From: Actinomycetes bacterium | GTDB lineage: Bacteria > Actinomycetota > Acidimicrobiia > Acidimicrobiales > SZUA-35 | Assembly: GCA_024280015.1 (NCBI GenBank) | Contig: JAJRQY010000124.1 | Location: 1-62,231, forward strand | Length of the DNA: 62,231 bases | Reading direction: 5' to 3' | Shown: positions 1 to 62,231 of the stretch, one piece after another | Numbering within the stretch: the first letter of the stretch is position 1 | Layout of the letters: each line of letters starts with the position of its first letter | The notes under the pieces: generated by a model | Databases searched by the model: none | Seen by the model: the letters and a program-made list of their open reading frames with translations, nothing else | What the model was told of the DNA's origin: nothing | Translations under genes and position numbers: made by a program

Positions 1-105
1 ACCTTGGCAAACTTCGAAGCGCCACCGTTGGATGACGCGGTTCGTGAAGCAATGACGGATTTCGTGGACCGCAGAGTCTCCGAAGGTGGTGCAGCTCCTG
101 AGTAA
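1..105 (+). CDS. MttB-type (trimethylamine methyltransferase family) protein, C-terminal end only
   Basis: The open frame enters from the left edge and ends at a TAA at 103-105, leaving 34 residues. The tail contains FEAPPLDDAVREAM and DFVDRR, which resembles the conserved extreme C-terminus of MttB-family methyltransferases, where a P-P-L-D motif is followed by a short amphipathic helix. Family members demethylate trimethylamine or related quaternary amines. Most bacterial homologues lack pyrrolysine and act on betaines. The catalytic part is outside the window, so the substrate cannot be judged. A TetR-type regulator begins two bases after the stop and is probably co-transcribed. The assignment rests on a short tail only. 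Confidence 0.5.
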   Translation, partial: TLANFEAPPLDDAVREAMTDFVDRRVSEGGAAPE

Positions 106-106
106 C

Positions 107-745
107 ATGCGCCGGCCCGCCCAAACCAGGGTCACCCGTGACGATTGGATTGCTGCCGCCAGGCAAGCACTACGTCACACCCCCATCGACCAGCTCAAGG
201 TGTTGTCCCTGGCCAGCTCTCTCGATGTATCACGCTCCAGTTTCTACTGGTACTTCGCCGAACGTGAAGATCTGGTCGCGGAACTGCTGAAGATCTGGGT
301 TCGCAACACCAAATCAATCGTAGAACGGAGCAGGCGTAGCGCTCCGACCATCACCGCAGCCTGTCTCGGTGTCTTTGAGTGTTGGTCCGATGAATCTCTG
401 TTCGACTCATCACTGGACATGTCGGTTCGCGATTGGGCACGACGAGACACCAAGGTTGCCGCCAGATTCTCCGATGCCGACCAGGAACGACAGCAGGCCT
501 TGAGCAAGATGTTTGCCCAGCACGGGTTTAGTCAAACCGAAGCCTTGATTCGAGCACGGCTGCTTTATCACAGCCAGGTCGGCTACTACACAGTGGGGAC
601 GGCGGAAACCATGAGCACCCGGGTCTCCTATGCTCCCGACTACCTTCGAGCTATGACCGGCAAAGACCCGTCCCAAGAAGAATTGGATACCTTCCAACAG
701 TTCTTAACCACCCTCTCGACCGTCAGTTGGAGTTCCACCACCTAA
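107..745 (+). CDS. TetR/AcrR-family transcriptional regulator
   Basis: About 212 residues. The N-terminal helix-turn-helix is visible at roughly residues 12-55: DDWIAAARQAL, then LSLASSLDVSRSSFYWYF, then a run of charged residues typical of the TetR recognition helix and helix 4. The C-terminal half is helical and variable, as in ligand-binding TetR domains. The ATG at 107 is preferred over a start at 86 because it lies just after the stop of the MttB-like gene, which suggests co-transcription. It probably controls the neighbouring methyltransferase genes to the left. The ligand is unknown. Confidence 0.85.
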   Translation: MRRPAQTRVTRDDWIAAARQALRHTPIDQLKVLSLASSLDVSRSSFYWYFAEREDLVAELLKIWVRNTKSIVERSRRSAPTITAACLGVFECWSDESLFDSSLDMSVRDWARRDTKVAARFSDADQERQQALSKMFAQHGFSQTEALIRARLLYHSQVGYYTVGTAETMSTRVSYAPDYLRAMTGKDPSQEELDTFQQFLTTLSTVSWSSTT

Positions 746-777
746 AGAAAAATTCGTCAGAAACCGAAAGCTGTCTC

Positions 778-3270
778 ATGATCTTTACCAGGATTGCCGC
801 CACCCTGACATTCCTGATCGGAATACTGTTCATTCCCTCAGCAGCCAACGCGGCCACCGGCGGTGCCGTCATTCCTGGCCAGGCTCGCGCCGATGCCACC
901 CTGGACTCCATCGGCTTGTACTGGCCAATTCAGGGTGACGACAACCTGAACTCAACCATGGTGCTGGAGTACCGCCAAGCCGGATCAGCGACCTGGCAGC
1001 TGGCGGCTCCAGCTATGCGAGCCGAGCCGCTCACCGTAGCGAACGGCTCCATGCTCGGCCTGAACTATTGGGCCGCGAGTGCTCTTTTCTTGGAGCAGGG
1101 CACAAGCTATGAGTTACGAGCCACCATTACTGACCCCGACGGCGGCGGCACAACCACAACGCTCAACTCAGCCACAACGGCTAGCTTGACCAACGGTCAC
1201 ACCTTCGTCGATCGCTATGTCGCCCCCGGATCAGGGGGTGGCTCAGGCTCCGCCACCGACCCATTTCTCGGTCTACAAGCGGCCGCCGACGCGGCAGAAC
1301 CCGGCAATCGATTCATCGTGACCGCCGGAACCTATGATCCCTTCACGCTCACCACATCGGGCCAAGACGGGGCACCGATCGTGTTCACCAACCTTGGTGA
1401 TGTCAGCGACGTTGTCATCGATGGCGACGACATCAATAGTGGGGTCGTCACCATCGGCCGCTTTGACCGGATTACTAGTTACGTCTCGGTGTCAAACTTC
1501 ACCATCCGAAACGGTCGATGGGGAGTCGACGCCCAGAACACCCAATACCTGGACATCATCGGGAACTACATCACCGACGTTGGTTTCGGTGTGTACAACC
1601 GACGAGACAAAGATCAGGAACGTCACCAGGTTGTGTGCGACAACACCATCACCGGCCGCACCCCCTGGCCCGGATCTGGCATCCCCTCCGAGCGCGGTAT
1701 CGACCTTCGAGGCTGGGGTCACACGGTTTGCAACAACACGGTCAGCAACTTTGGTGACTGTGTCTCGGTGCAGCCATTCACTGGTCCGTCCTATGGCAAC
1801 GATGTCTATGGCAATGACGCCTCACGCTGTGTTGATGACGGGATTGAGGTCGACTACAACCAGGCCAACGTCCGGGTCTGGGCCAACCGCGTGGTGAATG
1901 CTCGCATGGGCGTCAGCATTCAGCCCATTCGTGGTGGGCCTGCCTATGTCCTGCGCAACGAGCTTGTGAATCTTGAGTCCAACTCGATCAAGATCAACAA
2001 CGATCCGTCCGGCTTTCTCATTGCTCACAACACTGCCATCAAGCTAAACAACGCCTTTGACGAAGGCAGCTCGGGGTGGACCAACGGCAGGCTTCGAAAC
2101 AATGCCTTGTTTGGGAATCGGTATGCCTTCGAACTCTCTTCGGTTTCGCCCAGCGGCTTTCGCGACTTCGACTACAACGGGTGGTCAACGACCCGAACTG
2201 GATCTGACCCCTGGTTCAAGTGGGAAAATATGCGCTACACCCGACTGGGTGACCTGCCTCCTGGGGTTGAAGATCATGGGGTTGAGTTGGCACTGAGCGA
2301 TCTGATGAACGCCTCGTTGCCGGTGGCTACCAGTATTGCCGTTGACCCGGACTCTGTTGACCTTCGGCCAAAGGCTGGATCCCCTCTTGTCAACGCCGGA
2401 CAGGTTCTTCCGAACATCAATGACCTCTGGGTGAGTGATGGCCAACCAGACCTCGGTGTCTACGAGCTAGGTCAGCCACTGACCACCTATGGTCCCGGAT
2501 CTGGGTTGGGCAATGGTGGCGGCAACGACGGCGAGCCAACTCCCAGGGCTGTGGAGGAGATGGCACGTAACCAACTATCCGATCAAGTGACGCGCCTCTA
2601 CCAGGCCTATTTGCAGCGCCCACCGGATGCCGCGGGCTTGGCCTACTGGCGCGCCGAGCGGGCATCGCCGACCGCATTGCAATCGATATCGGAGGTCTTC
2701 GCCGACTCTCCGGAGTTCCGTGCCCGCTACGGCCAGCTAAGCAACGCCCAGTTCGTCGATCTCATCTATGCCAACGTGTTGGACCGCGAACCTGACGTCG
2801 AAGGACGGGCCTACTGGAACACCCGACTGGAAACCGACTTGACTCGCGGCGGGCTCATGGTCGGCTTCAGCGAATCGGCTGAATTCGTCGCCAAGACCGG
2901 CACGGTTCGTCCCGCCACCATCACAGAGGGCAGGATCTGGCGACTGTACAAGGCTTACTTCCTTCGTGATGCGGAACAGGAAGGCTTCGACTACTGGCTG
3001 GCTCAATCTTCAGGGGGTCTCCTCCTACGCGAGATCTCTGACGAATTCGCCTTGTCTGATGAGTTCACCAGTCAATACGGACAGCTGACAGATGCCGAGT
3101 TCGTCGATCTTGTCTATCGCAATGTCCTGGATCGCTCGCCAGATCCATCTGGTCGAACATATTGGATCAGTCGGCTCGAATCTGGTCTCAACCGCGGCGA
3201 ACTGATGATCGGCTTCAGTGATTCAGTCGAGTTCGTTCTGAGTACCGACACTCTTCCATCGTCCAACTAG
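778..3270 (+). CDS. Secreted right-handed beta-helix protein with C-terminal DUF4214 repeats
   Basis: About 830 residues. The ATG at 778 begins a typical Sec signal peptide (IAATLTFLIGILF, then a cleavage region near AANAA). An earlier in-frame start at 727 would put 17 polar residues before the signal and is rejected. Residues roughly 60-130 resemble a fibronectin-like lead-in. Residues about 150-540 carry the Asn/Gly-rich repeated strands of a right-handed beta-helix of the pectate-lyase or chondroitinase-B type (for example IIGNYITDVGFGVYNR and VCNNTVSNFGD). After a Gly-rich linker (about 580-600) come four related units with the motif Y-x3-L-x-R-x-P-D-x2-G-x2-Y-W, that is, two DUF4214 domains. 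DUF4214 occurs in surface and S-layer-associated proteins; its function is not settled. The protein is probably a cell-surface polysaccharide-binding or polysaccharide-cleaving protein. No catalytic residues were identified. Confidence 0.8.
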   Translation: MIFTRIAATLTFLIGILFIPSAANAATGGAVIPGQARADATLDSIGLYWPIQGDDNLNSTMVLEYRQAGSATWQLAAPAMRAEPLTVANGSMLGLNYWAASALFLEQGTSYELRATITDPDGGGTTTTLNSATTASLTNGHTFVDRYVAPGSGGGSGSATDPFLGLQAAADAAEPGNRFIVTAGTYDPFTLTTSGQDGAPIVFTNLGDVSDVVIDGDDINSGVVTIGRFDRITSYVSVSNFTIRNGRWGVDAQNTQYLDIIGNYITDVGFGVYNRRDKDQERHQVVCDNTITGRTPWPGSGIPSERGIDLRGWGHTVCNNTVSNFGDCVSVQPFTGPSYGNDVYGNDASRCVDDGIEVDYNQANVRVWANRVVNARMGVSIQPIRGGPAYVLRNELVNLESNSIKINNDPSGFLIAHNTAIKLNNAFDEGSSGWTNGRLRNNALFGNRYAFELSSVSPSGFRDFDYNGWSTTRTGSDPWFKWENMRYTRLGDLPPGVEDHGVELALSDLMNASLPVATSIAVDPDSVDLRPKAGSPLVNAGQVLPNINDLWVSDGQPDLGVYELGQPLTTYGPGSGLGNGGGNDGEPTPRAVEEMARNQLSDQVTRLYQAYLQRPPDAAGLAYWRAERASPTALQSISEVFADSPEFRARYGQLSNAQFVDLIYANVLDREPDVEGRAYWNTRLETDLTRGGLMVGFSESAEFVAKTGTVRPATITEGRIWRLYKAYFLRDAEQEGFDYWLAQSSGGLLLREISDEFALSDEFTSQYGQLTDAEFVDLVYRNVLDRSPDPSGRTYWISRLESGLNRGELMIGFSDSVEFVLSTDTLPSSN

Positions 3271-3285
3271 GCCCCCAACAGCGGC

Positions 3286-4164
3286 TCACGGCCCCGAGAT
3301 CTTCATCCTGTCCATCGCTCGGCCACGACCAGCATCCGGAATCATTAGCACATGACCCGAGTTCGGTTCAGTTGCGAGGACCTCGCCAGACAGCTCGATG
3401 CTGGCACTAGTGATGTATAGCGTCATTAGGTCCGGCCCACCGAAGCAGCACGAAGTGGTCCGACTGGCACCGGTCGACAGCGTTTGCTCCAGCTGGCCGT
3501 CAGGAGCAAAGACCCGAATCACTCCTCCGTCCCAAAATCCCACCCAGATGTAGCCACGGGCATCCACGGCCAGCCCATCAGGCACACCATCAAAGCCAGA
3601 GAAGTCAGCCAGAATCTCAAACGCACCAAGAGCTCCGGTCTCCACGTCATAGGGCAGGTGATAGAGAACGCGGTCGGCACTGTCGATGAAGTACATGGTC
3701 TGGCCGTCCAAGGACCAGCCAATCCCGTTGGGAACGGTGAGCCCATTCTTCAACAATGTCACCGATCCGTTTTCGACCTGCCAGAGGTGAGCGGCACCAA
3801 GGGTCACGTCATCATCGAAGGATCCAACAATCAGCCGACCAGCAGGGTCGACCTGGCCGTCATTGGCCCGGGCATTGCCAGTCAGGGGCAAGCAAGCAAT
3901 CTCGTCTTCATTGCCGTTTTGACCGATCGCGACAATACGCGATCCAGCAGCACAAACCACTCGTCCATCGTCGCTCAGGACCACCGCCCCAACCGTCGAT
4001 TCGAACTGGTGAGCAATGCGGGCCGTCTCCTGATCGGGACTGGTCCACAGCTGCCCGCGGGTGATGTCCACCCACCAGAGGCACCGCTTCTTGTCGTCCC
4101 ACAAGGGGCCCTCAGCTAGCTCATGTCGGATGGGATAGGCGGCAATTGGTACAACGGAGGTCAC
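3286..4164 (-). CDS. SMP-30/gluconolactonase/LRE family lactonase
   Basis: About 292 residues with the six-bladed propeller signatures of the SMP-30 family. The first metal ligand lies in HELAEGPLWDD, the second region is the NGIGWSLDG segment, and the third is DGVPDGLAVDARGYIWVG. These supply the E, N and D ligands that bind a divalent metal in sugar lactonases. The enzyme would open a sugar 1,4- or 1,5-lactone to the acid. I prefer the GTG at 4162-4164 over the ATG at 4180-4182. On the minus strand a TAGTAT -10-like box ends seven bases before this GTG, which would make the mRNA leaderless, and the protein then begins just ahead of the first blade. It diverges from a hydrolase/SDR/dehydratase operon and probably supplies the lactonase step there. 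Confidence 0.85.
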   Translation of the reverse strand: MTSVVPIAAYPIRHELAEGPLWDDKKRCLWWVDITRGQLWTSPDQETARIAHQFESTVGAVVLSDDGRVVCAAGSRIVAIGQNGNEDEIACLPLTGNARANDGQVDPAGRLIVGSFDDDVTLGAAHLWQVENGSVTLLKNGLTVPNGIGWSLDGQTMYFIDSADRVLYHLPYDVETGALGAFEILADFSGFDGVPDGLAVDARGYIWVGFWDGGVIRVFAPDGQLEQTLSTGASRTTSCCFGGPDLMTLYITSASIELSGEVLATEPNSGHVLMIPDAGRGRAMDRMKISGP

Positions 4165-4167
4165 AGG

Positions 4168-4216
4168 GGGAATACTATGCAATCGCTTGACGGTGCAATC
4201 GCTTGACGGTATTCCC
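4168..4216. promoter_or_regulatory. Repeat-rich divergent control region
   Basis: A perfect 16-base tandem repeat (GCAATCGCTTGACGGT at 4179-4194 and 4195-4210) sits inside an inverted repeat GGGAATAC (4168-4175) / GTATTCCC (4209-4216). Each repeat carries a TTGACG -35-like box on the plus strand. A looser 14-base direct repeat continues to about 4232 (GACGGTATTCCCT / GACCGTATTCGCT). On the minus strand TAGTAT forms a possible -10 for the lactonase gene. The layout suggests a regulator-binding region serving both directions. The regulator is unknown. Confidence 0.5.
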
Positions 4217-4296
4217 TCGACCGTATTCGCTCAACTGCGTTCCTCCAGGACTGAACAGAGACCCATGCCCAGCACACGATCCAGATCGATCTGCCA

Positions 4297-5712
4297 ATGA
4301 CGACCGAAGTTGGAGCGACGGTCAACACACCATCCTTTACCGGCCAAGCCGGAGTAGCCCGGCGAGACGTCACTCCCCCGGTTGGTATCCGCAACCGGCT
4401 GTGGGGACTGGCCGAGACCGACGTGTCCCAAGGCGTCCACCGACCCTTAACTCTGACCGTCATTGCCCTGTCCACCGCCCAGAAGGCAAGCGACCAGCAA
4501 GCAAGCGTCCAGGAACGCCCGCTGCTACTGATCAGTATTGATGCTTCTTGGTGGCAAAGCTCAGCCGACGAGTGGGCCCTGCGCTCCACTATTCTCGATG
4601 CCCTCGAATTGGATCCTGATCAGCTGCTGGTATCACTCACCCACACCCATGCTGGTGCATCGCTCGGGTCCGGCGAAGCCGACCTCGATGGTGGTCACCT
4701 GATCCCCCCCTATCTCCAGGCGCTGGCCGAGGCAGGAGTTTCAGCTGGAACTGAAGCCCTGGCCAACCTGGCCCCTGCGACCCTGGATTGGGCCATCGGA
4801 TCTTGTTCGCTAGCTGCCAACCGAGAGTTGGACGCGGGTGATCGAATGCTGGTGGGTTACAACCCGGAGAAGACGGCTGATGACACCGTCACCATTGGCC
4901 GCATCACGAATGACAACGGCACGACTATTGGCACCCTGGTCAACTACGCCTGCCACCCAACAACACTGGCCTGGGATAACCACCTGATTTCGCCCGACTA
5001 TGTCGGAGGCATGCGCGAAGTCATTGAAGATCAGACTGGATCTCCGTGCGCCTTCTTGCAAGGAGCCTCGGGTGACCTGGCCCCTCGCCACCAATACGTC
5101 GGGGACGTCGAAGTAGCTGACCGCAACGGTCGATCGCTTGGTTATGCCGCGCTTGCCGCCTTGCAGGCCCTCCCTCCAGCGGGCTCAACCCTGACCCTGA
5201 CTGGCTCGGCCGAATCGGGGGCTCCCCTTGCCATCTGGGAACCCAAACCAGTGGAGGGCAACACCGTGCTTCAGTCATTGCATGAGTCGGTAACCCTGGA
5301 GGCCCAGAAGAAACCAACCTTGGATCAGCTGCGCAAACGTTGGGAAGGTATCGACGCAAAGAGCCTGGAAGAGAGGTTGCGGCGAGCCGAACACACCCTG
5401 GCTGAGATGAGCGATGATCCCACTCTGGAGCATCCGGTTTGGGCTTGGCAGATTGGCGATGGTTTCTTGATTGCTCATCCCGGCGAAGCCTTCGCTGTCT
5501 TCCAAGAGAACCTCCGAAGTCGCTTTGCTGACCACCCAGTGGTTGTGATGAACCTGACCAACGGGCCGGGCTCGCACTATCTGCCTCCCAACGAGGTGTA
5601 TGAGCGCAGGGGCTATGCCGCCTGGGCTTCCAAGGTTGCCGCCGGGTCACTGGAACGGCTGGAAGAACATGCCGCTGACCTGCTCACCCGATTGGGACAA
5701 GATGCCGCCTGA
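4297..5712 (+). CDS. Neutral/alkaline ceramidase-like hydrolase, cytoplasmic
   Basis: About 471 residues. The opening GQAGVARRDVTPPVG, the metal-ligand segment SLTHTHAGASLG, the second NYACHPTTL and the loop FLQGASGDLAPR match the N-terminal zinc-hydrolase domain of neutral ceramidases and their many uncharacterised bacterial relatives. There is no signal peptide and the C-terminal immunoglobulin-like domain of true ceramidases is missing or much reduced, so a lipid substrate is doubtful. Many such proteins sit in sugar-degradation clusters. It is first in an operon with an SDR (11-base overlap), an enolase-family dehydratase and a second SDR, so a role on a sugar ester or amide is plausible. 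Family membership is fairly secure; the substrate is inference. Confidence 0.7.
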   Translation: MTTEVGATVNTPSFTGQAGVARRDVTPPVGIRNRLWGLAETDVSQGVHRPLTLTVIALSTAQKASDQQASVQERPLLLISIDASWWQSSADEWALRSTILDALELDPDQLLVSLTHTHAGASLGSGEADLDGGHLIPPYLQALAEAGVSAGTEALANLAPATLDWAIGSCSLAANRELDAGDRMLVGYNPEKTADDTVTIGRITNDNGTTIGTLVNYACHPTTLAWDNHLISPDYVGGMREVIEDQTGSPCAFLQGASGDLAPRHQYVGDVEVADRNGRSLGYAALAALQALPPAGSTLTLTGSAESGAPLAIWEPKPVEGNTVLQSLHESVTLEAQKKPTLDQLRKRWEGIDAKSLEERLRRAEHTLAEMSDDPTLEHPVWAWQIGDGFLIAHPGEAFAVFQENLRSRFADHPVVVMNLTNGPGSHYLPPNEVYERRGYAAWASKVAAGSLERLEEHAADLLTRLGQDAA

Positions 5713-6544
5713 TCCAGACAACGAAGGCACCACGACATCTTCGCTTACCCAGTCCCTCAACTCCAAACAATCGACACAGCCAGCACCAACTGCCATCGTC
5801 ACTGGTGGCAGCCAGGGACTGGGTCGAACCATTGGTGAGCATCTGGTCGATGAGGGGTACCGGGTCATTTCCACCGACCTGCATGACGGCGGCCTGCCTC
5901 GTTTTGATGGCTCATCGACCGATGTGGGATTGTCCTGGCTTGAGCTTGATGTCACCAATCACGCCCAGGTCCGTGATGTCTTTGATCAAATCTCCCAGCA
6001 GTGTGGTGGCATCGACGCTGTGGTCGCCAATGCCGGCATCCAACGCCACCGAGCCCTGGTCGACCTCTCATGGGAGGAGTGGTCAGCTGTCATTGACGTG
6101 AACCTGCACGGCGTCTTCTCCACCATCCAGGCCGCAGGTCGAAACATGCTGGCCACTGGTGGGGGCAGCATCGTCGCCATCTCTTCGGTGTCTGCCCGTG
6201 GCTCTGCCGGACGAGCCCCGTACTCCACCAGCAAGGCAGCCATCATTGGTCTGGTTTCCACTGCGGCTGGTGAATGGGCCGCTCAAGGGGTGCGGGTCAA
6301 CGCGGTTGCCCCCGGCTATATCGATACTGGAGTCCTGCGGGATGGGGTCGCCGCTGGAACCCTGGATATGGACGTGATCATGAACCGTATTCCCGCCAAC
6401 CGGTTAGCCCAACCAACCGAGATCGCTCAAACCGTTGGCTTCTTGTTGTCTCAGCAGTCCTCCTACATCACTGGTCAGACCCTCTATATCGACGGCGGAT
6501 TCATGATCGACTACGGCATTCCTCTGGCCAAGAAGCCCGACTGA
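5702..6544 (+). CDS. Short-chain dehydrogenase/reductase (SDR)
   Basis: About 280 residues. A Ser/Thr/Gln-rich extension of about 28 residues precedes the Rossmann fold. The NAD(P)-binding motif is TGGSQGLG, the NAG motif is in VVANAGIQ, the active-site Ser is in VAISSVSARG and the catalytic pair is YSTSK. The segment after it (VRVNAVAPGYIDT) and the C-terminal YITGQTLYIDGG are typical of classical SDRs. The ATG at 5702 overlaps the preceding stop by 11 bases, which points to translational coupling. In this cluster it is a candidate sugar dehydrogenase producing the lactone opened by the divergent SMP-30 enzyme. The substrate is inferred from context only. Confidence 0.85.
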   Translation: MPPDPDNEGTTTSSLTQSLNSKQSTQPAPTAIVTGGSQGLGRTIGEHLVDEGYRVISTDLHDGGLPRFDGSSTDVGLSWLELDVTNHAQVRDVFDQISQQCGGIDAVVANAGIQRHRALVDLSWEEWSAVIDVNLHGVFSTIQAAGRNMLATGGGSIVAISSVSARGSAGRAPYSTSKAAIIGLVSTAAGEWAAQGVRVNAVAPGYIDTGVLRDGVAAGTLDMDVIMNRIPANRLAQPTEIAQTVGFLLSQQSSYITGQTLYIDGGFMIDYGIPLAKKPD

Positions 6545-6567
6545 TCCGGCCGAGGGCACTTCATCAC

Positions 6568-7662
6568 GTGACGACAGCAACCATCACCAAGATCGCGGCA
6601 ACCAACGTCGTCCTCGACCTCCCCCAGGCCTTGCATCTGGGAGCCATGACCGTGCACCGACGCGAGTACACCCTGATTCAGGTTGAAAGCTCTGACGGAT
6701 TCGTCGGCAAGGCCTATTGCCTGTCTCGCGAAGCCCCAATGGTTGAGATCATCGACCGATTGCTCAGCCCCCATGTCCTGGGCATGGCTGTAAATGATGT
6801 TGCCGCCACCTGGGACAAGGCCTACCGAGGCAGTGCCATTGTTGGTCGGGTCGGCTTAGTGGTCCGTGCCCTCGGTTTGCTGGATATGGCGCTGTGGGAT
6901 CTTGCAGCCCAGCAACAAGAACTGCCTCTCTGGCAGATGCTTGGAACCGGTGACCAGCCCCGCAAGGCCCTGCTGGTTTCCGCCTATCCAACCAGTGGAC
7001 GAGCAGCCAGCGACATCGCTCAGGATGTGCTGGATCATGCCCAGCAAGGTTGGAAGACACTCAAGATCGCTCGGTCGGCTGATACCGGGCTGATGCGTGA
7101 AGTCTTGTCCATCCTGGACCAGTCCCTGGCTCCCGATTGTGAACTTATTGTCGACGTCGGCTTTGGCTGGCCCGATGCGGAGGCTGCGTTGACCGAGCTG
7201 GCGGCGTGGGGAACCCCCAGGCTTGGCTGGCTGGAAGATCCCCTGCTTCCCGAGGACATTTGTGGCTGTGCTCACATCCGCAGTGAAACGGGGATGGCCA
7301 TTGGAATTGGGGACGAGGTCACTGACCCGTCCCTGTTTGATCGATACATCGAAGCCGATGCCGTTGATGTTGCCCGGATCGATGTTGTCGCCCTGGGCGG
7401 CATCACTCCCTCGATGAAGCTGCTCCCTCGTTTGCGGGATGCTGGTCTACGGGTTTCCAGCCATGTGAGTCCCGAAGCCAGTGTGCACCTTGGTGTCGAG
7501 GTCGAAACCTTCGATCGTTCGCCGGCGGGCAATCCGTACGATCCATCGCCAACCTTGATTTCTGGCGGACCAACGTTCCTTGATGGCTTCGCCCGACCAC
7601 CATCCAGCCCTGGCCTCGGATTTGAGTTCGCACCGGACACCTTCAAGAAAGAGGAGCAATGA
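6568..7662 (+). CDS. Enolase-superfamily (mandelate racemase/muconate lactonizing) enzyme, probable sugar-acid dehydratase
   Basis: About 364 residues, the usual size of the family. Residues 1-120 form the capping domain (REYTLIQVESSDGFVGKAYC). The barrel carries the catalytic Lys in WKTLKIARS, the three metal ligands in IVDVGFGW, WLEDPLLPED and GIGDEVTDP, and the general-acid His in RVSSHVSPEAS. That His suggests the mandelate racemase subgroup, which includes fuconate, rhamnonate and other sugar-acid dehydratases. The GTG at 6568 is chosen because a longer frame to 6274 runs inside the upstream SDR and encodes no family-like sequence. The gene overlaps the following SDR by four bases. Confidence 0.85.
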   Translation: MTTATITKIAATNVVLDLPQALHLGAMTVHRREYTLIQVESSDGFVGKAYCLSREAPMVEIIDRLLSPHVLGMAVNDVAATWDKAYRGSAIVGRVGLVVRALGLLDMALWDLAAQQQELPLWQMLGTGDQPRKALLVSAYPTSGRAASDIAQDVLDHAQQGWKTLKIARSADTGLMREVLSILDQSLAPDCELIVDVGFGWPDAEAALTELAAWGTPRLGWLEDPLLPEDICGCAHIRSETGMAIGIGDEVTDPSLFDRYIEADAVDVARIDVVALGGITPSMKLLPRLRDAGLRVSSHVSPEASVHLGVEVETFDRSPAGNPYDPSPTLISGGPTFLDGFARPPSSPGLGFEFAPDTFKKEEQ

Positions 7663-8405
7663 GCATGAACACCGCTGTGGTGACAGGATGCGGCCAAGGC
7701 ATCGGCCGAGGAATCGCCGAGAAGTTGACCGAGAAAGGTTGGGCCGTCGTTGGCATCGACCTGACCGAAGAGTCAGCCGAACCGGCCAACGCCTATTGCC
7801 AACATGTCATCGTTGGCGACGTAGCCGAGCGAGCAACCCATGACCGGGCAGCCGAAGCGGCCCGAAGTCTTGGCCCACTCACTGGCTGGGTCAACAATGC
7901 GGGAATCACCCGCCACACCCTCCTCAGTGCCCTGGACGAAGAGACAACCCGAGCCATCATGGAAACCAACGGCTACGGCTATTTGTGGGGCACCGCCGCT
8001 GCGGTAGAGAACTTCGTTGATCAGGATGTCGCTGGTGCCATTGTCAATATCGGCTCGATCCATGGTCGAGCCAGTGCGGCCCATCATGCGGTGTATGAGT
8101 TCACCAAGGGAGGCATCGAGGCGCTGACCCGGGCCACCGCGGTTTCGCACGGAGCCCAAGGTATTCGAGCCAACACGGTGGCACCCGGTGGGGTGATGAC
8201 GCCTCACCTGAAAGCATCGATTGCCAGCTCAGCCGATCCTGAAGCCTTGGAGCAGGCGCTGAAGAAGGGGCCACCATTGGCCCGAATTGCCGAGCCAGTT
8301 GAGATCGCCAACGTGGTTGCCTTCTTGCTGTCGGACGAGGCGTCCTATGTCACCGGCGAATCCATTGGCGTCGACGGCGGCTGGTCCGCCGCCTTCGGCC
8401 AGTAG
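7659..8405 (+). CDS. Short-chain dehydrogenase/reductase (SDR)
   Basis: About 248 residues. The cofactor motif is TGCGQGIGRG, the NAG motif WVNNAGITRH, the active-site Ser follows IVNIGSIHG, and the catalytic pair is YEFTK. The C-terminal end has the usual YVTGESIGVDGGW. Its start ATG overlaps the dehydratase stop (ATGA), so the two are translationally coupled. Downstream of a sugar-acid dehydratase an SDR often oxidises the 2-keto-3-deoxy acid, as in the L-fucose pathway. That role is an inference from gene order. Confidence 0.85.
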   Translation: MSMNTAVVTGCGQGIGRGIAEKLTEKGWAVVGIDLTEESAEPANAYCQHVIVGDVAERATHDRAAEAARSLGPLTGWVNNAGITRHTLLSALDEETTRAIMETNGYGYLWGTAAAVENFVDQDVAGAIVNIGSIHGRASAAHHAVYEFTKGGIEALTRATAVSHGAQGIRANTVAPGGVMTPHLKASIASSADPEALEQALKKGPPLARIAEPVEIANVVAFLLSDEASYVTGESIGVDGGWSAAFGQ

Positions 8406-8437
8406 CCGGTATCAAACCTCCGTCGCGAGTGGCGCGT

Positions 8438-9187
8438 TCAGTCGATTCGGACTCCGCCGTTGACGTCGTAGGTTGAACCGGTCACGAATGAGGCCTTCTC
8501 CGACGCCAGGCTGGAAACAATCCAGGCCGTTTCTTCTGCCGTACCAAAGCGACCCAGCGGGATAGCAGCAGTCAACGCATCACGGGGCTCCCCAACCAGA
8601 TGGTCAGTGATGCGACTCACCACTGGCCCGGGACAAACCGCGTTCACTCGGATGCCTTCGCCCGCTAGCAGGCGAGCAAAACTCTTGGTGATTGCCAGAA
8701 TGGCGGCCTTGCTAGCGGCATAGTGAATGCCGGTCCTAAGTGCTCCTTGCTGGGCGGCAACCGAGGAGATGTTGACCACACTCCGGTCAACTCCTTCTTC
8801 CGATGCTCGCAACAGCGGCAAAGCAGCTCGGGTAAGCAAGAACGTGCCCCGAGCATTGGTCTCCAGAACACTGTCCCACTCGTCAATCTCGATGTCGTCA
8901 TAGGACCGATACGGGCAGACCCCACCATTGTTGATGAGGACCTGCAGGCTGTCCCACTCCTTGTCGACCTCCTCGATCAGACCCTGGATCGATTCGGGCT
9001 GGCCCAGGTCAAGACGAGAGATATGCACGGGAACTTCATGGCTCACACACCGGTCAGCAACCCCGGTCGCACCGGCCTCGTCATTGGCCCAGGTCAGCCA
9101 GACGGCATAACCCTCACTGGCCAACATCTCTGCGGTAGCCGCTCCAATTCCCGAACTAGCGCCAGTGACAATCGCACGTCTCAACAT
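8438..9187 (-). CDS. Short-chain dehydrogenase/reductase (3-oxoacyl-ACP reductase-like)
   Basis: About 249 residues. It has TGASSGIGAA, the NNGG variant of the NAG motif (LINNGGVCPY), the active-site Ser in VNISSVAAQQG, the YAASK pair and the terminal FVTGSTYDVNGG. It is convergent with the preceding operon (33-base gap) and seems to be transcribed alone. Within the family it is closest in style to FabG-like or glucose dehydrogenase-like enzymes. The substrate is unknown. Confidence 0.8.
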   Translation of the reverse strand: MLRRAIVTGASSGIGAATAEMLASEGYAVWLTWANDEAGATGVADRCVSHEVPVHISRLDLGQPESIQGLIEEVDKEWDSLQVLINNGGVCPYRSYDDIEIDEWDSVLETNARGTFLLTRAALPLLRASEEGVDRSVVNISSVAAQQGALRTGIHYAASKAAILAITKSFARLLAGEGIRVNAVCPGPVVSRITDHLVGEPRDALTAAIPLGRFGTAEETAWIVSSLASEKASFVTGSTYDVNGGVRID

Positions 9188-9238
9188 GCGGGTAAGTCTC
9201 GCACTCTTGGCTTAGCCAGGTCTATTGCAAGCCGCGAT

Positions 9239-9847
9239 TTAGCGCATTTTCATTTCGAGCGGGGCTGCCTCCACGGCTGCCTTGGCCATGCTATTGGCAG
9301 CTTCAAACAGAGGTTCCCCAGCAGCGAACTCGACGTCAATACTGTCCAGAGACAACGCCGCGTATGGAGCCTCAAGAAGAAAGTCGACGCCATCGAAAGC
9401 CGCCGTCATCTCACCAGGGCCAAGTCGACCTCGCAGAGCATCCACATCGGTTGTGCCAACCGTCAGCAACCAATCATTGACCAGGTCCTGGTCAATGGAC
9501 CCTGTCGCCGCTACTTCGTCCTCACCCTGGCGATAGGTGTTGACAGTTCCGTCGGCCAAAACCTCATAGCGTGCGCAGTTTGGGCCAGCTTGGGCACAGC
9601 CTCCATTCTCCGCCCAAACAAAAACAACCTCATCATCGGCAAGTTCCGGCACATCTGATGCATCGCCAGGGTCGCCTTGCGCCCCATCGTCATCACCCTC
9701 GGGCGCATCTGGATCATCGGGACCTCCGGGCAGGTCAACAGTGGTTGGCTCAGTCTGATCTTGGGATCCAACGCCGGCTGAGGTGGACGAACCACAGGAA
9801 GCAGCAACAAGGAGGAGAAGAACAAGGAGGGCGATGATTCGTTTCAT
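9239..9847 (-). CDS. Putative lipoprotein with acidic Gly/Asp/Pro-rich linker
   Basis: About 202 residues. The start at 9847 gives a short basic N-terminus, a hydrophobic core (IIALLVLLLLVAA) and a lipobox ending ASC, so it should be exported and lipid-anchored. A linker of Asp, Gly and Pro follows (about residues 30-75). The folded part (about 78-202) includes paired Cys in GGCAQAGPNCARY that may form a disulphide. I recognise no family. The upstream extension of the frame to 10168 overlaps the divergent gene and is ignored. Confidence 0.75.
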   Translation of the reverse strand: MKRIIALLVLLLLVAASCGSSTSAGVGSQDQTEPTTVDLPGGPDDPDAPEGDDDGAQGDPGDASDVPELADDEVVFVWAENGGCAQAGPNCARYEVLADGTVNTYRQGEDEVAATGSIDQDLVNDWLLTVGTTDVDALRGRLGPGEMTAAFDGVDFLLEAPYAALSLDSIDVEFAAGEPLFEAANSMAKAAVEAAPLEMKMR

Positions 9848-9923
9848 GATCACATAGACGATGCCAACCTCAACCTGGTTCCCGACTTCCAAGATTGCAC
9901 GTTTGGAAGCTAGCTTTGCCCCC

Positions 9924-10595
9924 ATGAACGCGACTGAGTTGTACCGAATCGTGCAGGCAACAGTAATTGAACTCTGCTCATCCATGACCGCAGAGCAGAC
10001 CAATGCTCTGGTGCCAACCTGCCCCGATTGGACACCGCGTGATGTTCTGTCCCATGTGGTTGGTATCTGCGCCGACTTCAAAGCTGACCGTCGAGAGGGT
10101 TCTGGCGGTGATGCGTGGACGGCTGCCCAGGTGGTGGCCCGAGCCGACCACAGCGTCGACCAGCTCATCGAAGAGTGGAAGGACCAGCATGACTACATCG
10201 ACGAGCTCTTTACCGACATGCCTGACTTGGCTTGGGCTTTGGTTGCTGACCTGGTCACCCACGAGCATGACATCCGCCTAGCTCTTGGGCTTTCCGGTCA
10301 ACATCAGAGTGAAGCCATCACCGCCTCGGGTCGACGTTACGCCGACCGTTTCCTTGACCGGGTCAAGGAGTCTGCCCTCGCTCCCCTCGCCCTTGAGCTC
10401 GATGGCGTTCGACAAGGTCCAGATACTGCTGATCTAGTCCTGAGTGGAACAGCCTTTGAGATCTTGCGGGCCTGTACCGGTCGACGGAGTCGCAGCCAGA
10501 TTGAAGCCATGGACTGGACCGGAGAGCCAACAAGTCACATCGATCTGATCAGCAGCTACGGGCCACCTTCCTCCATTGCTATCCACGAGTCCTAA
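9924..10595 (+). CDS. Maleylpyruvate isomerase/DinB-fold family protein
   Basis: About 223 residues. The N-terminal CPDWTPRDVLSHVVG is the classic opening of the mycothiol-dependent maleylpyruvate isomerase domain, and VADLVTHEHDIRLALG supplies the second metal-binding His segment. These four-helix proteins are abundant in actinobacteria; a few are thiol-dependent transferases or isomerases and most are uncharacterised. The ATG at 9924 starts just before the first helix. The upstream 21 codons are not family-like. The gene is followed at 12 bases by an alpha/beta hydrolase and probably shares its mRNA. Confidence 0.75.
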   Translation: MNATELYRIVQATVIELCSSMTAEQTNALVPTCPDWTPRDVLSHVVGICADFKADRREGSGGDAWTAAQVVARADHSVDQLIEEWKDQHDYIDELFTDMPDLAWALVADLVTHEHDIRLALGLSGQHQSEAITASGRRYADRFLDRVKESALAPLALELDGVRQGPDTADLVLSGTAFEILRACTGRRSRSQIEAMDWTGEPTSHIDLISSYGPPSSIAIHES

Positions 10596-10607
10596 GCAGG
10601 CGGAGGA

Positions 10608-11306
10608 ATGGAATCATCAGGAACACAGCCACCAGAAACGCCTCTACGCAAGCTCGGTGTTCTAGCCAAGCAAGTTGTTCGCTATGACGACAGCCTCGAC
10701 CATGTCGAGATCTACACCATGGGTGGGCTGCTCACCATCTTGCGTCACGGTCCGACCGGCGCCAAGGACGTTGTCATCTGTGTTGGTGGGGCCATGGGTG
10801 GACTTCTTGGGCCAGACGGAGGTGTCTACCACCAGCTGGGTAGAGCGCTCACCAATGACGGCATCGGTGTTCAACGCCTCAGCTACCGACGGCCCAACGA
10901 CCTGCAAGCCTGTGTACATGACATCCTGTCTGCAATCGAACTAGCGACTCAGGAAGGTGCTGAGCGTTTTGTGCTCCTCGGCCATTCCTTTGGCGGAGCA
11001 GTCGTGATCCAAACTGCCGCCCTCCTATTGGCCGAGACCGTTCCCGCTGTGGTCACCTTTGCCACCCAGTCAGGTGGTTGCGAAGTCGCCGACCAGCTGG
11101 GTGATCGGGATCTACTGTTCTTCCACGGCACCAACGACACCATCCTGCCCCACTCCTCCAGCGAGAAGGTCCAGATGTTGGCCGGTACCGGCGAAGTGGT
11201 CCTCCTCGATGGAGCTGACCACCTGCTGCATCCCGCCGGCCCGGAAATTCTGGATCGGCTACTCACCCACATCCCGGCCGTTCTTGCTCGCTCCGAGGAG
11301 AAGTAA
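10608..11306 (+). CDS. Alpha/beta hydrolase
   Basis: About 232 residues. The nucleophile elbow is LGHSFGGA (Ser near residue 127), the acid is in HGTNDTILP and the catalytic His in DGADHLLHP, giving a complete triad. There is no signal peptide, so it is cytoplasmic. A GGAGG ribosome site precedes the ATG closely. The short cap region resembles dienelactone hydrolase-like or acyl-thioesterase-like enzymes. The substrate is unknown. Confidence 0.8.
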   Translation: MESSGTQPPETPLRKLGVLAKQVVRYDDSLDHVEIYTMGGLLTILRHGPTGAKDVVICVGGAMGGLLGPDGGVYHQLGRALTNDGIGVQRLSYRRPNDLQACVHDILSAIELATQEGAERFVLLGHSFGGAVVIQTAALLLAETVPAVVTFATQSGGCEVADQLGDRDLLFFHGTNDTILPHSSSEKVQMLAGTGEVVLLDGADHLLHPAGPEILDRLLTHIPAVLARSEEK

Positions 11307-11326
11307 GAAACCAACTCGCTCCGTAC

Positions 11327-11719
11327 CTAGCCAGTGGCAGCGATCCACCACTCAGTGTCCACGAGCCCGACGAAGGTGGACGAATTCGTTGAGCGCAATG
11401 CGTGTTCCACGATTTCGTTCGGAAGACGAGCAGAATGGTCCAGCACATAGTGCGCCAGTCCTTCGGGCCACTGGTAGACACCGTCGGTGAACTCTTCGAA
11501 ACCGTTTGGGGCGCCGCAGATCCGACACGGCGAGCAGCCACACTCCGCACCAATCGGGCGACCAGCATTGAGGTAGTTCGCTACCGCCTGCCGCTTACCC
11601 GGATCCCAGTCTGGGTCGACGAAGTTCGCCGGGTCAGGCAAATCGGGTCGGTCGTCATCAACCCAATAGCCGATGATTCTCAGACGCATCGGCGGAAGGG
11701 CAGAGTTGCTTGTCGTCAT
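11327..11719 (-). CDS. Conserved hypothetical protein with a CxC...CxxC metal site
   Basis: About 130 residues. The segment ECGCSPCRICGAPNG contains a cluster of cysteines likely to bind zinc, followed by FTDGVYQWPEGLAHYVLDH, a combination I recognise from small uncharacterised bacterial proteins but cannot name. There is no signal peptide or membrane segment. It is convergent with the hydrolase gene on its right-hand side of the map and is apparently monocistronic. Confidence 0.65.
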   Translation of the reverse strand: MTTSNSALPPMRLRIIGYWVDDDRPDLPDPANFVDPDWDPGKRQAVANYLNAGRPIGAECGCSPCRICGAPNGFEEFTDGVYQWPEGLAHYVLDHSARLPNEIVEHALRSTNSSTFVGLVDTEWWIAATG

Positions 11720-11811
11720 CCAGCGATCCTATATCGCGGGGAGTTTGCGCCGACCTAGCGATACCAATCTACTGAGCACTCCGCCAGGGCCCGGAGGAAG
11801 TACAGGCCTTC

Positions 11812-13089
11812 CTATCGGTTCAAGGGCTCCAACTCTTCCATGACCAGTCGAACGATCAGATCATTCAGGGGCAGTTCGTTGTAGTCAGCATCGGAAATAT
11901 CAGTAGCCGTACCAAGGGCAGCTGAGCCGCCGGCGCCATAACTCAGGAAGACAAAGCGCGCGCCCGTGAACTGAGCCATCTGTCGGAACACATACTCCGC
12001 ATCGTTTTCCGAGCCCGAAGAAGCGATGGGGAAGATCTTGATTCCACGGGCAGCCGCACTACGAAGTGAGTTGTCATAGGGCTGCTCAACGTCTCGCCCG
12101 ACCTGGGGCGGAGCATCGGCAACGATGAAGATGATCTGGGTGGTCGAGGCGGTAGCCCTCCAGTTCGGAAGGTTCATGGCGTCAGCCAGGCCTTCATCCA
12201 AAGCCTCGGGAATATCTCCACCACCGTCGGCCTGCACGCCGTTGAGGGCATCTCGGAAGTCATCAATATTGTCGGTGAGGTCGAAAGTCTCCGAGACGTA
12301 GGCATCGCCCTGATCACGGTAGTGAGTCAGTCCAAGACGAACGTTCGGTCGGGAAGGCAGTTCGTCCAGCCGCTGGGCAACATTGTCAATGGTCGTACGC
12401 AGTTGCTCGATCTCATCGGACATGGACCCGGTGGCATCCAACAAGAAGATGATGTCGAGATCGGCCGAATCCGATTGCTGTTGGCTGTCACTAAGGCGGA
12501 GTGTGTCAACGCCGGGATCAGATCGATCAAGTCGAAGGGTGTCGCTCTGTCCAACCTGTACTTCCAGAATGTCTTGGGGTTCGATCCGACCATAAGCACC
12601 TGGGTGGATAAAGACAATGCCGTCATTGCCAGCTCGGACTTCGGCTTGGGGTTCACCATCGGCCAGGACGGTGACCAGGGTATTGGCCACCGGTCGGTTG
12701 TTAGCGTCAACAATCTGAACCGTGTGACGCTCGTCAATATCGAGCGAACGGACCGGCAGGCCTGTCTGTAAGAACTGGTCTCGGTAGGCCAGATAGGCCG
12801 GGAAGTCAGCATTGTCATCAACAGACCCAGCCTTCAGCGCTGGCTCCTGCTGGCTATTTGCAGAGTCTTCCGAATCATCAAATTCTGGAGCTGCATCGCC
12901 AGCATCATCTGATCCAGTAATCGCCTCGTCGACTTCTTCGAACTTTGCCGACCCGTCGTCGCCACCAGACCCACCACAGGCAGCGGCCGCCAGGCTCACC
13001 GCCAGAAGCACACCGAGCCCCTTCCGACGGTTGTGTGTGACCGCGTCAGGCTTAGGAGGAGTGGAAATCATTGCCGCTGAGTTACCCAT
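11812..13089 (-). CDS. Exported lipoprotein with von Willebrand factor A (VWA) domain
   Basis: About 425 residues from the ATG at 13089. The signal segment (GLGVLLAVSLAAAACGG) ends in a lipobox Cys, then an acidic linker to about residue 85. A carboxypeptidase-regulatory-like beta domain follows (VQIVDANNRPVANTLVTV). From about residue 200 the VWA domain has the metal-ion-dependent adhesion site: DIIFLLDATGSMSDEI, then the Thr in LTHYRDQGD and the Asp in ADGGGDIPEAL. VWA domains bind protein partners or ligands through a divalent cation. Anchoring suggests a surface adhesion or scaffold role. Divergent from vapBC. Confidence 0.8.
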   Translation of the reverse strand: MGNSAAMISTPPKPDAVTHNRRKGLGVLLAVSLAAAACGGSGGDDGSAKFEEVDEAITGSDDAGDAAPEFDDSEDSANSQQEPALKAGSVDDNADFPAYLAYRDQFLQTGLPVRSLDIDERHTVQIVDANNRPVANTLVTVLADGEPQAEVRAGNDGIVFIHPGAYGRIEPQDILEVQVGQSDTLRLDRSDPGVDTLRLSDSQQQSDSADLDIIFLLDATGSMSDEIEQLRTTIDNVAQRLDELPSRPNVRLGLTHYRDQGDAYVSETFDLTDNIDDFRDALNGVQADGGGDIPEALDEGLADAMNLPNWRATASTTQIIFIVADAPPQVGRDVEQPYDNSLRSAAARGIKIFPIASSGSENDAEYVFRQMAQFTGARFVFLSYGAGGSAALGTATDISDADYNELPLNDLIVRLVMEELEPLNR

Positions 13090-13138
13090 GACCACTCCGT
13101 CGGTAGCTCCTTCCCAGAACTGAATGGCCAGACATTTC

Positions 13139-13178
13139 TTGTAATGCAACTACATAGTTCGCTATTGTAACTACATGG
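13139..13178 (+). promoter_or_regulatory. vapBC promoter with two operator-like direct repeats; probably leaderless
   Basis: TTGTAA (13139-13144) and TATTGT (13163-13168), 18 bases apart, make a reasonable promoter. Seven bases further on is the antitoxin ATG (13175), so transcription would start at or next to the start codon, consistent with the absence of a ribosome site. Two 13-base repeats, TGCAACTACATAG (13145-13157) and TGTAACTACATGG (13166-13178), differ at two positions and are 21 bases apart, two helical turns. They flank and overlap the promoter and suit autoregulation by the VapBC complex. Confidence 0.55.
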
Positions 13179-13429
13179 ACGTCGGAATTCGAGAACTCAA
13201 AGCCAAACTGTCCGAGTACGTGGCGTCCGCAGCAGCTGGCGAGACCATTGTCGTAACCGACCGGGGTCAACCAGTGGCCCGCCTGACTGGCCTCGGGCAG
13301 ATGTCTTCAATTCAGCGAGGAATCGACGAAGGCTGGATTGAGCCACCACAACGAACCAAGCTGACTACCTCTGTCTCTCACCGGGCCAAACGCACAGTGA
13401 GCGATGTGTTGGACGAGGATCGCGGATGA
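13175..13429 (+). CDS. vapB: Type II antitoxin of the Phd/YefM (VapB) class
   Basis: 84 residues. The N-terminal MDVGIRELKAKLSEYV and TIVVTDRGQPVARL form the Phd/YefM DNA-binding and dimerisation fold. The C-terminal half (from about residue 45) is polar and probably disordered until it wraps the toxin. It lies immediately before a PIN toxin with an ATGA overlap, the usual antitoxin-first order, and should repress its own promoter. Confidence 0.9.
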   Translation: MDVGIRELKAKLSEYVASAAAGETIVVTDRGQPVARLTGLGQMSSIQRGIDEGWIEPPQRTKLTTSVSHRAKRTVSDVLDEDRG

Positions 13430-13824
13430 CCTTGTATGTCGACAGCAGCGCCATCATCAAGCGATACGTCACCGAAAGAGATTCCGGCGTCGCCAAGTCG
13501 CTCATGGCCACAGACCCGGTCTTGGTGACGAGCAGGCTGACGGAGATAGAGGTGAGACGCAACCTGGTTCGACTCCTCGAACCCGATGCTGCGCTACAGG
13601 CAAAGCGAGACTTCAACCAGGACCTCGATGCTTTCGCACTGGTCAATCTCGACGCCACAACCTGCAACATCGCGGCCCGCATCGCCGAAGAAACACTGTG
13701 CCGCTCATTGGACTCAATTCATCTGGCAGCAGCGCAGCGGGCAGGCTCAGCGACCTTGCTCACCTTCGATATCAGACAAGCACAGGCCGCTCGCTCTATC
13801 GGCCTCGCCGTCATCGGCACCTGA
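13426..13824 (+). CDS. vapC: PIN-domain toxin VapC
   Basis: 132 residues. MTLYVDSSAIIKRY supplies the first acidic residue (D6), LTEIEVRRN the second, SLDSIHLAAA the third and LLTFDIRQAQAA the fourth, the normal PIN quartet for magnesium-dependent RNA cleavage. VapC toxins typically cut tRNA or the sarcin-ricin loop. The target here cannot be read from sequence. Its start overlaps the vapB stop by four bases. All catalytic residues are present, so the toxin should be active. Confidence 0.92.
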   Translation: MTLYVDSSAIIKRYVTERDSGVAKSLMATDPVLVTSRLTEIEVRRNLVRLLEPDAALQAKRDFNQDLDAFALVNLDATTCNIAARIAEETLCRSLDSIHLAAAQRAGSATLLTFDIRQAQAARSIGLAVIGT

Positions 13825-13896
13825 TTGAACTCTGAGCGGGCCATCTACAGTCGTGCCCGCCTACAGTCGCTGAGTAACCCCGAGACGGAGATTCCT

Positions 13897-14781
13897 ATGA
13901 CGAACAACGATCTGAAGTTTGGATGGCTCTCACCCGTCATCGGGAACCGTTGGAGTGATCATCAACCCATCGTCATCCACCAAGAGCAGCACATCCTGCC
14001 AACGGCAATGGCCCACTTCGACTCGCTCTGGATCGCCGATCACTTCTACGGCTTTGACGCCAAGACCGATCCGTTCCTCGAAGGCTGGACCACCTTGACC
14101 TGGCTTGCCGCAAAGTTTCCCGACGTATTACTCTGCCACCACGTTCTCGGCCACGGCTACCGGCCACCCGCCCTCACCGCCAAGATGGCAGCCACGTTGC
14201 AAACCTTGTCCGGCGGACGATTCATGCTCGGTATCGGCGCTGGCTGGCGAGAAGACGAATACCTGGCCTATGGCTATGACTTCCCCAAACCGTCAGTCCG
14301 CTTCGCCCAGTTGGAAGAGGTCATCACCATCTGCCGAAAGATGTGGACCGAAGACGAGCCAAGCTTTGACGGCAAGTACTTCCAGATCGACGGGGCAGCT
14401 TCCTCACCACTGCCCGAAGTCGTCCCACCAATCTGTATTGGCGCGTCAGGCGAGAAAGTTGGACTGCCACTGGTCGGCCGACTAGCCGACATGTGGAACG
14501 GAACCTCACGCGGCAGCGACGAAGACTTCAAGCGAAGGCTCGGAATCGTTCAAGACTCAGCAACCGCAGCAGGTCGTGACCCAAGCAGCATCGAGGTCAG
14601 CACAACCTTAGAGAAGGCACTACCCGAGAATGATGCTGAAGCCGCTGAACTTCTGGAGCTGCTCGGCCATTGGGCCGAGCTTGGCATCCAGCATTTCGTG
14701 ATGGACTTTGGCCATCCACCAACCGATGAGCACATCCTGCGCTTTGTCGAACAGGTCATGGAACCACTCAAGGCTCACTAG
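13897..14781 (+). CDS. LLM-class flavin-dependent oxidoreductase
   Basis: About 294 residues with the luciferase-like TIM-barrel pattern: FGWLSPVIG at the first strand, SLWIADHFYGFD, then LQTLSGGRFMLGIGAGWREDE (the R-F-x-L-G-x-G-x-G-W signature) and PPICIGASGEKVG. In actinobacteria most such proteins use F420, and the GIGAGW region matches F420-dependent relatives, but FMN cannot be excluded. The ATG at 13897 is preceded by no strong ribosome site. The next gene is convergent. The substrate is unknown. Confidence 0.8.
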   Translation: MTNNDLKFGWLSPVIGNRWSDHQPIVIHQEQHILPTAMAHFDSLWIADHFYGFDAKTDPFLEGWTTLTWLAAKFPDVLLCHHVLGHGYRPPALTAKMAATLQTLSGGRFMLGIGAGWREDEYLAYGYDFPKPSVRFAQLEEVITICRKMWTEDEPSFDGKYFQIDGAASSPLPEVVPPICIGASGEKVGLPLVGRLADMWNGTSRGSDEDFKRRLGIVQDSATAAGRDPSSIEVSTTLEKALPENDAEAAELLELLGHWAELGIQHFVMDFGHPPTDEHILRFVEQVMEPLKAH

Positions 14782-16272
14782 CCCAAGCGGCTACCCCGCA
14801 CTGTGGGCCTACTGACCCTCGTCAATAGCGAGCAAGGCCGCGTTGACGATGTGACCGGCTGAGATGCCGGTGATGTCATGTAGGTCCTCAACCGTTCCCG
14901 ACTCGCCAAAGCGGTCAACCCCGAGCGCGGTCTGCGGCGTACCAAGGGCCGAACCGATCCAAGCCAGTGCGTGGCTAGCGGCATCATGCACGCTGACCAC
15001 GGGGCGGTTGCGTTCGGCTGCGGGAACCAGACGGTGAATCAAGCTGGCTTCCTTGCCGACGTTCGTAGCTGCGGCGCCAGCCGGAGCAGGGGGCGCGTCG
15101 TGACGTTGCCGCCAGCTGCGGTAGGTCCGATCGGGACTGGTCAAGTGAACGACCGTCGCATCGACGCCCTCGTGGTCCAGTTCTCGTGCCGCCAGTAGAG
15201 CATTTGGGATAGTCGCTCCAGTGGACACAAGAGTGACGCCGGGCCGATCGCTCACTGGTGTCGATACCAGCCGGTAGCCGCCAGCGATCACCAGATCTCG
15301 CAGTTCGGACTCACCATGGGTCGCCAGAGCGGCAGCAAAGGGACCCTGGTCAATCGGCCTAGTCGACAATCGCAGGTAGCAGCTCTGGCCATCGGCCAAG
15401 CTCAGTCGGTCGAGGGCGTCACACAACAGCCAGTCAACCTCGGTGGCATAGGTCGGCTCCACATAGTGGATGCCGGGAAGCTCGAGGCCAACCGATGCGG
15501 TGATGGTCGACTGGTGGGCTCCGCCCTCCGGTGCAAGTGTCACCCCAGAAGGTGTCCCGGTCACGATGAAACGGGCCGCGTTGTACAGCGAATAGATCAG
15601 GGCGTCCAGGCCACGCAAGACAAAGGGGTCATAAACCGTGCCGACCGGCAGCAGATGCTCGCCGTGATGATCATGACTGAGGCCGAGCTGGCCCAACATC
15701 ATGAACAAGTTCATCTCCGAAATGCCAAGCTCGATGTGCTGCCCATCCGGAGACGGGGCCCACTTCAGAAGCCGGTCCGCTCCCCCATGATCCTCGCGCT
15801 CAGTTGGTGAGAACACTCCCCGCTTGTTGATCCAACCGCCCAGATTGGTGGAGATCGAAACGTCAGGAGCGGTAGTAACGATCCGTTCTTTTACCCCGTC
15901 AATCTCAGCAAGGCGAGCCAACGTTCGGCCAAAGGCTTCCTGGGTGGATGTCGTGCCTGACTGTTGTGGCTTGGCCGTCGATGCCGGTACCGGTGGACGG
16001 GGTCGAGGAACAGGTCCCGGATTGTTGATGGACGAGCCGACCTTGGCACAGAGTTGGCCAGCCGGACTCGCTGGATCCAAGCGGTCCCACTCAGTATCTG
16101 GAGTTAAGCCGCTGGCGGCACGCAAGTCGTCAATCTGGGCCGAAGACAAGAGTGCCGAATGGTTCATGGGATCACCGGCAATCGGCAGGCTCCACCCCTT
16201 CACCGTGTAGGCAAAGACGACGCTCGGTCGGGTTGACACCAGGTCGCACTCTCGGAAGGTGTCCACCAGCAA

Positions 16273-16312
16273 GCCAAGGTCATGACCGCCAAGGTCATGA
16301 CCGCCAAGGTCA
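16273..16312. repeat. 15-base in-frame tandem repeat inside the E1-like gene
   Basis: GCCAAGGTCATGACC occurs at 16273-16287 and 16288-16302, followed by a 10-base partial copy. On the coding strand it encodes a duplicated G-H-D-L-G unit. Being a multiple of three it does not shift the frame. It lies about 450 bases from the frameshifting heptanucleotide tract in the same gene. Confidence 0.9.
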
Positions 16313-16763
16313 GTCACCAGGGACTTGAGGGATGCGTCGTCCATTTCCGCCGCCAGCTTCTTGACCGCCTTGTCCGCACCGGTCAAGAACTTGTCCCGCA
16401 ATTCACTGCCTTCCAGAGCAAACATGGCCTGATACGCCTCATTGGACATCTCGTCTATGCGGGCCCTCAGGGCCTCGCCCCTCGGCTCTTTGAATGCCGC
16501 AGTCAGCTGGGAGCCGTACTTGGCTTCGGTGACATGCCACCCGGCATCGGCGAAAAACTGCTGCAGGCGGATGGCATGGATGTCGGGGATGACTCGGTCC
16601 AGACTCTGGCGATTGAGATCAACCACCAGGGTGACGTTGGCTAAGCCAGCTGTTGTTGGGTCAGCGATTGCTTCCCAAACATTGCCCTCGTCCAGTTCGG
16701 CGTCGCCAACGGTGGCAATGAACCGTGCGGGCGGACGTTCACCAAAGTGGGCGTCAGCGTAGC

Positions 16764-16789
16764 GGCGGGTGGCGGGTGGCGGGTGGCGG
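16764..16789. repeat. Heptanucleotide tandem repeat (GGCGGGT)3 plus partial copy
   Basis: Three exact GGCGGGT units (16764-16770, 16771-16777, 16778-16784) are followed by GGCGG. The unit length of seven means each gain or loss changes the reading frame of the surrounding E1-like gene. The family-like sequence reads correctly across the site if two units (14 bases) are removed. Confidence 0.9.
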
Positions 16790-17212
16790 CAGAGAATAAG
16801 GGGGCTACTGCCCCAAGGCCGACGGAACCGGTGGAGAAATCCGATACGTCTGGATCTTTGGTCCGAGACGGGTAAGCCTGAAGCCCGCCACGTTGGCGCA
16901 AGGTTGTGAGGTAGGACTGATCCAGTTCGCCGGTGAGGTATTTGATGGCGTGATAGACCGGCGAGGCGTGAGGTTTGATGGCGACCTTGTCCTCACCACC
17001 AATATGAGCAAACCAAAGGGCGGTCATGATCGACACCATGGAGGCGCACGATGCCTGATGTCCACCAACTTTGACCTCTGACTTCGGACGCCGGTTGGCC
17101 TCGTCGATCATTCGGGTAGCGAGCCAAAGGACCCGCCGCTCAATCGAACGAAGGACCTTGGTTTCAGACTCGGTGAGGGGCTGGTGGGTCATTGCTGGGT
17201 GGTCACGAGTGA

Positions 17213-18193
17213 TCACGCATGGTCATCAAAGACCACCGTGGTTTGGCGGCTGCGGTCGACGTGCAGTTGGGTGACATCTGGTCGAGAGTAGTGGCCAGCA
17301 AGATCGAAGTTCTGACGTTCCTCCCGAACGCGTGCGTGGTCGATCTCGACGGTGAAGAGGCCCTCGGTTTCCAAAACTGGTTCCAGCAGCCATTCGCCGT
17401 CTGGGCCAGCAACGCAGGATCCTCCATTGCCGAAGTAGCCAACAGAGTCCGACACTTCCAATAATTCGTCCCGGAAAGGTGTGCCGACCGGGATATCCCC
17501 ACCCTGGAGCAATCCGGAAACTGAGACAACAAAGGAGCGGGACTCAAAGGCAACGAATCGAGTGATGTCTTTGGTGTTGCGAACCTGCCCGGGCCATACG
17601 GCAATGTGCAGGTTCTCGCCCTGGCCATACAGGGCGGCGCGAGCCAGCGGCATCCAGTTCTCATAACAATTCAGGCCCCCAACACGGAAGGCTCCCAGGT
17701 CATGAACGCGCAAGCCGTTGCCATCACCGGCAGCCCAGGCAAGACGTTCTTCATAGGTTGGCTGCAGCTTGCGATGGACCGATTGGATCTGCCCCTGGGG
17801 ATCGATGTAGACCAGCGAGCAGTAAAGACTGTGGCCGCCCCGATCGGCCGGTCGTTCCATGATGCCGACGTAGGCGGCGATCTTGGTGTCAGCACAGATG
17901 TCTTGGATGGCAGCCAAGTCACCACGTTCAATCACTACACCCTGGTCCAGGTAATGGGAGAACATCTTCTTCTGCGGACCATGATTGAAGCGGGCCCCAT
18001 CGGTGAGCTCCAGCCAGAACGGATAGCCCGGGGCCAGGGCCTCGCCGAAAATGACAAGCTGACAGCCGTCATTGGCGGCATCGCTGACATATCCCGCCAT
18101 CTTGTCCAGCGTGGCGTCTCGATCCAGCCAAACTGGAGCCATCTGGACCAGGCCCAGTTTCATCTTGTCATCTGCCTTGTCACTGGGACTCAT
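17213..18193 (-). CDS. Nitrilase-family carbon-nitrogen hydrolase
   Basis: About 326 residues. The catalytic triad is clear: Glu in VIFGEALAPGYPFW, Lys in HRKLQPTYEER and Cys in GGLNCYENWMP. The C-Y-E-N-W-M-P motif is the one found in true nitrilases (nitrile to acid plus ammonia) rather than amidases. Both ends are coupled: the ATG at 18193 overlaps the MFS stop (ATGA) and its own stop overlaps the E1-like start (GTGA). The second Met at 18163 (MKLGLVQMAP) is an alternative start that fits the family N-terminus but loses the overlap. With a transporter first and a 2-oxo-acid decarboxylating enzyme last, the operon may take up a compound, hydrolyse it and process the acid. That chain is inference. 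Confidence 0.88.
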   Translation of the reverse strand: MSPSDKADDKMKLGLVQMAPVWLDRDATLDKMAGYVSDAANDGCQLVIFGEALAPGYPFWLELTDGARFNHGPQKKMFSHYLDQGVVIERGDLAAIQDICADTKIAAYVGIMERPADRGGHSLYCSLVYIDPQGQIQSVHRKLQPTYEERLAWAAGDGNGLRVHDLGAFRVGGLNCYENWMPLARAALYGQGENLHIAVWPGQVRNTKDITRFVAFESRSFVVSVSGLLQGGDIPVGTPFRDELLEVSDSVGYFGNGGSCVAGPDGEWLLEPVLETEGLFTVEIDHARVREERQNFDLAGHYSRPDVTQLHVDRSRQTTVVFDDHA

Positions 18194-19386
18194 GAGTCGG
18201 AGGCTACCGGAGTAACACCGGGCCAGCCCGAACCTTCCATCGCTGGCCGGATCCAAAGAGCGCCTTCGAGGAACACCGCCACCCCCGTCCCAAGAATGAC
18301 CCAGCGAGCATCAAAAGCGCTCAAGAGTGGGGCGGCTGCGAATGAACCGACAGCCATGCCTAGTGCGTTGGCAACTCCTAACCCGGCAAAGGCTCGGCCT
18401 CGTTGCTTTTCTGCAATACGACCGACAAAGAAAGTTTCCGCATTCACGAACTCGGGCCCAAGCAGGACTCCCCACACAAACCAGGAGATAGCCAGCACGG
18501 CCGGCCATTCCACTGCTCCTCCGATGGCACAAGCCACGGCGTAGAACGGGGTGGCGATGAGAATGATTCGCGGCAGGGACATAGAGAAGACGTGCCCGCC
18601 GGCAAGGCCAAGTCCAACCGCGCTTCCGATCCCGAAGGCACTGATGGCGGCCCCATACCAATACCCCGCCGCCTCCAGGTCTCGCTCGACGAAGACCAGT
18701 GCCGCCGCCATCAGCAAGCCGACGGTCACCATGACCAGGGTGGTGTGAATGACCATCCGGCGAACACCCGGCGTGTGCAGGGCGATGCCCATTCCCGAAG
18801 CAAGGTCCTTGACCGCTTCGCCCACAGGGACACCGTCAAGTTCAGCTCGTCGTTCCTCGTAGTCGGCATCCAAATTGCGGACACCAATCAGGATGATGAA
18901 GGCAACGACGAACGTTGCGGCGTTCAGGGCGAGGGCTGTCCTGGCTCCAATAACAGCAACGGTCAGGGCTCCAATTCCGGGCCCAATGGTGATGGAAACT
19001 GCTTGGACCAGGCGTCGAATGGTGACCACCTGTTGGAGGTCACCTTCAGCTTGCCCAGGCACCAGGGCATCGAAGGATGGATTGTCGGCCATGCCCAACG
19101 CCCGTGCGCTCACTCCAAAGGCCACCGCTAGGAGGAGCGGGTCAACCGCGAAGGCGAGGACTAACAAGATGCCGCGGATCACATAGCTGACTAGAAGTAC
19201 CTTCTGCCGATCGAAGACATCAGCGAACACACCACCCAACATCGCTAGAAATATGCCAATTCCCAACTCGGCCCCAAATGTCAGTGATGTCCAAACCTCG
19301 GACTCGGTTCGAGCCCAGACATAAAGTGGCAGGGCCACAAGGGAGATGCCATCGCCCATCTCGGCCATGAACTGGGCGGTGACCAT
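18190..19386 (-). CDS. MFS transporter (N-terminus probably frameshifted)
   Basis: About 398 residues with some 10-12 hydrophobic spans. The ISLVALPLYVW helix, a GGVFADVFDRQKV loop (the MFS A-motif region) and a second-half repeat place it near the enterobactin-exporter/MFS_3 type. The frame opens at GTG/ATG 19386, in the middle of what should be the first helix. In another frame just upstream, a GTG at 19438 starts V-T-E-T-S-V-F-A-P. Deleting one base from the seven-G run at 19410-19416 joins it in frame through P-L-R-R-K-R-F-R-R into the transporter, which is the expected N-terminus. The intact gene is therefore likely 18190..19438. It starts the nitrilase/E1-like operon. Confidence 0.8.
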   Translation of the reverse strand: MVTAQFMAEMGDGISLVALPLYVWARTESEVWTSLTFGAELGIGIFLAMLGGVFADVFDRQKVLLVSYVIRGILLVLAFAVDPLLLAVAFGVSARALGMADNPSFDALVPGQAEGDLQQVVTIRRLVQAVSITIGPGIGALTVAVIGARTALALNAATFVVAFIILIGVRNLDADYEERRAELDGVPVGEAVKDLASGMGIALHTPGVRRMVIHTTLVMVTVGLLMAAALVFVERDLEAAGYWYGAAISAFGIGSAVGLGLAGGHVFSMSLPRIILIATPFYAVACAIGGAVEWPAVLAISWFVWGVLLGPEFVNAETFFVGRIAEKQRGRAFAGLGVANALGMAVGSFAAAPLLSAFDARWVILGTGVAVFLEGALWIRPAMEGSGWPGVTPVASDS

Positions 19387-19409
19387 CCGCCGAAACCGCT
19401 TGCGTCGAA

Positions 19410-19416
19410 GGGGGGG
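19410..19416. repeat. Seven-base G homopolymer in the MFS N-terminus
   Basis: The run of seven G (C on the coding strand) lies between a plausible GTG start at 19438 and the body of the transporter. Six bases would give a continuous frame; seven do not. Confidence 0.7.
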
Positions 19417-19552
19417 CGAAGACCGAGGTTTCAGTCACCCGTCGGGACCATCACCATCTGGGTACGGCTGAAACAACTGGGTACATGGCCGGATTCTATG
19501 TTCCTGCACCCTTCCTTTACGCGTCACGCTCTCGATCCCCTAGGGTCAAGAT

Positions 19553-21922
19553 GTGACGCGCGATCCCGGCGAGGTTCCTAACACCTTCGTGAACCTTCCA
19601 TCCCAGCTGGATGATCTACAACATGCTCTTGAAGGCGCGGTGCGCGTCGCCATCGATACCGAAGTCCCCATCGACGGGCCCCAGGCCGGTGAGATGCGGG
19701 CCATGTCCATCGCCGTGCGATCGGCTAGTGGTGCTGAACGGGCTTTCGTGGTCGACGCCCGTGACCTGGATGCCGCCTTACTTGCCCCCTTGCTTGCTGG
19801 TGTCACCGCCGATGCCTGGAACGCCAACTTCGATGCACGCGTCGTGGATGCTGCTGTCTGGGACTCCGCCGACACCACTCGAGGCCTGGTTTGGTGGGAT
19901 GCTCAGCTCGCTGACGCCCTCATCCATCAAGGGCGAAGCGGCGTCACCTGGTACCACGGCTTGGCCTGGGCCACCGAGCACTATCTTGGCCTGCAAGCTG
20001 AAGGCAAGGGCTCAATCCAGCTTTCCTACACTGCCTTTGATGACCTCAGCGAAGATCAGATTTCCTATGCCGCAGCCGACGCAGTAGAAACGCTCTGGGT
20101 TGCCGACGCCATTCGGGCCGAGATCACCAAGGCAGGACTGGACGAGATCTGTGAGATCGAACTTGCTGCTCGCCCCTTCCTGGACCAGATGGAACGAAGC
20201 GGGCTGCCCTTCGATTGGGAAGGTTGGCAAGGCGAACTCAAGACAATCGAGCAGAACCGCCGTGACACCATTGGTCGCTTAGCTAGTCTGACCGGTGGTG
20301 GCCACGGCACCCTCTTCGATGATGTGGTTGAGCCATCCTGGACTGCGGCATCAGATCAACAAGTCCGTCAGGCCCTGAACAGATGGTCCAGCGACGAAGT
20401 TCTGGCCTGGACCAAGCTGCGACACGGCCAAGCCCGACAACTCACCAATCTGGACTCGGTCACGGCCACCGTGTTGAAGGAGATCGGAGGCGAGCTCAGC
20501 CGGGCGCTCTTGTCCTTCCGTAACTTCTCCAAAACCCTGAGTACGTACGGCGAGTCCATCCATGAGCACATGCACGACGACGGGCGGCTGCGGCCCCAGT
20601 ATCTCCAGGTGGTTGGCACCAACACCGGACGCCTGGCCAGTCGAAATCCCAACGCCCAGAACCTGACCCCTCGAATGAAACCTTTCTTCCGGCCTCCGGA
20701 TGAAGATCGGGTTTTTGTGCACGCCGACCTGAGCCAGGCCGAGCTGCGCTACCTGGCCCAAGTCGCCAACGACACTCCCCTGCGGGCGGCCTTTGCCCGA
20801 GGTGACGACGTACATGTCAGCACTGCGGCCAGCATGTTCGGGTTTGACCCTGTCGCCTTGAAAGTTGAAGATCCCGACCGGTTCAAGCATCTACGTCAGA
20901 TCGCCAAGGCTCTCAATTTCGGTATTGCCTACGGTTCGGGGGCATCCGCCCTGGCTCGATCATTGAGTGCCGAAGGGTCCCCGACAACCAAGGACGAAGC
21001 AGTCGATCTGTTGGCGCAATACCGCAAGACGTACCCGGGCACCGCGGCTTGGGCTGAGGCTCGGATTGCGGAGATTCGGGACCTGCGAGGCGAAACCGCT
21101 GGTATTGATTGGAACCTCACCCTGACCCTGGCACGCGGCTTCACCGAGGTTGCCACCATTCGTCGATCGTTCCGAAAGTCTCAGCGGCGTTGGCCTACAG
21201 CCCTGGAGATCACCGAGCTGCACTCACAACGCCAGGAACGACCCGACCTGTTGGAACATGTGACCTGGTTGCTGAAGTACTCCGCTCCCGTTGCCCTCCT
21301 GGGTGACGGCACTCCTTTCACTTTCGCCAGCCGGACCCTGGCTGGCCGCCGCCAGCAGTTCAACCTGCATCTTGACCGACTCTTCCTCCAAGCAACCCTT
21401 GACGCCATCCGCACCGAGTCTCCCGATTTTGTCAGTGTGCGAACTCGCTTCGAGCACGAACACTCCGTGGTGCTTTACTCACCAAATGAACCGCTTACCG
21501 ATGGCCAGTTCGCCAAGCTGTTCGAAGACCGTTCGTTGCGACGGCTCTATCTAGAAGCAATCGCCACCGAGCTCGGTGACAGTGTGGCTCAAGGCTTCAT
21601 GCAACGGGCGGCTCGAGAACGAGTTTCTGTCATGGTGAATGCTTGGCGAAACGCCCCGATTCAGGGTGGAGTGGCGGACATCATGCTCGCAAGCTACGCC
21701 GATCTCTATCGACGATTGCAGCAATATCCCTCCGCTGTTCCGGTGCAAACGGTGCATGATTCTGTCGTCATCGAGTGTGACCAGGTTGACGCCCCGCAAA
21801 TACTCAAGGAGGTGCGGGAGGCATTGGAGCTCGCTTCTCTACGTTTCTGCCCTGATGTGGTTCCCAAGGCTGATGTCGACATCCGTACCTCGCTGGCCGA
21901 GGCAGATATCGTCGTTTCGTAG
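19553..21922 (+). CDS. Family A DNA polymerase with 3'-5' exonuclease domain, divergent
   Basis: About 789 residues from GTG 19553. Residues about 30-200 form a DEDDy exonuclease: VAIDTEV (D, E), NANFDARV (D) and SYAAADAVE (Y, D). There is no 5' nuclease domain. The polymerase begins near residue 340 with GTNTGRLASRNPNAQN. Motif A is HADLSQAELRY, motif B is RQIAKALNFGIAYG, and motif C is QTVHDSVVIE. Two oddities stand out. Motif C has HDS where HDE is usual. Motifs B and C are about 270 residues apart, against about 115 in E. coli Pol I, because extra sequence lies between the AGRRQQFN and NAPIQGGVAD elements. It is unlikely to be the housekeeping polA; a repair or mobile-element polymerase is possible. 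Confidence 0.85.
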   Translation: MTRDPGEVPNTFVNLPSQLDDLQHALEGAVRVAIDTEVPIDGPQAGEMRAMSIAVRSASGAERAFVVDARDLDAALLAPLLAGVTADAWNANFDARVVDAAVWDSADTTRGLVWWDAQLADALIHQGRSGVTWYHGLAWATEHYLGLQAEGKGSIQLSYTAFDDLSEDQISYAAADAVETLWVADAIRAEITKAGLDEICEIELAARPFLDQMERSGLPFDWEGWQGELKTIEQNRRDTIGRLASLTGGGHGTLFDDVVEPSWTAASDQQVRQALNRWSSDEVLAWTKLRHGQARQLTNLDSVTATVLKEIGGELSRALLSFRNFSKTLSTYGESIHEHMHDDGRLRPQYLQVVGTNTGRLASRNPNAQNLTPRMKPFFRPPDEDRVFVHADLSQAELRYLAQVANDTPLRAAFARGDDVHVSTAASMFGFDPVALKVEDPDRFKHLRQIAKALNFGIAYGSGASALARSLSAEGSPTTKDEAVDLLAQYRKTYPGTAAWAEARIAEIRDLRGETAGIDWNLTLTLARGFTEVATIRRSFRKSQRRWPTALEITELHSQRQERPDLLEHVTWLLKYSAPVALLGDGTPFTFASRTLAGRRQQFNLHLDRLFLQATLDAIRTESPDFVSVRTRFEHEHSVVLYSPNEPLTDGQFAKLFEDRSLRRLYLEAIATELGDSVAQGFMQRAARERVSVMVNAWRNAPIQGGVADIMLASYADLYRRLQQYPSAVPVQTVHDSVVIECDQVDAPQILKEVREALELASLRFCPDVVPKADVDIRTSLAEADIVVS

Positions 21923-21928
21923 TCGTGG

Positions 21929-23890
21929 TTAGTTGGCAGCACTCTCTAGTCGCCGGTCCAGGGCAGCACGAATCTTGGCGGCGCGCTCAGCAGCGTCGGT
22001 GTCTCCAGTTGGAGCCAACGCCTCAAGACTTCTTGCTCGCAATGGCGGCAGGTTCCGGTCTTCATGGACAGCACTCAAAAGGTAGGACCTTGCTCGCTCC
22101 GGCCTGGATGTTGCCAGGCTGGCCAGACCCATGAATCGCTGTTTCGAGCCGAGATAGATCGTTGGCCAACCAAACAGAATTCCGCTAGTCGGCTCCTGGT
22201 CAAGCATGGCCAGAACAGCCTCAGCAAGCTCCGGATCGGGCGAGAGCCCGGCGCTGGCTACCGCCCCGAGGGTTTCGGCGGCCAGAGCCAACATTCCCGG
22301 CCGATGTGCCCCACCGGAAAGCCGGGAAACGATGGTCATGTCCAGGACCGACTCCAAGGTGGCCAGACCTTGCTCGTACAGACCGAGGTCGACCTCAAGG
22401 GCAGCGGTAGCAATAGCCCAAACCGGGGTCGAACGATCCGATGCCGCCAGGACGAGCGCACCTTCGCGAAGTGCTCGAATCGTGTCGAGATCCGAACGCT
22501 CGCGCGCCAGCCAGAACGACTGGGCAACGATGGCCTGGTCACCGGTTGGTCCGCCGATTCTCGGGCGGAAGTCGACTGCTTGGGCCAGGCTCGCTTGCAC
22601 CACCTCGTAGCGACCAAGGGCAAGATTCCAACAGCTGCGGGTGATGAGTAGCCCCATTGCTTGGAGGACCGATTCGGGATGGGCCGTCAGGACCTCCAGC
22701 TTTGCCAACGCAAGGCGTGTCTGATTCATCCGGCTGGCCCGCATCTGATCAGCAAACTGGGCCTGCAGTCCTTGGGCGTGGATTAGCGGCAACCTCTGGC
22801 CTAAGGCCACGATCTTGTCAGCCATCTCGAGGGACTGGGATGGAGGGACCGACCCAAGAAGAGCCTTGCGGGCTCGGATGACAGCCCAGGCGAAAGCTTC
22901 GGTGCCAGCCTCTTGTCCGACACGGTCGAGCATCTGGTCGAACTCCGCCGGTGCCGGCAGTCCCCGTTTGGCTGCGCCTGATTGGTAGGTGCCGCCATGT
23001 ACGCAGATCTGTACCTGAGCTTTCAGTGATGGGTGCTCAATATCATCGACAACACTTCGAAGAATGTCATCAACCTCGGTCCCAACGTCGGGGTCCCAGG
23101 CAATCTGGGCCCACTCCAGACAGACTTTGGCCAAGACTGTCGGATTGTTCGAGCGTCGGGCTGAGCGAATAGCGGCCCGGTAGTCCTTCTTGGCGTCATC
23201 CCAATAGCCAAGCTTGGCGCTGGCTGCCGCTCGCTCCCAGACCAGTGAGAGCTCGGGCAAGACGATGGCCGAGGGTTGGGGCCGGCGTTTCTCGGTCATG
23301 ACCGTCGACAGCATGGGAAGAATGATGCCGCCGACGTCGAACTCCGTCGCACGTTCGGCCCGTTGGACGAGGTTGTTCCTGCCTTCATCAAGAAGGTCCC
23401 GCAATTGATGCAATCGATCTATGGCTTCGATGACAAGGGGGTGATCCAACACCAGCCCACGATTGGCCAAAATGGGTCCCTTGACCGCATGGAGCACGGA
23501 CTCGACTCTGGTTAGTGACGCCTGTGCGTTGGCCAAGATTCTCTCGATCCGGCCAGCATCGCAGTGAATGAGATCGTGATTCAAACGAATGTGGCCGCTC
23601 CGGTTTCCGTCAACAAGATGAATTGGACCATCGATACCGAGCGAGGTGGGAAGTCGAGAGAGTACCGGCCGAAGGGTCGAGGTGCTGATGGCGAGCGCTT
23701 CGACAAGTTCGGATCGATGAACAGGTCGGCCGACACCACACATCAAGGCCAGTACTCCAGATTCGGTTCTTGGTAGCTCGACTGCATTACCCGCCATGTT
23801 CAGGATCAGCTCAGCACCAAAGAGTGAGACAAAGGCTGAGCCTGCAGGCTTGACTGGGCCGGTTCCTCGACCGTGATCGATGTCACTCAC
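21929..23890 (-). CDS. Large helical-repeat protein, possible SARP/AfsR-like regulator
   Basis: About 653 residues from GTG 23890; the frame stays open to 23977. The first 100 residues (LPRTESGVLALMCGVG, then SELVEALAISTSTLRPVLSRL) look like a winged helix of the OmpR/SARP type, followed by a short region reminiscent of bacterial transcriptional activator domains. The remaining 450 residues are Ala/Leu-rich helical pairs typical of TPR-like repeats (SLVWERAAASAKLGYWDDAKKDY). No ATP-binding motif is visible. It is convergent with the polymerase gene (6-base gap). Function is inferred from general layout only. Confidence 0.5.
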   Translation of the reverse strand: MSDIDHGRGTGPVKPAGSAFVSLFGAELILNMAGNAVELPRTESGVLALMCGVGRPVHRSELVEALAISTSTLRPVLSRLPTSLGIDGPIHLVDGNRSGHIRLNHDLIHCDAGRIERILANAQASLTRVESVLHAVKGPILANRGLVLDHPLVIEAIDRLHQLRDLLDEGRNNLVQRAERATEFDVGGIILPMLSTVMTEKRRPQPSAIVLPELSLVWERAAASAKLGYWDDAKKDYRAAIRSARRSNNPTVLAKVCLEWAQIAWDPDVGTEVDDILRSVVDDIEHPSLKAQVQICVHGGTYQSGAAKRGLPAPAEFDQMLDRVGQEAGTEAFAWAVIRARKALLGSVPPSQSLEMADKIVALGQRLPLIHAQGLQAQFADQMRASRMNQTRLALAKLEVLTAHPESVLQAMGLLITRSCWNLALGRYEVVQASLAQAVDFRPRIGGPTGDQAIVAQSFWLARERSDLDTIRALREGALVLAASDRSTPVWAIATAALEVDLGLYEQGLATLESVLDMTIVSRLSGGAHRPGMLALAAETLGAVASAGLSPDPELAEAVLAMLDQEPTSGILFGWPTIYLGSKQRFMGLASLATSRPERARSYLLSAVHEDRNLPPLRARSLEALAPTGDTDAAERAAKIRAALDRRLESAAN

Positions 23891-24045
23891 GCTGACAGTG
23901 TGCCCGATTGAGGCTACGAGGGACGAAAAGCGAGGGATCAGGACAGGATCTACCGACCAAGGCCATGTGTTGCACAAGAGTTGCCAGTCGACTCAGAACC
24001 TTGCAAATTTGGTCAGAACCCGCTCAACTATGCGCTTGGGCGACC

Positions 24046-24075
24046 CTTGGGTGGGTGCTTCGGCACCCACCCAAG
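24046..24075 (-). terminator. Perfect 13-bp hairpin with TTCG tetraloop
   Basis: CTTGGGTGGGTGC pairs exactly with GCACCCACCCAAG around a TTCG loop, an extra-stable tetraloop. It lies 42 bases beyond the stop of the GlxA-like gene and before the next minus-strand gene. No T-run follows on either strand, as is common for actinobacterial terminators. Confidence 0.7.
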
Positions 24076-24116
24076 CACTCACGCAAGCTTTGATCTGTCG
24101 AGCCGATAGCGCCCAG

Positions 24117-25127
24117 CTATGCAGGGCTGGCCCGAAACGAATCTCGGTACTGGCTGGGTGAGACCCCAACTTGTCGATGGAAGTGGGTCCGGAAATTGGC
24201 TGGGCTCCCTAGCCCTGCCTGCTGAGCAACCATGGGAATTGGAAGTGACGTGGCCTCCAAGAGCTCCTTGGCCCGGTCCACCCGCTGATACCGCAACCAC
24301 TTCATCGGACTCATACCGGTCAGCGCATCGAATTGACGGATAAAGGTTCGCTCGCTGGTGTTGGACCGGCCGGCCAAGTCGGCGATGCGGATGGTCTCCT
24401 CAAGATGATCAGTCGCCCACTGCATGGCGAGGCCAATCGGGTCGCGACCGGCTGGAGTCAATGCCGCGCTGGTCGAGAATTGGGTCTGGCCTCCCTGACG
24501 ATGAGGAGCGAGAACCAAACGTCGTGCTAGGGCGGCGGCTGCGGCCGAGCCGTGATCCTTGGCGACCAGATGGAGAGACAGATCGATGGAGGCTGACGAA
24601 CCAGCCGAAGTCAGGATGTCACCGTCGTCCACGTACAAGAGGTCAGGCTTGACCTGGATCGAGGGATACCAGTCTTGTAGGAGCTCAGCATGAAGCCAGT
24701 GGGTCGTGGCTGGTCGGTTCTCAAGGAGACCGGCCGACGCGAGCACAAACGCACCGGTACACATGGAGACAATCCTGCTCCCTTTGTTGCTGGCGGCTTG
24801 CAGCACCTCGATGAGAGCAGGGTCATAGGTACGACTCCGGTCAAGCCAGGCAGGAACAATAACGGTGTCGGCGCCAACGGCGTGGTCCAGCGGGTGGTTG
24901 ACCAGGAGCTGCATACCTCCAGCCAACTTGATCGGCTTGTCGGTCGGTCCACAGACTTCGAAGGTGTACATGTCCGATCTAGCTTCGGCTCGACGGTCAC
25001 CAAAGATCTGGGCAACGACAGCCAGCTCGAACCCGTTGACGCCGTCTGCCACCAGAACTGAGACACGGTGGGGTTGCTCTCGGTCAAGGATGTGACCGGA
25101 AGCTAGAGGAGAGAAGGAACCGATCAT
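24117..25127 (-). CDS. GlxA-type transcriptional regulator (DJ-1/PfpI domain plus AraC helix-turn-helix)
   Basis: About 336 residues. Residues 20-190 form a DJ-1/PfpI-like amidotransferase fold with the nucleophile-elbow sequence SMCTGAFVLASAG. Residues about 225-325 contain the two AraC helix-turn-helix motifs (IRIADLAGRSNTSERTFIRQ and IPMVAQQAGLGSPANFRTHF). Family members commonly sense small nitrogen compounds and activate catabolic genes, for example for glycine betaine (GbdR) or arginine. It diverges from the candidate selenoprotein gene, 96 bases apart, and may regulate it. That link is inference. Confidence 0.88.
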   Translation of the reverse strand: MIGSFSPLASGHILDREQPHRVSVLVADGVNGFELAVVAQIFGDRRAEARSDMYTFEVCGPTDKPIKLAGGMQLLVNHPLDHAVGADTVIVPAWLDRSRTYDPALIEVLQAASNKGSRIVSMCTGAFVLASAGLLENRPATTHWLHAELLQDWYPSIQVKPDLLYVDDGDILTSAGSSASIDLSLHLVAKDHGSAAAAALARRLVLAPHRQGGQTQFSTSAALTPAGRDPIGLAMQWATDHLEETIRIADLAGRSNTSERTFIRQFDALTGMSPMKWLRYQRVDRAKELLEATSLPIPMVAQQAGLGSPANFRTHFHRQVGVSPSQYRDSFRASPA

Positions 25128-25223
25128 GGCGTAATACTATCGGTAAGTGGCATTCTCGCCACTTGTTCTTGTTGAGTACTTGCTGGAAACTGAAACCTCT
25201 TCCTTCTGAAAGGACCTCTGCCC

Positions 25224-26234
25224 ATGACCAGTCAAGACTCAAAGGCATCACCTGACGATGCTTCAACCGAAACCATCAAGCAGCTTCGGGACTCATTCTT
25301 CTACGGGTCACGGAGCAATCTGAACTTCAAGTTTGTGTCAAATCTGACTGATGGAGAGTTCGGCGAATTCCTGGCCGAACTCTTTGAGGCCCTAGAAAGC
25401 GCGGTCAATGACGGCGATCCGGCAACGGTGGTTGAGACCATCAACTTCTGGCAGGTCGAAGCCCACGCAGGCAAGCACGTTGGAGAGAGTACATTTCAGT
25501 ATCAATACGACGACATTCCCATCGCTCAGCTCAGCAAGCCTCTGTCAGAGTGTCGGGTTGTGCTCCTGACCTCCAGCGGCCATTTTGTCGAGGGAGCTGA
25601 CCCTGAACCCTTTGGTGTGGTCGACATGACCCAGCACCAGGCCGAAGCTCGAATCATGGAGTTCTTGAAGGAGACACCGACCCTGTCCTCCATTCCCATG
25701 GACACACCAGCTGACCAAGTCCGGCTCCGCCACCCCGGTTACCCAACCAAAGCGGCCCTTTCTGATCATCGAGTCAACCTCCCACTGGAACACCTGCAAG
25801 CATTGGTGGGAGACGGAACCATCGCAAGTGTGCTTCCAAACGCCTACTCATTTGTCGGGGCCGCTTCACAGCTGAAGTTGAAGAAGAATATCGCTCCGGT
25901 GTGGGCCGATCGCTTGCGCGACGAGGGCGCCGACCTCGCCTTGTTGGTGCCCGTCTGACCGGTTTGCCACGTGTCAGTTGGACACGTTCAGCGAGCAATC
26001 GAGACGGCCGGCATCCCTACCGTTGGCATCTATGTGCAGAGCTTCGCTCATGTGCCACGCCTCATGGGAGTAGCCCGAACCCTCATCACCCAGCATCCAA
26101 TGGGACGACCCCTGGGTGCGCCCGGTGATGGTGAGCGTCAAGCCGCAGTGGTACGAGCAGCACTCGAACTGGCCACCGCAACCACACCAACCAGCGAGGT
26201 CTTCCCTCACGCCTACCGAACAGTCAACCACTAG
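25224..26234 (+). CDS. Candidate selenoprotein: GrdB/PrdB-like (glycine/betaine/proline reductase selenoprotein B family)
   Basis: Read conventionally the gene stops at TGA 25956-25958 after 244 residues. The same frame then runs on without a break to TAG 26232-26234, giving 336 residues with the UGA at position 245. The junction reads LLVPV-UGA-PVCH and continues VSVGHVQRAIETAGIPTVGIYV, which is the conserved C-terminal half of this family. Family knowledge: GrdB and PrdB carry selenocysteine, and relatives in aerobes often have Cys in a C-x-x-C pair. Here a U-x-x-C redox pair would result. The N-terminal part (FFYGSRSNLNFKFVSNLTD, INFWQVEAHAGK) and TSSGHFVEGADPEPFG are also family-like. An AAAGGA ribosome site precedes the ATG. 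A hairpin fitting bacterial SECIS rules follows the UGA. The reaction is unknown. If the genome lacks selA/selB/selC/selD, this is a nonsense mutant instead. Confidence 0.75.
25969..25987 (+). promoter_or_regulatory. SECIS-like hairpin just downstream of the in-frame UGA
   Basis: ACGTGTC (25969-25975) and GACACGT (25981-25987) form a perfect 7-bp stem with an AGTTG loop. The loop begins 17 bases after the UGA and has a G among its first two bases. Both features agree with the published general bacterial SECIS description: apical loop 16-37 bases from the UGA and a G in the first two loop positions. It is inside coding sequence (codons for V-S-V-G-H-V), so chance symmetry is possible. Confidence 0.5.
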
Positions 26235-26266
26235 TCGATGGCCAGATCGGGGCCACCCGGTTGGCT

Positions 26267-26896
26267 TCAGTTAGCGCGATCTCGCACCTCGGCCAGCACA
26301 ACCGGATCGTCTTGCCCATTCCAGGTTGCGGTAAGTCCGATAACTGGGCGAGGTGCCGCTTCGAGGTTCCGGAACACGGTCATCTCAAAACGATCGTTTC
26401 CAAGCACGACATTGCTGCCGCTGTCTTGTTCGACAACGAACTGGTCAACGGGTACTCGTTCCTGAGTCCAGCCACCACCCAAGATCCGAATATTGCTCGG
26501 GGCGATGCACCAGCGACCATCCTTGTTAACCATGCCAAGCGCCTCACCCTGGCCGGTCATGGCAACAGCGGCGAGCATTACCACCAGTCGAGGGTCACCG
26601 AGACCGTCATACACCCAGCGAGTGCCGAGTACTGAGTGCTCTGTCGTTCCGATCAATGCGTCTTCGGCGCCATCGAGGGGTTCATCCCGATACGTGAGCG
26701 GCACATGGATCTGCGTGTCTCCGGCCTGAGCTAGGTGAACTTCCATCCCAACACGACCCTCAGGGTCATCGAAGCGATAGGCGCCAATCATTTCGATGGC
26801 AGACTCATCAGCCGCACACCATGGCTGGGTTGAGGCCCACCCGGCAACGATTTCGGCCTTGGATGGGGTAGTTGTTGCCACGTGGTAAAGAGCCAT
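26267..26896 (-). CDS. Maltokinase N-terminal cap-like domain protein
   Basis: About 209 residues from the ATG at 26896. The frame is open to 27022, but the family N-terminus appears at ALYHVATTTPSKAEIVAGWASTQPW, matching the cap domain seen at the front of mycobacterial maltokinases and as a stand-alone protein (CG50-like) in actinobacteria. MEVHLAQAGDTQIHVPLTYR is also characteristic. No kinase domain is attached. Such stand-alone domains have no established activity. It ends 32 bases from the convergent selenoprotein-like gene. Confidence 0.6.
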   Translation of the reverse strand: MALYHVATTTPSKAEIVAGWASTQPWCAADESAIEMIGAYRFDDPEGRVGMEVHLAQAGDTQIHVPLTYRDEPLDGAEDALIGTTEHSVLGTRWVYDGLGDPRLVVMLAAVAMTGQGEALGMVNKDGRWCIAPSNIRILGGGWTQERVPVDQFVVEQDSGSNVVLGNDRFEMTVFRNLEAAPRPVIGLTATWNGQDDPVVLAEVRDRAN

Positions 26897-27058
26897 GGTC
26901 AGCCAGCGTAGGCATCCGGCGTCGAGCAGGCCACCCCAGGACCAAAAGGCCCTCCGCTGGAGGTCTGGCTTGGTGGCGATACGAAGACGGTTCCCATCGG
27001 GATCGACGAGGTTGATAGTCATCGCAGGACCTCACTCGACGGTACTAGATGGCCCTTA

Positions 27059-28180
27059 CTAGATGCGAGTCTCCAGCCAGCTCACGATCAGGTCGGTGAT
27101 CTGATTGCGAGCCCCAGATGGTTCTTCCAGATAGTGGTCACCGGGAATGAACTCGAGGGTCTTGTCCTCAGCAGCCAAGTTGTCATGAATGGTGTGAGCG
27201 TCGCACGGGTAGACGCCAGCGTCACCCATGCTTTGAATCACCAGTGATGGGACCTTGATTCTCTCCAGGTGCGGGACCCCCCGACACTGGGAGTATTCCA
27301 AACTCCACATGGACAACCAGGTTCGGAGCGTGCTGGTGAGGCCGATCCCATATGGGCTGTAATTGAAGACCTTGGGTGGCCCCAGGTAACAAACGCCAAC
27401 GTCTCGGTCACTGGGATCGATGCTGCCATCCAGATACCGAAGATCAGCCCAGGTGCGATACAAGTTGAAGGCCCGGTCCAAGCATCCGGCTTCAGTAACC
27501 CGTTCAAACTCTTCCAAGGCCCAGGCCGTAATCCGGTTGTTTCGCGCAACTTGGCCAGCCCGATACTTCTGAACGAAATCGGCCGAATAGGGCGGGCCGT
27601 TGTGGGGATTAAACATGTCCAGTTCCGGGTCCGCTGCTATTGGATCGGTTTCGTCCAACACGGAGGGATCGAACCAGTCAGTCAGTACTTCGGGGCGACC
27701 CGGGTGGGCATTGGTGGAGATATAAAGATCACCCGGCTCCAGGTCAAGAACAGCCTCGGGCAGTGTCCCACCGAGGATGGGCACAAGATTGGGGTCAATG
27801 GCTTGCGAGTGATAGGCCGCCATGAGCGATCCTCCGCCGGAGTTGCCAAGCAGGACAACCTTCTCAACACCAGCCACCTCACGCAGCCAGCGAACCCCAA
27901 CACCAATATCGATCAGGGCATGGTCCAGGCTGAAGTAAGCCTCGCGTCCTCGAAACCGGGTGTTCCAACCAAGGAAGCCAAAGCCACGTTCGGCCAGAAG
28001 TGGCGCCATGTAGTGCTCAGAGAAGTCGACGTTGTAATGGCTAGCGATAAAGGCAACCTTGGGCTGGGTACCAGTAGCCACGTGATACAAGCCTTGGGTT
28101 GGCATATAGCCAGCACCATTTCGTCCAGCCGTTGGTGAAGGCAAGGACACGAACTGACGTTCAATCGTCGGGCGTTCCAT
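27059..28180 (-). CDS. Alpha/beta hydrolase
   Basis: About 373 residues. The oxyanion region is VAFIASHYNVDFSEHY, the nucleophile elbow LLGNSGGGSLMA (Ser near residue 115), the acid lies near IQSMGDAGVYP, and the His in IPGDHYLEEP. An insertion between the elbow and the acid forms a large lid. Its ATG overlaps the stop of the VOC protein (ATGA), so the two are coupled. No signal peptide. Probably an esterase acting on the same pathway as the VOC enzyme. Confidence 0.8.
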   Translation of the reverse strand: MERPTIERQFVSLPSPTAGRNGAGYMPTQGLYHVATGTQPKVAFIASHYNVDFSEHYMAPLLAERGFGFLGWNTRFRGREAYFSLDHALIDIGVGVRWLREVAGVEKVVLLGNSGGGSLMAAYHSQAIDPNLVPILGGTLPEAVLDLEPGDLYISTNAHPGRPEVLTDWFDPSVLDETDPIAADPELDMFNPHNGPPYSADFVQKYRAGQVARNNRITAWALEEFERVTEAGCLDRAFNLYRTWADLRYLDGSIDPSDRDVGVCYLGPPKVFNYSPYGIGLTSTLRTWLSMWSLEYSQCRGVPHLERIKVPSLVIQSMGDAGVYPCDAHTIHDNLAAEDKTLEFIPGDHYLEEPSGARNQITDLIVSWLETRI

Positions 28181-28728
28181 CAGGCCACCGTCGCGGTGCC
28201 CGCATCTTTCCTCGAACCCTCACCAATTTCCGCAGCCGGCAAGCGAAGCAATCGGAGGGCCTCCTCTTCGCTCTGGGCGAAATCAGCCGGGTCAGTGGTG
28301 ACGCAGTATTCGACCATGATTCCGTTGGGGTCATCCAGATAGATGGAGGTGCACCAGCCATGGTCGATGGTCAAAATCTCTTCATGCCCATTGTCGCGAA
28401 TCTCCGCCGTCTTGGCCTCTAACTCCTCCAGGGTGTCGAGCTTGAAGGCAATGTGATTGGCCCAGTTCGGCAATCCAAGACCGGTCGAGATTGCCGTCTT
28501 GTAGTCCTCGTCCTCTCCACAATCCTCTAGAGCGAAGAAGGCAATGGCCTCGCCGTTGCCGAGACCAAAGAAGAAGTGGCGGAAGTGGCCCTCGCCGTGG
28601 AGGTGGTTCTCGGCATGAATCAGGGGCATACCAAGTTTCTTGGTGTAAAAGTCGAGAGTGGCCTCAATATCACGGGTGGTGTAGGCCGCGTGATGGAGCC
28701 CTTTCGATTGGATCCTCCTGGTCGTCAT
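28180..28728 (-). CDS. VOC-family protein (glyoxalase/extradiol dioxygenase fold)
   Basis: About 182 residues from the ATG at 28728, preceded by an AAGGAG ribosome site; Met codons at 28743 and 28773 are less well placed. The first beta-alpha-beta unit KGLHHAAYTTRDIEATLDFYTKKLGMPL carries a metal-ligand His, the second is NHIAFKLDTLEELEAK, and YLDDPNGIMVEYC supplies the last Glu. The set H...H...E fits metal-dependent glyoxalase-like or ring-cleavage enzymes. It starts a two-gene operon with the hydrolase. Confidence 0.82.
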   Translation of the reverse strand: MTTRRIQSKGLHHAAYTTRDIEATLDFYTKKLGMPLIHAENHLHGEGHFRHFFFGLGNGEAIAFFALEDCGEDEDYKTAISTGLGLPNWANHIAFKLDTLEELEAKTAEIRDNGHEEILTIDHGWCTSIYLDDPNGIMVEYCVTTDPADFAQSEEEALRLLRLPAAEIGEGSRKDAGTATVA

Positions 28729-28987
28729 CCTCTTCTCCTTCATATTGTCGCTGGTCAAATTGTCACTAGCCAAGCGCTTCTCTGATCGACCCTACATCGA
28801 CCCGACCTGCCCCAAGTAATCCAATCGAACCCTCCCAACCGAGCCAAACCCCTTGAAACCAGGCGTCCTCTAGCAAGGGAATTGTTCACTGGGTAGTCGT
28901 GTTCACGTCGTGTGAGTTCGTTGCTGGCACTAGAGCGTCCAGCGCGGGGATGATCCAGGAGACGGTCAACGAAGTGCAAGCAAACCG

Positions 28988-30067
28988 GTGAAGCGCAATG
29001 ATCTCATTTCCTGGTCCTTGTCGGGCATTGCCACCATTGTTTGGCTGGTCGTTGTCCTATCATTCGGCTTTCTTGACCGGGTAGTCGACAACTGGGAAGC
29101 GACACTCACCATGGTGTTCGGAAGCTTTCTGGCCGGCTCTTCACCCGAGGGTGGCGGGGCGGTGGCGTTCCCGGTATTCACCAAGGCAATGGGTGTGCCT
29201 GGCCCGATCGCCCGCACCTTCGGACTGTCCATCCAGGCCGTTGGCATGACCATGGCTGTCATCTCCATCTACCTAAGTCGCCGACCTATCCATGTGCGGG
29301 CAGCCGTCATGGGCTCGATCTCGGCCATTGTTGGGTTCTTGGCCGCCGTCTTCTTATTCGGTGAACCAGATGAGGTTTTCTGGCCGAGTTCCATCGGGCC
29401 AGCCTGGGCTAAGGCCACCTTCAGCATCGTGTTGGCCACCACCTCGTTCCTGATGATCCGCCATCTCCGGGCCGACCCCAAGGACCACACAAGCCTGCGC
29501 TGGACGCCACGCTATGACCTCGGTGTGGTACTCGTGAGTCTGGCCGGCGGAGTCTTGTCCTCCCTCACTGGCACCGGAGCGAACATCTTGCTCTTCCTCT
29601 TCCTCCTGGTGTTAGCCGACCTTGACCCGCGTATTGCGTTGCCAACGGCTCTCACTGTCATGACCGCTGTATCCATTGTCGGGTTCGTCTTGTTCGCCGT
29701 CGTTAATCGCCAGCTGGATGTGGTGGTCGAAGCGGGTCGTGTCGTCAATGTCGGCGGAAACGTCACCGATCTAGATGCCACCAACTCTGACCTCCTGGGA
29801 TTGTGGCTGGCTGCGATCCCCGTTGTGGTTTGGGGCGCACCACTTGGTTCTTTGGTTGCCTCACGGGTGAAAGAGGAACACCTGGTCGGATTCGTTGCCG
29901 TGCTGGCTGGTGTTGAGGTGTTCACCACCTTCATCCTGGTTCACGAACTCCGAACCGAGCTTTCACTCATCACTTATCTGGCTGTCGGCTTGCTATTCCT
30001 GCCGACATTCTGTGTTGTCTGCCAAAGGCATCGGTTCCGTCTGTTCGACACCGAGCCGTTGATCTAG
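28988..30067 (+). CDS. TauE/SafE-family sulfite/organosulfur exporter-like membrane protein
   Basis: About 359 residues from GTG 28988, with about 8-9 hydrophobic spans. The internal repeats SFLAGSSPEGGGAVAFPVF and LAGGVLSSLTGTGANILLF carry the Gly-rich signature shared by the two halves of TauE/SafE carriers. These transport sulfoacetate, sulfite or sulfonate-derived anions, though most are untested. It is divergent from the VOC/hydrolase operon and convergent with the nucleoside transporter genes. Confidence 0.82.
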   Translation: MKRNDLISWSLSGIATIVWLVVVLSFGFLDRVVDNWEATLTMVFGSFLAGSSPEGGGAVAFPVFTKAMGVPGPIARTFGLSIQAVGMTMAVISIYLSRRPIHVRAAVMGSISAIVGFLAAVFLFGEPDEVFWPSSIGPAWAKATFSIVLATTSFLMIRHLRADPKDHTSLRWTPRYDLGVVLVSLAGGVLSSLTGTGANILLFLFLLVLADLDPRIALPTALTVMTAVSIVGFVLFAVVNRQLDVVVEAGRVVNVGGNVTDLDATNSDLLGLWLAAIPVVVWGAPLGSLVASRVKEEHLVGFVAVLAGVEVFTTFILVHELRTELSLITYLAVGLLFLPTFCVVCQRHRFRLFDTEPLI

Positions 30068-30102
30068 TTCCGCCTAGGCAGACCTATTGCGCGCCTGGAC
30101 AC

Positions 30103-31434
30103 CTATTGCGAGGCCTGGAACGGTTTGCCTTCAGCCGCTGGCGGAGTGGCTCTCCCCACTAATCCCGCAACCACCAGGATGGTGATGGCGAAGGGCAGCA
30201 TCTGCCAGAACTCACTCGGAATTTCAAAGCCGGCGATGTCGACCTTGAGGAACTGGAGTCTGGTCTGCAATGCGTCGGCATAGCCAAATAGCAGGGCGCC
30301 AGCAAACGCTCCCCAGGGTGTCCACTTGCCAAAGATCATGGCGGCCAAAGCAATGAAGCCAGCCGCGTTGGTCATATTGTCCTCGAACCGCGCCGAGGAT
30401 TCCAGCGAGAACCAGGCTCCGGCCAGTCCAGCAATGAAGCCGCCGAGTACCACCGACATGTAGCGGGTGCGAATCACATTGATGCCGACTGTCTCGGCCG
30501 CGTGAGGATCTTCACCACAGGCTCGAACCCGCAAGCCCCATGGGGTCTTGAACATGACTAGCCAGGTGAGGAAGACCACCAGGTACATGGCGAAATTGAT
30601 CGGTTGGCCAACGAAGAGCTGATCTCCAATCACTGGAATCTTGCTCAACAGCGGGATACCGAAAGAAGGTGTTGCCACACCAGTCCCAACTCCGGACTTC
30701 ACAATCACCTGGGATCGAAGGAAGCCCGTCAAGCCCAAAGCGAGCAGATTGATCACCACGCCAGCAATGATCTGGTTGATACCAAAGCGGATGGAGAGCA
30801 CCGCCAACAAGAGAGCAAAAAGTCCGCCAACAAGGATGGCAACCAACACCGAAAGCCACAAGGCCCAGCGCTCTGCTCCATCACCGACCAAGGCGTAGGT
30901 CATGTAGGCGATGCCGGCGGCGCCAAGCATGGTTCCTTCAATACCGATATTGATGATGCCAACTCGCTCTGACCACAAGCCCGTCATCGAACCCAAGGCG
31001 ATCGGTGTGGCTAGAAAGAGCGATGACACCAACAAGTTCACGACATTGGTGCCAGAAAGATCGGACCTACCCAGGGCCATAGCCAGAATTAGCAGCGGCA
31101 TGAAGGCAACACCGGCAATGGCGGCGAATCGGGTCCATGACCCAAGGCGATCTCGCAGGACAGTGAGGAAACCAACAAGGATATAGAAGGCTCCGGCGAG
31201 CCCAACAAAGGTTGGGGGTTTGAACTCGAACTGGACCGGGTCCGGTGGCTTGTTCAACCGGAAGGCCCGAGTCTCATCAATGAGGTTCGGGGCGACGAAG
31301 ATCAGAAGCACCAGGCCGAGCAGAACAAGGGCTGCCCCGAAGTAGTAGTGCTTAGTCGACGATTGGCCAGGACGAGATACTCGTTTCTGACTCACTGATC
31401 GTCCCGCATTGACTGAATCCGCTGCAGAACTCAT
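30103..31434 (-). CDS. Nucleoside ABC transporter permease (second permease)
   Basis: About 443 residues, the last gene of the importer operon. After a polar N-terminus come about 10 membrane spans. The core LWSERVGIINIGIEGTMLGA is the conserved permease motif of the BMP-type nucleoside importers (NupP/NupQ of Bacillus, RnsD of Streptococcus). ACGEDPHAAETVGINV is the cytoplasmic loop that contacts the ATPase. It overlaps the preceding permease gene (ATGA). Confidence 0.9.
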   Translation of the reverse strand: MSSAADSVNAGRSVSQKRVSRPGQSSTKHYYFGAALVLLGLVLLIFVAPNLIDETRAFRLNKPPDPVQFEFKPPTFVGLAGAFYILVGFLTVLRDRLGSWTRFAAIAGVAFMPLLILAMALGRSDLSGTNVVNLLVSSLFLATPIALGSMTGLWSERVGIINIGIEGTMLGAAGIAYMTYALVGDGAERWALWLSVLVAILVGGLFALLLAVLSIRFGINQIIAGVVINLLALGLTGFLRSQVIVKSGVGTGVATPSFGIPLLSKIPVIGDQLFVGQPINFAMYLVVFLTWLVMFKTPWGLRVRACGEDPHAAETVGINVIRTRYMSVVLGGFIAGLAGAWFSLESSARFEDNMTNAAGFIALAAMIFGKWTPWGAFAGALLFGYADALQTRLQFLKVDIAGFEIPSEFWQMLPFAITILVVAGLVGRATPPAAEGKPFQASQ

Positions 31435-32603
31435 GAGGCCTCCACCGTGGACGAGGCGGCGAACTCATTTCCGGTCTCAACCTTCACTCGGAAGATGTAG
31501 CGAACAATGGCATCGGCGGCAACCAACAAGAGAACCAGTGCTTGGATGATCCGTACTACGTCGATGGACACATCAGCCTCTTGCTGCATCAGGGGGGCGC
31601 CGGACAACATAGAGCCCCACATGATGGCAGAGAAGATGATCGGTATCGGTTTCGCTCGAGCCAGCAAGGCAATGGCGATGCCGTCAAAGCCCATGCCAGC
31701 GAAGGTTCCTGGCTGGAAGGTCCCACTGGTACCGGACACCTCTGAGGCCGCGGCCAGGCCAGCCATCGCACCGGACAAGGCCATGACCAGAACGATGGTC
31801 TTGTTCACCGAAATACCGGCATACTTAGCTGCTCCGGGGTTCAGGCCAACGGTGTTCACCTCGAAGCCAAAACTCGTTCGGTCCAGCAGCAAGGCCATGG
31901 CGATCGCAGCCAGTACCAAGAGGACGAGACCGAGGTGCAGGTTCGGCTGACTGGAATCAAGGAACGTGGGAAGCCGGGCCCCTTCGGCGATGGGACGGGT
32001 TCGGGGAGCCGTGCTCTCAATATCGCGCAACACCACGGGTTTCTGTGAGCTGACCAGCCAGCGGACTCCGAAGAGGCCAATGGAGTTCAACATGATGGTG
32101 GTGATGACCTCATGGGCTCCAGTCTTGGCCCGCAGAAGACCCGGGATTGCTCCCCAGATTCCACCACCAAGCATTCCAGCCAGAATCACGATCGGTATGG
32201 CGATGATGGCGGGCATGTCAGCCATCCAGGCCCAGGTCCCTACCCAGGCTGCGCTAACGCCACCAAGAAGGAGCTGGCCTTCAGCTCCAATATTGAACAA
32301 TCCAGCACGAAAGGCTACGGCCAGCGCCAGAGCCGAGCCAATGAAGGGAACCGAGCGAGCAATGGAGCCAGCAATTCGATCAGGACTTCCAAACATCCCC
32401 TTCAGCAGATAGCCGTAGGCGGTGAAGGGGTTCACCCCGACGATGGCAATCAAGACGCCCCCGACCAGAACGGCAAGGATCAGGGCATAGAACGGCACAA
32501 GGATTGGTTGCAGGCTGAAGGCCCGAGTGATCTTCTTCGACGCCGCCCCGTTTGGTGCCGCCCCGTTTGGTGCCGCCCCGTTTGGTGCCGCCCCGTTTGT
32601 CAC
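31431..32603 (-). CDS. Nucleoside ABC transporter permease (first permease)
   Basis: About 390 residues from GTG 32603. The first 21 residues are a fourfold N-G-A-A-P repeat encoded by a 15-base DNA repeat; the conserved permease begins after it (LVPFYALILAVLVGG). The motif AFRAGLFNIGAEGQLLLGG is the hallmark of this importer family. Its ribosome site lies in an 8-base tandem repeat, and three GTG triplets precede the coding region in different frames; only the last is open. Partner of the other permease and the double ATPase. Confidence 0.9.
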   Translation of the reverse strand: MTNGAAPNGAAPNGAAPNGAASKKITRAFSLQPILVPFYALILAVLVGGVLIAIVGVNPFTAYGYLLKGMFGSPDRIAGSIARSVPFIGSALALAVAFRAGLFNIGAEGQLLLGGVSAAWVGTWAWMADMPAIIAIPIVILAGMLGGGIWGAIPGLLRAKTGAHEVITTIMLNSIGLFGVRWLVSSQKPVVLRDIESTAPRTRPIAEGARLPTFLDSSQPNLHLGLVLLVLAAIAMALLLDRTSFGFEVNTVGLNPGAAKYAGISVNKTIVLVMALSGAMAGLAAASEVSGTSGTFQPGTFAGMGFDGIAIALLARAKPIPIIFSAIMWGSMLSGAPLMQQEADVSIDVVRIIQALVLLLVAADAIVRYIFRVKVETGNEFAASSTVEAS

Positions 32604-32620
32604 CTTGTCACCTTGTCACT
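32542..32620. repeat. 15-base coding repeat followed by 8-base repeat at a ribosome site
   Basis: GCCGCCCCGTTTGGT occurs three times (32542-32556, 32557-32571, 32572-32586) plus a 13-base fourth copy, encoding the Ala/Pro/Asn/Gly N-terminus of the permease. Immediately next, TTGTCACC occurs twice plus a near copy (32597-32620); on the minus strand this repeats GTGACAAG and supplies the ribosome-site-like AAGG and candidate start codons. Confidence 0.9.
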
Positions 32621-34176
32621 CACCGGCTGCTCCCTCGGTGCTCGCTTCCGTCAGTCCTGGCCTCATCGATGGTGCCGCCAGCCATCAAGATCCCCAACGT
32701 TTCTCGGGTCGCTCCCGCCGCCTCGACAACACCAACCATCTTTCCCTGATACATGACTCCGACTCGGTCTGAAAGCGACATGATCTCGTCAAGCTCCGCC
32801 GAGACCAGCAACACAGCTACCCCAGAATCTCGTAGGGCAATGATCTGCTCATGGATGAACTGGATGGATCCAACATCGAGCCCGCGAGTGGGTTGGGCCA
32901 CCAGCATCAGTTTCGGATCCTGGCTTAGTTCTCGGGCGATGATGGTTTTTTGGCGATTGCCGCCGGACAGGCTGGAAGTGAGGGTGTCCATAGACGGGGT
33001 ACGGACATCGAACATCTGGATGAGGCGTTCTGCCTCGGCCCGAATGGCTCCCATCTGACGGACGCCGCGTTTGACGAACGGGGCCTTGAAGTAGCGGTTG
33101 AGGACGAGGTTGTCATAGATCGGGTACTCACCGACAACACCGTGCTTCTCTCGATCCTCGGGAATATGGGCAACACCCAGTTCGGAGATTTGTCGAGGCG
33201 ACATGGAGGTGACATCGACGCCAAGCATCTGGACCCGGCCGCCATCTATCTTGTGCATTCCGGCTAGGGCCTCCACCAGCTCACGTTGGCCGTTCCCCTG
33301 CACTCCGGCTATGCCGAAGATCTCACCGGCCCGCACCTCCAGATCGATTCCGGCGACCGCTGGAAGCCCGCGTGTGTCCGACACTTGCAGATGGCTCACG
33401 ACTAGAGCCGTCTCACCCGGTTCGGCTGGAGTCTTGTCAACCTGCAAAGTGACGTCGTGGCCGACCATGAGATTAGCCAACGATTGCTGAGTCGATGTGG
33501 AAGGTTCAGCCGTGCCGACAACGGTGCCGGACCGCATCACCGTGATTTTGTCGGCAACCGCCAGTACCTCTCGCAGCTTATGGGTGATGAAGATGATGGA
33601 CTTTCCCTGCTGTACCAGGGACTGCACAACCTCAAAGAAGTCATCTACTTCGCCAGGGGTGAGTACTGCTGTCGGCTCGTCCAGAATGAGAATGTCGGCC
33701 TCGCGATAGAGGGCCTTGATCAGTTCGACTCGTTGTTGCTCACCTACTGACAGATCGCCAACCTTGGCGTCTGGGTCAACATGGAGGCCGTAGCGTTTCC
33801 CGAGATCAAGGATTATCGATCGGGCCGCATCCAGATCAAGCAGCTTTCCCTTGGTGGTTTCACTGCCAAGAATCACGTTCTCCGCAACCGTGAACACCGG
33901 GATCAGCTGGAAATGCTGGTGCACCATGCCAATGCCAGCAGCAATGGCATCTCGAGAGTTCTCGAACGAGACCTCTTCGCCATCCACCTCGATGGTGCCA
34001 TTGTCCGGCTGATAGAGGCCGAACACGATGTTCATCAGGGTGCTCTTGCCTGCCCCGTTCTCCCCCAGCAAGCAGTGGATCTCTCCCTTCATCAGGGTGA
34101 AGTCAACCGCGTCGTTAGCTACGACACCGGGAAACGTCTTCCTGATGTTGCGTACTTCGAGGACCGGTGTTGTCAT
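32620..34176 (-). CDS. Nucleoside ABC transporter ATP-binding protein (two ATPase domains)
   Basis: About 518 residues from the ATG at 34176, which starts directly before VLEVRNIRKTFPG; the frame is open to 34269 without family-like sequence. First domain: Walker A GENGAGKST, signature LSVGEQQRVE, Walker B ILILDEPTAVL. Second domain: degenerate GVQGNGQREL, signature LSGGNRQKTI and AQPTRGLD. The double domain with an imperfect second site is usual for sugar and nucleoside importers. It lies 16 bases from the first permease gene. Confidence 0.92.
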   Translation of the reverse strand: MTTPVLEVRNIRKTFPGVVANDAVDFTLMKGEIHCLLGENGAGKSTLMNIVFGLYQPDNGTIEVDGEEVSFENSRDAIAAGIGMVHQHFQLIPVFTVAENVILGSETTKGKLLDLDAARSIILDLGKRYGLHVDPDAKVGDLSVGEQQRVELIKALYREADILILDEPTAVLTPGEVDDFFEVVQSLVQQGKSIIFITHKLREVLAVADKITVMRSGTVVGTAEPSTSTQQSLANLMVGHDVTLQVDKTPAEPGETALVVSHLQVSDTRGLPAVAGIDLEVRAGEIFGIAGVQGNGQRELVEALAGMHKIDGGRVQMLGVDVTSMSPRQISELGVAHIPEDREKHGVVGEYPIYDNLVLNRYFKAPFVKRGVRQMGAIRAEAERLIQMFDVRTPSMDTLTSSLSGGNRQKTIIARELSQDPKLMLVAQPTRGLDVGSIQFIHEQIIALRDSGVAVLLVSAELDEIMSLSDRVGVMYQGKMVGVVEAAGATRETLGILMAGGTIDEARTDGSEHRGSSR

Positions 34177-34219
34177 ACAGGTGTGCTCATGCTGTCTCCA
34201 GAGCCGCCTAGGTACTTCC

Positions 34220-34235
34220 AAGACCGGCCGGTCTT
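34220..34235. promoter_or_regulatory. Perfect 16-bp palindrome between binding-protein and ATPase genes
   Basis: AAGACCGGCCGGTCTT reads the same on both strands. It lies 44 bases upstream of the ATPase start and could be an operator or an RNA hairpin. No matching copy was noticed elsewhere in the cluster. Confidence 0.45.
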
Positions 34236-34250
34236 CACAGGCGGAAAACT

Positions 34251-34287
34251 GGCCCTGCTGGCAGAACACAATTCCACCAGCAGGGCC
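34251..34287 (-). terminator. Intercistronic 11-bp hairpin after the binding-protein gene
   Basis: GGCCCTGCTGG (34251-34261) pairs perfectly with CCAGCAGGGCC (34277-34287) around a 15-base loop, beginning 15 bases past the binding-protein stop. Such partial terminators or stabilising hairpins commonly let the binding protein be made in excess over the membrane parts. Confidence 0.6.
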
Positions 34288-34301
34288 TCAGACAAATTGA
34301 C

Positions 34302-35579
34302 CTAGTCGCAGAAGGACCCTTCACCAATGAACAGGCCATCGACGCCACAAACTCCAGTGTCGATACTGCCATCAGCCAACCCGGCACGGGCGGCCTCTAC
34401 GGCTGCCGCAGCTTCAGGCGTTACTGCTGCATCGTGGAACGGGGCATAGGTAATACCGAGATTCTCTGCCGTCAGGATGGACATGCCGCCGGTGAAGCTT
34501 CCGTCTATCGCAGCGACAATGTTGCGGAAGACACCAAGGTCGACGCGCTTCATAGCCGAGCTGATCAACTGTTCAGCTCCAGGAGCAGAACCACCATTGA
34601 AGGTGGTGAAGTACTCATCCTGGTCAACACCAATGGCCCATGCTCCGGACTCAGCAGCCGACTTGACGGCTCCGGATCCGGTTGGTCCACCGGCACCCAT
34701 GATGACGTCGGCTCCCTCGCCAATGAACTGCTGGGCGTCAGATGCACCCTTGGCTGGGTCGCCGAAGGACTCGTTGTAGACACTGAGCACGGTGACATCA
34801 GGGTTGACCGATGCTGCGCCGACAGTGAAGCCGTTCACGAAGCGCACGACGGGCGGCACGTCTTCACGGCCAGCAACGATTCCGACCACACCGGTTTCAC
34901 TCATCGCGGCCGCTAGTGCGCCAGCCATATAGCCACCCTCATGCTCTTGGAAGAGCACGCCGATGTAGTTGGCAGGGAACTCGGGCTGGAAGTGATCGAC
35001 ACCAATGAACAGTACGTCGGGGTTGGCGGTTGCTGCCTCGAGTGTGGCTGAGGCCAGAAGGAAACCGACAGTCACAATGACGTTCGGCTCAGCTTCCAGC
35101 GCCGTAGCAATATTGGATTCGTAGTCTGCTTCGGATGCGGTCTCGATGAAGCTGGTTTCAAATCCGTAGCAGTCTGCGGTTGCTTGCATGCCGTCATAGG
35201 CAAACTGATTGAACGTACCGTCATCGATCTTGCCAAGGTCGGTGACCAGGATGACGTTGAAACCTTCGGGAACATCAAGGTCGCCGGTTGCCGCACACTC
35301 TTGTTCCATAGTGACCTGGGCTGCAGCAGCGCCGTCGTCAGTCATGGCGTCTTCGCCATCAGCATGATCATCATCAGCCATGGCATCTTCGCCATCGTCG
35401 GCAGGCGCCGTGGTTTCGGTATCACCCGCAGCGACGGTGGTTTCCGATGTCGTTCCATCGCTGGATGAGCTGCCGCCGCAGGCGGCCGCAACCATTCCGA
35501 AGGCTGCGAGAATGGCAATCAGGCGAACGATTCCGCCCAGTCGGCGGGGCTCAAGCCCGCTAGTAGTTGATCGTTTCAT
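34302..35579 (-). CDS. BMP-family nucleoside-binding lipoprotein
   Basis: About 425 residues from the ATG at 35579, with a GAGGAGAG ribosome site. A lipoprotein signal ends MVAAACGGSS, then an acidic Thr/Asp/Met linker to about residue 85. The domain has the family motifs FNVILVTDLGKIDDGTFNQFAYDGM (catching the nucleoside) and IGVDHFQPEFPANYIGVLFQEHEGGYMAG, then VGIVAGREDVPPVVRFVNGF. BMP proteins bind purine and pyrimidine nucleosides outside the membrane. It is the first gene of the importer operon and diverges from the cupin/SDR/phosphorylase genes. Confidence 0.92.
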   Translation of the reverse strand: MKRSTTSGLEPRRLGGIVRLIAILAAFGMVAAACGGSSSSDGTTSETTVAAGDTETTAPADDGEDAMADDDHADGEDAMTDDGAAAAQVTMEQECAATGDLDVPEGFNVILVTDLGKIDDGTFNQFAYDGMQATADCYGFETSFIETASEADYESNIATALEAEPNVIVTVGFLLASATLEAATANPDVLFIGVDHFQPEFPANYIGVLFQEHEGGYMAGALAAAMSETGVVGIVAGREDVPPVVRFVNGFTVGAASVNPDVTVLSVYNESFGDPAKGASDAQQFIGEGADVIMGAGGPTGSGAVKSAAESGAWAIGVDQDEYFTTFNGGSAPGAEQLISSAMKRVDLGVFRNIVAAIDGSFTGGMSILTAENLGITYAPFHDAAVTPEAAAAVEAARAGLADGSIDTGVCGVDGLFIGEGSFCD

Positions 35580-35767
35580 AAGGTATCTCTCCTCGGTTTT
35601 GAACACGCAGACATGATCATTGATCCAACATGGGATTTGGTGTTGCCCACCTGTTCCAGTTTCTCCCAATTCGAGCGATCCTACTCGTTGTCCAGGGTGC
35701 CGTGACGTGTCGAAGGTCCATTGACGTGTTTGGGGCAGCGATCGGCAAACAGCGATACGTTGCCATC

Positions 35768-36238
35768 ATGATGACTGGTCCTGAGGTTGCAGAACTCCTC
35801 AAGCTCAAGCCGTTGCCAGACGAGGGGGGCCTGTGGGCGCAAACCTGGCTGGATGAGGCTGGCTCCGGGATCTACTTCCTGATGCAGGAGGGCGACTTCT
35901 CGGCCCTCCACCGACTCACCGGCCCAGAATTGTGGCACCACTATGGCGGCGCACCAGTCCAGATGCTGCTGTTGGATCCAGATACCGAATCACATTCTCT
36001 CTTTGTTCTTGGTGATGATCTCTTGGCTGGCCAGCGCCCATTTTACGGCGTCGGACCCGGGGTTTGGATGGGGGCACGGACCATGGGTGAATGGTCGCTG
36101 GTAGGAACAACCATGGCCCCGCCCTATCACTCCGACGGTTTTGAGTTGGGATCATCCGAAGACCTGGCCAAACGTTTCCCTTCAGCAGCCGCACTGATTC
36201 CTTCCTTCACCAGAGCTGAGGCCGCAAACCATGACTGA
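35768..36238 (+). CDS. DUF985-type cupin protein
   Basis: About 156 residues from the paired ATG codons at 35768/35771. GLWAQTWLDEAGSGIYFLMQEGDFSALHRL and ELWHHYGGAPVQMLLLD are the two cupin strands of the DUF985 family, with metal-binding Glu/His. PYHSDGFELGSSEDLAKRFP closes the barrel. Members of the family may isomerise or epimerise small sugars, but this is not established. It overlaps the following SDR by eight bases, at the head of the nucleoside-catabolic genes. Confidence 0.78.
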   Translation: MMTGPEVAELLKLKPLPDEGGLWAQTWLDEAGSGIYFLMQEGDFSALHRLTGPELWHHYGGAPVQMLLLDPDTESHSLFVLGDDLLAGQRPFYGVGPGVWMGARTMGEWSLVGTTMAPPYHSDGFELGSSEDLAKRFPSAAALIPSFTRAEAANHD

Positions 36239-36971
36239 GTCGCCCCAAGACATGCTGGACTTGACGGGCCGCGTTGTCATCGTCACCGGCGCAACCGGTG
36301 GAATCGGCGCAGGCATCAGCGAACGGCTCCAACTGGCCGGGGCAACTATTGTCACCCACCGACGCAGCGGCCCAGCTCAGAGCGCTGACCTCATCGTCGA
36401 CCTCACCGCAGCGGACGCTCCGGACCAGATCGTCGACCAGGTTCTGGAACGCCACGGTCACATCGATGGACTGGTCAACAATGCTGGCATCCAGACTTTG
36501 GGGCACTTCAACCAACTCAAAGATGACGAGTGGCGAGAAATGATCGAGGTCAACCTGACCGCCAGCCACCGCCTAACCCAAGCCGTGGCCTCGGTCATGG
36601 GTGGACAAGGCACCGGTGGTTCCATCGTCCACATCGCCTCCATCGAAGGACACCAACCGACCGAGTTGCATGGTCACTATTCCGTCTCCAAGGCCGGCCT
36701 AATCGCCCACGCCAAAGCTGCGGCTTTGGCCTACGGGCCTAGTGGCGTTCGGGTGAATACCATTTCGCCTGGACTCATCAACCGACCGGGGCTGGCCGAT
36801 GACTGGCCAGACGGAGTGGAGCGTTGGACCTCAAGCGCACCCCTTGGCCGCATGGGAGAACCCTCCGACATCGGTGATGCCTGCCTCTTTCTGATCTCCG
36901 ACCTGTCCCGGTGGGTCACCGGCATCGATCTGATAGTCGACGGTGGGGTGCTCACCCGACCAACCTGGTGA
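36231..36971 (+). CDS. Short-chain dehydrogenase/reductase (SDR)
   Basis: About 246 residues. Cofactor motif TGATGGIGAGI, NNAGIQ, active-site Ser in VHIASIEGHQ and catalytic YSVSK are all present. Its start is inside the cupin gene (8-base overlap). Its substrate is unknown; gene order suggests a sugar or sugar-alcohol step next to nucleoside use. Confidence 0.85.
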   Translation: MTESPQDMLDLTGRVVIVTGATGGIGAGISERLQLAGATIVTHRRSGPAQSADLIVDLTAADAPDQIVDQVLERHGHIDGLVNNAGIQTLGHFNQLKDDEWREMIEVNLTASHRLTQAVASVMGGQGTGGSIVHIASIEGHQPTELHGHYSVSKAGLIAHAKAAALAYGPSGVRVNTISPGLINRPGLADDWPDGVERWTSSAPLGRMGEPSDIGDACLFLISDLSRWVTGIDLIVDGGVLTRPTW

Positions 36972-37037
36972 CCAACCGCGCCCAACGACTCAACTATCCC
37001 CAACCAACAGCCAGCCAAACAAGTTAGGTGAATCACC

Positions 37038-37856
37038 ATGTTGTATGAAGATCTGCAATCGACAGCGAAACGGATCAACGAACTCAGCGGGGCGGAACAT
37101 CACGATGTGGTCGCCGTGCTTGGGTCCGGCCTGGGGAGCTATCCAGCAACAGTGCCTGATGCCACCATCATCGACTACGGCGATCTACCGGGCTTCCCCC
37201 AGCCTGGGGCCAGTGGTCATGCGGGCAAGGCCTATTCGGTCCAGATGGGCGACAACCGCGTTCTCCTTTTGGCTGGTCGATCACACGCCTATGAGGGGCA
37301 TTCAATGGAGTCCATCACCTTCGCCGTTCGCTGCTCGATTCTGGCCGGGTGCGCCAAGGTAGTTCTGACCAATGCTGCGGGCGGTGTCGCCGACGGGATG
37401 GAAGCCGGTGATCTCACCCTGATCACCGACCACCTCAACCTGTCCGGGCTCAGCCCACTAGGGGGCAAGAACGACGATCGACTTGGCCCACGTTTCCCCG
37501 ACATGACAGACGTGTACTCACCAGGCTTGCAAGACAAGGCCAGGGCAGCATCAGCCAAGGTCGGCGTGCCGCTACGCGAAGGAATCTATGCCTGGTGGCA
37601 AGGCCCGAGTTTCGAAACCCCGGCCGAAGTTCAGATGTCCAAGATCCTTGGCGCCGCACTGGTCGGCATGTCAACGGTTCCCGAGGCGGTGGCTGCACGC
37701 CATATGGGAGCCGAAGTAGTTGGCATCTCGTTGGTGACGAATCTGGCAGCAGGAATCTCGCCGAATCCATTGTCCGGCGAAGAAGTGATGGAAACCGCAG
37801 CCATGGCGGCCAAGGACTTCAATGCCCTCTTCGATGCTTTGCTCCCCACCCTCTAG
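37038..37856 (+). CDS. punA: Purine-nucleoside phosphorylase (trimeric type)
   Basis: About 272 residues. VVAVLGSGLGSY is the phosphate loop, LLAGRSHAYEGH follows, and VLTNAAGGVADGM, WWQGPSFETPAE and MSTVPEAVAARHMG match the trimeric (eukaryote-like) class that splits inosine and guanosine, with their deoxy forms, into base and (deoxy)ribose-1-phosphate. The phosphate-, base- and sugar-binding motifs are all visible. It lies between an importer for nucleosides and deoC, exactly where it is expected. Confidence 0.93.
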   Translation: MLYEDLQSTAKRINELSGAEHHDVVAVLGSGLGSYPATVPDATIIDYGDLPGFPQPGASGHAGKAYSVQMGDNRVLLLAGRSHAYEGHSMESITFAVRCSILAGCAKVVLTNAAGGVADGMEAGDLTLITDHLNLSGLSPLGGKNDDRLGPRFPDMTDVYSPGLQDKARAASAKVGVPLREGIYAWWQGPSFETPAEVQMSKILGAALVGMSTVPEAVAARHMGAEVVGISLVTNLAAGISPNPLSGEEVMETAAMAAKDFNALFDALLPTL

Positions 37857-37887
37857 AGAGCTGCCCTCCTCTAGAACCGAACAGCCG

Positions 37888-38724
37888 CTACAGAACGGTG
37901 CGGACTTCCCACAGTTCGGGGAAGAGCTCAACTTCCAGCATGCGCCGAAGGTAGCTCACTCCCCCGGTTCCCCCGGTGCCGCGCTTCAGACCAATAATGC
38001 GCTCGACCGTGGTCACGTGGTTGAAGCGCCAGCGGCGGAAATAGTCCTCAAAATCAACCAGCTTCTCGGCCAAGTCATAGAGCTGCCAGTACTTCTCCGG
38101 GTCTTGGTAGACCTGTTTCCAAGCCTGGACAACTCCGTCATTTGGTTTGTGGGTACGAGCGACGTCGCGTTCCAGGACCTCTGAAGGAATGGTGATTCCC
38201 GACTTGTTCAAGTGAATCAAAACCGCGTCATACAATGATGGGCGAGCAAGTTCTGCTTGAAGCATTGCCAGCACCTCAGGGTTGTGCTCATGAGGTCGCA
38301 GCATCGCGTGGTTGCGGTTTCCAACTACGTACTCGATCAGGCGATATTGGTAGGACTGGAAACCCGATGACTGGCCCAAGTCGTCGCGAAAATCGGTGTA
38401 TTCGCTAGGAGTCATGGTGCGAAGCACATCCCACGCATTATTGAGCTGCTCAAAGATGCGAGCCACTCGGGCCAGCATCTTGAAAGCGGGCGGAAGGTTG
38501 CCCGCTTCAATAGCTAAGCGAGCGGCAGCAATCTCATGGATGGCCAACTTCATCCAAAGCTCCGACGTCTGATGCTGGATCACAAACAACATCTCGTCGT
38601 GGGCATCAGTGCGTGGATGCTGAGCCGACAGAATCTGTTCGATACTCAGGTAGTCGCCGTAAGACATACGTCCATCAAAAGACATCTGGGCACCCTCGAC
38701 CGCGGGGTCATAAGGCTGGTTCAT
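37888..38724 (-). CDS. kynA: Tryptophan 2,3-dioxygenase
   Basis: About 278 residues. [50 protein letters not shown] and [18 protein letters not shown] are diagnostic for the heme enzyme that converts L-tryptophan to N-formylkynurenine. It is transcribed against the surrounding nucleoside genes. No other kynurenine-pathway gene is in the window. Divergent from deoC. Confidence 0.95.
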
Positions 38725-38964
38725 TTCGTGTTCCTTCCATGAGCACTCAGGCTGTCAGGTGGACACACGCCTTTGCTACTTCAATCCTGTCCATTGCCTT
38801 GTCGACAATACCGTAATCCATTCGACCATCCGACAGAGGAATCGACCGCAGGCTGGTCGCAACTGGGTGCAGACCTCTCGACTGTGCCAACGTTCACCGT
38901 GTCACAGCCATTCACGCTCCTCAACTGGTTTCTATCATGGCCATGGTGTGGCAGACTTGACGAA

Positions 38965-39915
38965 ATGAGTACGAACCCCGGGTTAGTCAGCGCATCGCAG
39001 CCCTTTGCCCCGCGGACGCGTAGCGGCGTTTCTCTCCGCATGACCTCGGTTGACGAGGTCGGGATAGAGGCACGGGCCAAAGCATTCTCAACCCGCTCCA
39101 TCAAGGCACGATCCAAACGCGGTGCCCTTCACCTGACAATCTCTTGCATCGACCTCACTACCTTGGAAGGCATGGACACACCGGGCAAGGTCGCCGCCTT
39201 ATGCCAAAAAGCGGTCCGGCCTGATGCCTTTAACCCGGCCATCCCACCGGTCGCCGCGGTCTGCGTCTACCCCGAACTCGTCCCCTTCGCCGTCCAGCAC
39301 ACCAAGGATTCTCCCGTCAAGGTCGCCAGCGTTGCCGGCGCCTTCCCTTCGGGCCAATCGACCCTGGACGTTCGCACCGCGGACATTCGAGCCGCGGTAG
39401 CGGCCGGCGCCGATGAGATCGACATCGTCATCAGCCGAGGAGCCTTCCTCTCCGGGAACTATGACTATGTCTTCAACGAGATCGAGGTCCAGAAAGAGGC
39501 CTGCGGCCAAGCCCACCTCAAGGTGATTCTGGAAACTGGTGAACTCGGAACCTATGACCAGATTCGCAAGGCTTCCATGCTGGCCATGGCCGCCGGAGCC
39601 GACTTCATCAAGACCAGTACCGGCAAGGTCTCCAACAACGCCACCATGCCAGTCGCCTTATGTATGGCTGAGGCCATTCGTGACTACGCCGACCAGACCG
39701 GTGAGATTGTCGGCCTCAAGGTGGCCGGCGGTATTCGAACCGCCAAACAAGCCTGGCATTATCTGGTTTTGATTAGCGAAACCCTCGGCGAAGACTGGCT
39801 TACCCCGGACCTCTTCCGCATCGGAGCCTCAAGCCTGCTCAATGATGCCTTACTGCAAGTTCAGAAACTGGATACCGGCCGCTACCCCGGCCCTCGCGAC
39901 GTGAGTATTGACTGA
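38965..39915 (+). CDS. deoC: Deoxyribose-phosphate aldolase
   Basis: About 316 residues from the ATG at 38965. A frame stays open to 38773 but the extra 64 residues are not protein-like. The Schiff-base Lys is in DFIKTSTGK, and VAAVCVYPELVPFAV and EIDIVISRGAFLSGNY are typical of the longer, animal-like DERA group. It cleaves 2-deoxyribose-5-phosphate to glyceraldehyde-3-phosphate and acetaldehyde. The two aldehyde dehydrogenase genes follow at 14 bases and likely oxidise the product. Confidence 0.94.
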   Translation: MSTNPGLVSASQPFAPRTRSGVSLRMTSVDEVGIEARAKAFSTRSIKARSKRGALHLTISCIDLTTLEGMDTPGKVAALCQKAVRPDAFNPAIPPVAAVCVYPELVPFAVQHTKDSPVKVASVAGAFPSGQSTLDVRTADIRAAVAAGADEIDIVISRGAFLSGNYDYVFNEIEVQKEACGQAHLKVILETGELGTYDQIRKASMLAMAAGADFIKTSTGKVSNNATMPVALCMAEAIRDYADQTGEIVGLKVAGGIRTAKQAWHYLVLISETLGEDWLTPDLFRIGASSLLNDALLQVQKLDTGRYPGPRDVSID

Positions 39916-39929
39916 ATCATGAACCAACG

Positions 39930-41456
39930 ATGAGTACCGACAAGAACGACAAGGTCGAGCCTGCCTCTGGCGGCTCCGCCGTGGTGCCAAGCCCATTGGC
40001 TTTCGGCCTTGACTATGCGCCAGCTCCCGAATCCACCTCAATTGTTTCTATTGAGAAGGAGTACGGGCTGTTCATTGGCGGCAAATTTGTTGAGGCTCAG
40101 AGCGGCGAGACCTTCACCACCCTGTCTCCAGCCACCGAAGAACCGTTGGCTCAGATTGCCGCCGCTTCGGCCGCTGATGTTGACCGGGCTGTTGCCGCTG
40201 CCCGCAAGGCTCAAACCGAGGTTTGGGGCCCAATGCCTGGGCGAGAGCGGGCCAAGTATCTGTTCCGTATTGCCCGCCAGTTGCAAGAACGTGCCCGCGA
40301 GTTTGCCGTGCTGGAAACCATGGATGGCGGCAAGCCAATCAAGGAAAGCCGTGACGTCGACATTCCCTTGTCGGCTGCCTACTTCTTCTACTACGCCGGT
40401 TGGGCTGACAAGTTGGAGTACGCCTTCCCTGGCCGCAAGGTGGCCCCACGAGGTGTCGTCGGCCAGATCATTCCTTGGAATTTCCCCCTCCTGATGGCGT
40501 CATGGAAGCTGGCACCAGCACTGGCTACCGGCAACACCGTGGTGCTCAAGCCAGCCGAAACCACTCCCCTGACTGCCCTGCTCCTGGCCCAGCTCATGCA
40601 GGATGTTGGCTTGCCCGATGGAGTCGTCAATTTCGTTACTGGTGCTGGCCCAACTGGCGCGGCCCTGGTGGAGCATGGAGATATTGACAAGCTGGCATTC
40701 ACTGGGTCGACCGCGGTTGGCAAGCAGATCCAACGCTCGGCCGCCGCCCGTGGCGTTCCTCTCACGTTGGAGCTCGGGGGTAAGGCCGCTCACATCGTCT
40801 TTGAAGACGCAGCAATCGAGCAGGCGGTTGAGGGTGTCATTGACGGCATCTACTTCAACCAGGGCCATGTGTGCTGTGCCGGCTCACGACTGCTGGTGCA
40901 GGAGTCCATTGCTGACTCCTTCGTTGAACGACTAAAACGACGGTTGGCCACGGTTCGGGTTGGTGATCCACTGGACAAGAACACCGACGTTGGGGCCATC
41001 AACTCCGCTGCCCAACTTGCACGGATCACCGAACTGGTGGAGTCTGGCGTGGCCGAAGGGGCCGAGCTGTACCAGCCCGACTGCTCGCTGCCCGACCGTG
41101 GTTTCTGGTTCAAGCCAACCATCTTCACCAATGTGCATCAAAGCCATCGGATTGCTCGTGACGAGATTTTCGGCCCGGTTCTTTCTGTCCTGACCTTTCG
41201 CACACCAGAAGAAGCGGTGGCCAAGGCCAACGACACACCCTATGGATTGTCGGCTGGAATCTGGACCGAGAAGGGTTCGAAGATTCTGTGGATGGCTGAC
41301 CGGTTGGATGCCGGAGTCATCTGGGCCAACACCTACAACAAGTTCGATCCGGCCAGCCCCTTTGGTGGCTACAAGGAAAGTGGTTTCGGACGAGAGGGTG
41401 GCTTGCATGGCCTGGTTCCCTACGTTTCACACACACCGATAGCGGGGGGTTCGTGA
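39930..41456 (+). CDS. Aldehyde dehydrogenase, catalytic subunit
   Basis: About 508 residues. GQIIPWNFPLLMASWKLAPAL, FTGSTAVGKQIQ, LELGGKAAHIVF (general-base Glu) and FNQGHVCCAGSRL (catalytic Cys) are all present. The N-terminus carries an extra 40 residues before the fold. It overlaps the next gene by GTGA or TGATG. In many actinobacteria deoC is followed by two aldehyde dehydrogenase genes of this kind. Expected to oxidise acetaldehyde or another aldehyde from deoxyribose. Confidence 0.92.
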   Translation: MSTDKNDKVEPASGGSAVVPSPLAFGLDYAPAPESTSIVSIEKEYGLFIGGKFVEAQSGETFTTLSPATEEPLAQIAAASAADVDRAVAAARKAQTEVWGPMPGRERAKYLFRIARQLQERAREFAVLETMDGGKPIKESRDVDIPLSAAYFFYYAGWADKLEYAFPGRKVAPRGVVGQIIPWNFPLLMASWKLAPALATGNTVVLKPAETTPLTALLLAQLMQDVGLPDGVVNFVTGAGPTGAALVEHGDIDKLAFTGSTAVGKQIQRSAAARGVPLTLELGGKAAHIVFEDAAIEQAVEGVIDGIYFNQGHVCCAGSRLLVQESIADSFVERLKRRLATVRVGDPLDKNTDVGAINSAAQLARITELVESGVAEGAELYQPDCSLPDRGFWFKPTIFTNVHQSHRIARDEIFGPVLSVLTFRTPEEAVAKANDTPYGLSAGIWTEKGSKILWMADRLDAGVIWANTYNKFDPASPFGGYKESGFGREGGLHGLVPYVSHTPIAGGS

Positions 41457-42301
41457 TGGTCGAGCGACTGGATGTTCAAAAGACCTACAAGCTGTTTATT
41501 GGTGGCGCGTTCCCCCGGTCCGAATCGGGTCGTACCTTTGCCGTCAATGATGCCGACGGTTCCCTGATTGCCAATGTGGCGTGGGCCTCTCGCAAGGATT
41601 TGCGTGAGGCTGTTCGTGCTGCTCGTTCGGCCCAGTCGGGGTGGGCTGGTCGTACCGCATACAACCGTGGCCAGATCCTGTATCGGGTGGCCGAGGTGAT
41701 GGAAGGCCGACGAACACAGTTCGTCGAAGAACTTCGCCATTGTGGTGTCGATGCTCGCAAGGCACGACGCGAAGTCGACAAGGCCATCGATCGTTGGGTT
41801 TGGTACGCCGGCTGGTGCGACAAGTTCCAGCATGTCGCTGGAACCGTCAATCCGGTGGCTGGCCCCTACTTCAACTTCACCTTCCCCGAACCAACCGGTG
41901 TGGTTGGTGTCGTGTCACCGGATAGTCCGAGCCTGCTTGGCTTGGCCTCTCGCCTGGCTCCGGCCTTGGTCAGTGGCAATACTGCCATCGTGCTGGCTGG
42001 CCAGAGTTCGCCGCTCGCGGCGGTAGCCATGGCTGAAGTCTTTGCCACCTCCGATGTACCCGGTGGCGTGGTCAACATCTTGACTGGCGATAGCAGCGAG
42101 CTGCTGCCCTGGCTACTTGGTCATCGTGACGTGAATGCCGTCGACTTGACTGGGGCACCACAGGACCTGGACCCCGATGTCATTGCTGAAGCAGCCGACA
42201 ATGTGAAACGTCTGGTCCGGGGCGAGGCCGATGAGCAGAGTCCCTACGTCATCGCTGACTTCTGCGAGATGAAGACCGTCTGGCACCCCCTCGGGCGATA
42301 G
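41453..42301 (+). CDS. Short aldehyde dehydrogenase-like protein lacking the catalytic domain
   Basis: About 282 residues. It aligns with the N-terminal, NAD-binding half of aldehyde dehydrogenases (TYKLFIGGAFPRSESGRTF, AARSAQSGWAGRTAYNR, VVSPDSPSLLGLASRLAPAL) but ends before the Cys-containing domain. The LGG Glu motif and the catalytic Cys are absent. Tandem arrangement with a complete partner mirrors the ALDH16 group, where a full aldehyde dehydrogenase is fused to a non-catalytic second one. It may be a structural subunit. Coupled to the preceding gene by a 4-base (GTG) or 1-base (ATG 41456) overlap. Confidence 0.85.
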   Translation: MMVERLDVQKTYKLFIGGAFPRSESGRTFAVNDADGSLIANVAWASRKDLREAVRAARSAQSGWAGRTAYNRGQILYRVAEVMEGRRTQFVEELRHCGVDARKARREVDKAIDRWVWYAGWCDKFQHVAGTVNPVAGPYFNFTFPEPTGVVGVVSPDSPSLLGLASRLAPALVSGNTAIVLAGQSSPLAAVAMAEVFATSDVPGGVVNILTGDSSELLPWLLGHRDVNAVDLTGAPQDLDPDVIAEAADNVKRLVRGEADEQSPYVIADFCEMKTVWHPLGR

Positions 42302-42477
42302 CCATGAGCGGTAACCCCTGGTGAGACAGTCCCTGGCGCGTTAGGTCCTGCCATGCCGGTCATAAAACTGGCAGATTTCGGAACGATCGCGCCGATTGTG
42401 GCGGAAACATATACCCGATGCCTGCTTCCATGTCGTTTCGGCATGATCGTGCTGAATACTACTACCACACACCCAAG

Positions 42478-42516
42478 TTCGGTCGATAGACTAGATATCC
42501 GTACGATCGAACCGAA
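42478..42516. promoter_or_regulatory. Probable HipB operator upstream of hipBA
   Basis: TTCGGTCGAT (42478-42487) and ATCGAACCGAA (42506-42516) are inverted copies with one extra base in the right arm, separated by 18 bases. A TAGACT -10-like box overlaps the left arm. It lies 14 bases before the hipB GTG, a sensible place for autoregulation. Confidence 0.5.
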
Positions 42517-42530
42517 TTTGAGGTGGAGAA

Positions 42531-42740
42531 GTGGAAACCAAAACGGCAGAGTTGGGGATGACGGCTCGCGATCGACGCCGTGCACTTGGGCTCCGCCAAG
42601 AAGAGCTCGCCGATCTTGCCGGAGTGTCTATTCGCTTCATTCACAGCCTTGAACACGGCAAACCAACCCTGCGTCTGGACAAGCTTCTGAATGTTCTTGA
42701 GGTGCTCGGACTTGATCTTCAGGTCGTATCCCGAACATGA
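42531..42740 (+). CDS. hipB: HipB-like antitoxin/helix-turn-helix protein
   Basis: 69 residues from GTG 42531 with an upstream GGTGGAG. The helix-turn-helix is RRALGLRQEELADLAGVSIRFIHSLEHG, followed by LRLDKLLNVLEVLGLDL, the usual y4mF/HipB pattern. It overlaps hipA by ATGA. It should bind DNA and neutralise the kinase. Confidence 0.88.
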   Translation: METKTAELGMTARDRRRALGLRQEELADLAGVSIRFIHSLEHGKPTLRLDKLLNVLEVLGLDLQVVSRT

Positions 42741-43954
42741 GTACCAATCGGAAATCGGTGAAATCGGTCGCTCGAGCCGACGTCTACAAGGGCGGCCATT
42801 TTGCCGCCACCCTCAGTCGCTCCGCTATGGGAGTGGTATTCGCCTACCAACCTGACTATCTGTCTTCGGCAAGCCAGCCGGTCTGTGTTTCCTTGCCGCT
42901 ACGTGCCGAGTCCTATCTCACCGCAGGCGGTGCCGTGCCTCCATTCTTCGCTGGCTTGCTTCCAGAAGGGCGGCGGCTGACGGCTCTTCGGCAACGGATT
43001 AAGACTTCGGCTGACGATGAGCTATCGCTGCTCCTGGCGGTAGGCACCGATCCGATTGGCGATGTAGTTGTGGTTCCAGCGGGGTCACACCCGAAGCCAG
43101 CTGAGCCGCTCATGAATATCGCGGGCTCATTTGACACGATCCGATTCGTCGACGTCTTGAACCAACAAGGAATCATCGACCCCGTAGCCATTCCCGGAGT
43201 GCAAGACAAGGCATCGCTCAAGGGGCTGTCCTTGCCAATTGGTCAGGCCAGCGATCGTTTCATTCTCAAGATGGATCCCCCGGAACACCCCAACATTGTT
43301 GCCAACGAAGCGTACTTTCTGGCCTTGTCAACCCAGGCAGGGATCCCAACTGCCGACTTCACCAATGTCACTGATGCCGATGGGCGGCCAGGGCTGTTGG
43401 TGCGAAGATTCGATCGTGTGGCCACCGAAGACGGGCCAACTTCGCTTGAGTGTGAGGACGCCTGCCAACTCATGGGCCGCTGGCCCGCAGACAAGTACAA
43501 CTTGACGTCCGAAGCAGTCGCTCGTTCGATCACGGCGAGATGCGCGGCCCCCATAGTCGCTGCTCGCGATGTCCTGCGGCAACTGGTGTTCGCCTGGCTC
43601 ACCGGCAATGGCGACGTACACGCCAAGAACCTTTCTGTTTTGCGAGACCGCGATGGGGAACGACATCTCTCCCCGGCCTACGACTTGCCCTCGACCGTCC
43701 CCTACGGGGACACCACCATGGCACTTTCCATCGGCGGAAGGACCCAAGGCATTTCTCGGCGGCGATGGATCGAGTTTGGCCAGTCCATTGGAGTTCGCGA
43801 AGCAGCAACTACCAAAACTATCGACGGCTTACTGGACGCTACTGCTGACCTGACGAAAGCTCTTTCCGAGGGTGCGCTCCCCTTCGACCAGACCATCACC
43901 CACAAACTCGTTGCGGAGCTACGCAACCGACGCCAGCTACTGACCAACCGCTAA
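42737..43954 (+). CDS. hipA: HipA-family serine/threonine kinase toxin
   Basis: About 405 residues. The N-terminal subdomain (VVFAYQPDYLS...PFFAGLLPEG) and IPGVQDKASLKG (the Q-x-K segment) lead into the kinase core. GNGDVHAKNLSVL is the catalytic loop and SPAYDLPSTVPYGD the metal-binding element. In E. coli HipA phosphorylates glutamyl-tRNA synthetase and causes persistence. All catalytic residues are present, so the kinase should be active. Confidence 0.92.
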   Translation: MSTNRKSVKSVARADVYKGGHFAATLSRSAMGVVFAYQPDYLSSASQPVCVSLPLRAESYLTAGGAVPPFFAGLLPEGRRLTALRQRIKTSADDELSLLLAVGTDPIGDVVVVPAGSHPKPAEPLMNIAGSFDTIRFVDVLNQQGIIDPVAIPGVQDKASLKGLSLPIGQASDRFILKMDPPEHPNIVANEAYFLALSTQAGIPTADFTNVTDADGRPGLLVRRFDRVATEDGPTSLECEDACQLMGRWPADKYNLTSEAVARSITARCAAPIVAARDVLRQLVFAWLTGNGDVHAKNLSVLRDRDGERHLSPAYDLPSTVPYGDTTMALSIGGRTQGISRRRWIEFGQSIGVREAATTKTIDGLLDATADLTKALSEGALPFDQTITHKLVAELRNRRQLLTNR

Positions 43955-44012
43955 CAGGCCGATCCTCGGGCTCAACACGCCCTGCGGCGCCAAAGCGAAG
44001 AGCAATGGCTTG

Positions 44013-45128
44013 TTAGCCGACTTCGGAAATGTCGAGCACAACGGCTGGACCTGAGTGCAAGGTGGAGCGGGTCGGGTTCTGGTTGTAGACCCCGGTGTAC
44101 AAAAGGCCGACGGCTAGTTGGGTGCCATCGGGGGAGAAATCCATGTCGAAGGGTGCTTCGAGCATTTCCAGTTCGGCCACCACCTTGCCGGTGTCGGTGT
44201 CATAGAACGTGAGGAGTCGTGACACCGAATTGACGACCAGGAGGCTGTTGTCCGGTGAAAGGGCCATGTCGACGGTTGGACTGAAGATGTCACCACCAAT
44301 GAACATGTCATCAGCCACAACGACAATGTCCAACAGCTTTTCGCCGGTCGTGGTGTCCCAGATAATGAGGTGTCCCTCGGCGTCGATGGAGACCAGTTGG
44401 GAGTCATCGTCGCTGTAGATCATCTCTGCGATTGGGGCTTGGTGGCCTTGCAACAGCATGCTCTCGTGCTCTTCGATGAGGGGCAGATTCAAGATCTCGT
44501 ACCCGAGATTGGCAACGGAGTAGGAGTCTTGGCCAGCGACAACCAGTTCAATCCCCGTCTCGACCGGAACCTCCTGCAAGAAGTCCCCGCTCTTGACATC
44601 ATAGAAGTGGAACACACTCTCGTTGTAGGAGAGCAGTGCATCCCAAGGTTCGACATAAGTCTCTTTGGAGTACGGGGGAACAGCACTATCTGCCACCTGT
44701 TGCTCGCCGTACATCGGGCCAGTAAAGACCCGGCCCGAGTTCATATAGCCCAGGTATCCGGCCTCGGTCACAATCATCTGGCCGCCGCCTTCGATAACGC
44801 AGTTGTCCTCACGGGACTCAGGGCACGTCGATACTCGACTCCCATCAGCGATCAACCACTCTTCAACCCGGTCCGAGGAGGTGTAGAGCCGCAGTCCGTC
44901 GGCAGAGAACTCGACCTCCTTGGTTGTTCTGGAATCGCGGCGACCGCCAGCGCCGGTGGGAAGCTCCTCCCCGCATCTAATCGAGGCCGATTGGGGAAGG
45001 TCTTCGTTTCTCTGCTCAATCCAGCACTCAGGAGTTGAAATGGCCAACGGACTTGTTGTGCAACTGGTGACGCAAAGTCCGATGGCAATGAGTCCACCGA
45101 CTAGCCCTTGACTAGGTCTTCCGCTCAT
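44013..45128 (-). CDS. WD40/beta-propeller lipoprotein
   Basis: About 371 residues. A signal peptide (GLVGGLIAIGLCVTSCTT) has a lipobox Cys near residue 23. Several propeller strands are readable: VEFSADGLRLYTSS, IYSDDDSQLVSIDAEGHLIIWDTTTGEKL and MALSPDNSLLVVNSVSRLLTFYDTDTGK, that is, at least three to four WD40-like blades. No enzymatic motif. Possibly a surface or periplasmic scaffold. Confidence 0.78.
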   Translation of the reverse strand: MSGRPSQGLVGGLIAIGLCVTSCTTSPLAISTPECWIEQRNEDLPQSASIRCGEELPTGAGGRRDSRTTKEVEFSADGLRLYTSSDRVEEWLIADGSRVSTCPESREDNCVIEGGGQMIVTEAGYLGYMNSGRVFTGPMYGEQQVADSAVPPYSKETYVEPWDALLSYNESVFHFYDVKSGDFLQEVPVETGIELVVAGQDSYSVANLGYEILNLPLIEEHESMLLQGHQAPIAEMIYSDDDSQLVSIDAEGHLIIWDTTTGEKLLDIVVVADDMFIGGDIFSPTVDMALSPDNSLLVVNSVSRLLTFYDTDTGKVVAELEMLEAPFDMDFSPDGTQLAVGLLYTGVYNQNPTRSTLHSGPAVVLDISEVG

Positions 45129-45229
45129 CGAGAGCCGCCTGCACTATTGATTCCACTCATAGGAGCGGAGGGTATGTCTCGACCGTGTCTTGGGGCGAAA
45201 CCGAGCGCCACTGTGGTCAAAGCCGGTTG

Positions 45230-46852
45230 CTACTGGTAACTCACATAGTCCGGATCGGGGTTCAGGGCCAACACCGCTGCTGGGGACATGGTCGGCGAGT
45301 CTTCGTCGTAGAACACCTTGAAACCGCGGGCGAACCGTGGAGGAAGCAGGGTGTTGTAGTCGGCAATCTTGGCCCCAGGGCCGCCTTCACCATCGGCTTG
45401 GAACAAGATGATGACCCCACGGCGCGACACGATGATGTCGGTGTTGGTAACCATGTCGGGGCGGAAGCGATGAACAATCAGCAACTTGTCGGGGAGGTCA
45501 TTGGCGGCCACCAGATCAGACAGATAAGCCGAAACCTCATTGATGACGGCCCCGTCGATTGTGCCGACCCGACCGGCTGGAGTCTGAGTCGGCCCAACGA
45601 CCCATTCGGGATCCATGGCCAATCCCACTTCCGGTTCCAAGAGCAGGGCTTCGTAGGATCGAGCTTCATCGAGGAAGGCTGCACGACCGGGTTGGATGTC
45701 CAAGATGACCTGGCCGCCGACGGTGCGGATAGCTTCGATATAGGGTCGGACCGCTTCATGGTCGACTCGGCTTCGATAGTGATTGTCGGGTCCAGGTGAG
45801 GCGGTCACCAGGGTGGCGATGAGTTCGAACGCCGGTATGACCGGTCGGCCTTGGGCCCGATAGGGCTCGGCCTGGGCCAGCAGGCGGGGCAAGATCTGTT
45901 CGGGTGTGCCTTCTCCCGCCACTCCAAGCACGTCGGTGGTTGGGTGCCCATAGAAGGCCACCAGCATGTAGTCCAGTGAGCCGCCTTCGAACCCTGCGGG
46001 GTAGTTGAATCGGTAGTCGACTCGTTCAACCTGGGTCCCATCAAAGGCAAAGACGGTGACGATGACTGGTACCACCTGGCCGGGAGTCAACCCCGTTGGC
46101 AATCCCGCCGGTTCAAAGACCAGGTCAGCTGAGGTCGCCCCAGCCAACACCGAGCCCGCGACGCGTCGGCCATCCACCGAGACCAACATTGCCGAGGCAG
46201 AAGCAATGACGTCACGATCAAGAGTCACCTTGATGGAATGCAGATGAGTAGCTATTGCCAACGCGGCGGGTTCGGCTCGAACCACCGAAAGCTCCGGTTG
46301 GAGAACTCCCTCCAACGATCGCAAGAATTCGGCCGCTACCTGCTGCCGACTGGTATCTCCTGCTAGCAAACCAACCCAGTAGGTCAACCCTGGACCTTCG
46401 GGCGCTCGGTTGAGAACGTCTCGGTACAACCCCGTGACAAAGCCTTGGTTAGTGCCCCCGGACCGCGCAAAGTACTCCGGAGAGGAGAAGAAGAGGGCGT
46501 ACAGGTCACCGGCAGTTTCCTTCTCGACCAAGAGGCTGGCCCAATAATCCAGGCCGGCAACATCCGCCGACCGACCGAGAATATCTCGGTAGGCCCCAGC
46601 AACGACATGACGCCGTTGTTCCAAGGAATCACCGATCTGTCCAACCACCACACCGGCCGATACACCCGAGTCAATCTGATTGGTCCAGTAGGCAAGCCCG
46701 CCCGCGTCGGGTTGGCGCCCAAGCAGCCCTTCATAGGCGGCAGTAACAACCGACTCGGCTGCAGTGGTGCGCGCCTGGGCGGGGGCAACGGGCAGCACAA
46801 CAACACCGAATAAGGACAAGACAACCATCAAGGCCCGCACGATTCCAGCCAT
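45230..46852 (-). CDS. Secreted DUF4214 protein with a large C-terminal domain
   Basis: About 540 residues. Signal peptide VRALMVVLSLFGVVVLPVAPAQA, then three consecutive DUF4214-type units (YEGLLGRQPDAGGLAYW, YRDILGRSADVAGLDYW, YRDVLNRAPEGPGLTYW) up to about residue 180. A beta-rich linker is followed from about residue 290 by a domain (LDYMLVAFYGHPTTDVLGV...PVIPAFELIATLV...LDIQPGRAAFLDE) that looks like a glycoside-hydrolase-type barrel. I cannot name the family. It shares the DUF4214 module with the exported beta-helix protein 43 kb away but with the order of domains reversed. Confidence 0.72.
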   Translation of the reverse strand: MAGIVRALMVVLSLFGVVVLPVAPAQARTTAAESVVTAAYEGLLGRQPDAGGLAYWTNQIDSGVSAGVVVGQIGDSLEQRRHVVAGAYRDILGRSADVAGLDYWASLLVEKETAGDLYALFFSSPEYFARSGGTNQGFVTGLYRDVLNRAPEGPGLTYWVGLLAGDTSRQQVAAEFLRSLEGVLQPELSVVRAEPAALAIATHLHSIKVTLDRDVIASASAMLVSVDGRRVAGSVLAGATSADLVFEPAGLPTGLTPGQVVPVIVTVFAFDGTQVERVDYRFNYPAGFEGGSLDYMLVAFYGHPTTDVLGVAGEGTPEQILPRLLAQAEPYRAQGRPVIPAFELIATLVTASPGPDNHYRSRVDHEAVRPYIEAIRTVGGQVILDIQPGRAAFLDEARSYEALLLEPEVGLAMDPEWVVGPTQTPAGRVGTIDGAVINEVSAYLSDLVAANDLPDKLLIVHRFRPDMVTNTDIIVSRRGVIILFQADGEGGPGAKIADYNTLLPPRFARGFKVFYDEDSPTMSPAAVLALNPDPDYVSYQ

Positions 46853-46907
46853 CTATCGAGACTGGCACAATCCCTCACCCTGAGGCGGGACCCTTCGCTC
46901 GTGCTTC

Positions 46908-47585
46908 TCAGTCAAGCTCGAGCTCCCCAAGGGCGACTACTGCCTCAGCTAGCGCGGAAACAGAGAGGACAGAAGCATCGCGGGGCAGCGGTTCGACGAC
47001 GACTCTCGCTCGCTCGTCAGATCCGTTGCAGCCAACAACGAGCCCCTGAACGTCGACACCTAACCCACCAGGGACAGCTGCACTTTGAAACAGGAAGGCT
47101 ACGAACGAAACGCCGCTGAGTTCAATGGGCACGGCCATGGGGTCCGGGTCTGCCCCTTGGGCCCAGGTAGAGAACATCGAAATCACCGACAGTTCTCGAG
47201 CCTCGCCCTGCAACCCAGGGCCAAGGTGAAGGGCCCGCGGATCGGATACAGAGATGACCGTCTGATGGTCAGCAGAGTCGCCACCATTAGCTCCAGTTAG
47301 GTCGCGGCGTCGCACGATGGAATCGATTGTGCCGGTCAGAACCACATCTGACTGTTTGACCAAGGCATCAAGGTCGCCGGCCGGCTCATAGTCATAGGAA
47401 GGAAGACCCGAGCGCAGCAAGGAGATGATCTCAGCAAGATCCGTCTCGCATGACAGTGGGCCGACGCTCAACGGCGATCCCAGGTCATCCTCCGGCTTCA
47501 AAACCTCCTCAATAGCTTCCGAAGTGCAGGCAGCGGAAACGAGTCCACACATTGCCGCCAGCACAATTGCTCTGCCTATGTTCAT
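46908..47585 (-). CDS. Putative lipoprotein of unknown function
   Basis: About 225 residues. The signal MNIGRAIVLAAMCGLVSAACTS ends at a lipobox-like Cys. The mature part contains a beta-rich segment (SDVVLTGTIDSIVRRR, then VSFVAFLFQSAAVPGGLG), reminiscent of small exported domains that sit beside protease or stress genes. No family recognised. It diverges from the MFS gene; their 5' ends lie within about 100 bases. Confidence 0.65.
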   Translation of the reverse strand: MNIGRAIVLAAMCGLVSAACTSEAIEEVLKPEDDLGSPLSVGPLSCETDLAEIISLLRSGLPSYDYEPAGDLDALVKQSDVVLTGTIDSIVRRRDLTGANGGDSADHQTVISVSDPRALHLGPGLQGEARELSVISMFSTWAQGADPDPMAVPIELSGVSFVAFLFQSAAVPGGLGVDVQGLVVGCNGSDERARVVVEPLPRDASVLSVSALAEAVVALGELELD

Positions 47586-47683
47586 CACCAGTCCCATGGC
47601 ACTCTGACGTTAGACCAAGCCGGTCCGGTTCCCGACGAGCCGAAATGCGGTCCATGGATATGCCTGGACCTAGGCTGCGGATA

Positions 47684-49093
47684 ATGGATTCCGCCGCGGT
47701 GCCAGACACTGTCATCACCCATCAGGCGTGGCTCGCTCTTGGGGTTACATTGCTGGTCACCTTCTTTGTTGTCGTCGATGTGTCGGCGGTGACGGTCGCC
47801 TTTCCCTCCATGCAACGCGAGTTTGACGTTTCGCGCTCAACCTTGAGCTGGGTTATTTCTGGGTACAACATTGTTGTTGGTGCGCTCCTTCTGGTCTCGG
47901 GACGCATGGCCGACAGCATTGGCCGACGCAAGGTCTTCCTTCCCGGGGTCGCACTATTCGGACTGGCTTCCCTCGCCGCCGGGTTGGCCAACGGCCCCGA
48001 GTGGCTTATCGCTGCCCGTCTCGCTCAAGGGGTCGGCGGAGCCATCATCCTGGCTACATCCTTCGCGGTGATGCTGCCCGAGTTTCCTCCGGCCCGACGT
48101 TCAACTGCCATTGGCCTAGCGGGAGCCACCGGCTCACTTGGAGCCGTCGCCGGGCCGGCGTTCGGTGCCCTGCTGATTGATCTGTTCACCTGGCGAGCCA
48201 TCTTCATGGTCAATGTCCCTCTGTGCATCCTGGTGGTCTTCCTCGGACCACGGCTTCTGCGAGAGTCAAGTGACCCCCAAGCCACCGGCAAGATTGACCT
48301 AGCCGGTGTTGTCATCGGTACCGCTGGAGTCTCCCTGCTTATGGGGTCAATCGTGCAGAGTGAGTCGTGGGGACTATCTGACCTGCGAGTCATCGCCATG
48401 TTTCTGGTCGGCGCCACCCTGATCCCGATGCTGATTCATCGTTCACGAAACCACCCCGAGCCTCTCATCAATCTCGATCTGTTCCGCTATCGGTCATTCG
48501 CTAGCACCAATATTGGGGTCACCTTCTACGGGCTGGCCTTCACCTCCGGTTTCCTGGTCAACTCGCTGTTCTTGCAGGATTTCTGGGATCAGCCAATCCG
48601 TACCGCTGGTCTTGCCTTGATGCCTGCCCCCCTATTGGCTGCCATTGTGTCCCCTATCACTGGTCTGTTGGCCGATCGCATTGGACATCGTTGGCTCTTG
48701 TCCGTCGGCTCGCTCCTGTGCGGAAGCGGGTTCGTTGCCCAGGCCCTGATCCTCAATGACACCCCTCAGGTCTTCAGTCAATTTGTTCCCATTGGGCTGA
48801 TCGTCGGTGTTGGTATCGGATTGACGGTTGCCACCTGGTCAAGTGCCGCCCTTTCTGATGTGCCCCCAGCACGCTTCGGGGTCGCTGGCGCCACCTACAA
48901 CACCATTCGTCAAGCCGCCTATGCCTTTGGAATTTCCGTTGTCATCACCCTGATTGCCACCGGGGTCGACGAGTTCGATATCAGTGGCTACCGCTGGGCT
49001 TGGTGGTGGGTCGCGGCCTGCTACTTCCTGAGCGCCCTCGCCGTAGCCCTGACCTTTCCTGCCGGCTCAAGCTCGGACCGAGCAGAGGCCTGA
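47684..49093 (+). CDS. DHA2-type MFS drug/proton antiporter
   Basis: About 469 residues with 14 predicted spans from the ATG at 47684, which leaves a short cytoplasmic tail before the first helix; other in-frame ATGs at 47645-47660 are possible. SGYNIVVGALLLVSGRMADSIGRRKVF is the A motif, and LAGATGSLGAVAGPAFGALL the antiporter (C) motif. EmrB/QacA-like proteins export lipophilic drugs. No regulator is adjacent. Confidence 0.85.
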   Translation: MDSAAVPDTVITHQAWLALGVTLLVTFFVVVDVSAVTVAFPSMQREFDVSRSTLSWVISGYNIVVGALLLVSGRMADSIGRRKVFLPGVALFGLASLAAGLANGPEWLIAARLAQGVGGAIILATSFAVMLPEFPPARRSTAIGLAGATGSLGAVAGPAFGALLIDLFTWRAIFMVNVPLCILVVFLGPRLLRESSDPQATGKIDLAGVVIGTAGVSLLMGSIVQSESWGLSDLRVIAMFLVGATLIPMLIHRSRNHPEPLINLDLFRYRSFASTNIGVTFYGLAFTSGFLVNSLFLQDFWDQPIRTAGLALMPAPLLAAIVSPITGLLADRIGHRWLLSVGSLLCGSGFVAQALILNDTPQVFSQFVPIGLIVGVGIGLTVATWSSAALSDVPPARFGVAGATYNTIRQAAYAFGISVVITLIATGVDEFDISGYRWAWWWVAACYFLSALAVALTFPAGSSSDRAEA

Positions 49094-49168
49094 ACAACAA
49101 CGAACGCAAATGTCCGTATGTTCGGTCATATACTTGGTTGATCCTGCTAGCAAGCGAAAAGATGAACA

Positions 49169-49522
49169 ATGGCATACACCTCAAAATTTCAGACCCTCGC
49201 CGACAACGCTGTCGCACATGTCGACTCGGTTCGACCCGACGAAGTAGATGCATTACTAGCCACGGGAGCCATCGCCGTGGACATCCGCGACAAGGAAGAA
49301 CATGACGCTGGCCACATCGACGGTTCACTCAATATCAGTCGCGGGAAACTCGAAATGAACATCGAAGGCGAGATTCCCGACCTCACCGCAACAATCCTTT
49401 GTTATTGCAATGCTGTCAATCGTGGGGCACTGTCTGCTGCTTCGCTCAAGGACATGGGCTACCTCAACGCACGCTTCATCGATGGTGGCCTCAACGGGTA
49501 TCGAAAACTCGCCACCACCTGA
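49169..49522 (+). CDS. Single-domain rhodanese-like protein
   Basis: 117 residues. VRPDEVDALLATGAIAVDIRDKEEHDAGHI and the loop LCYCNAVNRGALSA are typical of rhodanese domains; the Cys at the loop position (C-N-A-V-N-R) is the probable sulfur carrier. A sulfurtransferase or persulfide-handling role is expected. The two neighbouring Cys (C-Y-C) make disulfide or metal chemistry possible. Convergent with the ygeY-like gene. Confidence 0.82.
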   Translation: MAYTSKFQTLADNAVAHVDSVRPDEVDALLATGAIAVDIRDKEEHDAGHIDGSLNISRGKLEMNIEGEIPDLTATILCYCNAVNRGALSAASLKDMGYLNARFIDGGLNGYRKLATT

Positions 49523-49537
49523 ACTCGACGTCTCCCG

Positions 49538-51082
49538 TCAGCTTTGCTCGGCAAACGCGCTGGGAAAGCGTGACATGAAGGCAATGGCCAGGCGCAGCTC
49601 CCGCCGGTCAACACACTCACCAATCTTGTGAGTGTTCTGCTCGTACCCGGCCCCAAACCCCAACATGGCTGGATGCTTGAACCCGCCCGCTTCAATCCAG
49701 TCTTTTGCCTCGGGAATGTTGATTGAGGTGTCCTCGACTGGGATCGGGAAACCAACACCGTCGGTAGAGAAGATCCATCGGTCAACCCGACAATCGGTCG
49801 TCATGCCTCCCTTGGTTTCCGAAGGCACGATATTGGGGGCAACAACGGATTCGAAGACCGATACTGCGGTGGTGATGGCCTGGTGGTCCTCCGGTGTTGC
49901 CCAGCCCATATAGACCTGCGGGTTGCCCGGTTCATAGCCACGCCAGGTCAAACCGTTGTAGGTCGGGATGGCGACCTCGACCTCCAGTCCAGCATCACGA
50001 GCTACCTTGACCGCGTCCATTGCTTCAACATCTGCTCGCGCTTGCTCGGGGTCCTCACCCACGGTCAGCCTGCGGTCAAATCGGAAGGTGAAACGATCCG
50101 GAACTGCGCAGTCACTTGGGGTGTCCAGGTGTGACCACGACGCGGTTCGAGTTCCATGGCCAAGGAATGGATCATCGAGGAAGCCGTCGCGCTCCTCATA
50201 GCGCCTCGCTGCTTCGGTGATGATGGCAGCGCCGTACTCCAAAGGATTCAGGCCTTCCCACGGCATTGATCCGTGACAGGAGCGGCCGGTGACGGTCACC
50301 TCAATCTGCATTCGACCGCGCTGGCCCCGGTAGATACCAAGGGCCCCCTTATTGGCGTCACCGGTACCTTCAGTCAGAATGACGACGTCGGGCACCAGGC
50401 TTGGGTTGGCTCCCGGCAGCACGTGCTTGACCAGATACATGGGTCCGGCACCATCATTGTCTTCCTCAGCCGCGGTGGCGTAGGAGCGAATGATGACCCC
50501 ATGAAGCGCACCTTCGGCTGTCAGCTCAATGGCAATCTTGGAAGCAATCACCTGCGAGACAACACCAGCCAGCTGATCGGCTGAGCCGCGCCCAAAGATC
50601 AGATTGTCCCACTCATCATCGGGCGGGAGGTAGCCAAGCTGGTCGCGCAGATAGTCACGATCCACCGCGTCGATGTCGGTGAGACCGTCATAGGAGTCGA
50701 TCCCGACCAGCTTCTCTTTCCAAGAGGAGCGCAGGGCTTGCACAGTGTCGCTGTGCCCATCGAAGTAGACCACGCGTTTATGGTCTGGATCCGTGGTGTC
50801 GTCGGGGTCAGTCAGAGTCCAGACCAGGTTGCCGTACTCGTCGAACCACACGTCCTCGGCCGAACGAACGGCCTCAATATCGATGATGGTGTTCTTCAAG
50901 AACTCCAGGCGAGGGCCTTCGTGATTGCTCAGACCGCACTCGGGGTCTCCTCCTTCATCGACGGGCCGATCGACATAGTCGGCGGGGATCCGGATAACTT
51001 CCTCCAAAATTTTGGCTGCAAGCGGAAGATAGAACTCGCTCAGCTCGGCAACGCGTTCATCAAGGTTCTTTGTTGTTGTCAT
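49538..51082 (-). CDS. ygeY: YgeY-like M20 peptidase-family hydrolase (selenium-metabolism-linked type)
   Basis: About 514 residues from the ATG at 51082, two bases after the ygeW-like stop. VYFDGHSDTVQ supplies the first metal His/Asp, FGRGSADQLAG the bridging Asp, and ATAAEEDNDG the catalytic Glu pair. The C-terminal KWIFSTDG-like segment (DRWIFSTDGVGFP) and IGRG-like YRGQRGRMQIEV fit YgeY, an M20-fold hydrolase annotated as a putative selenium-metabolism hydrolase. In enteric bacteria it works with YgeW and YqeA in anaerobic purine breakdown. About 100 residues longer than YgeY of E. coli. Confidence 0.8.
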   Translation of the reverse strand: MTTTKNLDERVAELSEFYLPLAAKILEEVIRIPADYVDRPVDEGGDPECGLSNHEGPRLEFLKNTIIDIEAVRSAEDVWFDEYGNLVWTLTDPDDTTDPDHKRVVYFDGHSDTVQALRSSWKEKLVGIDSYDGLTDIDAVDRDYLRDQLGYLPPDDEWDNLIFGRGSADQLAGVVSQVIASKIAIELTAEGALHGVIIRSYATAAEEDNDGAGPMYLVKHVLPGANPSLVPDVVILTEGTGDANKGALGIYRGQRGRMQIEVTVTGRSCHGSMPWEGLNPLEYGAAIITEAARRYEERDGFLDDPFLGHGTRTASWSHLDTPSDCAVPDRFTFRFDRRLTVGEDPEQARADVEAMDAVKVARDAGLEVEVAIPTYNGLTWRGYEPGNPQVYMGWATPEDHQAITTAVSVFESVVAPNIVPSETKGGMTTDCRVDRWIFSTDGVGFPIPVEDTSINIPEAKDWIEAGGFKHPAMLGFGAGYEQNTHKIGECVDRRELRLAIAFMSRFPSAFAEQS

Positions 51083-51084
51083 CC

Positions 51085-52230
51085 TTAGGCCTCCTCTTCG
51101 AGTGACGCCAGCTTTGCTGCCAGGTCGGGAACCTTCGCCCCGGCCAGCAAGGCCATCACCACATAGACTTTCCAGTTGGCCTCTTTGGCCACGTTTACCT
51201 TGTGTAGATCCATCACCCCGGGGCTGACCTCGTCGCCGATGTCGGCGGGCAGACAATGCATGTAGAGAGCCGTGCCCTCGTTGGTTAGACCCATTCGCCG
51301 TTCATCACAGATCCAATCGGTGTGTTCGGCATTTCGTTCCAACGCCCGCTTCTCGATGGCCGCCATCTCGTCGCTGTTGCCAGCCGCGTTGGCATCAACC
51401 CGTTCCAGCATGAGGTCATAAGCCCCCCAACTCTTGGGATAGACAACGTGGGCATCAGCAAAAGCGTCATCCATATCGTTAGTCACCCGGAAGCTCCCAC
51501 CGCTGGCCTCGGCATTGCTGGCCGCTGCGGTCATGGTCTCTTCCATCAGTTGATACCCGGGAGGGTGAGCCAGCGTGATATTCGCTCCGGTCCGCGTCAG
51601 CAGGGTGATGAGTCCTTGGGGAACCGACAGTGGTTTGGCGTAGGAGGGTGAGTACGCCCAACTAACGGTGATGTTCTTCTGGTTCAGATCATCGAAATTA
51701 TCTTCCAACCAGAGCAGGTCAGCCATGGACTGGGTTGGGTGATCGATATCGCACTGGAGGTTGACGATTGGGACCTTGCGGATGTCCTCGGTTGAATCCA
51801 GGTAGCTGTCAATGCCACTCTTCAGGTCCCGGATGAAACTATTGCCCTCTCCCAATATCAGGTCGTGGCGAATACCCATGGCGTGGGCGTTCATGCCGAG
51901 CATGGCACCGGTCTCTGCTGCTGTCTCGCCGTGGGACACCTGGGTTGAGGAGCCATCAACAATCACTGGTTGCATACCAAGACGAGAGGCTGCACCAGCC
52001 CATGCACTCTTGGTTCGAGTCGATGCATCGAAGAAAACTGCCCATGCCAGCTCGTTGGGGCAAAGGGGCGTACGAATGCCCTTCCGGTCAAGGTCAGCCA
52101 GTTTCCGAGCCAGCATCCGCACGGTGGCCAGGTCTTCAGTTGACCAGTCCTGGGTCAAGAGCAAGCTCTGACCGAGCAAGGAGCTCAGGGCAGCTTGGTC
52201 CAAAAGGGGAGACGATTTCAGCTCACTCAT
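51085..52230 (-). CDS. ygeW: YgeW-like knotted carbamoyltransferase
   Basis: About 381 residues. The carbamoyl-phosphate motif is FFDASTRTKSAW (S-T-R-T), the second is HPTQSMADLLWL and the amino-acid-side motif MHCLPADI. The YgeW group is set apart from ornithine transcarbamylase by the longer N-terminus and insertions, present here. Family knowledge: it is encoded with a carbamate kinase and YgeY; its natural acceptor was long unknown and is now tied to purine degradation. Two bases separate it from ygeY. Confidence 0.85.
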   Translation of the reverse strand: MSELKSSPLLDQAALSSLLGQSLLLTQDWSTEDLATVRMLARKLADLDRKGIRTPLCPNELAWAVFFDASTRTKSAWAGAASRLGMQPVIVDGSSTQVSHGETAAETGAMLGMNAHAMGIRHDLILGEGNSFIRDLKSGIDSYLDSTEDIRKVPIVNLQCDIDHPTQSMADLLWLEDNFDDLNQKNITVSWAYSPSYAKPLSVPQGLITLLTRTGANITLAHPPGYQLMEETMTAAASNAEASGGSFRVTNDMDDAFADAHVVYPKSWGAYDLMLERVDANAAGNSDEMAAIEKRALERNAEHTDWICDERRMGLTNEGTALYMHCLPADIGDEVSPGVMDLHKVNVAKEANWKVYVVMALLAGAKVPDLAAKLASLEEEA

Positions 52231-52312
52231 TACCTATTCTCTTCCTGTTCAAACGAATCATGATGTCTTGTTGTTCGGATTGGGGTGGTGGTTGGAATTG
52301 CATTCCTGCCAG

Positions 52313-53272
52313 CTATTGGTCGCGACGAATGTGGGTCCCGGCATCGCTGTCAATGGCTCTGACCAGGTCTTCGGGCTCACAAATGATTGCGACCCCGTCA
52401 GTTGCTTCCAGATAGTCGACTGCCGCTTCCATTTTCGGGGCCATGCTTCCGGCGGCGAATTGGTCTCGGGCTTGCAGGTCTCGAACCTGGCTCACCGACA
52501 ACTCCGCATGTCGAATGGGATTGTCGGAGTAGAAGTCTTCGTATACCCCATCAACACTGGTGGTAATGACCAAGGCCTTCGCGTTGAGCTTGTTGGCCAG
52601 AACCATGGAGACCCGGTCCTTGTCAATCACCGCTTCTTGACCAACTATTTGGCCATCAGCGGACCGACTAATGGGAATGCCCCCGCCACCGCAACAGATC
52701 ACGGTGATACCAAGATCGCACAGCTGCTCGATGGTCGGAAGCTGCACAATTCGCTGTGGTTGAGGCGAGGCCACCACCCGTCGGACTCCGCGCTTGGGGT
52801 CTTCCATCAGCTCCCAGCCCCGTTCTTGGGACAGGGCAGCGGCCTCGGTTGCATCATAGAAACGGCCGATGGGCTTATTCGGTGCATCGAATGCCGGATC
52901 ATCAGCATCAACCTCAACCTCGGTAACGATGGTGACCACCCGAGAGTCGTTGCCACGCTGTCGAAGCTCCGCACGTAGAGCACGCTCAATCATGTAGCCC
53001 ATCGCCCCTTGGCTGTCGGCGACGAGGGAATCAAGTGGCACCTCGGGTAGAGAGTCCCGCGCCATCTCCGACCGCAGCTGCATGAACCCAACCTGGGGAC
53101 CATTGCCGTGGGTCAGCACCAGATGCTCGCCACGCTCCAACAGATCGGCAATCGGTTTCATTGCCTCCCGAGTGACAGAGAACTGGTTGGCGACCGTTGG
53201 CGGCAGATCTGGCGCCAGAAGTGAATGTCCACCAATGGCAATAACGGTTGGTCGGGCTGTTGTTTGCTCCAC
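52313..53272 (-). CDS. arcC: Carbamate kinase
   Basis: About 319 residues. IAIGGHSLL, LVLTHGNGPQVGF, VICCGGGGIPI, VIDKDRVSMVLANKL and FAAGSMAPKMEAAVDYL are the family motifs. The enzyme makes ATP and carbamate from carbamoyl phosphate and ADP, so it would drain carbamoyl phosphate from the YgeW reaction and yield energy. It is the first gene of the three-gene group (82 bases before ygeW). YqeA is the E. coli equivalent. Confidence 0.93.
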   Translation of the reverse strand: MEQTTARPTVIAIGGHSLLAPDLPPTVANQFSVTREAMKPIADLLERGEHLVLTHGNGPQVGFMQLRSEMARDSLPEVPLDSLVADSQGAMGYMIERALRAELRQRGNDSRVVTIVTEVEVDADDPAFDAPNKPIGRFYDATEAAALSQERGWELMEDPKRGVRRVVASPQPQRIVQLPTIEQLCDLGITVICCGGGGIPISRSADGQIVGQEAVIDKDRVSMVLANKLNAKALVITTSVDGVYEDFYSDNPIRHAELSVSQVRDLQARDQFAAGSMAPKMEAAVDYLEATDGVAIICEPEDLVRAIDSDAGTHIRRDQ

Positions 53273-53397
53273 ACCTCAACCAGACTGCTTTTCAACAAGT
53301 TGTGGAAGGGCCCAATGTCCTATCTTCCGGAGCATCTGAATAAGTCCAACCCTCTCCGGGTTCCACCGTCAGCGCAAGGGACCTGAATTCTCGCCGG

Positions 53398-54864
53398 TCA
53401 GGCGCACGGAATCTCAAGACGAGCTGAGCTGGTATCTGCAGCAACCATCTCGCCTAGGTCCAGGGCAATATCGGCCAGCAACTGACCATCGACAGCTTCC
53501 ACATTGCTCATTGGGAAGTCGGGGAAGCCTGCACCAAGATCAGCGAAGGTGGCCTGCCCACTCCCGTTCTCAGACTCAATGCTCAGCTCGCCCAGATCGA
53601 GGCTGATCAGGTCCGCCACTCCGGTCGAACCATCAAAGTCACAAGACTCGACAAGAACCTTGAGGTACGCCCCGTCAAAGATCTCCAGGTAGCCAGCGGC
53701 AAGGTCACCAACGATGTCAGCGGCGAGTGGAGCCGGTGGCTCTCCGGTCGTCAACCCGTAGGTGTCAATTTCCTGAGCGGACATCCGGTGGATACTGGCA
53801 GCCGGGGAAGCTTCTAGGGTGTAGAAGTAGAATTCCGGGCCCGCCTCATCGCCGAGCATGGCACGAAAATACTCCAGCTGTGACCGGTGGGCGGGGTGAT
53901 CCTCGGGAAAGTCGCTACCAACTGATCCATCATCACCGGCCCACGAATGCACGCCGACGAAAGCGCCAGGCTCCAAATAGCGTTCGACCCCTGCGGCGAA
54001 CATGTCGACTCCGCCCGAAGAAATATCCCCGTTGGCTGCAACCCAAGTTGTCCAGCCAGCGTCTCGAATGAGGCGAGCGGTGTGCACATTGATCTCGTCG
54101 TTCTCCGAACCATCAACGTGGGTCAGCACCAGAGTGTCCACGTTGGGCTCATTGGCCATGATGTCACGCAGCTGAACATAGGTTGAGGTACCGAGGGTCC
54201 CCGAGATCAGTGCATAGTGGTCCTTGGTTTCAACAACCGAACTGCCACCACCGATCAGGTTGATGTCCAGCAGCATTCGCACCTCAAGAACAGCTGCTGG
54301 ATCATCGACGTTGCTCATCGTCAAGCTGAGCTCCAAGATGTCGCCGTCGCCGCCCTCCTCGTCCAATGCCTCAGGAACTGCGTAGTACTCAGGCTCAGAG
54401 GATTGTTGCCACAATGAGTCTTCGAACTCCAATACCGCACCTTCGATACCGTCCTCGCCGATGGCTACAACGAGCTCGCTGGAAGCAGTGGTGAAACTCA
54501 GACCCTCTTCAGCCGAGGCAGTCAGGAACGGTTCTTCTGTTCCATCAATGGATAGGTACGAGACGGTTTTGGCTGACTCATAGGCAGAGACATAGGCAGA
54601 TACGTCTTCCGCAGCCAGATAGCCGTCCGTGTCCTCCGTCGTGGTGGTTGGGTCGACATCCTCAGCCATTTCCTCATCAGTCGAGGCCTCATTGTCTGAG
54701 CCTGCGCTTGGCGCGGCCGTGGTAGCTTCGGCAACCTCATTCGAGCTTGATTCCCCGGCTGATCCTGAGGATCCGCCACAGCTGCTGGCGATGATCCCCA
54801 ACGTAAGCAAGAGGGCAAGGCCTCGACCGGGTCGGGCCAGAGTGTTCTGATATCGAGGGGACAT
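53398..54864 (-). CDS. Lipoprotein with a ClpP/crotonase-like core
   Basis: About 488 residues from the ATG at 54864. The signal (LALLLTLGIIASSCGGS) ends at a lipobox, then an acidic Ser/Thr/Glu-rich region to about 90. From about residue 215 to 330 the sequence (VDTLVLTHVDGS...ARLIRDAGWTTWVA...GDISSGGVDMFAAGVERY...GAFVGVHSW) follows the strand-helix order of ClpP-like periplasmic proteases such as the COG3904 group. The Ser-Ser-Gly-Gly before the helix could be the nucleophile position and HSW the oxyanion region. A catalytic His is not certain. The C-terminal 130 residues are unknown. Confidence 0.6.
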   Translation of the reverse strand: MSPRYQNTLARPGRGLALLLTLGIIASSCGGSSGSAGESSSNEVAEATTAAPSAGSDNEASTDEEMAEDVDPTTTTEDTDGYLAAEDVSAYVSAYESAKTVSYLSIDGTEEPFLTASAEEGLSFTTASSELVVAIGEDGIEGAVLEFEDSLWQQSSEPEYYAVPEALDEEGGDGDILELSLTMSNVDDPAAVLEVRMLLDINLIGGGSSVVETKDHYALISGTLGTSTYVQLRDIMANEPNVDTLVLTHVDGSENDEINVHTARLIRDAGWTTWVAANGDISSGGVDMFAAGVERYLEPGAFVGVHSWAGDDGSVGSDFPEDHPAHRSQLEYFRAMLGDEAGPEFYFYTLEASPAASIHRMSAQEIDTYGLTTGEPPAPLAADIVGDLAAGYLEIFDGAYLKVLVESCDFDGSTGVADLISLDLGELSIESENGSGQATFADLGAGFPDFPMSNVEAVDGQLLADIALDLGEMVAADTSSARLEIPCA

Positions 54865-54953
54865 GAAAGTTCTCGTTCCTGTCATCTGAGCGACTACTCA
54901 GGCAGCAACAGGATGGTCGGAACTGGGCGCAGCGTCATTAGCCAATAGGCCTT

Positions 54954-55898
54954 TCATTCACTAGCCGAAAGACTAGGTTCTGACCTAGCTGACCCCGCGT
55001 AGGTTCCGAAGGTCCACAGATTCCCCTCGGGGTCTCGCACAGTAAACATCAGGCCCTCCGGGTCAAAGGGCGGCGGTTCAAGAGGGGCAACGATGTCGGC
55101 GCCAGCAACAACGCACCGCTGGTGCACGGCCACCGGGTCATTGGCGATCACATAGAGACTCTCCGCCCCGGTTGGGCGATCGGAGAAAACATTCCCGGGT
55201 CGCCCCGCCGTTGCTGCCTGAACAACCCCGCCCTCAGGCCAGCGCAGTTGGCTGTGCTCAATCACCTCCGGATCTTCATGACCGGGCACAATGAGTGCTT
55301 CTTCGAATCCGAGCCCCTCGACCATGAACCGGATTCCCTCGCGGGCATCGACGAAGTTGAGGGCTGCCCAGATGCCAGGGCTGCGGACCGGTTCGGGACC
55401 GGTTGTTACCAACATGCCATCCTCACTCATGCGCTGGCTGTAGTCAGTCGTTGATACTTCCTCGACCTGTTGGGACAATATCCAACGGTGCCCAAAGGGA
55501 TCAACGATGGTGCCGTGGCGGGCGCCGTGAGCTTGGTCGGCTGGTTCAGCCAGCGACTCGGCCCCCGCAGCAACGGCTGTAGCAAATACGGCGTCAACGT
55601 CAGTGACCTCAAGATGCATGGCCACCGAGGTGCCACCCAGTGTTCGCGGAGACTTGACACCCATCTCCGGGAATTCATCGGAGAGATAGAAGGCAGCATC
55701 TCCGATACGGAACTCGGCATGCCCAAGCTGGCCCGTGTCTTCATTCATGACAACGCGCATGATCTCTACCGCTCCAAAAGCCGCACCGTAGAACTTCAGA
55801 GCGGTGTCACCTTGGTCAACGGTCAAATAGGGGGTCACTTCGTTGCGCACCTGCGTCTGGTGTGGTTCGGTATTCCTGGCCTGCTGATCGGGGGCCAT
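54954..55898 (-). CDS. VOC-family protein with two glyoxalase/PhnB-like domains
   Basis: About 314 residues, with a GAGGAG ribosome site. The first domain (VTPYLTVDQGDTALKFYGAAFGA...HAEFRIGDAAFYLSDE...DPFGHRWILSQQ) and the second (WAALNFVDAREGIRFMVEGLGFEE...DPEGNLWTFGTY) are the two halves of a PhnB-like pair. Such proteins lack well-defined activity and often confer resistance or isomerise. Downstream of the dioxygenase gene by 51 bases. Confidence 0.85.
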   Translation of the reverse strand: MAPDQQARNTEPHQTQVRNEVTPYLTVDQGDTALKFYGAAFGAVEIMRVVMNEDTGQLGHAEFRIGDAAFYLSDEFPEMGVKSPRTLGGTSVAMHLEVTDVDAVFATAVAAGAESLAEPADQAHGARHGTIVDPFGHRWILSQQVEEVSTTDYSQRMSEDGMLVTTGPEPVRSPGIWAALNFVDAREGIRFMVEGLGFEEALIVPGHEDPEVIEHSQLRWPEGGVVQAATAGRPGNVFSDRPTGAESLYVIANDPVAVHQRCVVAGADIVAPLEPPPFDPEGLMFTVRDPEGNLWTFGTYAGSARSEPSLSASE

Positions 55899-55949
55899 TC
55901 TGTTACTCCTCGAGGTGATCGTGGTTCAGAGCTTCGAATGTGCTGTTCG

Positions 55950-56699
55950 TCATTCCCGGGAGTAGGCCCCAATTGTTGTCCGATGCAGCAAGCGGTCATG
56001 ACCGTCATAGCCACCAGTCGCTCGATGCAAAAGTGAACGATTGTCCCACATGATCAACATGTCTGGCTCCCACGCATGGGAGTACACGAACTCGTCGCGG
56101 GTCTGCCAGTAATACCACTCCGCCAGGAGATCATTGGCCTCGCCTTCGTCCATCCCTTCGATTCCGATCACATAGCCAACGCATCCGAACAACCCCAGGC
56201 GCCCGGTTTCGTCATGCGTTCGGATGATCGGATGTAGCTGAGTGTCCAAAGCCTGCTCGGAGGAAATGATGTCCATGCTTCTGTCGGTCCGCTGATCTGC
56301 TTCGCCATAGGCGCCATCGGGGGCGTAGCCGCCGCGGGCCGAGTGGATTGCTTCGGTGTCTTCCAGTCGCGAGCGAAGCGCTTCTGGCATGGCATCAAGA
56401 GCCGCATACTGGTTGGCGAAGAGAGGCGCTTGCTCATTCGCTACTCGACAGATAGCGGCAATATGGCTCCGGTTGGGAATCGGCTTGATGTACGGGTCAT
56501 CGCCGAATGGTCCGAAGTACTGGGTGAAGCGCTCGAGCTCATCATCATCCAAGTCCTGCGCCGGGAACGAAAGAACCTGGTGTTCCAACCACAGCGTTCG
56601 CAACTGCTCAACCATCTCAGCATCGAGTTGAGCCGACAGATCGAGGCCGCGAACGGTTGCACCACATGTTTGCCCCGAGTGAATGATCTCCAGTCCCAT
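55950..56699 (-). CDS. TauD/TfdA-family dioxygenase with an internal deletion (lacks HxD)
   Basis: About 249 residues, against about 280-300 for relatives. The start and the first part (GLEIIHSGQTCGATVRGLDLS, DDELERFTQYFGPFG) are normal. The expected segment with the iron-binding H-x-D and the GGDT turn is missing: ANEQAPLFA runs straight into NQYAALDAMPEALRSRL, which in relatives follows after about 35-40 residues at a similar L-F-A. The distal His (SLLHRATGGYDGHDRLLHR) and the Arg remain. Without the first His and Asp iron cannot be bound normally, so the protein is probably inactive as an oxygenase. The junction lies at 56415-56423. No stop or frameshift, so it may be expressed. Confidence 0.8.
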   Translation of the reverse strand: MGLEIIHSGQTCGATVRGLDLSAQLDAEMVEQLRTLWLEHQVLSFPAQDLDDDELERFTQYFGPFGDDPYIKPIPNRSHIAAICRVANEQAPLFANQYAALDAMPEALRSRLEDTEAIHSARGGYAPDGAYGEADQRTDRSMDIISSEQALDTQLHPIIRTHDETGRLGLFGCVGYVIGIEGMDEGEANDLLAEWYYWQTRDEFVYSHAWEPDMLIMWDNRSLLHRATGGYDGHDRLLHRTTIGAYSRE

Positions 56700-56768
56700 G
56701 TGCCCGATCCTAGGTCCAAGTCGGCCAGCGGTCCGATTCGCCTCCAACGGAAGGCCGATCCAGCAGCC

Positions 56769-57353
56769 CTAGTCGCGGCCGGCCAGTTCGGCGGCTTCCT
56801 TGGCAGCAATGCTTCCAACCAGGACGGCGGCCAACGCATCAGCCCACCACCAGCCCAACAGGTGGTTGAGCCCCAGGGCAACCAGGATAGAAACGGCAAG
56901 CCAACCGTCCAAGAAGGTCAGTCTGGCCTCCGCCAGGAACGGGCCACTCTGCAGGACACGTCCGATTGAGCGCTTCCAAGTAGCGAGCACAAACATCACT
57001 ACTGTGGTCACGGCCAAGTAAACCATTCCCCAGATCGACAAGCCAGGCTCAAGGCCAAGGACCAGCGACCGGACTCCGGTCACAATCATAGAAATTGCCA
57101 AGAGGGCAAAGGCCCAACCGACCAAGGTTTGGGCTCGCTGGTCACGGTGAGCGCCTCCCTCACTGTCGGACATGTGCCACAACACAACCAGCGAGGCAAA
57201 GACCTCAATCAATGAGTCAAGCCCAAAGGCAACGAGGGCGAGAGAGTGGGCGACAATGCCGAGGCCAATGGTGACGCCAACCTCCAGGAGGTTCCAGGTG
57301 ATGGTTGCCCGCTGAAGCCAGCGGCCCCTTCGCTGATGGTCGGCCACCAACAA
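56769..57353 (-). CDS. CDF-like cation transporter (TMEM163/small cation-efflux type)
   Basis: About 194 residues with five to six membrane spans. HSLALVAFGLDSLIEVFASLVVLWHM is the first half-signature of cation diffusion facilitators, with Asp and Glu spaced for a metal site; ARLTFLDGWLAVSILVALGLNHLLGWWWADALAAVLVG gives the second. The C-terminal cytoplasmic domain of classic CDFs is absent. The start is probably TTG 57353 or GTG 57347; neither has a strong ribosome site. Confidence 0.75.
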   Translation of the reverse strand: MLVADHQRRGRWLQRATITWNLLEVGVTIGLGIVAHSLALVAFGLDSLIEVFASLVVLWHMSDSEGGAHRDQRAQTLVGWAFALLAISMIVTGVRSLVLGLEPGLSIWGMVYLAVTTVVMFVLATWKRSIGRVLQSGPFLAEARLTFLDGWLAVSILVALGLNHLLGWWWADALAAVLVGSIAAKEAAELAGRD

Positions 57354-57510
57354 TTCCTATCTCCACCTCAGAGCGCGCGGTGACACCCTGGTCAAATATT
57401 TCGAGATTCTTTTGAACCATCTGAGCCTTCGGGGGCGTATCCCCTCACAACGAAGGCCATTGGGGCCTTCACCCATGAGCGATTCAAGCTCAGCCAGGGA
57501 GAACCCGCAC

Positions 57511-58008
57511 ATGTCCAAGAAACTACTCACCGTCGCGATGGCCTTGTCCTTTGTCGCCGCAGCATGCGGAAGCGATGATGCCACCGATGCAGCAGAGACC
57601 GCCGAGACGACTGTGACCACAGAAGCCGCCATGGAAGAAGAGGCTGGTCCGGTCACCGGACCAGCAACCATCACCGCCGATGACCAAAGCGGAGACGGCA
57701 CCACCGTCACCGTCTCAACCATCACCCTGCCAACCGACGGATTCGTCGTCATCCACGCCGACAACGACGGCGCCCCAGGACCAATCATCGGCTGGTCAGA
57801 CCTCCTCCCCGCCGGAGACAGCAGCAACATCGTCGTCACCCTCAACACCCCACTTGACGCCGACGCCAAAGTCTTCCCCATGGCCCACGTCGACGACAAC
57901 GCCAACGGTGAATACGAATTCCTGCCACCAGACTTCGCCAACGACGTCCCAGCAACCACCGCAGACGGCAAGGTCGCCGTCCTCGGAATCAACTACACCC
58001 TCAGCTAG
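57511..58008 (+). CDS. Lipoprotein with a DUF7282-like domain
   Basis: About 165 residues from the ATG at 57511. A signal (KLLTVAMALSFVAAACGSD) gives the lipobox. After a Glu/Thr linker, TVTVSTITLPTDGFVVIHADNDGAPGPIIGWSDLL and VVTLNTPLDADAKVFPMAHVDDNANGEYEF fit DUF7282, a small beta-sandwich known from archaeal and actinobacterial exported proteins. Its codons end in C much more often than those of the genes around. It precedes the sigma-factor gene by about 110 bases. Confidence 0.75.
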   Translation: MSKKLLTVAMALSFVAAACGSDDATDAAETAETTVTTEAAMEEEAGPVTGPATITADDQSGDGTTVTVSTITLPTDGFVVIHADNDGAPGPIIGWSDLLPAGDSSNIVVTLNTPLDADAKVFPMAHVDDNANGEYEFLPPDFANDVPATTADGKVAVLGINYTLS

Positions 58009-58117
58009 CGAAATCCAGCTAGCGAAGTCGACAGCCCTGCCAGCCAAACGGGTTGGCCGAACTCGCCCGGGTCGGGGGTCACCTAGTGTGATCCCTAGAC
58101 CCGGCGGAGACCACCAA

Positions 58118-58651
58118 GTGAAATCGTCAGTTCAATTCCCTGAAGCCAAACCCGAGCTTCTGGCTCGGCGCCTCTATAACGACCACGGTCCGGCCCTCCA
58201 CCGCTGGCTCATCGGTCGCTTTTCCGACGCCCAGATGGCCGAAGAAGTTGTACAGGAGTCCGTACTAACCGCTTGGCGAAAGTACGAACAGTTCGACCCA
58301 GAACGTGGCAGTGAACGTTCGTGGATCTTCGGAATCAGCCGCAACGTTGCTGCCACCCGCTATCAACGCAACCTGCGGCATCTTCGTTCGGTGCCAACCG
58401 GAGACACTCTCGACACTATTGTCGACGACGCCGAACTCAGTCGGGTTACCGAACGATCCCTCATCGCCGATGCCATGGCCTCGCTGTCCAGCGACCATCA
58501 ACTCGTCGTTGCTGCCGCATACTGGGATGGGCTATCAACGAAGGAAATTGCCGCCCAACTTGGAATTCCAGACGGCACAGTCAAGTCCCGCCTTCACTAT
58601 GCGTTACGAATCCTTCGAACTCAACTACAAGAACGAGAGGTATTGCGATGA
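58118..58651 (+). CDS. ECF-type RNA polymerase sigma factor
   Basis: About 177 residues from GTG 58118, with GGCGGAG upstream. Region 2 is RLYNDHGPALHRWLIGRFSDAQMAEEVVQESVLTAWRKYEQF (the -10-binding part), region 4 LSSDHQLVVAAAYWDGLSTKEIAAQLGIPDGTVKSRLHYALRIL (the -35-binding helix-turn-helix). It overlaps the next gene by ATGA, and that gene encodes its likely anti-sigma partner. Confidence 0.92.
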   Translation: MKSSVQFPEAKPELLARRLYNDHGPALHRWLIGRFSDAQMAEEVVQESVLTAWRKYEQFDPERGSERSWIFGISRNVAATRYQRNLRHLRSVPTGDTLDTIVDDAELSRVTERSLIADAMASLSSDHQLVVAAAYWDGLSTKEIAAQLGIPDGTVKSRLHYALRILRTQLQEREVLR

Positions 58652-59292
58652 CAGACAATCACGAGATGTTCGCCGATTGGTCTGCCGCTTACACTCTCGG
58701 AGCTCTGGAGTGCAGCGACCGGAGAGCCTTCGAAGACCACCTGGCGGTTTGCTCCATCTGCGCCGCGGAGGTGGCCTCTTTTGCTCCCATGCCAGGGCTT
58801 CTCTCTCAGATTGACCCAGCCGATGTAGCCGCCGAGCCCGATCCGGTAACCGCCGCACTGATCGAGGCCGAGGCCAAGGAACAGGTCACCGGGATACACC
58901 GATCCACGAAGCGCTGGAAGGCCGCAGCCATTCTGTCTGCGGCAGCCGCCGTTCTCATCGCCGCCCTCGTTTTCGTCCCTAGTCGAGACTCTTCACCCGA
59001 GTTCGCGGCAACAATCAATACCAGCCTCAGCAAGAGCGCCGAGATTGGGATGAATCCCAAATCTTGGGGTACCGAAATCACTCTGGAGCTCACTGGCCTT
59101 CCCACTCGCGACAGCTACCAACTCTGGGTCATCGACGCCAACGGTGTCTGGACGAGCGCAGCAACCTGGTCGCCAACTCCCACCGGAGTGGCCACGCTGA
59201 CTGGAGCCACGTCAACACCCTTCTCCGATGTCGACCGGATTGTGGTCACCTCAGCCGATCAAGACGACGTCTTGATCGACGCCTCGTCCTAG
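58648..59292 (+). CDS. RskA-like anti-sigma factor with a zinc-binding motif
   Basis: About 214 residues. The N-terminal DHLAVCSIC has the H-x3-C-x2-C of zinc anti-sigma domains that hold the sigma factor. One transmembrane helix is at about residues 90-110 (AAAILSAAAAVLIAALVFV). The outer part (TEITLELTGLP...YQLWVIDANGVWTSAATW...DDVLIDASS) fits the RskA C-terminal domain, which senses envelope conditions and is normally cleaved to free the sigma factor. Translational coupling to the sigma gene keeps them in balance. Confidence 0.88.
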   Translation: MTDNHEMFADWSAAYTLGALECSDRRAFEDHLAVCSICAAEVASFAPMPGLLSQIDPADVAAEPDPVTAALIEAEAKEQVTGIHRSTKRWKAAAILSAAAAVLIAALVFVPSRDSSPEFAATINTSLSKSAEIGMNPKSWGTEITLELTGLPTRDSYQLWVIDANGVWTSAATWSPTPTGVATLTGATSTPFSDVDRIVVTSADQDDVLIDASS

Positions 59293-59358
59293 ATAGCCGG
59301 TTAGTCAGTCAGGCGGAGCCCCGGCCTAACCATCAGATTTGACGTTTCCCGCAGGTCT

Positions 59359-59388
59359 CATTACATTACGTTACGTTACGTAACGAAA
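59359..59388. promoter_or_regulatory. TTACG-repeat/palindrome operator before the darcynin-TetR operon
   Basis: Tandem TTACA, TTACG, TTACG, TTACG (59361-59380) end in TAACG, making the perfect 12-bp palindrome CGTTACGTAACG (59374-59385). It lies immediately upstream of the ribosome site GAAAGG and the ATG at 59398. Such a TNACG-TAACG palindrome is typical of TetR-type operators, and the regulator is the second gene of the operon. Confidence 0.7.
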
Positions 59389-59397
59389 GGCAATGAG

Positions 59398-59721
59398 ATG
59401 AAGTACGGAGCTGTCGTCACACTGAAGATTTACCCGTCATGGCTTGCATTAGATCGCGAGACCCGGAACACCAAGGCAGAGGCAATGCTGGACATCGTCA
59501 GTCGCTATGACGATGTGGCGGTTGACTGGTTTGATGCCGACGCACTCGGAACCGGTTACTCCGATTGGGTGCTGTGCCGTTTCGACTCATTGGACCGCTA
59601 CCACTCTTTGTGGGAGGAGCTCAAGGACCTCGAGTTCTTCTTCCATCCTTATGCGGAGATCGTCCAATCCATCATTGGCTTACACAACGGCTTCCAACGC
59701 TATGAGGCTGGCGAGCTTTGA
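59398..59721 (+). CDS. Darcynin-family protein
   Basis: 107 residues. VTLKIYPSWLALDRETRNTKAEAMLDIVSRYDDVAVDWFDADAL...WVLCRFDSLDRYHSLWEELKDLEFFFHPYAEI is the darcynin pattern: a ferredoxin-like small domain found mostly beside oxidoreductase or regulator genes. Its biochemical role is not established. The stop overlaps the next start by four bases (TTGA). Confidence 0.78.
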   Translation: MKYGAVVTLKIYPSWLALDRETRNTKAEAMLDIVSRYDDVAVDWFDADALGTGYSDWVLCRFDSLDRYHSLWEELKDLEFFFHPYAEIVQSIIGLHNGFQRYEAGEL

Positions 59722-60341
59722 GTCAAGAACAGGCGGCAGCGCGGGGCCGGCCTCGTCGGGGGGAGACCGATGCCGCGATCAACGCCGCAACTCGCCAGCT
59801 CCTGGCCGAGGTCGGCTTCGCCGACTTCACCATCGAAGAAGTCGCCAGACGGGCCGGGGTCGGAAAACCAACGATCTATCGTCGTCACAGCTCTAAGTCC
59901 CCTCTTATTGCTGCAGCCCTCGTCGAGTCCCTAGCCTCGGCAACTCCACGTGTTCCAGACTCCGGCGATGTCAACCGTGATGTCGCCAAGCTATTGACCA
60001 GTCTGGTTCAGACACTCACCACCACCGATTTTGGACCGTCCATGGCGGCATTGATCGAGCCCGCGACTCGTGATCCAGAACTGGCCGACATCTTTGCTTG
60101 CGCGATGGACGAGCGCCGACTCGTCATTCGTGAGTTACTCACACTCGCCCACACCCAAGGACGTTTACAAACACCAAACATCGAAACCGGAATCGATGTA
60201 CTACTCGGGGCCATCTACTTTCGGTATCTCATGTCAGGACTCCCCCTCAATCAAGGGTTCATCACCGACACCGTCGACATGGTAATCGCCCCGACATCCA
60301 AGAAAGCACTACGAAGACCTACTGGCAATGGAACTGAATGA
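59718..60341 (+). CDS. TetR/AcrR-family transcriptional regulator
   Basis: About 207 residues from TTG 59718, overlapping the darcynin stop. The DNA-binding domain is INAATRQLLAEVGFADFTIEEVARRAGVGKPTIYRRHSSKSPLIAAAL at about residues 20-70. The C-terminal domain belongs to the TetR_C groups. Being coupled to darcynin and next to a perfect palindrome, it most likely represses its own operon. Confidence 0.9.
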   Translation: MSQEQAAARGRPRRGETDAAINAATRQLLAEVGFADFTIEEVARRAGVGKPTIYRRHSSKSPLIAAALVESLASATPRVPDSGDVNRDVAKLLTSLVQTLTTTDFGPSMAALIEPATRDPELADIFACAMDERRLVIRELLTLAHTQGRLQTPNIETGIDVLLGAIYFRYLMSGLPLNQGFITDTVDMVIAPTSKKALRRPTGNGTE

Positions 60342-60343
60342 TT

Positions 60344-61654
60344 TCACGTACGAGTGCGCAAGACCCTGGTGTGACTCCGACGAATGAAAGCCTCTGCTCC
60401 AAAAGCAATGGCGACGAACCCGAATAAGAAGGCAATAAGTGTTGGCGATGTTTGCAGTGTGTCGAAAACGGTGATGCCAATGGCGAGAGCCCCGGAGAAG
60501 GCAGCCAAACCGACAACACCTCGAGACGCACCCGTCTGATCGACAAGTCGCAAGTGCCCAAGGTGAACAACCGTGTGAACAGTCAGAATCGTGATTGCTC
60601 CGAGCACCGCTATCTGACCAAGATCGAAAGCGACCGCAAGCACAGACACAATTACCGCAGATACCAGGAGACCTTCTCGACTGTGAGCGATCCTCCGGCC
60701 AAAGGTACCGGGGAGCTCTCCGTCCTTGGCCATCCGATAGGTCACGTTAGTAACGGCGTACAAACTCGCGTTGATCGCCGATCCGGTGGCGATGAGAGCC
60801 GCGATGGAGACCAGCACGAATCCGACCGATCCAAACACCGGCCTGGCTGCTTCGGCCAGCGCGTTCTCCCGTGCTGCAAGGACTTCCTCAGTCGAGAGCG
60901 TGCCAAACACCGCGAGAGCCACCAGGAGATAGAGGCCCATGACCAGGATGATTGCGGTCATGATTGCTCTGGGAATCGTCCGCTTCGGGTCCTCGACGTC
61001 TTCGGCCGCATTGGTCACAACCCGGAACCCTTCATAGGCAAAGAAGGTGATGGCGACACTGGCCAGGATCGAGCCCGGACCCGGATACTCACTGGGACTC
61101 AACAAGCTCCGATCAATGGCAAACAGACTCCCGAGAGCGAGAACCAACAAGATGACAAATTTGATGGCGACGATGACAAGTTCGGCCTTGGCCACGCTCT
61201 TGGTCCCATTGAGATTGATGATGACAAAGGCGCCCATCACGGCGACGGCAAAGATCGACGACACGATGGCTGGAGGATTGCCGGGAATCATTCCGCTGGC
61301 ATAGGTCCCAAACGTCTTGGCCACCAACGATGTCGACACTAGGGCCGACATATACAGCATCACGCTCATAGCGCCAGCGAAAAGCCCGTCTCCATATCCG
61401 TGGATGAGGTACTCGACCAGCCCACCAGCAGACGGGTAGCGGGCGCCCAGTTTTCCGAGCGAGTAACCACTGAGCAGGGCGATGAACCCACCAATGAGAA
61501 ACGAGATCCAAACCGCACTACCGGCGACAGCTCCAGCCTCGCCGAGCAAAGCAAAAATCCCAGCACCAATCATGGTGCCAACACCCAGGGAAACTGCAGA
61601 GGCGAAACTGATCGGCTTTGCCTGATCAGGGAGGTCTGGGTCCAAAGTCGTCAT
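60344..61654 (-). CDS. APC-family amino-acid permease
   Basis: About 436 residues from the ATG at 61654; the frame is open to 61693. VSLGVGTMIGAGIFALLGEAG is the substrate-binding first helix with its unwound G-A-G, FLIGGFIALLSGYSLGKLGARYPSAGG follows, and FFAYEGFRVVTNAAEDVEDPKRTIPRAI is the sixth-helix signature. Twelve membrane spans. It ends two bases from the TetR stop, tail to tail. Substrate probably an amino acid or polyamine. Confidence 0.88.
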   Translation of the reverse strand: MTTLDPDLPDQAKPISFASAVSLGVGTMIGAGIFALLGEAGAVAGSAVWISFLIGGFIALLSGYSLGKLGARYPSAGGLVEYLIHGYGDGLFAGAMSVMLYMSALVSTSLVAKTFGTYASGMIPGNPPAIVSSIFAVAVMGAFVIINLNGTKSVAKAELVIVAIKFVILLVLALGSLFAIDRSLLSPSEYPGPGSILASVAITFFAYEGFRVVTNAAEDVEDPKRTIPRAIMTAIILVMGLYLLVALAVFGTLSTEEVLAARENALAEAARPVFGSVGFVLVSIAALIATGSAINASLYAVTNVTYRMAKDGELPGTFGRRIAHSREGLLVSAVIVSVLAVAFDLGQIAVLGAITILTVHTVVHLGHLRLVDQTGASRGVVGLAAFSGALAIGITVFDTLQTSPTLIAFLFGFVAIAFGAEAFIRRSHTRVLRTRT

Positions 61655-61667
61655 TGTTGTTTGGCCC

Positions 61668-62006
61668 CTAGGAGAGAATCCCGGGACCTCCACCCTCGTG
61701 TTTGACTGTCAGGGCTTTCCAAACATCGTCGCTGGACATCGCGAGGTGATCGTGATGGGTGAGGGCGTGAATCACCTCTCTGAGACTGGTGGCCAAGTGC
61801 TCTGCGTTGGCTAACGCCTCCGGATGGATCTCGCCACCGTCGTGTTCGCGGCTTATCATCGCCGCCAGATCATCTGCTGAGGCAGCCAGGTGGCCGAGGT
61901 GGTGAGCAAGCGTTCCGTTGTCTTGAGTTTTGTCCGTCAGGGTCCTTCGATCTTGCTGTTGCGCTGATCCTAGGCTACTGCCCTCAAGTCTTCCCAAGGT
62001 AGGCAA
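61668..62006 (-). CDS. Small His/Asp-rich hypothetical protein
   Basis: About 112 residues. No family recognised. It has a His-rich middle (LAHHLGHLAASADDLAAMI and VIHALTHHDHLAMSSDD), possibly metal-binding, and helical periodicity. It ends 13 bases before the permease start and would be co-transcribed with it. It could also be a non-coding shadow, as no strong ribosome site is visible. Confidence 0.5.
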   Translation of the reverse strand: MPTLGRLEGSSLGSAQQQDRRTLTDKTQDNGTLAHHLGHLAASADDLAAMISREHDGGEIHPEALANAEHLATSLREVIHALTHHDHLAMSSDDVWKALTVKHEGGGPGILS

Positions 62007-62059
62007 CTTCGGACTAGTGGATGTTCGCGTTAAACATGGTGATGTGACAGAATGTGGCT

Positions 62060-62231
62060 ATGCGACTAAACCCACTGGACCTTAATCCTGGCGACAGCGA
62101 AGTCCTAGAGACTCGTGTTCGTTCAGGAACCGGTGAAGCCCGCGCCGGAAAACGGGCCCGATTGATACTCCTGGCCGCTGATGGCCAATCGAACCGGGCG
62201 ATAAGCAAAATCATTGGGATGCACTACAACC
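62060..62231 (+). CDS. IS630-family transposase, N-terminal part, cut by the window edge
   Basis: The frame from ATG 62060 runs off the right edge after 57 codons. RARLILLAADGQSNRAISKIIGMHYN matches the first helix-turn-helix of IS630/Tc1-type transposases, which binds the terminal inverted repeat. The catalytic DDE part is outside. The left end of the element should lie between about 61980 and 62060, but I could not identify a terminal repeat from one end alone. Confidence 0.75.
   Translation, partial: MRLNPLDLNPGDSEVLETRVRSGTGEARAGKRARLILLAADGQSNRAISKIIGMHYN

Follow-up and report, generated by a model that had tools for sequence, protein, structure and literature searches.

A gene in the window, the 62,231-nucleotide stretch of an acidimicrobial contig analysed here, very probably encodes a PrdB-like selenoprotein in which the UGA at position 25956 specifies selenocysteine (Sec) within a redox centre, and which probably works without a pyruvoyl subunit. 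We infer Sec insertion from a complete decoding pathway, the conservation of the codon among relatives and the covariation of the hairpin that follows it. The initial annotation, made from the letters of the DNA alone, had already proposed the use of Sec, and the machinery, the TGA/Cys column and the covarying hairpin all agree with that proposal. Open reading frame calling under the standard bacterial code ends the product at residue 244, and the active site is lost. The family is named for enzymes of anaerobic fermentation, yet the one genome searched for its partner family gave no match. The features of the locus are listed in Table 1.

Table 1. Predicted features of the selenoprotein locus and its immediate neighbours in the window.
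Feature	Position	Strand	Description
DJ-1/PfpI + AraC-type regulator, divergent neighbour	24117..25127	-	PF01965, PF12833, PF00165
PrdB-like selenoprotein gene	25224..26234	+	336 residues, Sec at 245; open except one TGA
N-terminal helical region	25224..25490	+	about residues 1-89; alignment A3
UGA codon read as selenocysteine (predicted)	25956..25958	+	UPVC motif, residues 245-248; conserved column
SECIS-like hairpin	25969..25987	+	ACGTGTC-AGTTG-GACACGT; 7-bp stem, 5-base loop AGTTG
Next downstream gene	26267-27022	-	Pfam match only to maltokinase N-terminal cap domain PF18085

Reading frame and conservation of the UGA codon

A single frame runs from the ATG at 25224 to the TAG at 26234, with the TGA at 25956-25958 as its sole interruption; on re-reading, the frame, the position of the TGA and the flanking residues all matched the sequence as they had been described. 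Frames of this type are common in the window, where 34 in-frame TGAs, including TGA 25956, are preceded by at least 100 open codons and followed by at least 60. Three of these 34, TGA 25956 among them, have a comparable hairpin on their 3' side, and a hairpin of the same type follows 84 of the 2277 TGA triplets in the window (3.7%). Since the frame type and the hairpin type are each common, a comparison across genomes was needed to decide, and it is conservation across genomes that raises TGA 25956 above chance.

The alignment of homologues that had been recommended at the outset gave TGA or Cys at this column in all 49 genes. TGA is present in 43/43 interrupted genes (the query and 42 relatives) and Cys in 6/6 of the stop-free relatives aligned. 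A first extraction of 39 genes comprised the query, two paralogues from its own genome, high-scoring relatives, one named metagenome-assembled genome (MAG) and six stop-free genes among the matches listed; TGA was found in 33/33 interrupted and Cys in 6/6 uninterrupted genes, and none of the 33 interrupted genes has a second stop within the extracted frame. To these the 49-gene count adds ten interrupted genes of seven genomes in which selA was not matched; TGA is found in 10/10 of them and U-x-x-C in 9/10. The most distant of these ten (L085, G187:C403; 25% identical) has TGA at the Sec column, then UGTG, and thus has no U-x-x-C pair. The in-frame TGA of the annotated prdB of Peptoclostridium acidaminophilum also aligns with UGA 25956. 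Five homologues of 57-60% identity carry one TGA apiece, as do the two paralogues in the host genome, L002 (G000:C172) and L003 (G000:C3).

Compared with each of the other six sequences of the clade described below, the protein is 57-72% identical after the UGA vs 43-55% before it, and the third codon position is the most divergent, which together argue for selection at the protein level on the part past the UGA. Of the 397 genomes sampled from this order, 150 have a match at E <= 0.001; among the matches listed, nearly all carry exactly one TGA and at least six are stop-free. Proteins of this type, mostly with one TGA among those listed, are therefore common in the order sampled. Plasmid records gave 24 distant matches, and a contig scan with six peptide patterns taken from one protein gave one relative, a copy in an Acidimicrobiia MAG (L052, 49% identical), with which the acidimicrobial lineage guessed from the letters alone is in keeping.

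The hairpin 3' of the UGA

The two strands of the stem occupy 25969-25975 and 25981-25987. Its spacing had been correctly described, the hairpin starting 10 bases and the loop 17 bases after the UGA, with a G as the second loop base. The 61 bases from 25950 to 26010 have a folding energy of -27.1 kcal/mol (z -3.3), which none of 200 shuffles equalled. A bacterial SECIS search had been advised, and a pattern scan with pair counts, standing in for a dedicated program, showed that the hairpin covaries across the 33 UGA genes of the 39-gene set, from which the six Cys genes were also drawn for the stem counts.

In the UGA genes, standard pairs fill 90.9% of the stem cells, and at most 44% of cells are paired when the register of the stem is slid. 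Double-change cells number 29 vs 11.8 in shuffled alignments, and the covariation score is 0.351 vs 0.130. Among the same 33 genes, neither the number of pairs changed on both sides nor that of pair types exceeded what chance gives: 351 and 283 of the 500 shuffles, respectively, reached values as high. Stem pairs 15-31 and 19-27 are broken in 11/33 and 10/33 genes, and the six Cys genes still have 76% of their stem cells paired, a value not above shuffles. The two weak pairs and the paired Cys forms indicate that codon constraint or descent explains part of the signal; the hairpin region is also protein-coding.

Selenocysteine machinery in the host genome and in its order

A search for the Sec machinery had likewise been called for, and every component sought was found above its curated cut-off in the host genome (G000), a draft of 4.8 Mb in 175 contigs that is 96.6% complete. 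A tRNA-Sec with anticodon tca (UCA) scores 66.4 bits (Rfam cut-off 47), selA 419.3 bits (cut-off 267.9) on contig C15, the adjoining selB 271.1 bits (cut-off 242.25) and selD 375.5 bits (cut-off 125). Within the selD gene (L062, G000:C58, 4240-5163) lies another in-frame TGA (context GAG-U-GCK), which probably makes SelD itself a Sec-containing protein.

Among the 397 genomes, 141 have both a relative and selA, 9 a relative only, 101 selA only and 146 neither (Fisher p 2e-29, a value that overstates the association because the genomes are related to one another). These counts drop five selA matches with E values of 1.8e-4 to 8.8e-4 and keep weaker partial ones to E 1e-8. Of the 9/150 relative-bearing genomes without a selA match, four (G063, G299, G327, G376) have a tRNA-Sec over the cut-off, and in G173 the relative is a Cys form. 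In G001, G170, G187 and G311 the best tRNA-Sec scores are 41.6-46.3 bits vs the cut-off of 47; these genomes are 74-85% complete, and their selA and tRNA-Sec gaps are explained only by this incompleteness.

The same data bear on readings in which the UGA does not encode Sec. A pseudogene, in which the TGA really terminates translation, or a base-calling error at this site would fit the abundance of long-frame TGAs in the window (34), but we regard either as very improbable: all 43 interrupted genes, from many genomes, keep the TGA column, the 33 checked have no second stop in the extracted frame, and within the clade the residues past the UGA are better conserved than those before it. It is hardly credible that a reassigned code or a suppressor tRNA inserts some other residue. 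The frame would indeed be open whatever TGA encodes; however, all six stop-free relatives have Cys, neither Trp nor Gly, at this column, the first stop past the match is itself TGA in 20/33 interrupted genes, including the paralogue L002 of the host genome, and that genome has tRNA-Sec, selA, selB and selD.

Family assignment and the partner subunit

On profile scores, the protein is a member of Pfam GRDB that is distinct from PrdB and GrdB proper. It reaches 26.8 bits against Pfam GRDB (PF07355; gathering cut-off 22) over residues 94-241. The PrdB model TIGR04483 gives 97.2 bits vs a cut-off of 300 (9.5e-28 over residues 102-329), and GrdB-type NCBIfam models give 28-40 bits vs cut-offs of 65-800. 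The cut-offs of TIGR01917 (28.2 bits vs 602.2) and TIGR01918 (32.1 bits vs 65.45) were both missed, as was that of the UGSC family NF041046 (15.1 bits vs 125, residues 243-279 only). The placement in a "GrdB/PrdB family" made from the letters thus stands as far as Pfam GRDB is concerned and falls short of either named enzyme, the PrdB and GrdB cut-offs being missed and PF09338 having no match.

PF09338, the pyruvoyl partner family, is the glycine-reductase pro-protein family and also matches the annotated prdA of the control record. It had no match in the 96.6% complete draft of the host genome in 175 contigs, and the same search gave three matches in the control, the Terrisporobacter prd plasmid NZ_CP117524.1; because the genome is a draft, a partner gene may have been missed. 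GrdA (PF04723) had no match in the host genome, nor in any positive control. A true D-proline reductase (PrdA/PrdB) or glycine reductase, in an amino-acid fermenter, is therefore improbable. Such an enzyme would account for the TIGR04483 match and for the Sec column held in common with annotated PrdB, but both the PrdB and the GrdB-type scores lie below their cut-offs, PF09338 is unmatched where its control is positive, and GrdA is unmatched as well, though in a search without a working positive control. For a plasmid of P. acidaminophilum (EAL2_808p), the PLSDB gene table, which is incomplete, lists no prdA within 6 kb of prdB (L089, 5998-6711); PrdB genes away from prdA may thus occur in clostridia too.

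A clade with its own N-terminal region

In a tree of 39 sequences, the query groups with L023-L027 and L052 in a clade of seven with support 100/100. Cys forms appear at two places in the tree, and the paralogue L003 branches with four of them; the long branch of L049, which meets a pair of Cys forms, calls for caution. Among the aligned relatives, the N-terminal helical region is restricted to the clade and was found in the query, L023-L026 and L052, L027 being cut there by a contig end. Further traits set the clade apart from the other aligned relatives: a longer insert, two extra residues past the motif, and the absence of a C-terminal tail with CxxC, which is found in many of the others. 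Alignment A3 holds 36 of the 39 sequences, L030, L033 and L042 being omitted for their long upstream frames. Protein N-termini are those of the longest open frames, and the first residue listed for L052 does not correspond to a start codon.

A structure model was built from alignment A4, which comprises 34 sequences and additionally leaves out L025 (ambiguous base) and L067. Its mean pLDDT is 83.5, and residue 245 lies between a strand (238-242) and a helix (246-261), a placement of the U-x-x-C that we take to resemble thiol-redox centres. The modelled helices of the N-terminal region fall within residues 10-82, with mixed confidence that is low at residues 1-9 and 27-33. Searches by sequence (protein or profile) found no relative of solved structure at E <= 1, and Foldseek against the PDB gave no match at E <= 0.001. 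The best VIA-align Z was 8.6 over 156 residues at 4.2 A, and the fold searches returned common alpha/beta arrangements only.

It is an even call whether these proteins form a distinct, free-standing clade of PrdB-like selenoenzymes in this actinobacterial order, one from which the pyruvoyl subunit was lost or always absent, which gained an N-terminal domain of its own and whose members reduce neither D-proline nor glycine but another substrate.

Gene neighbourhood

The divergent DJ-1/AraC-type regulator may control the selenoprotein gene; in the flanks compared it has one homologue only, a 34%-identical protein of L053 encoded some 2.3 kb away from the PrdB-like gene there. Comparison of the flanks of the clade members and of the two paralogues of the host genome revealed no conserved gene context: the matches were of 25-34% identity and to common families, and beyond them only genes common to two close f17 genomes were found. 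For most other relatives, the flanks cover 1.5 kb only. The context therefore gives no function, the flank matches being limited to common families outside the f17 genomes. In the window itself, an Rfam scan gave no match at gathering score and ARAGORN found no tRNA.

In two f17 genomes (L055, 2053-6782; L056, 7086-13103), a second, divergent PrdB-like gene with a TGA is found a few kb away from the clade gene, and the interval contains genes for a PLP-dependent enzyme and for a member of the ornithine cyclodeaminase family. In Roseomonas haemaphysalidis (L090, 8926-11311), a Cys form has a SelO adenylyltransferase gene as its tail-to-tail neighbour and is transcribed divergently from potassium transporter genes. 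A presumed TrkA-like gene also adjoins the L052 copy in the Acidimicrobiia MAG.

Proposed mechanism

During translation, the ribosome would read UGA 25956 as Sec, SelB bringing tRNA-Sec(UCA) to the following hairpin. The product would be a PrdB-like alpha/beta protein whose U-x-x-C pair, made up of Sec and Cys, opens a helix that follows a beta strand. To judge from the family, this pair most likely acts as a selenol/thiol redox or nucleophilic reductase centre and would be reset by a cellular dithiol. The protein probably acts without a pyruvoyl subunit. D-proline and glycine reductases need such a subunit, so that the substrate is probably neither D-proline nor glycine, and the N-terminal helical region of the clade probably serves a substrate or partner of its own.

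Comparison with known systems

A survey of the Sargasso Sea in 2005 reported 42 PrdB selenoprotein genes with a UxxC motif (PMC1088965), and the GOS data of 2008 contained 235 PrdB with Sec and 110 Cys homologues (PMC2398784). The family also figures in later reviews (PMC13188914; PMC9312934), and PMC1794560 counts proline reductase among its 25 families. The protein described here shares with these marine metagenome proteins the PrdB family (entered as pfam07355 in the table of the GOS survey), the UxxC motif and the existence of both Sec and Cys forms; in the available portions of those reports, no lineage is named for the marine proteins. A term search of three articles (PMC13188914; PMC12013277; PMC5029168) brought up no reference to PrdB in Acidimicrobiia, and the term "PrdB-like" selenoprotein had no match in the openly licensed PMC literature, although the lineage may still be described elsewhere. 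Since UxxC PrdB-type selenoproteins were reported in 2005 and 2008, the gene is less new than first supposed; the part worth following is the clade that apparently lacks the partner subunit.

With GrdB, GrdF and GrdH, the protein has in common a score against Pfam GRDB above the gathering threshold, whereas it remains far under the respective NCBIfam cut-offs. Its motif reads UPVCHVS, compared with UxxCxxC for GrdB in one review (PMC13188914). The likeness to the PrdB of D-proline reductase is closer in that the Sec column is the same, U-x-x-C-H is kept and homology extends over residues 102-329. In contrast to that PrdB, however, the protein scores below the TIGR04483 cut-off, is encoded in a genome without a PF09338 match, and carries additional sequence in three places: at the N-terminus, in an insert and as two residues past the motif.
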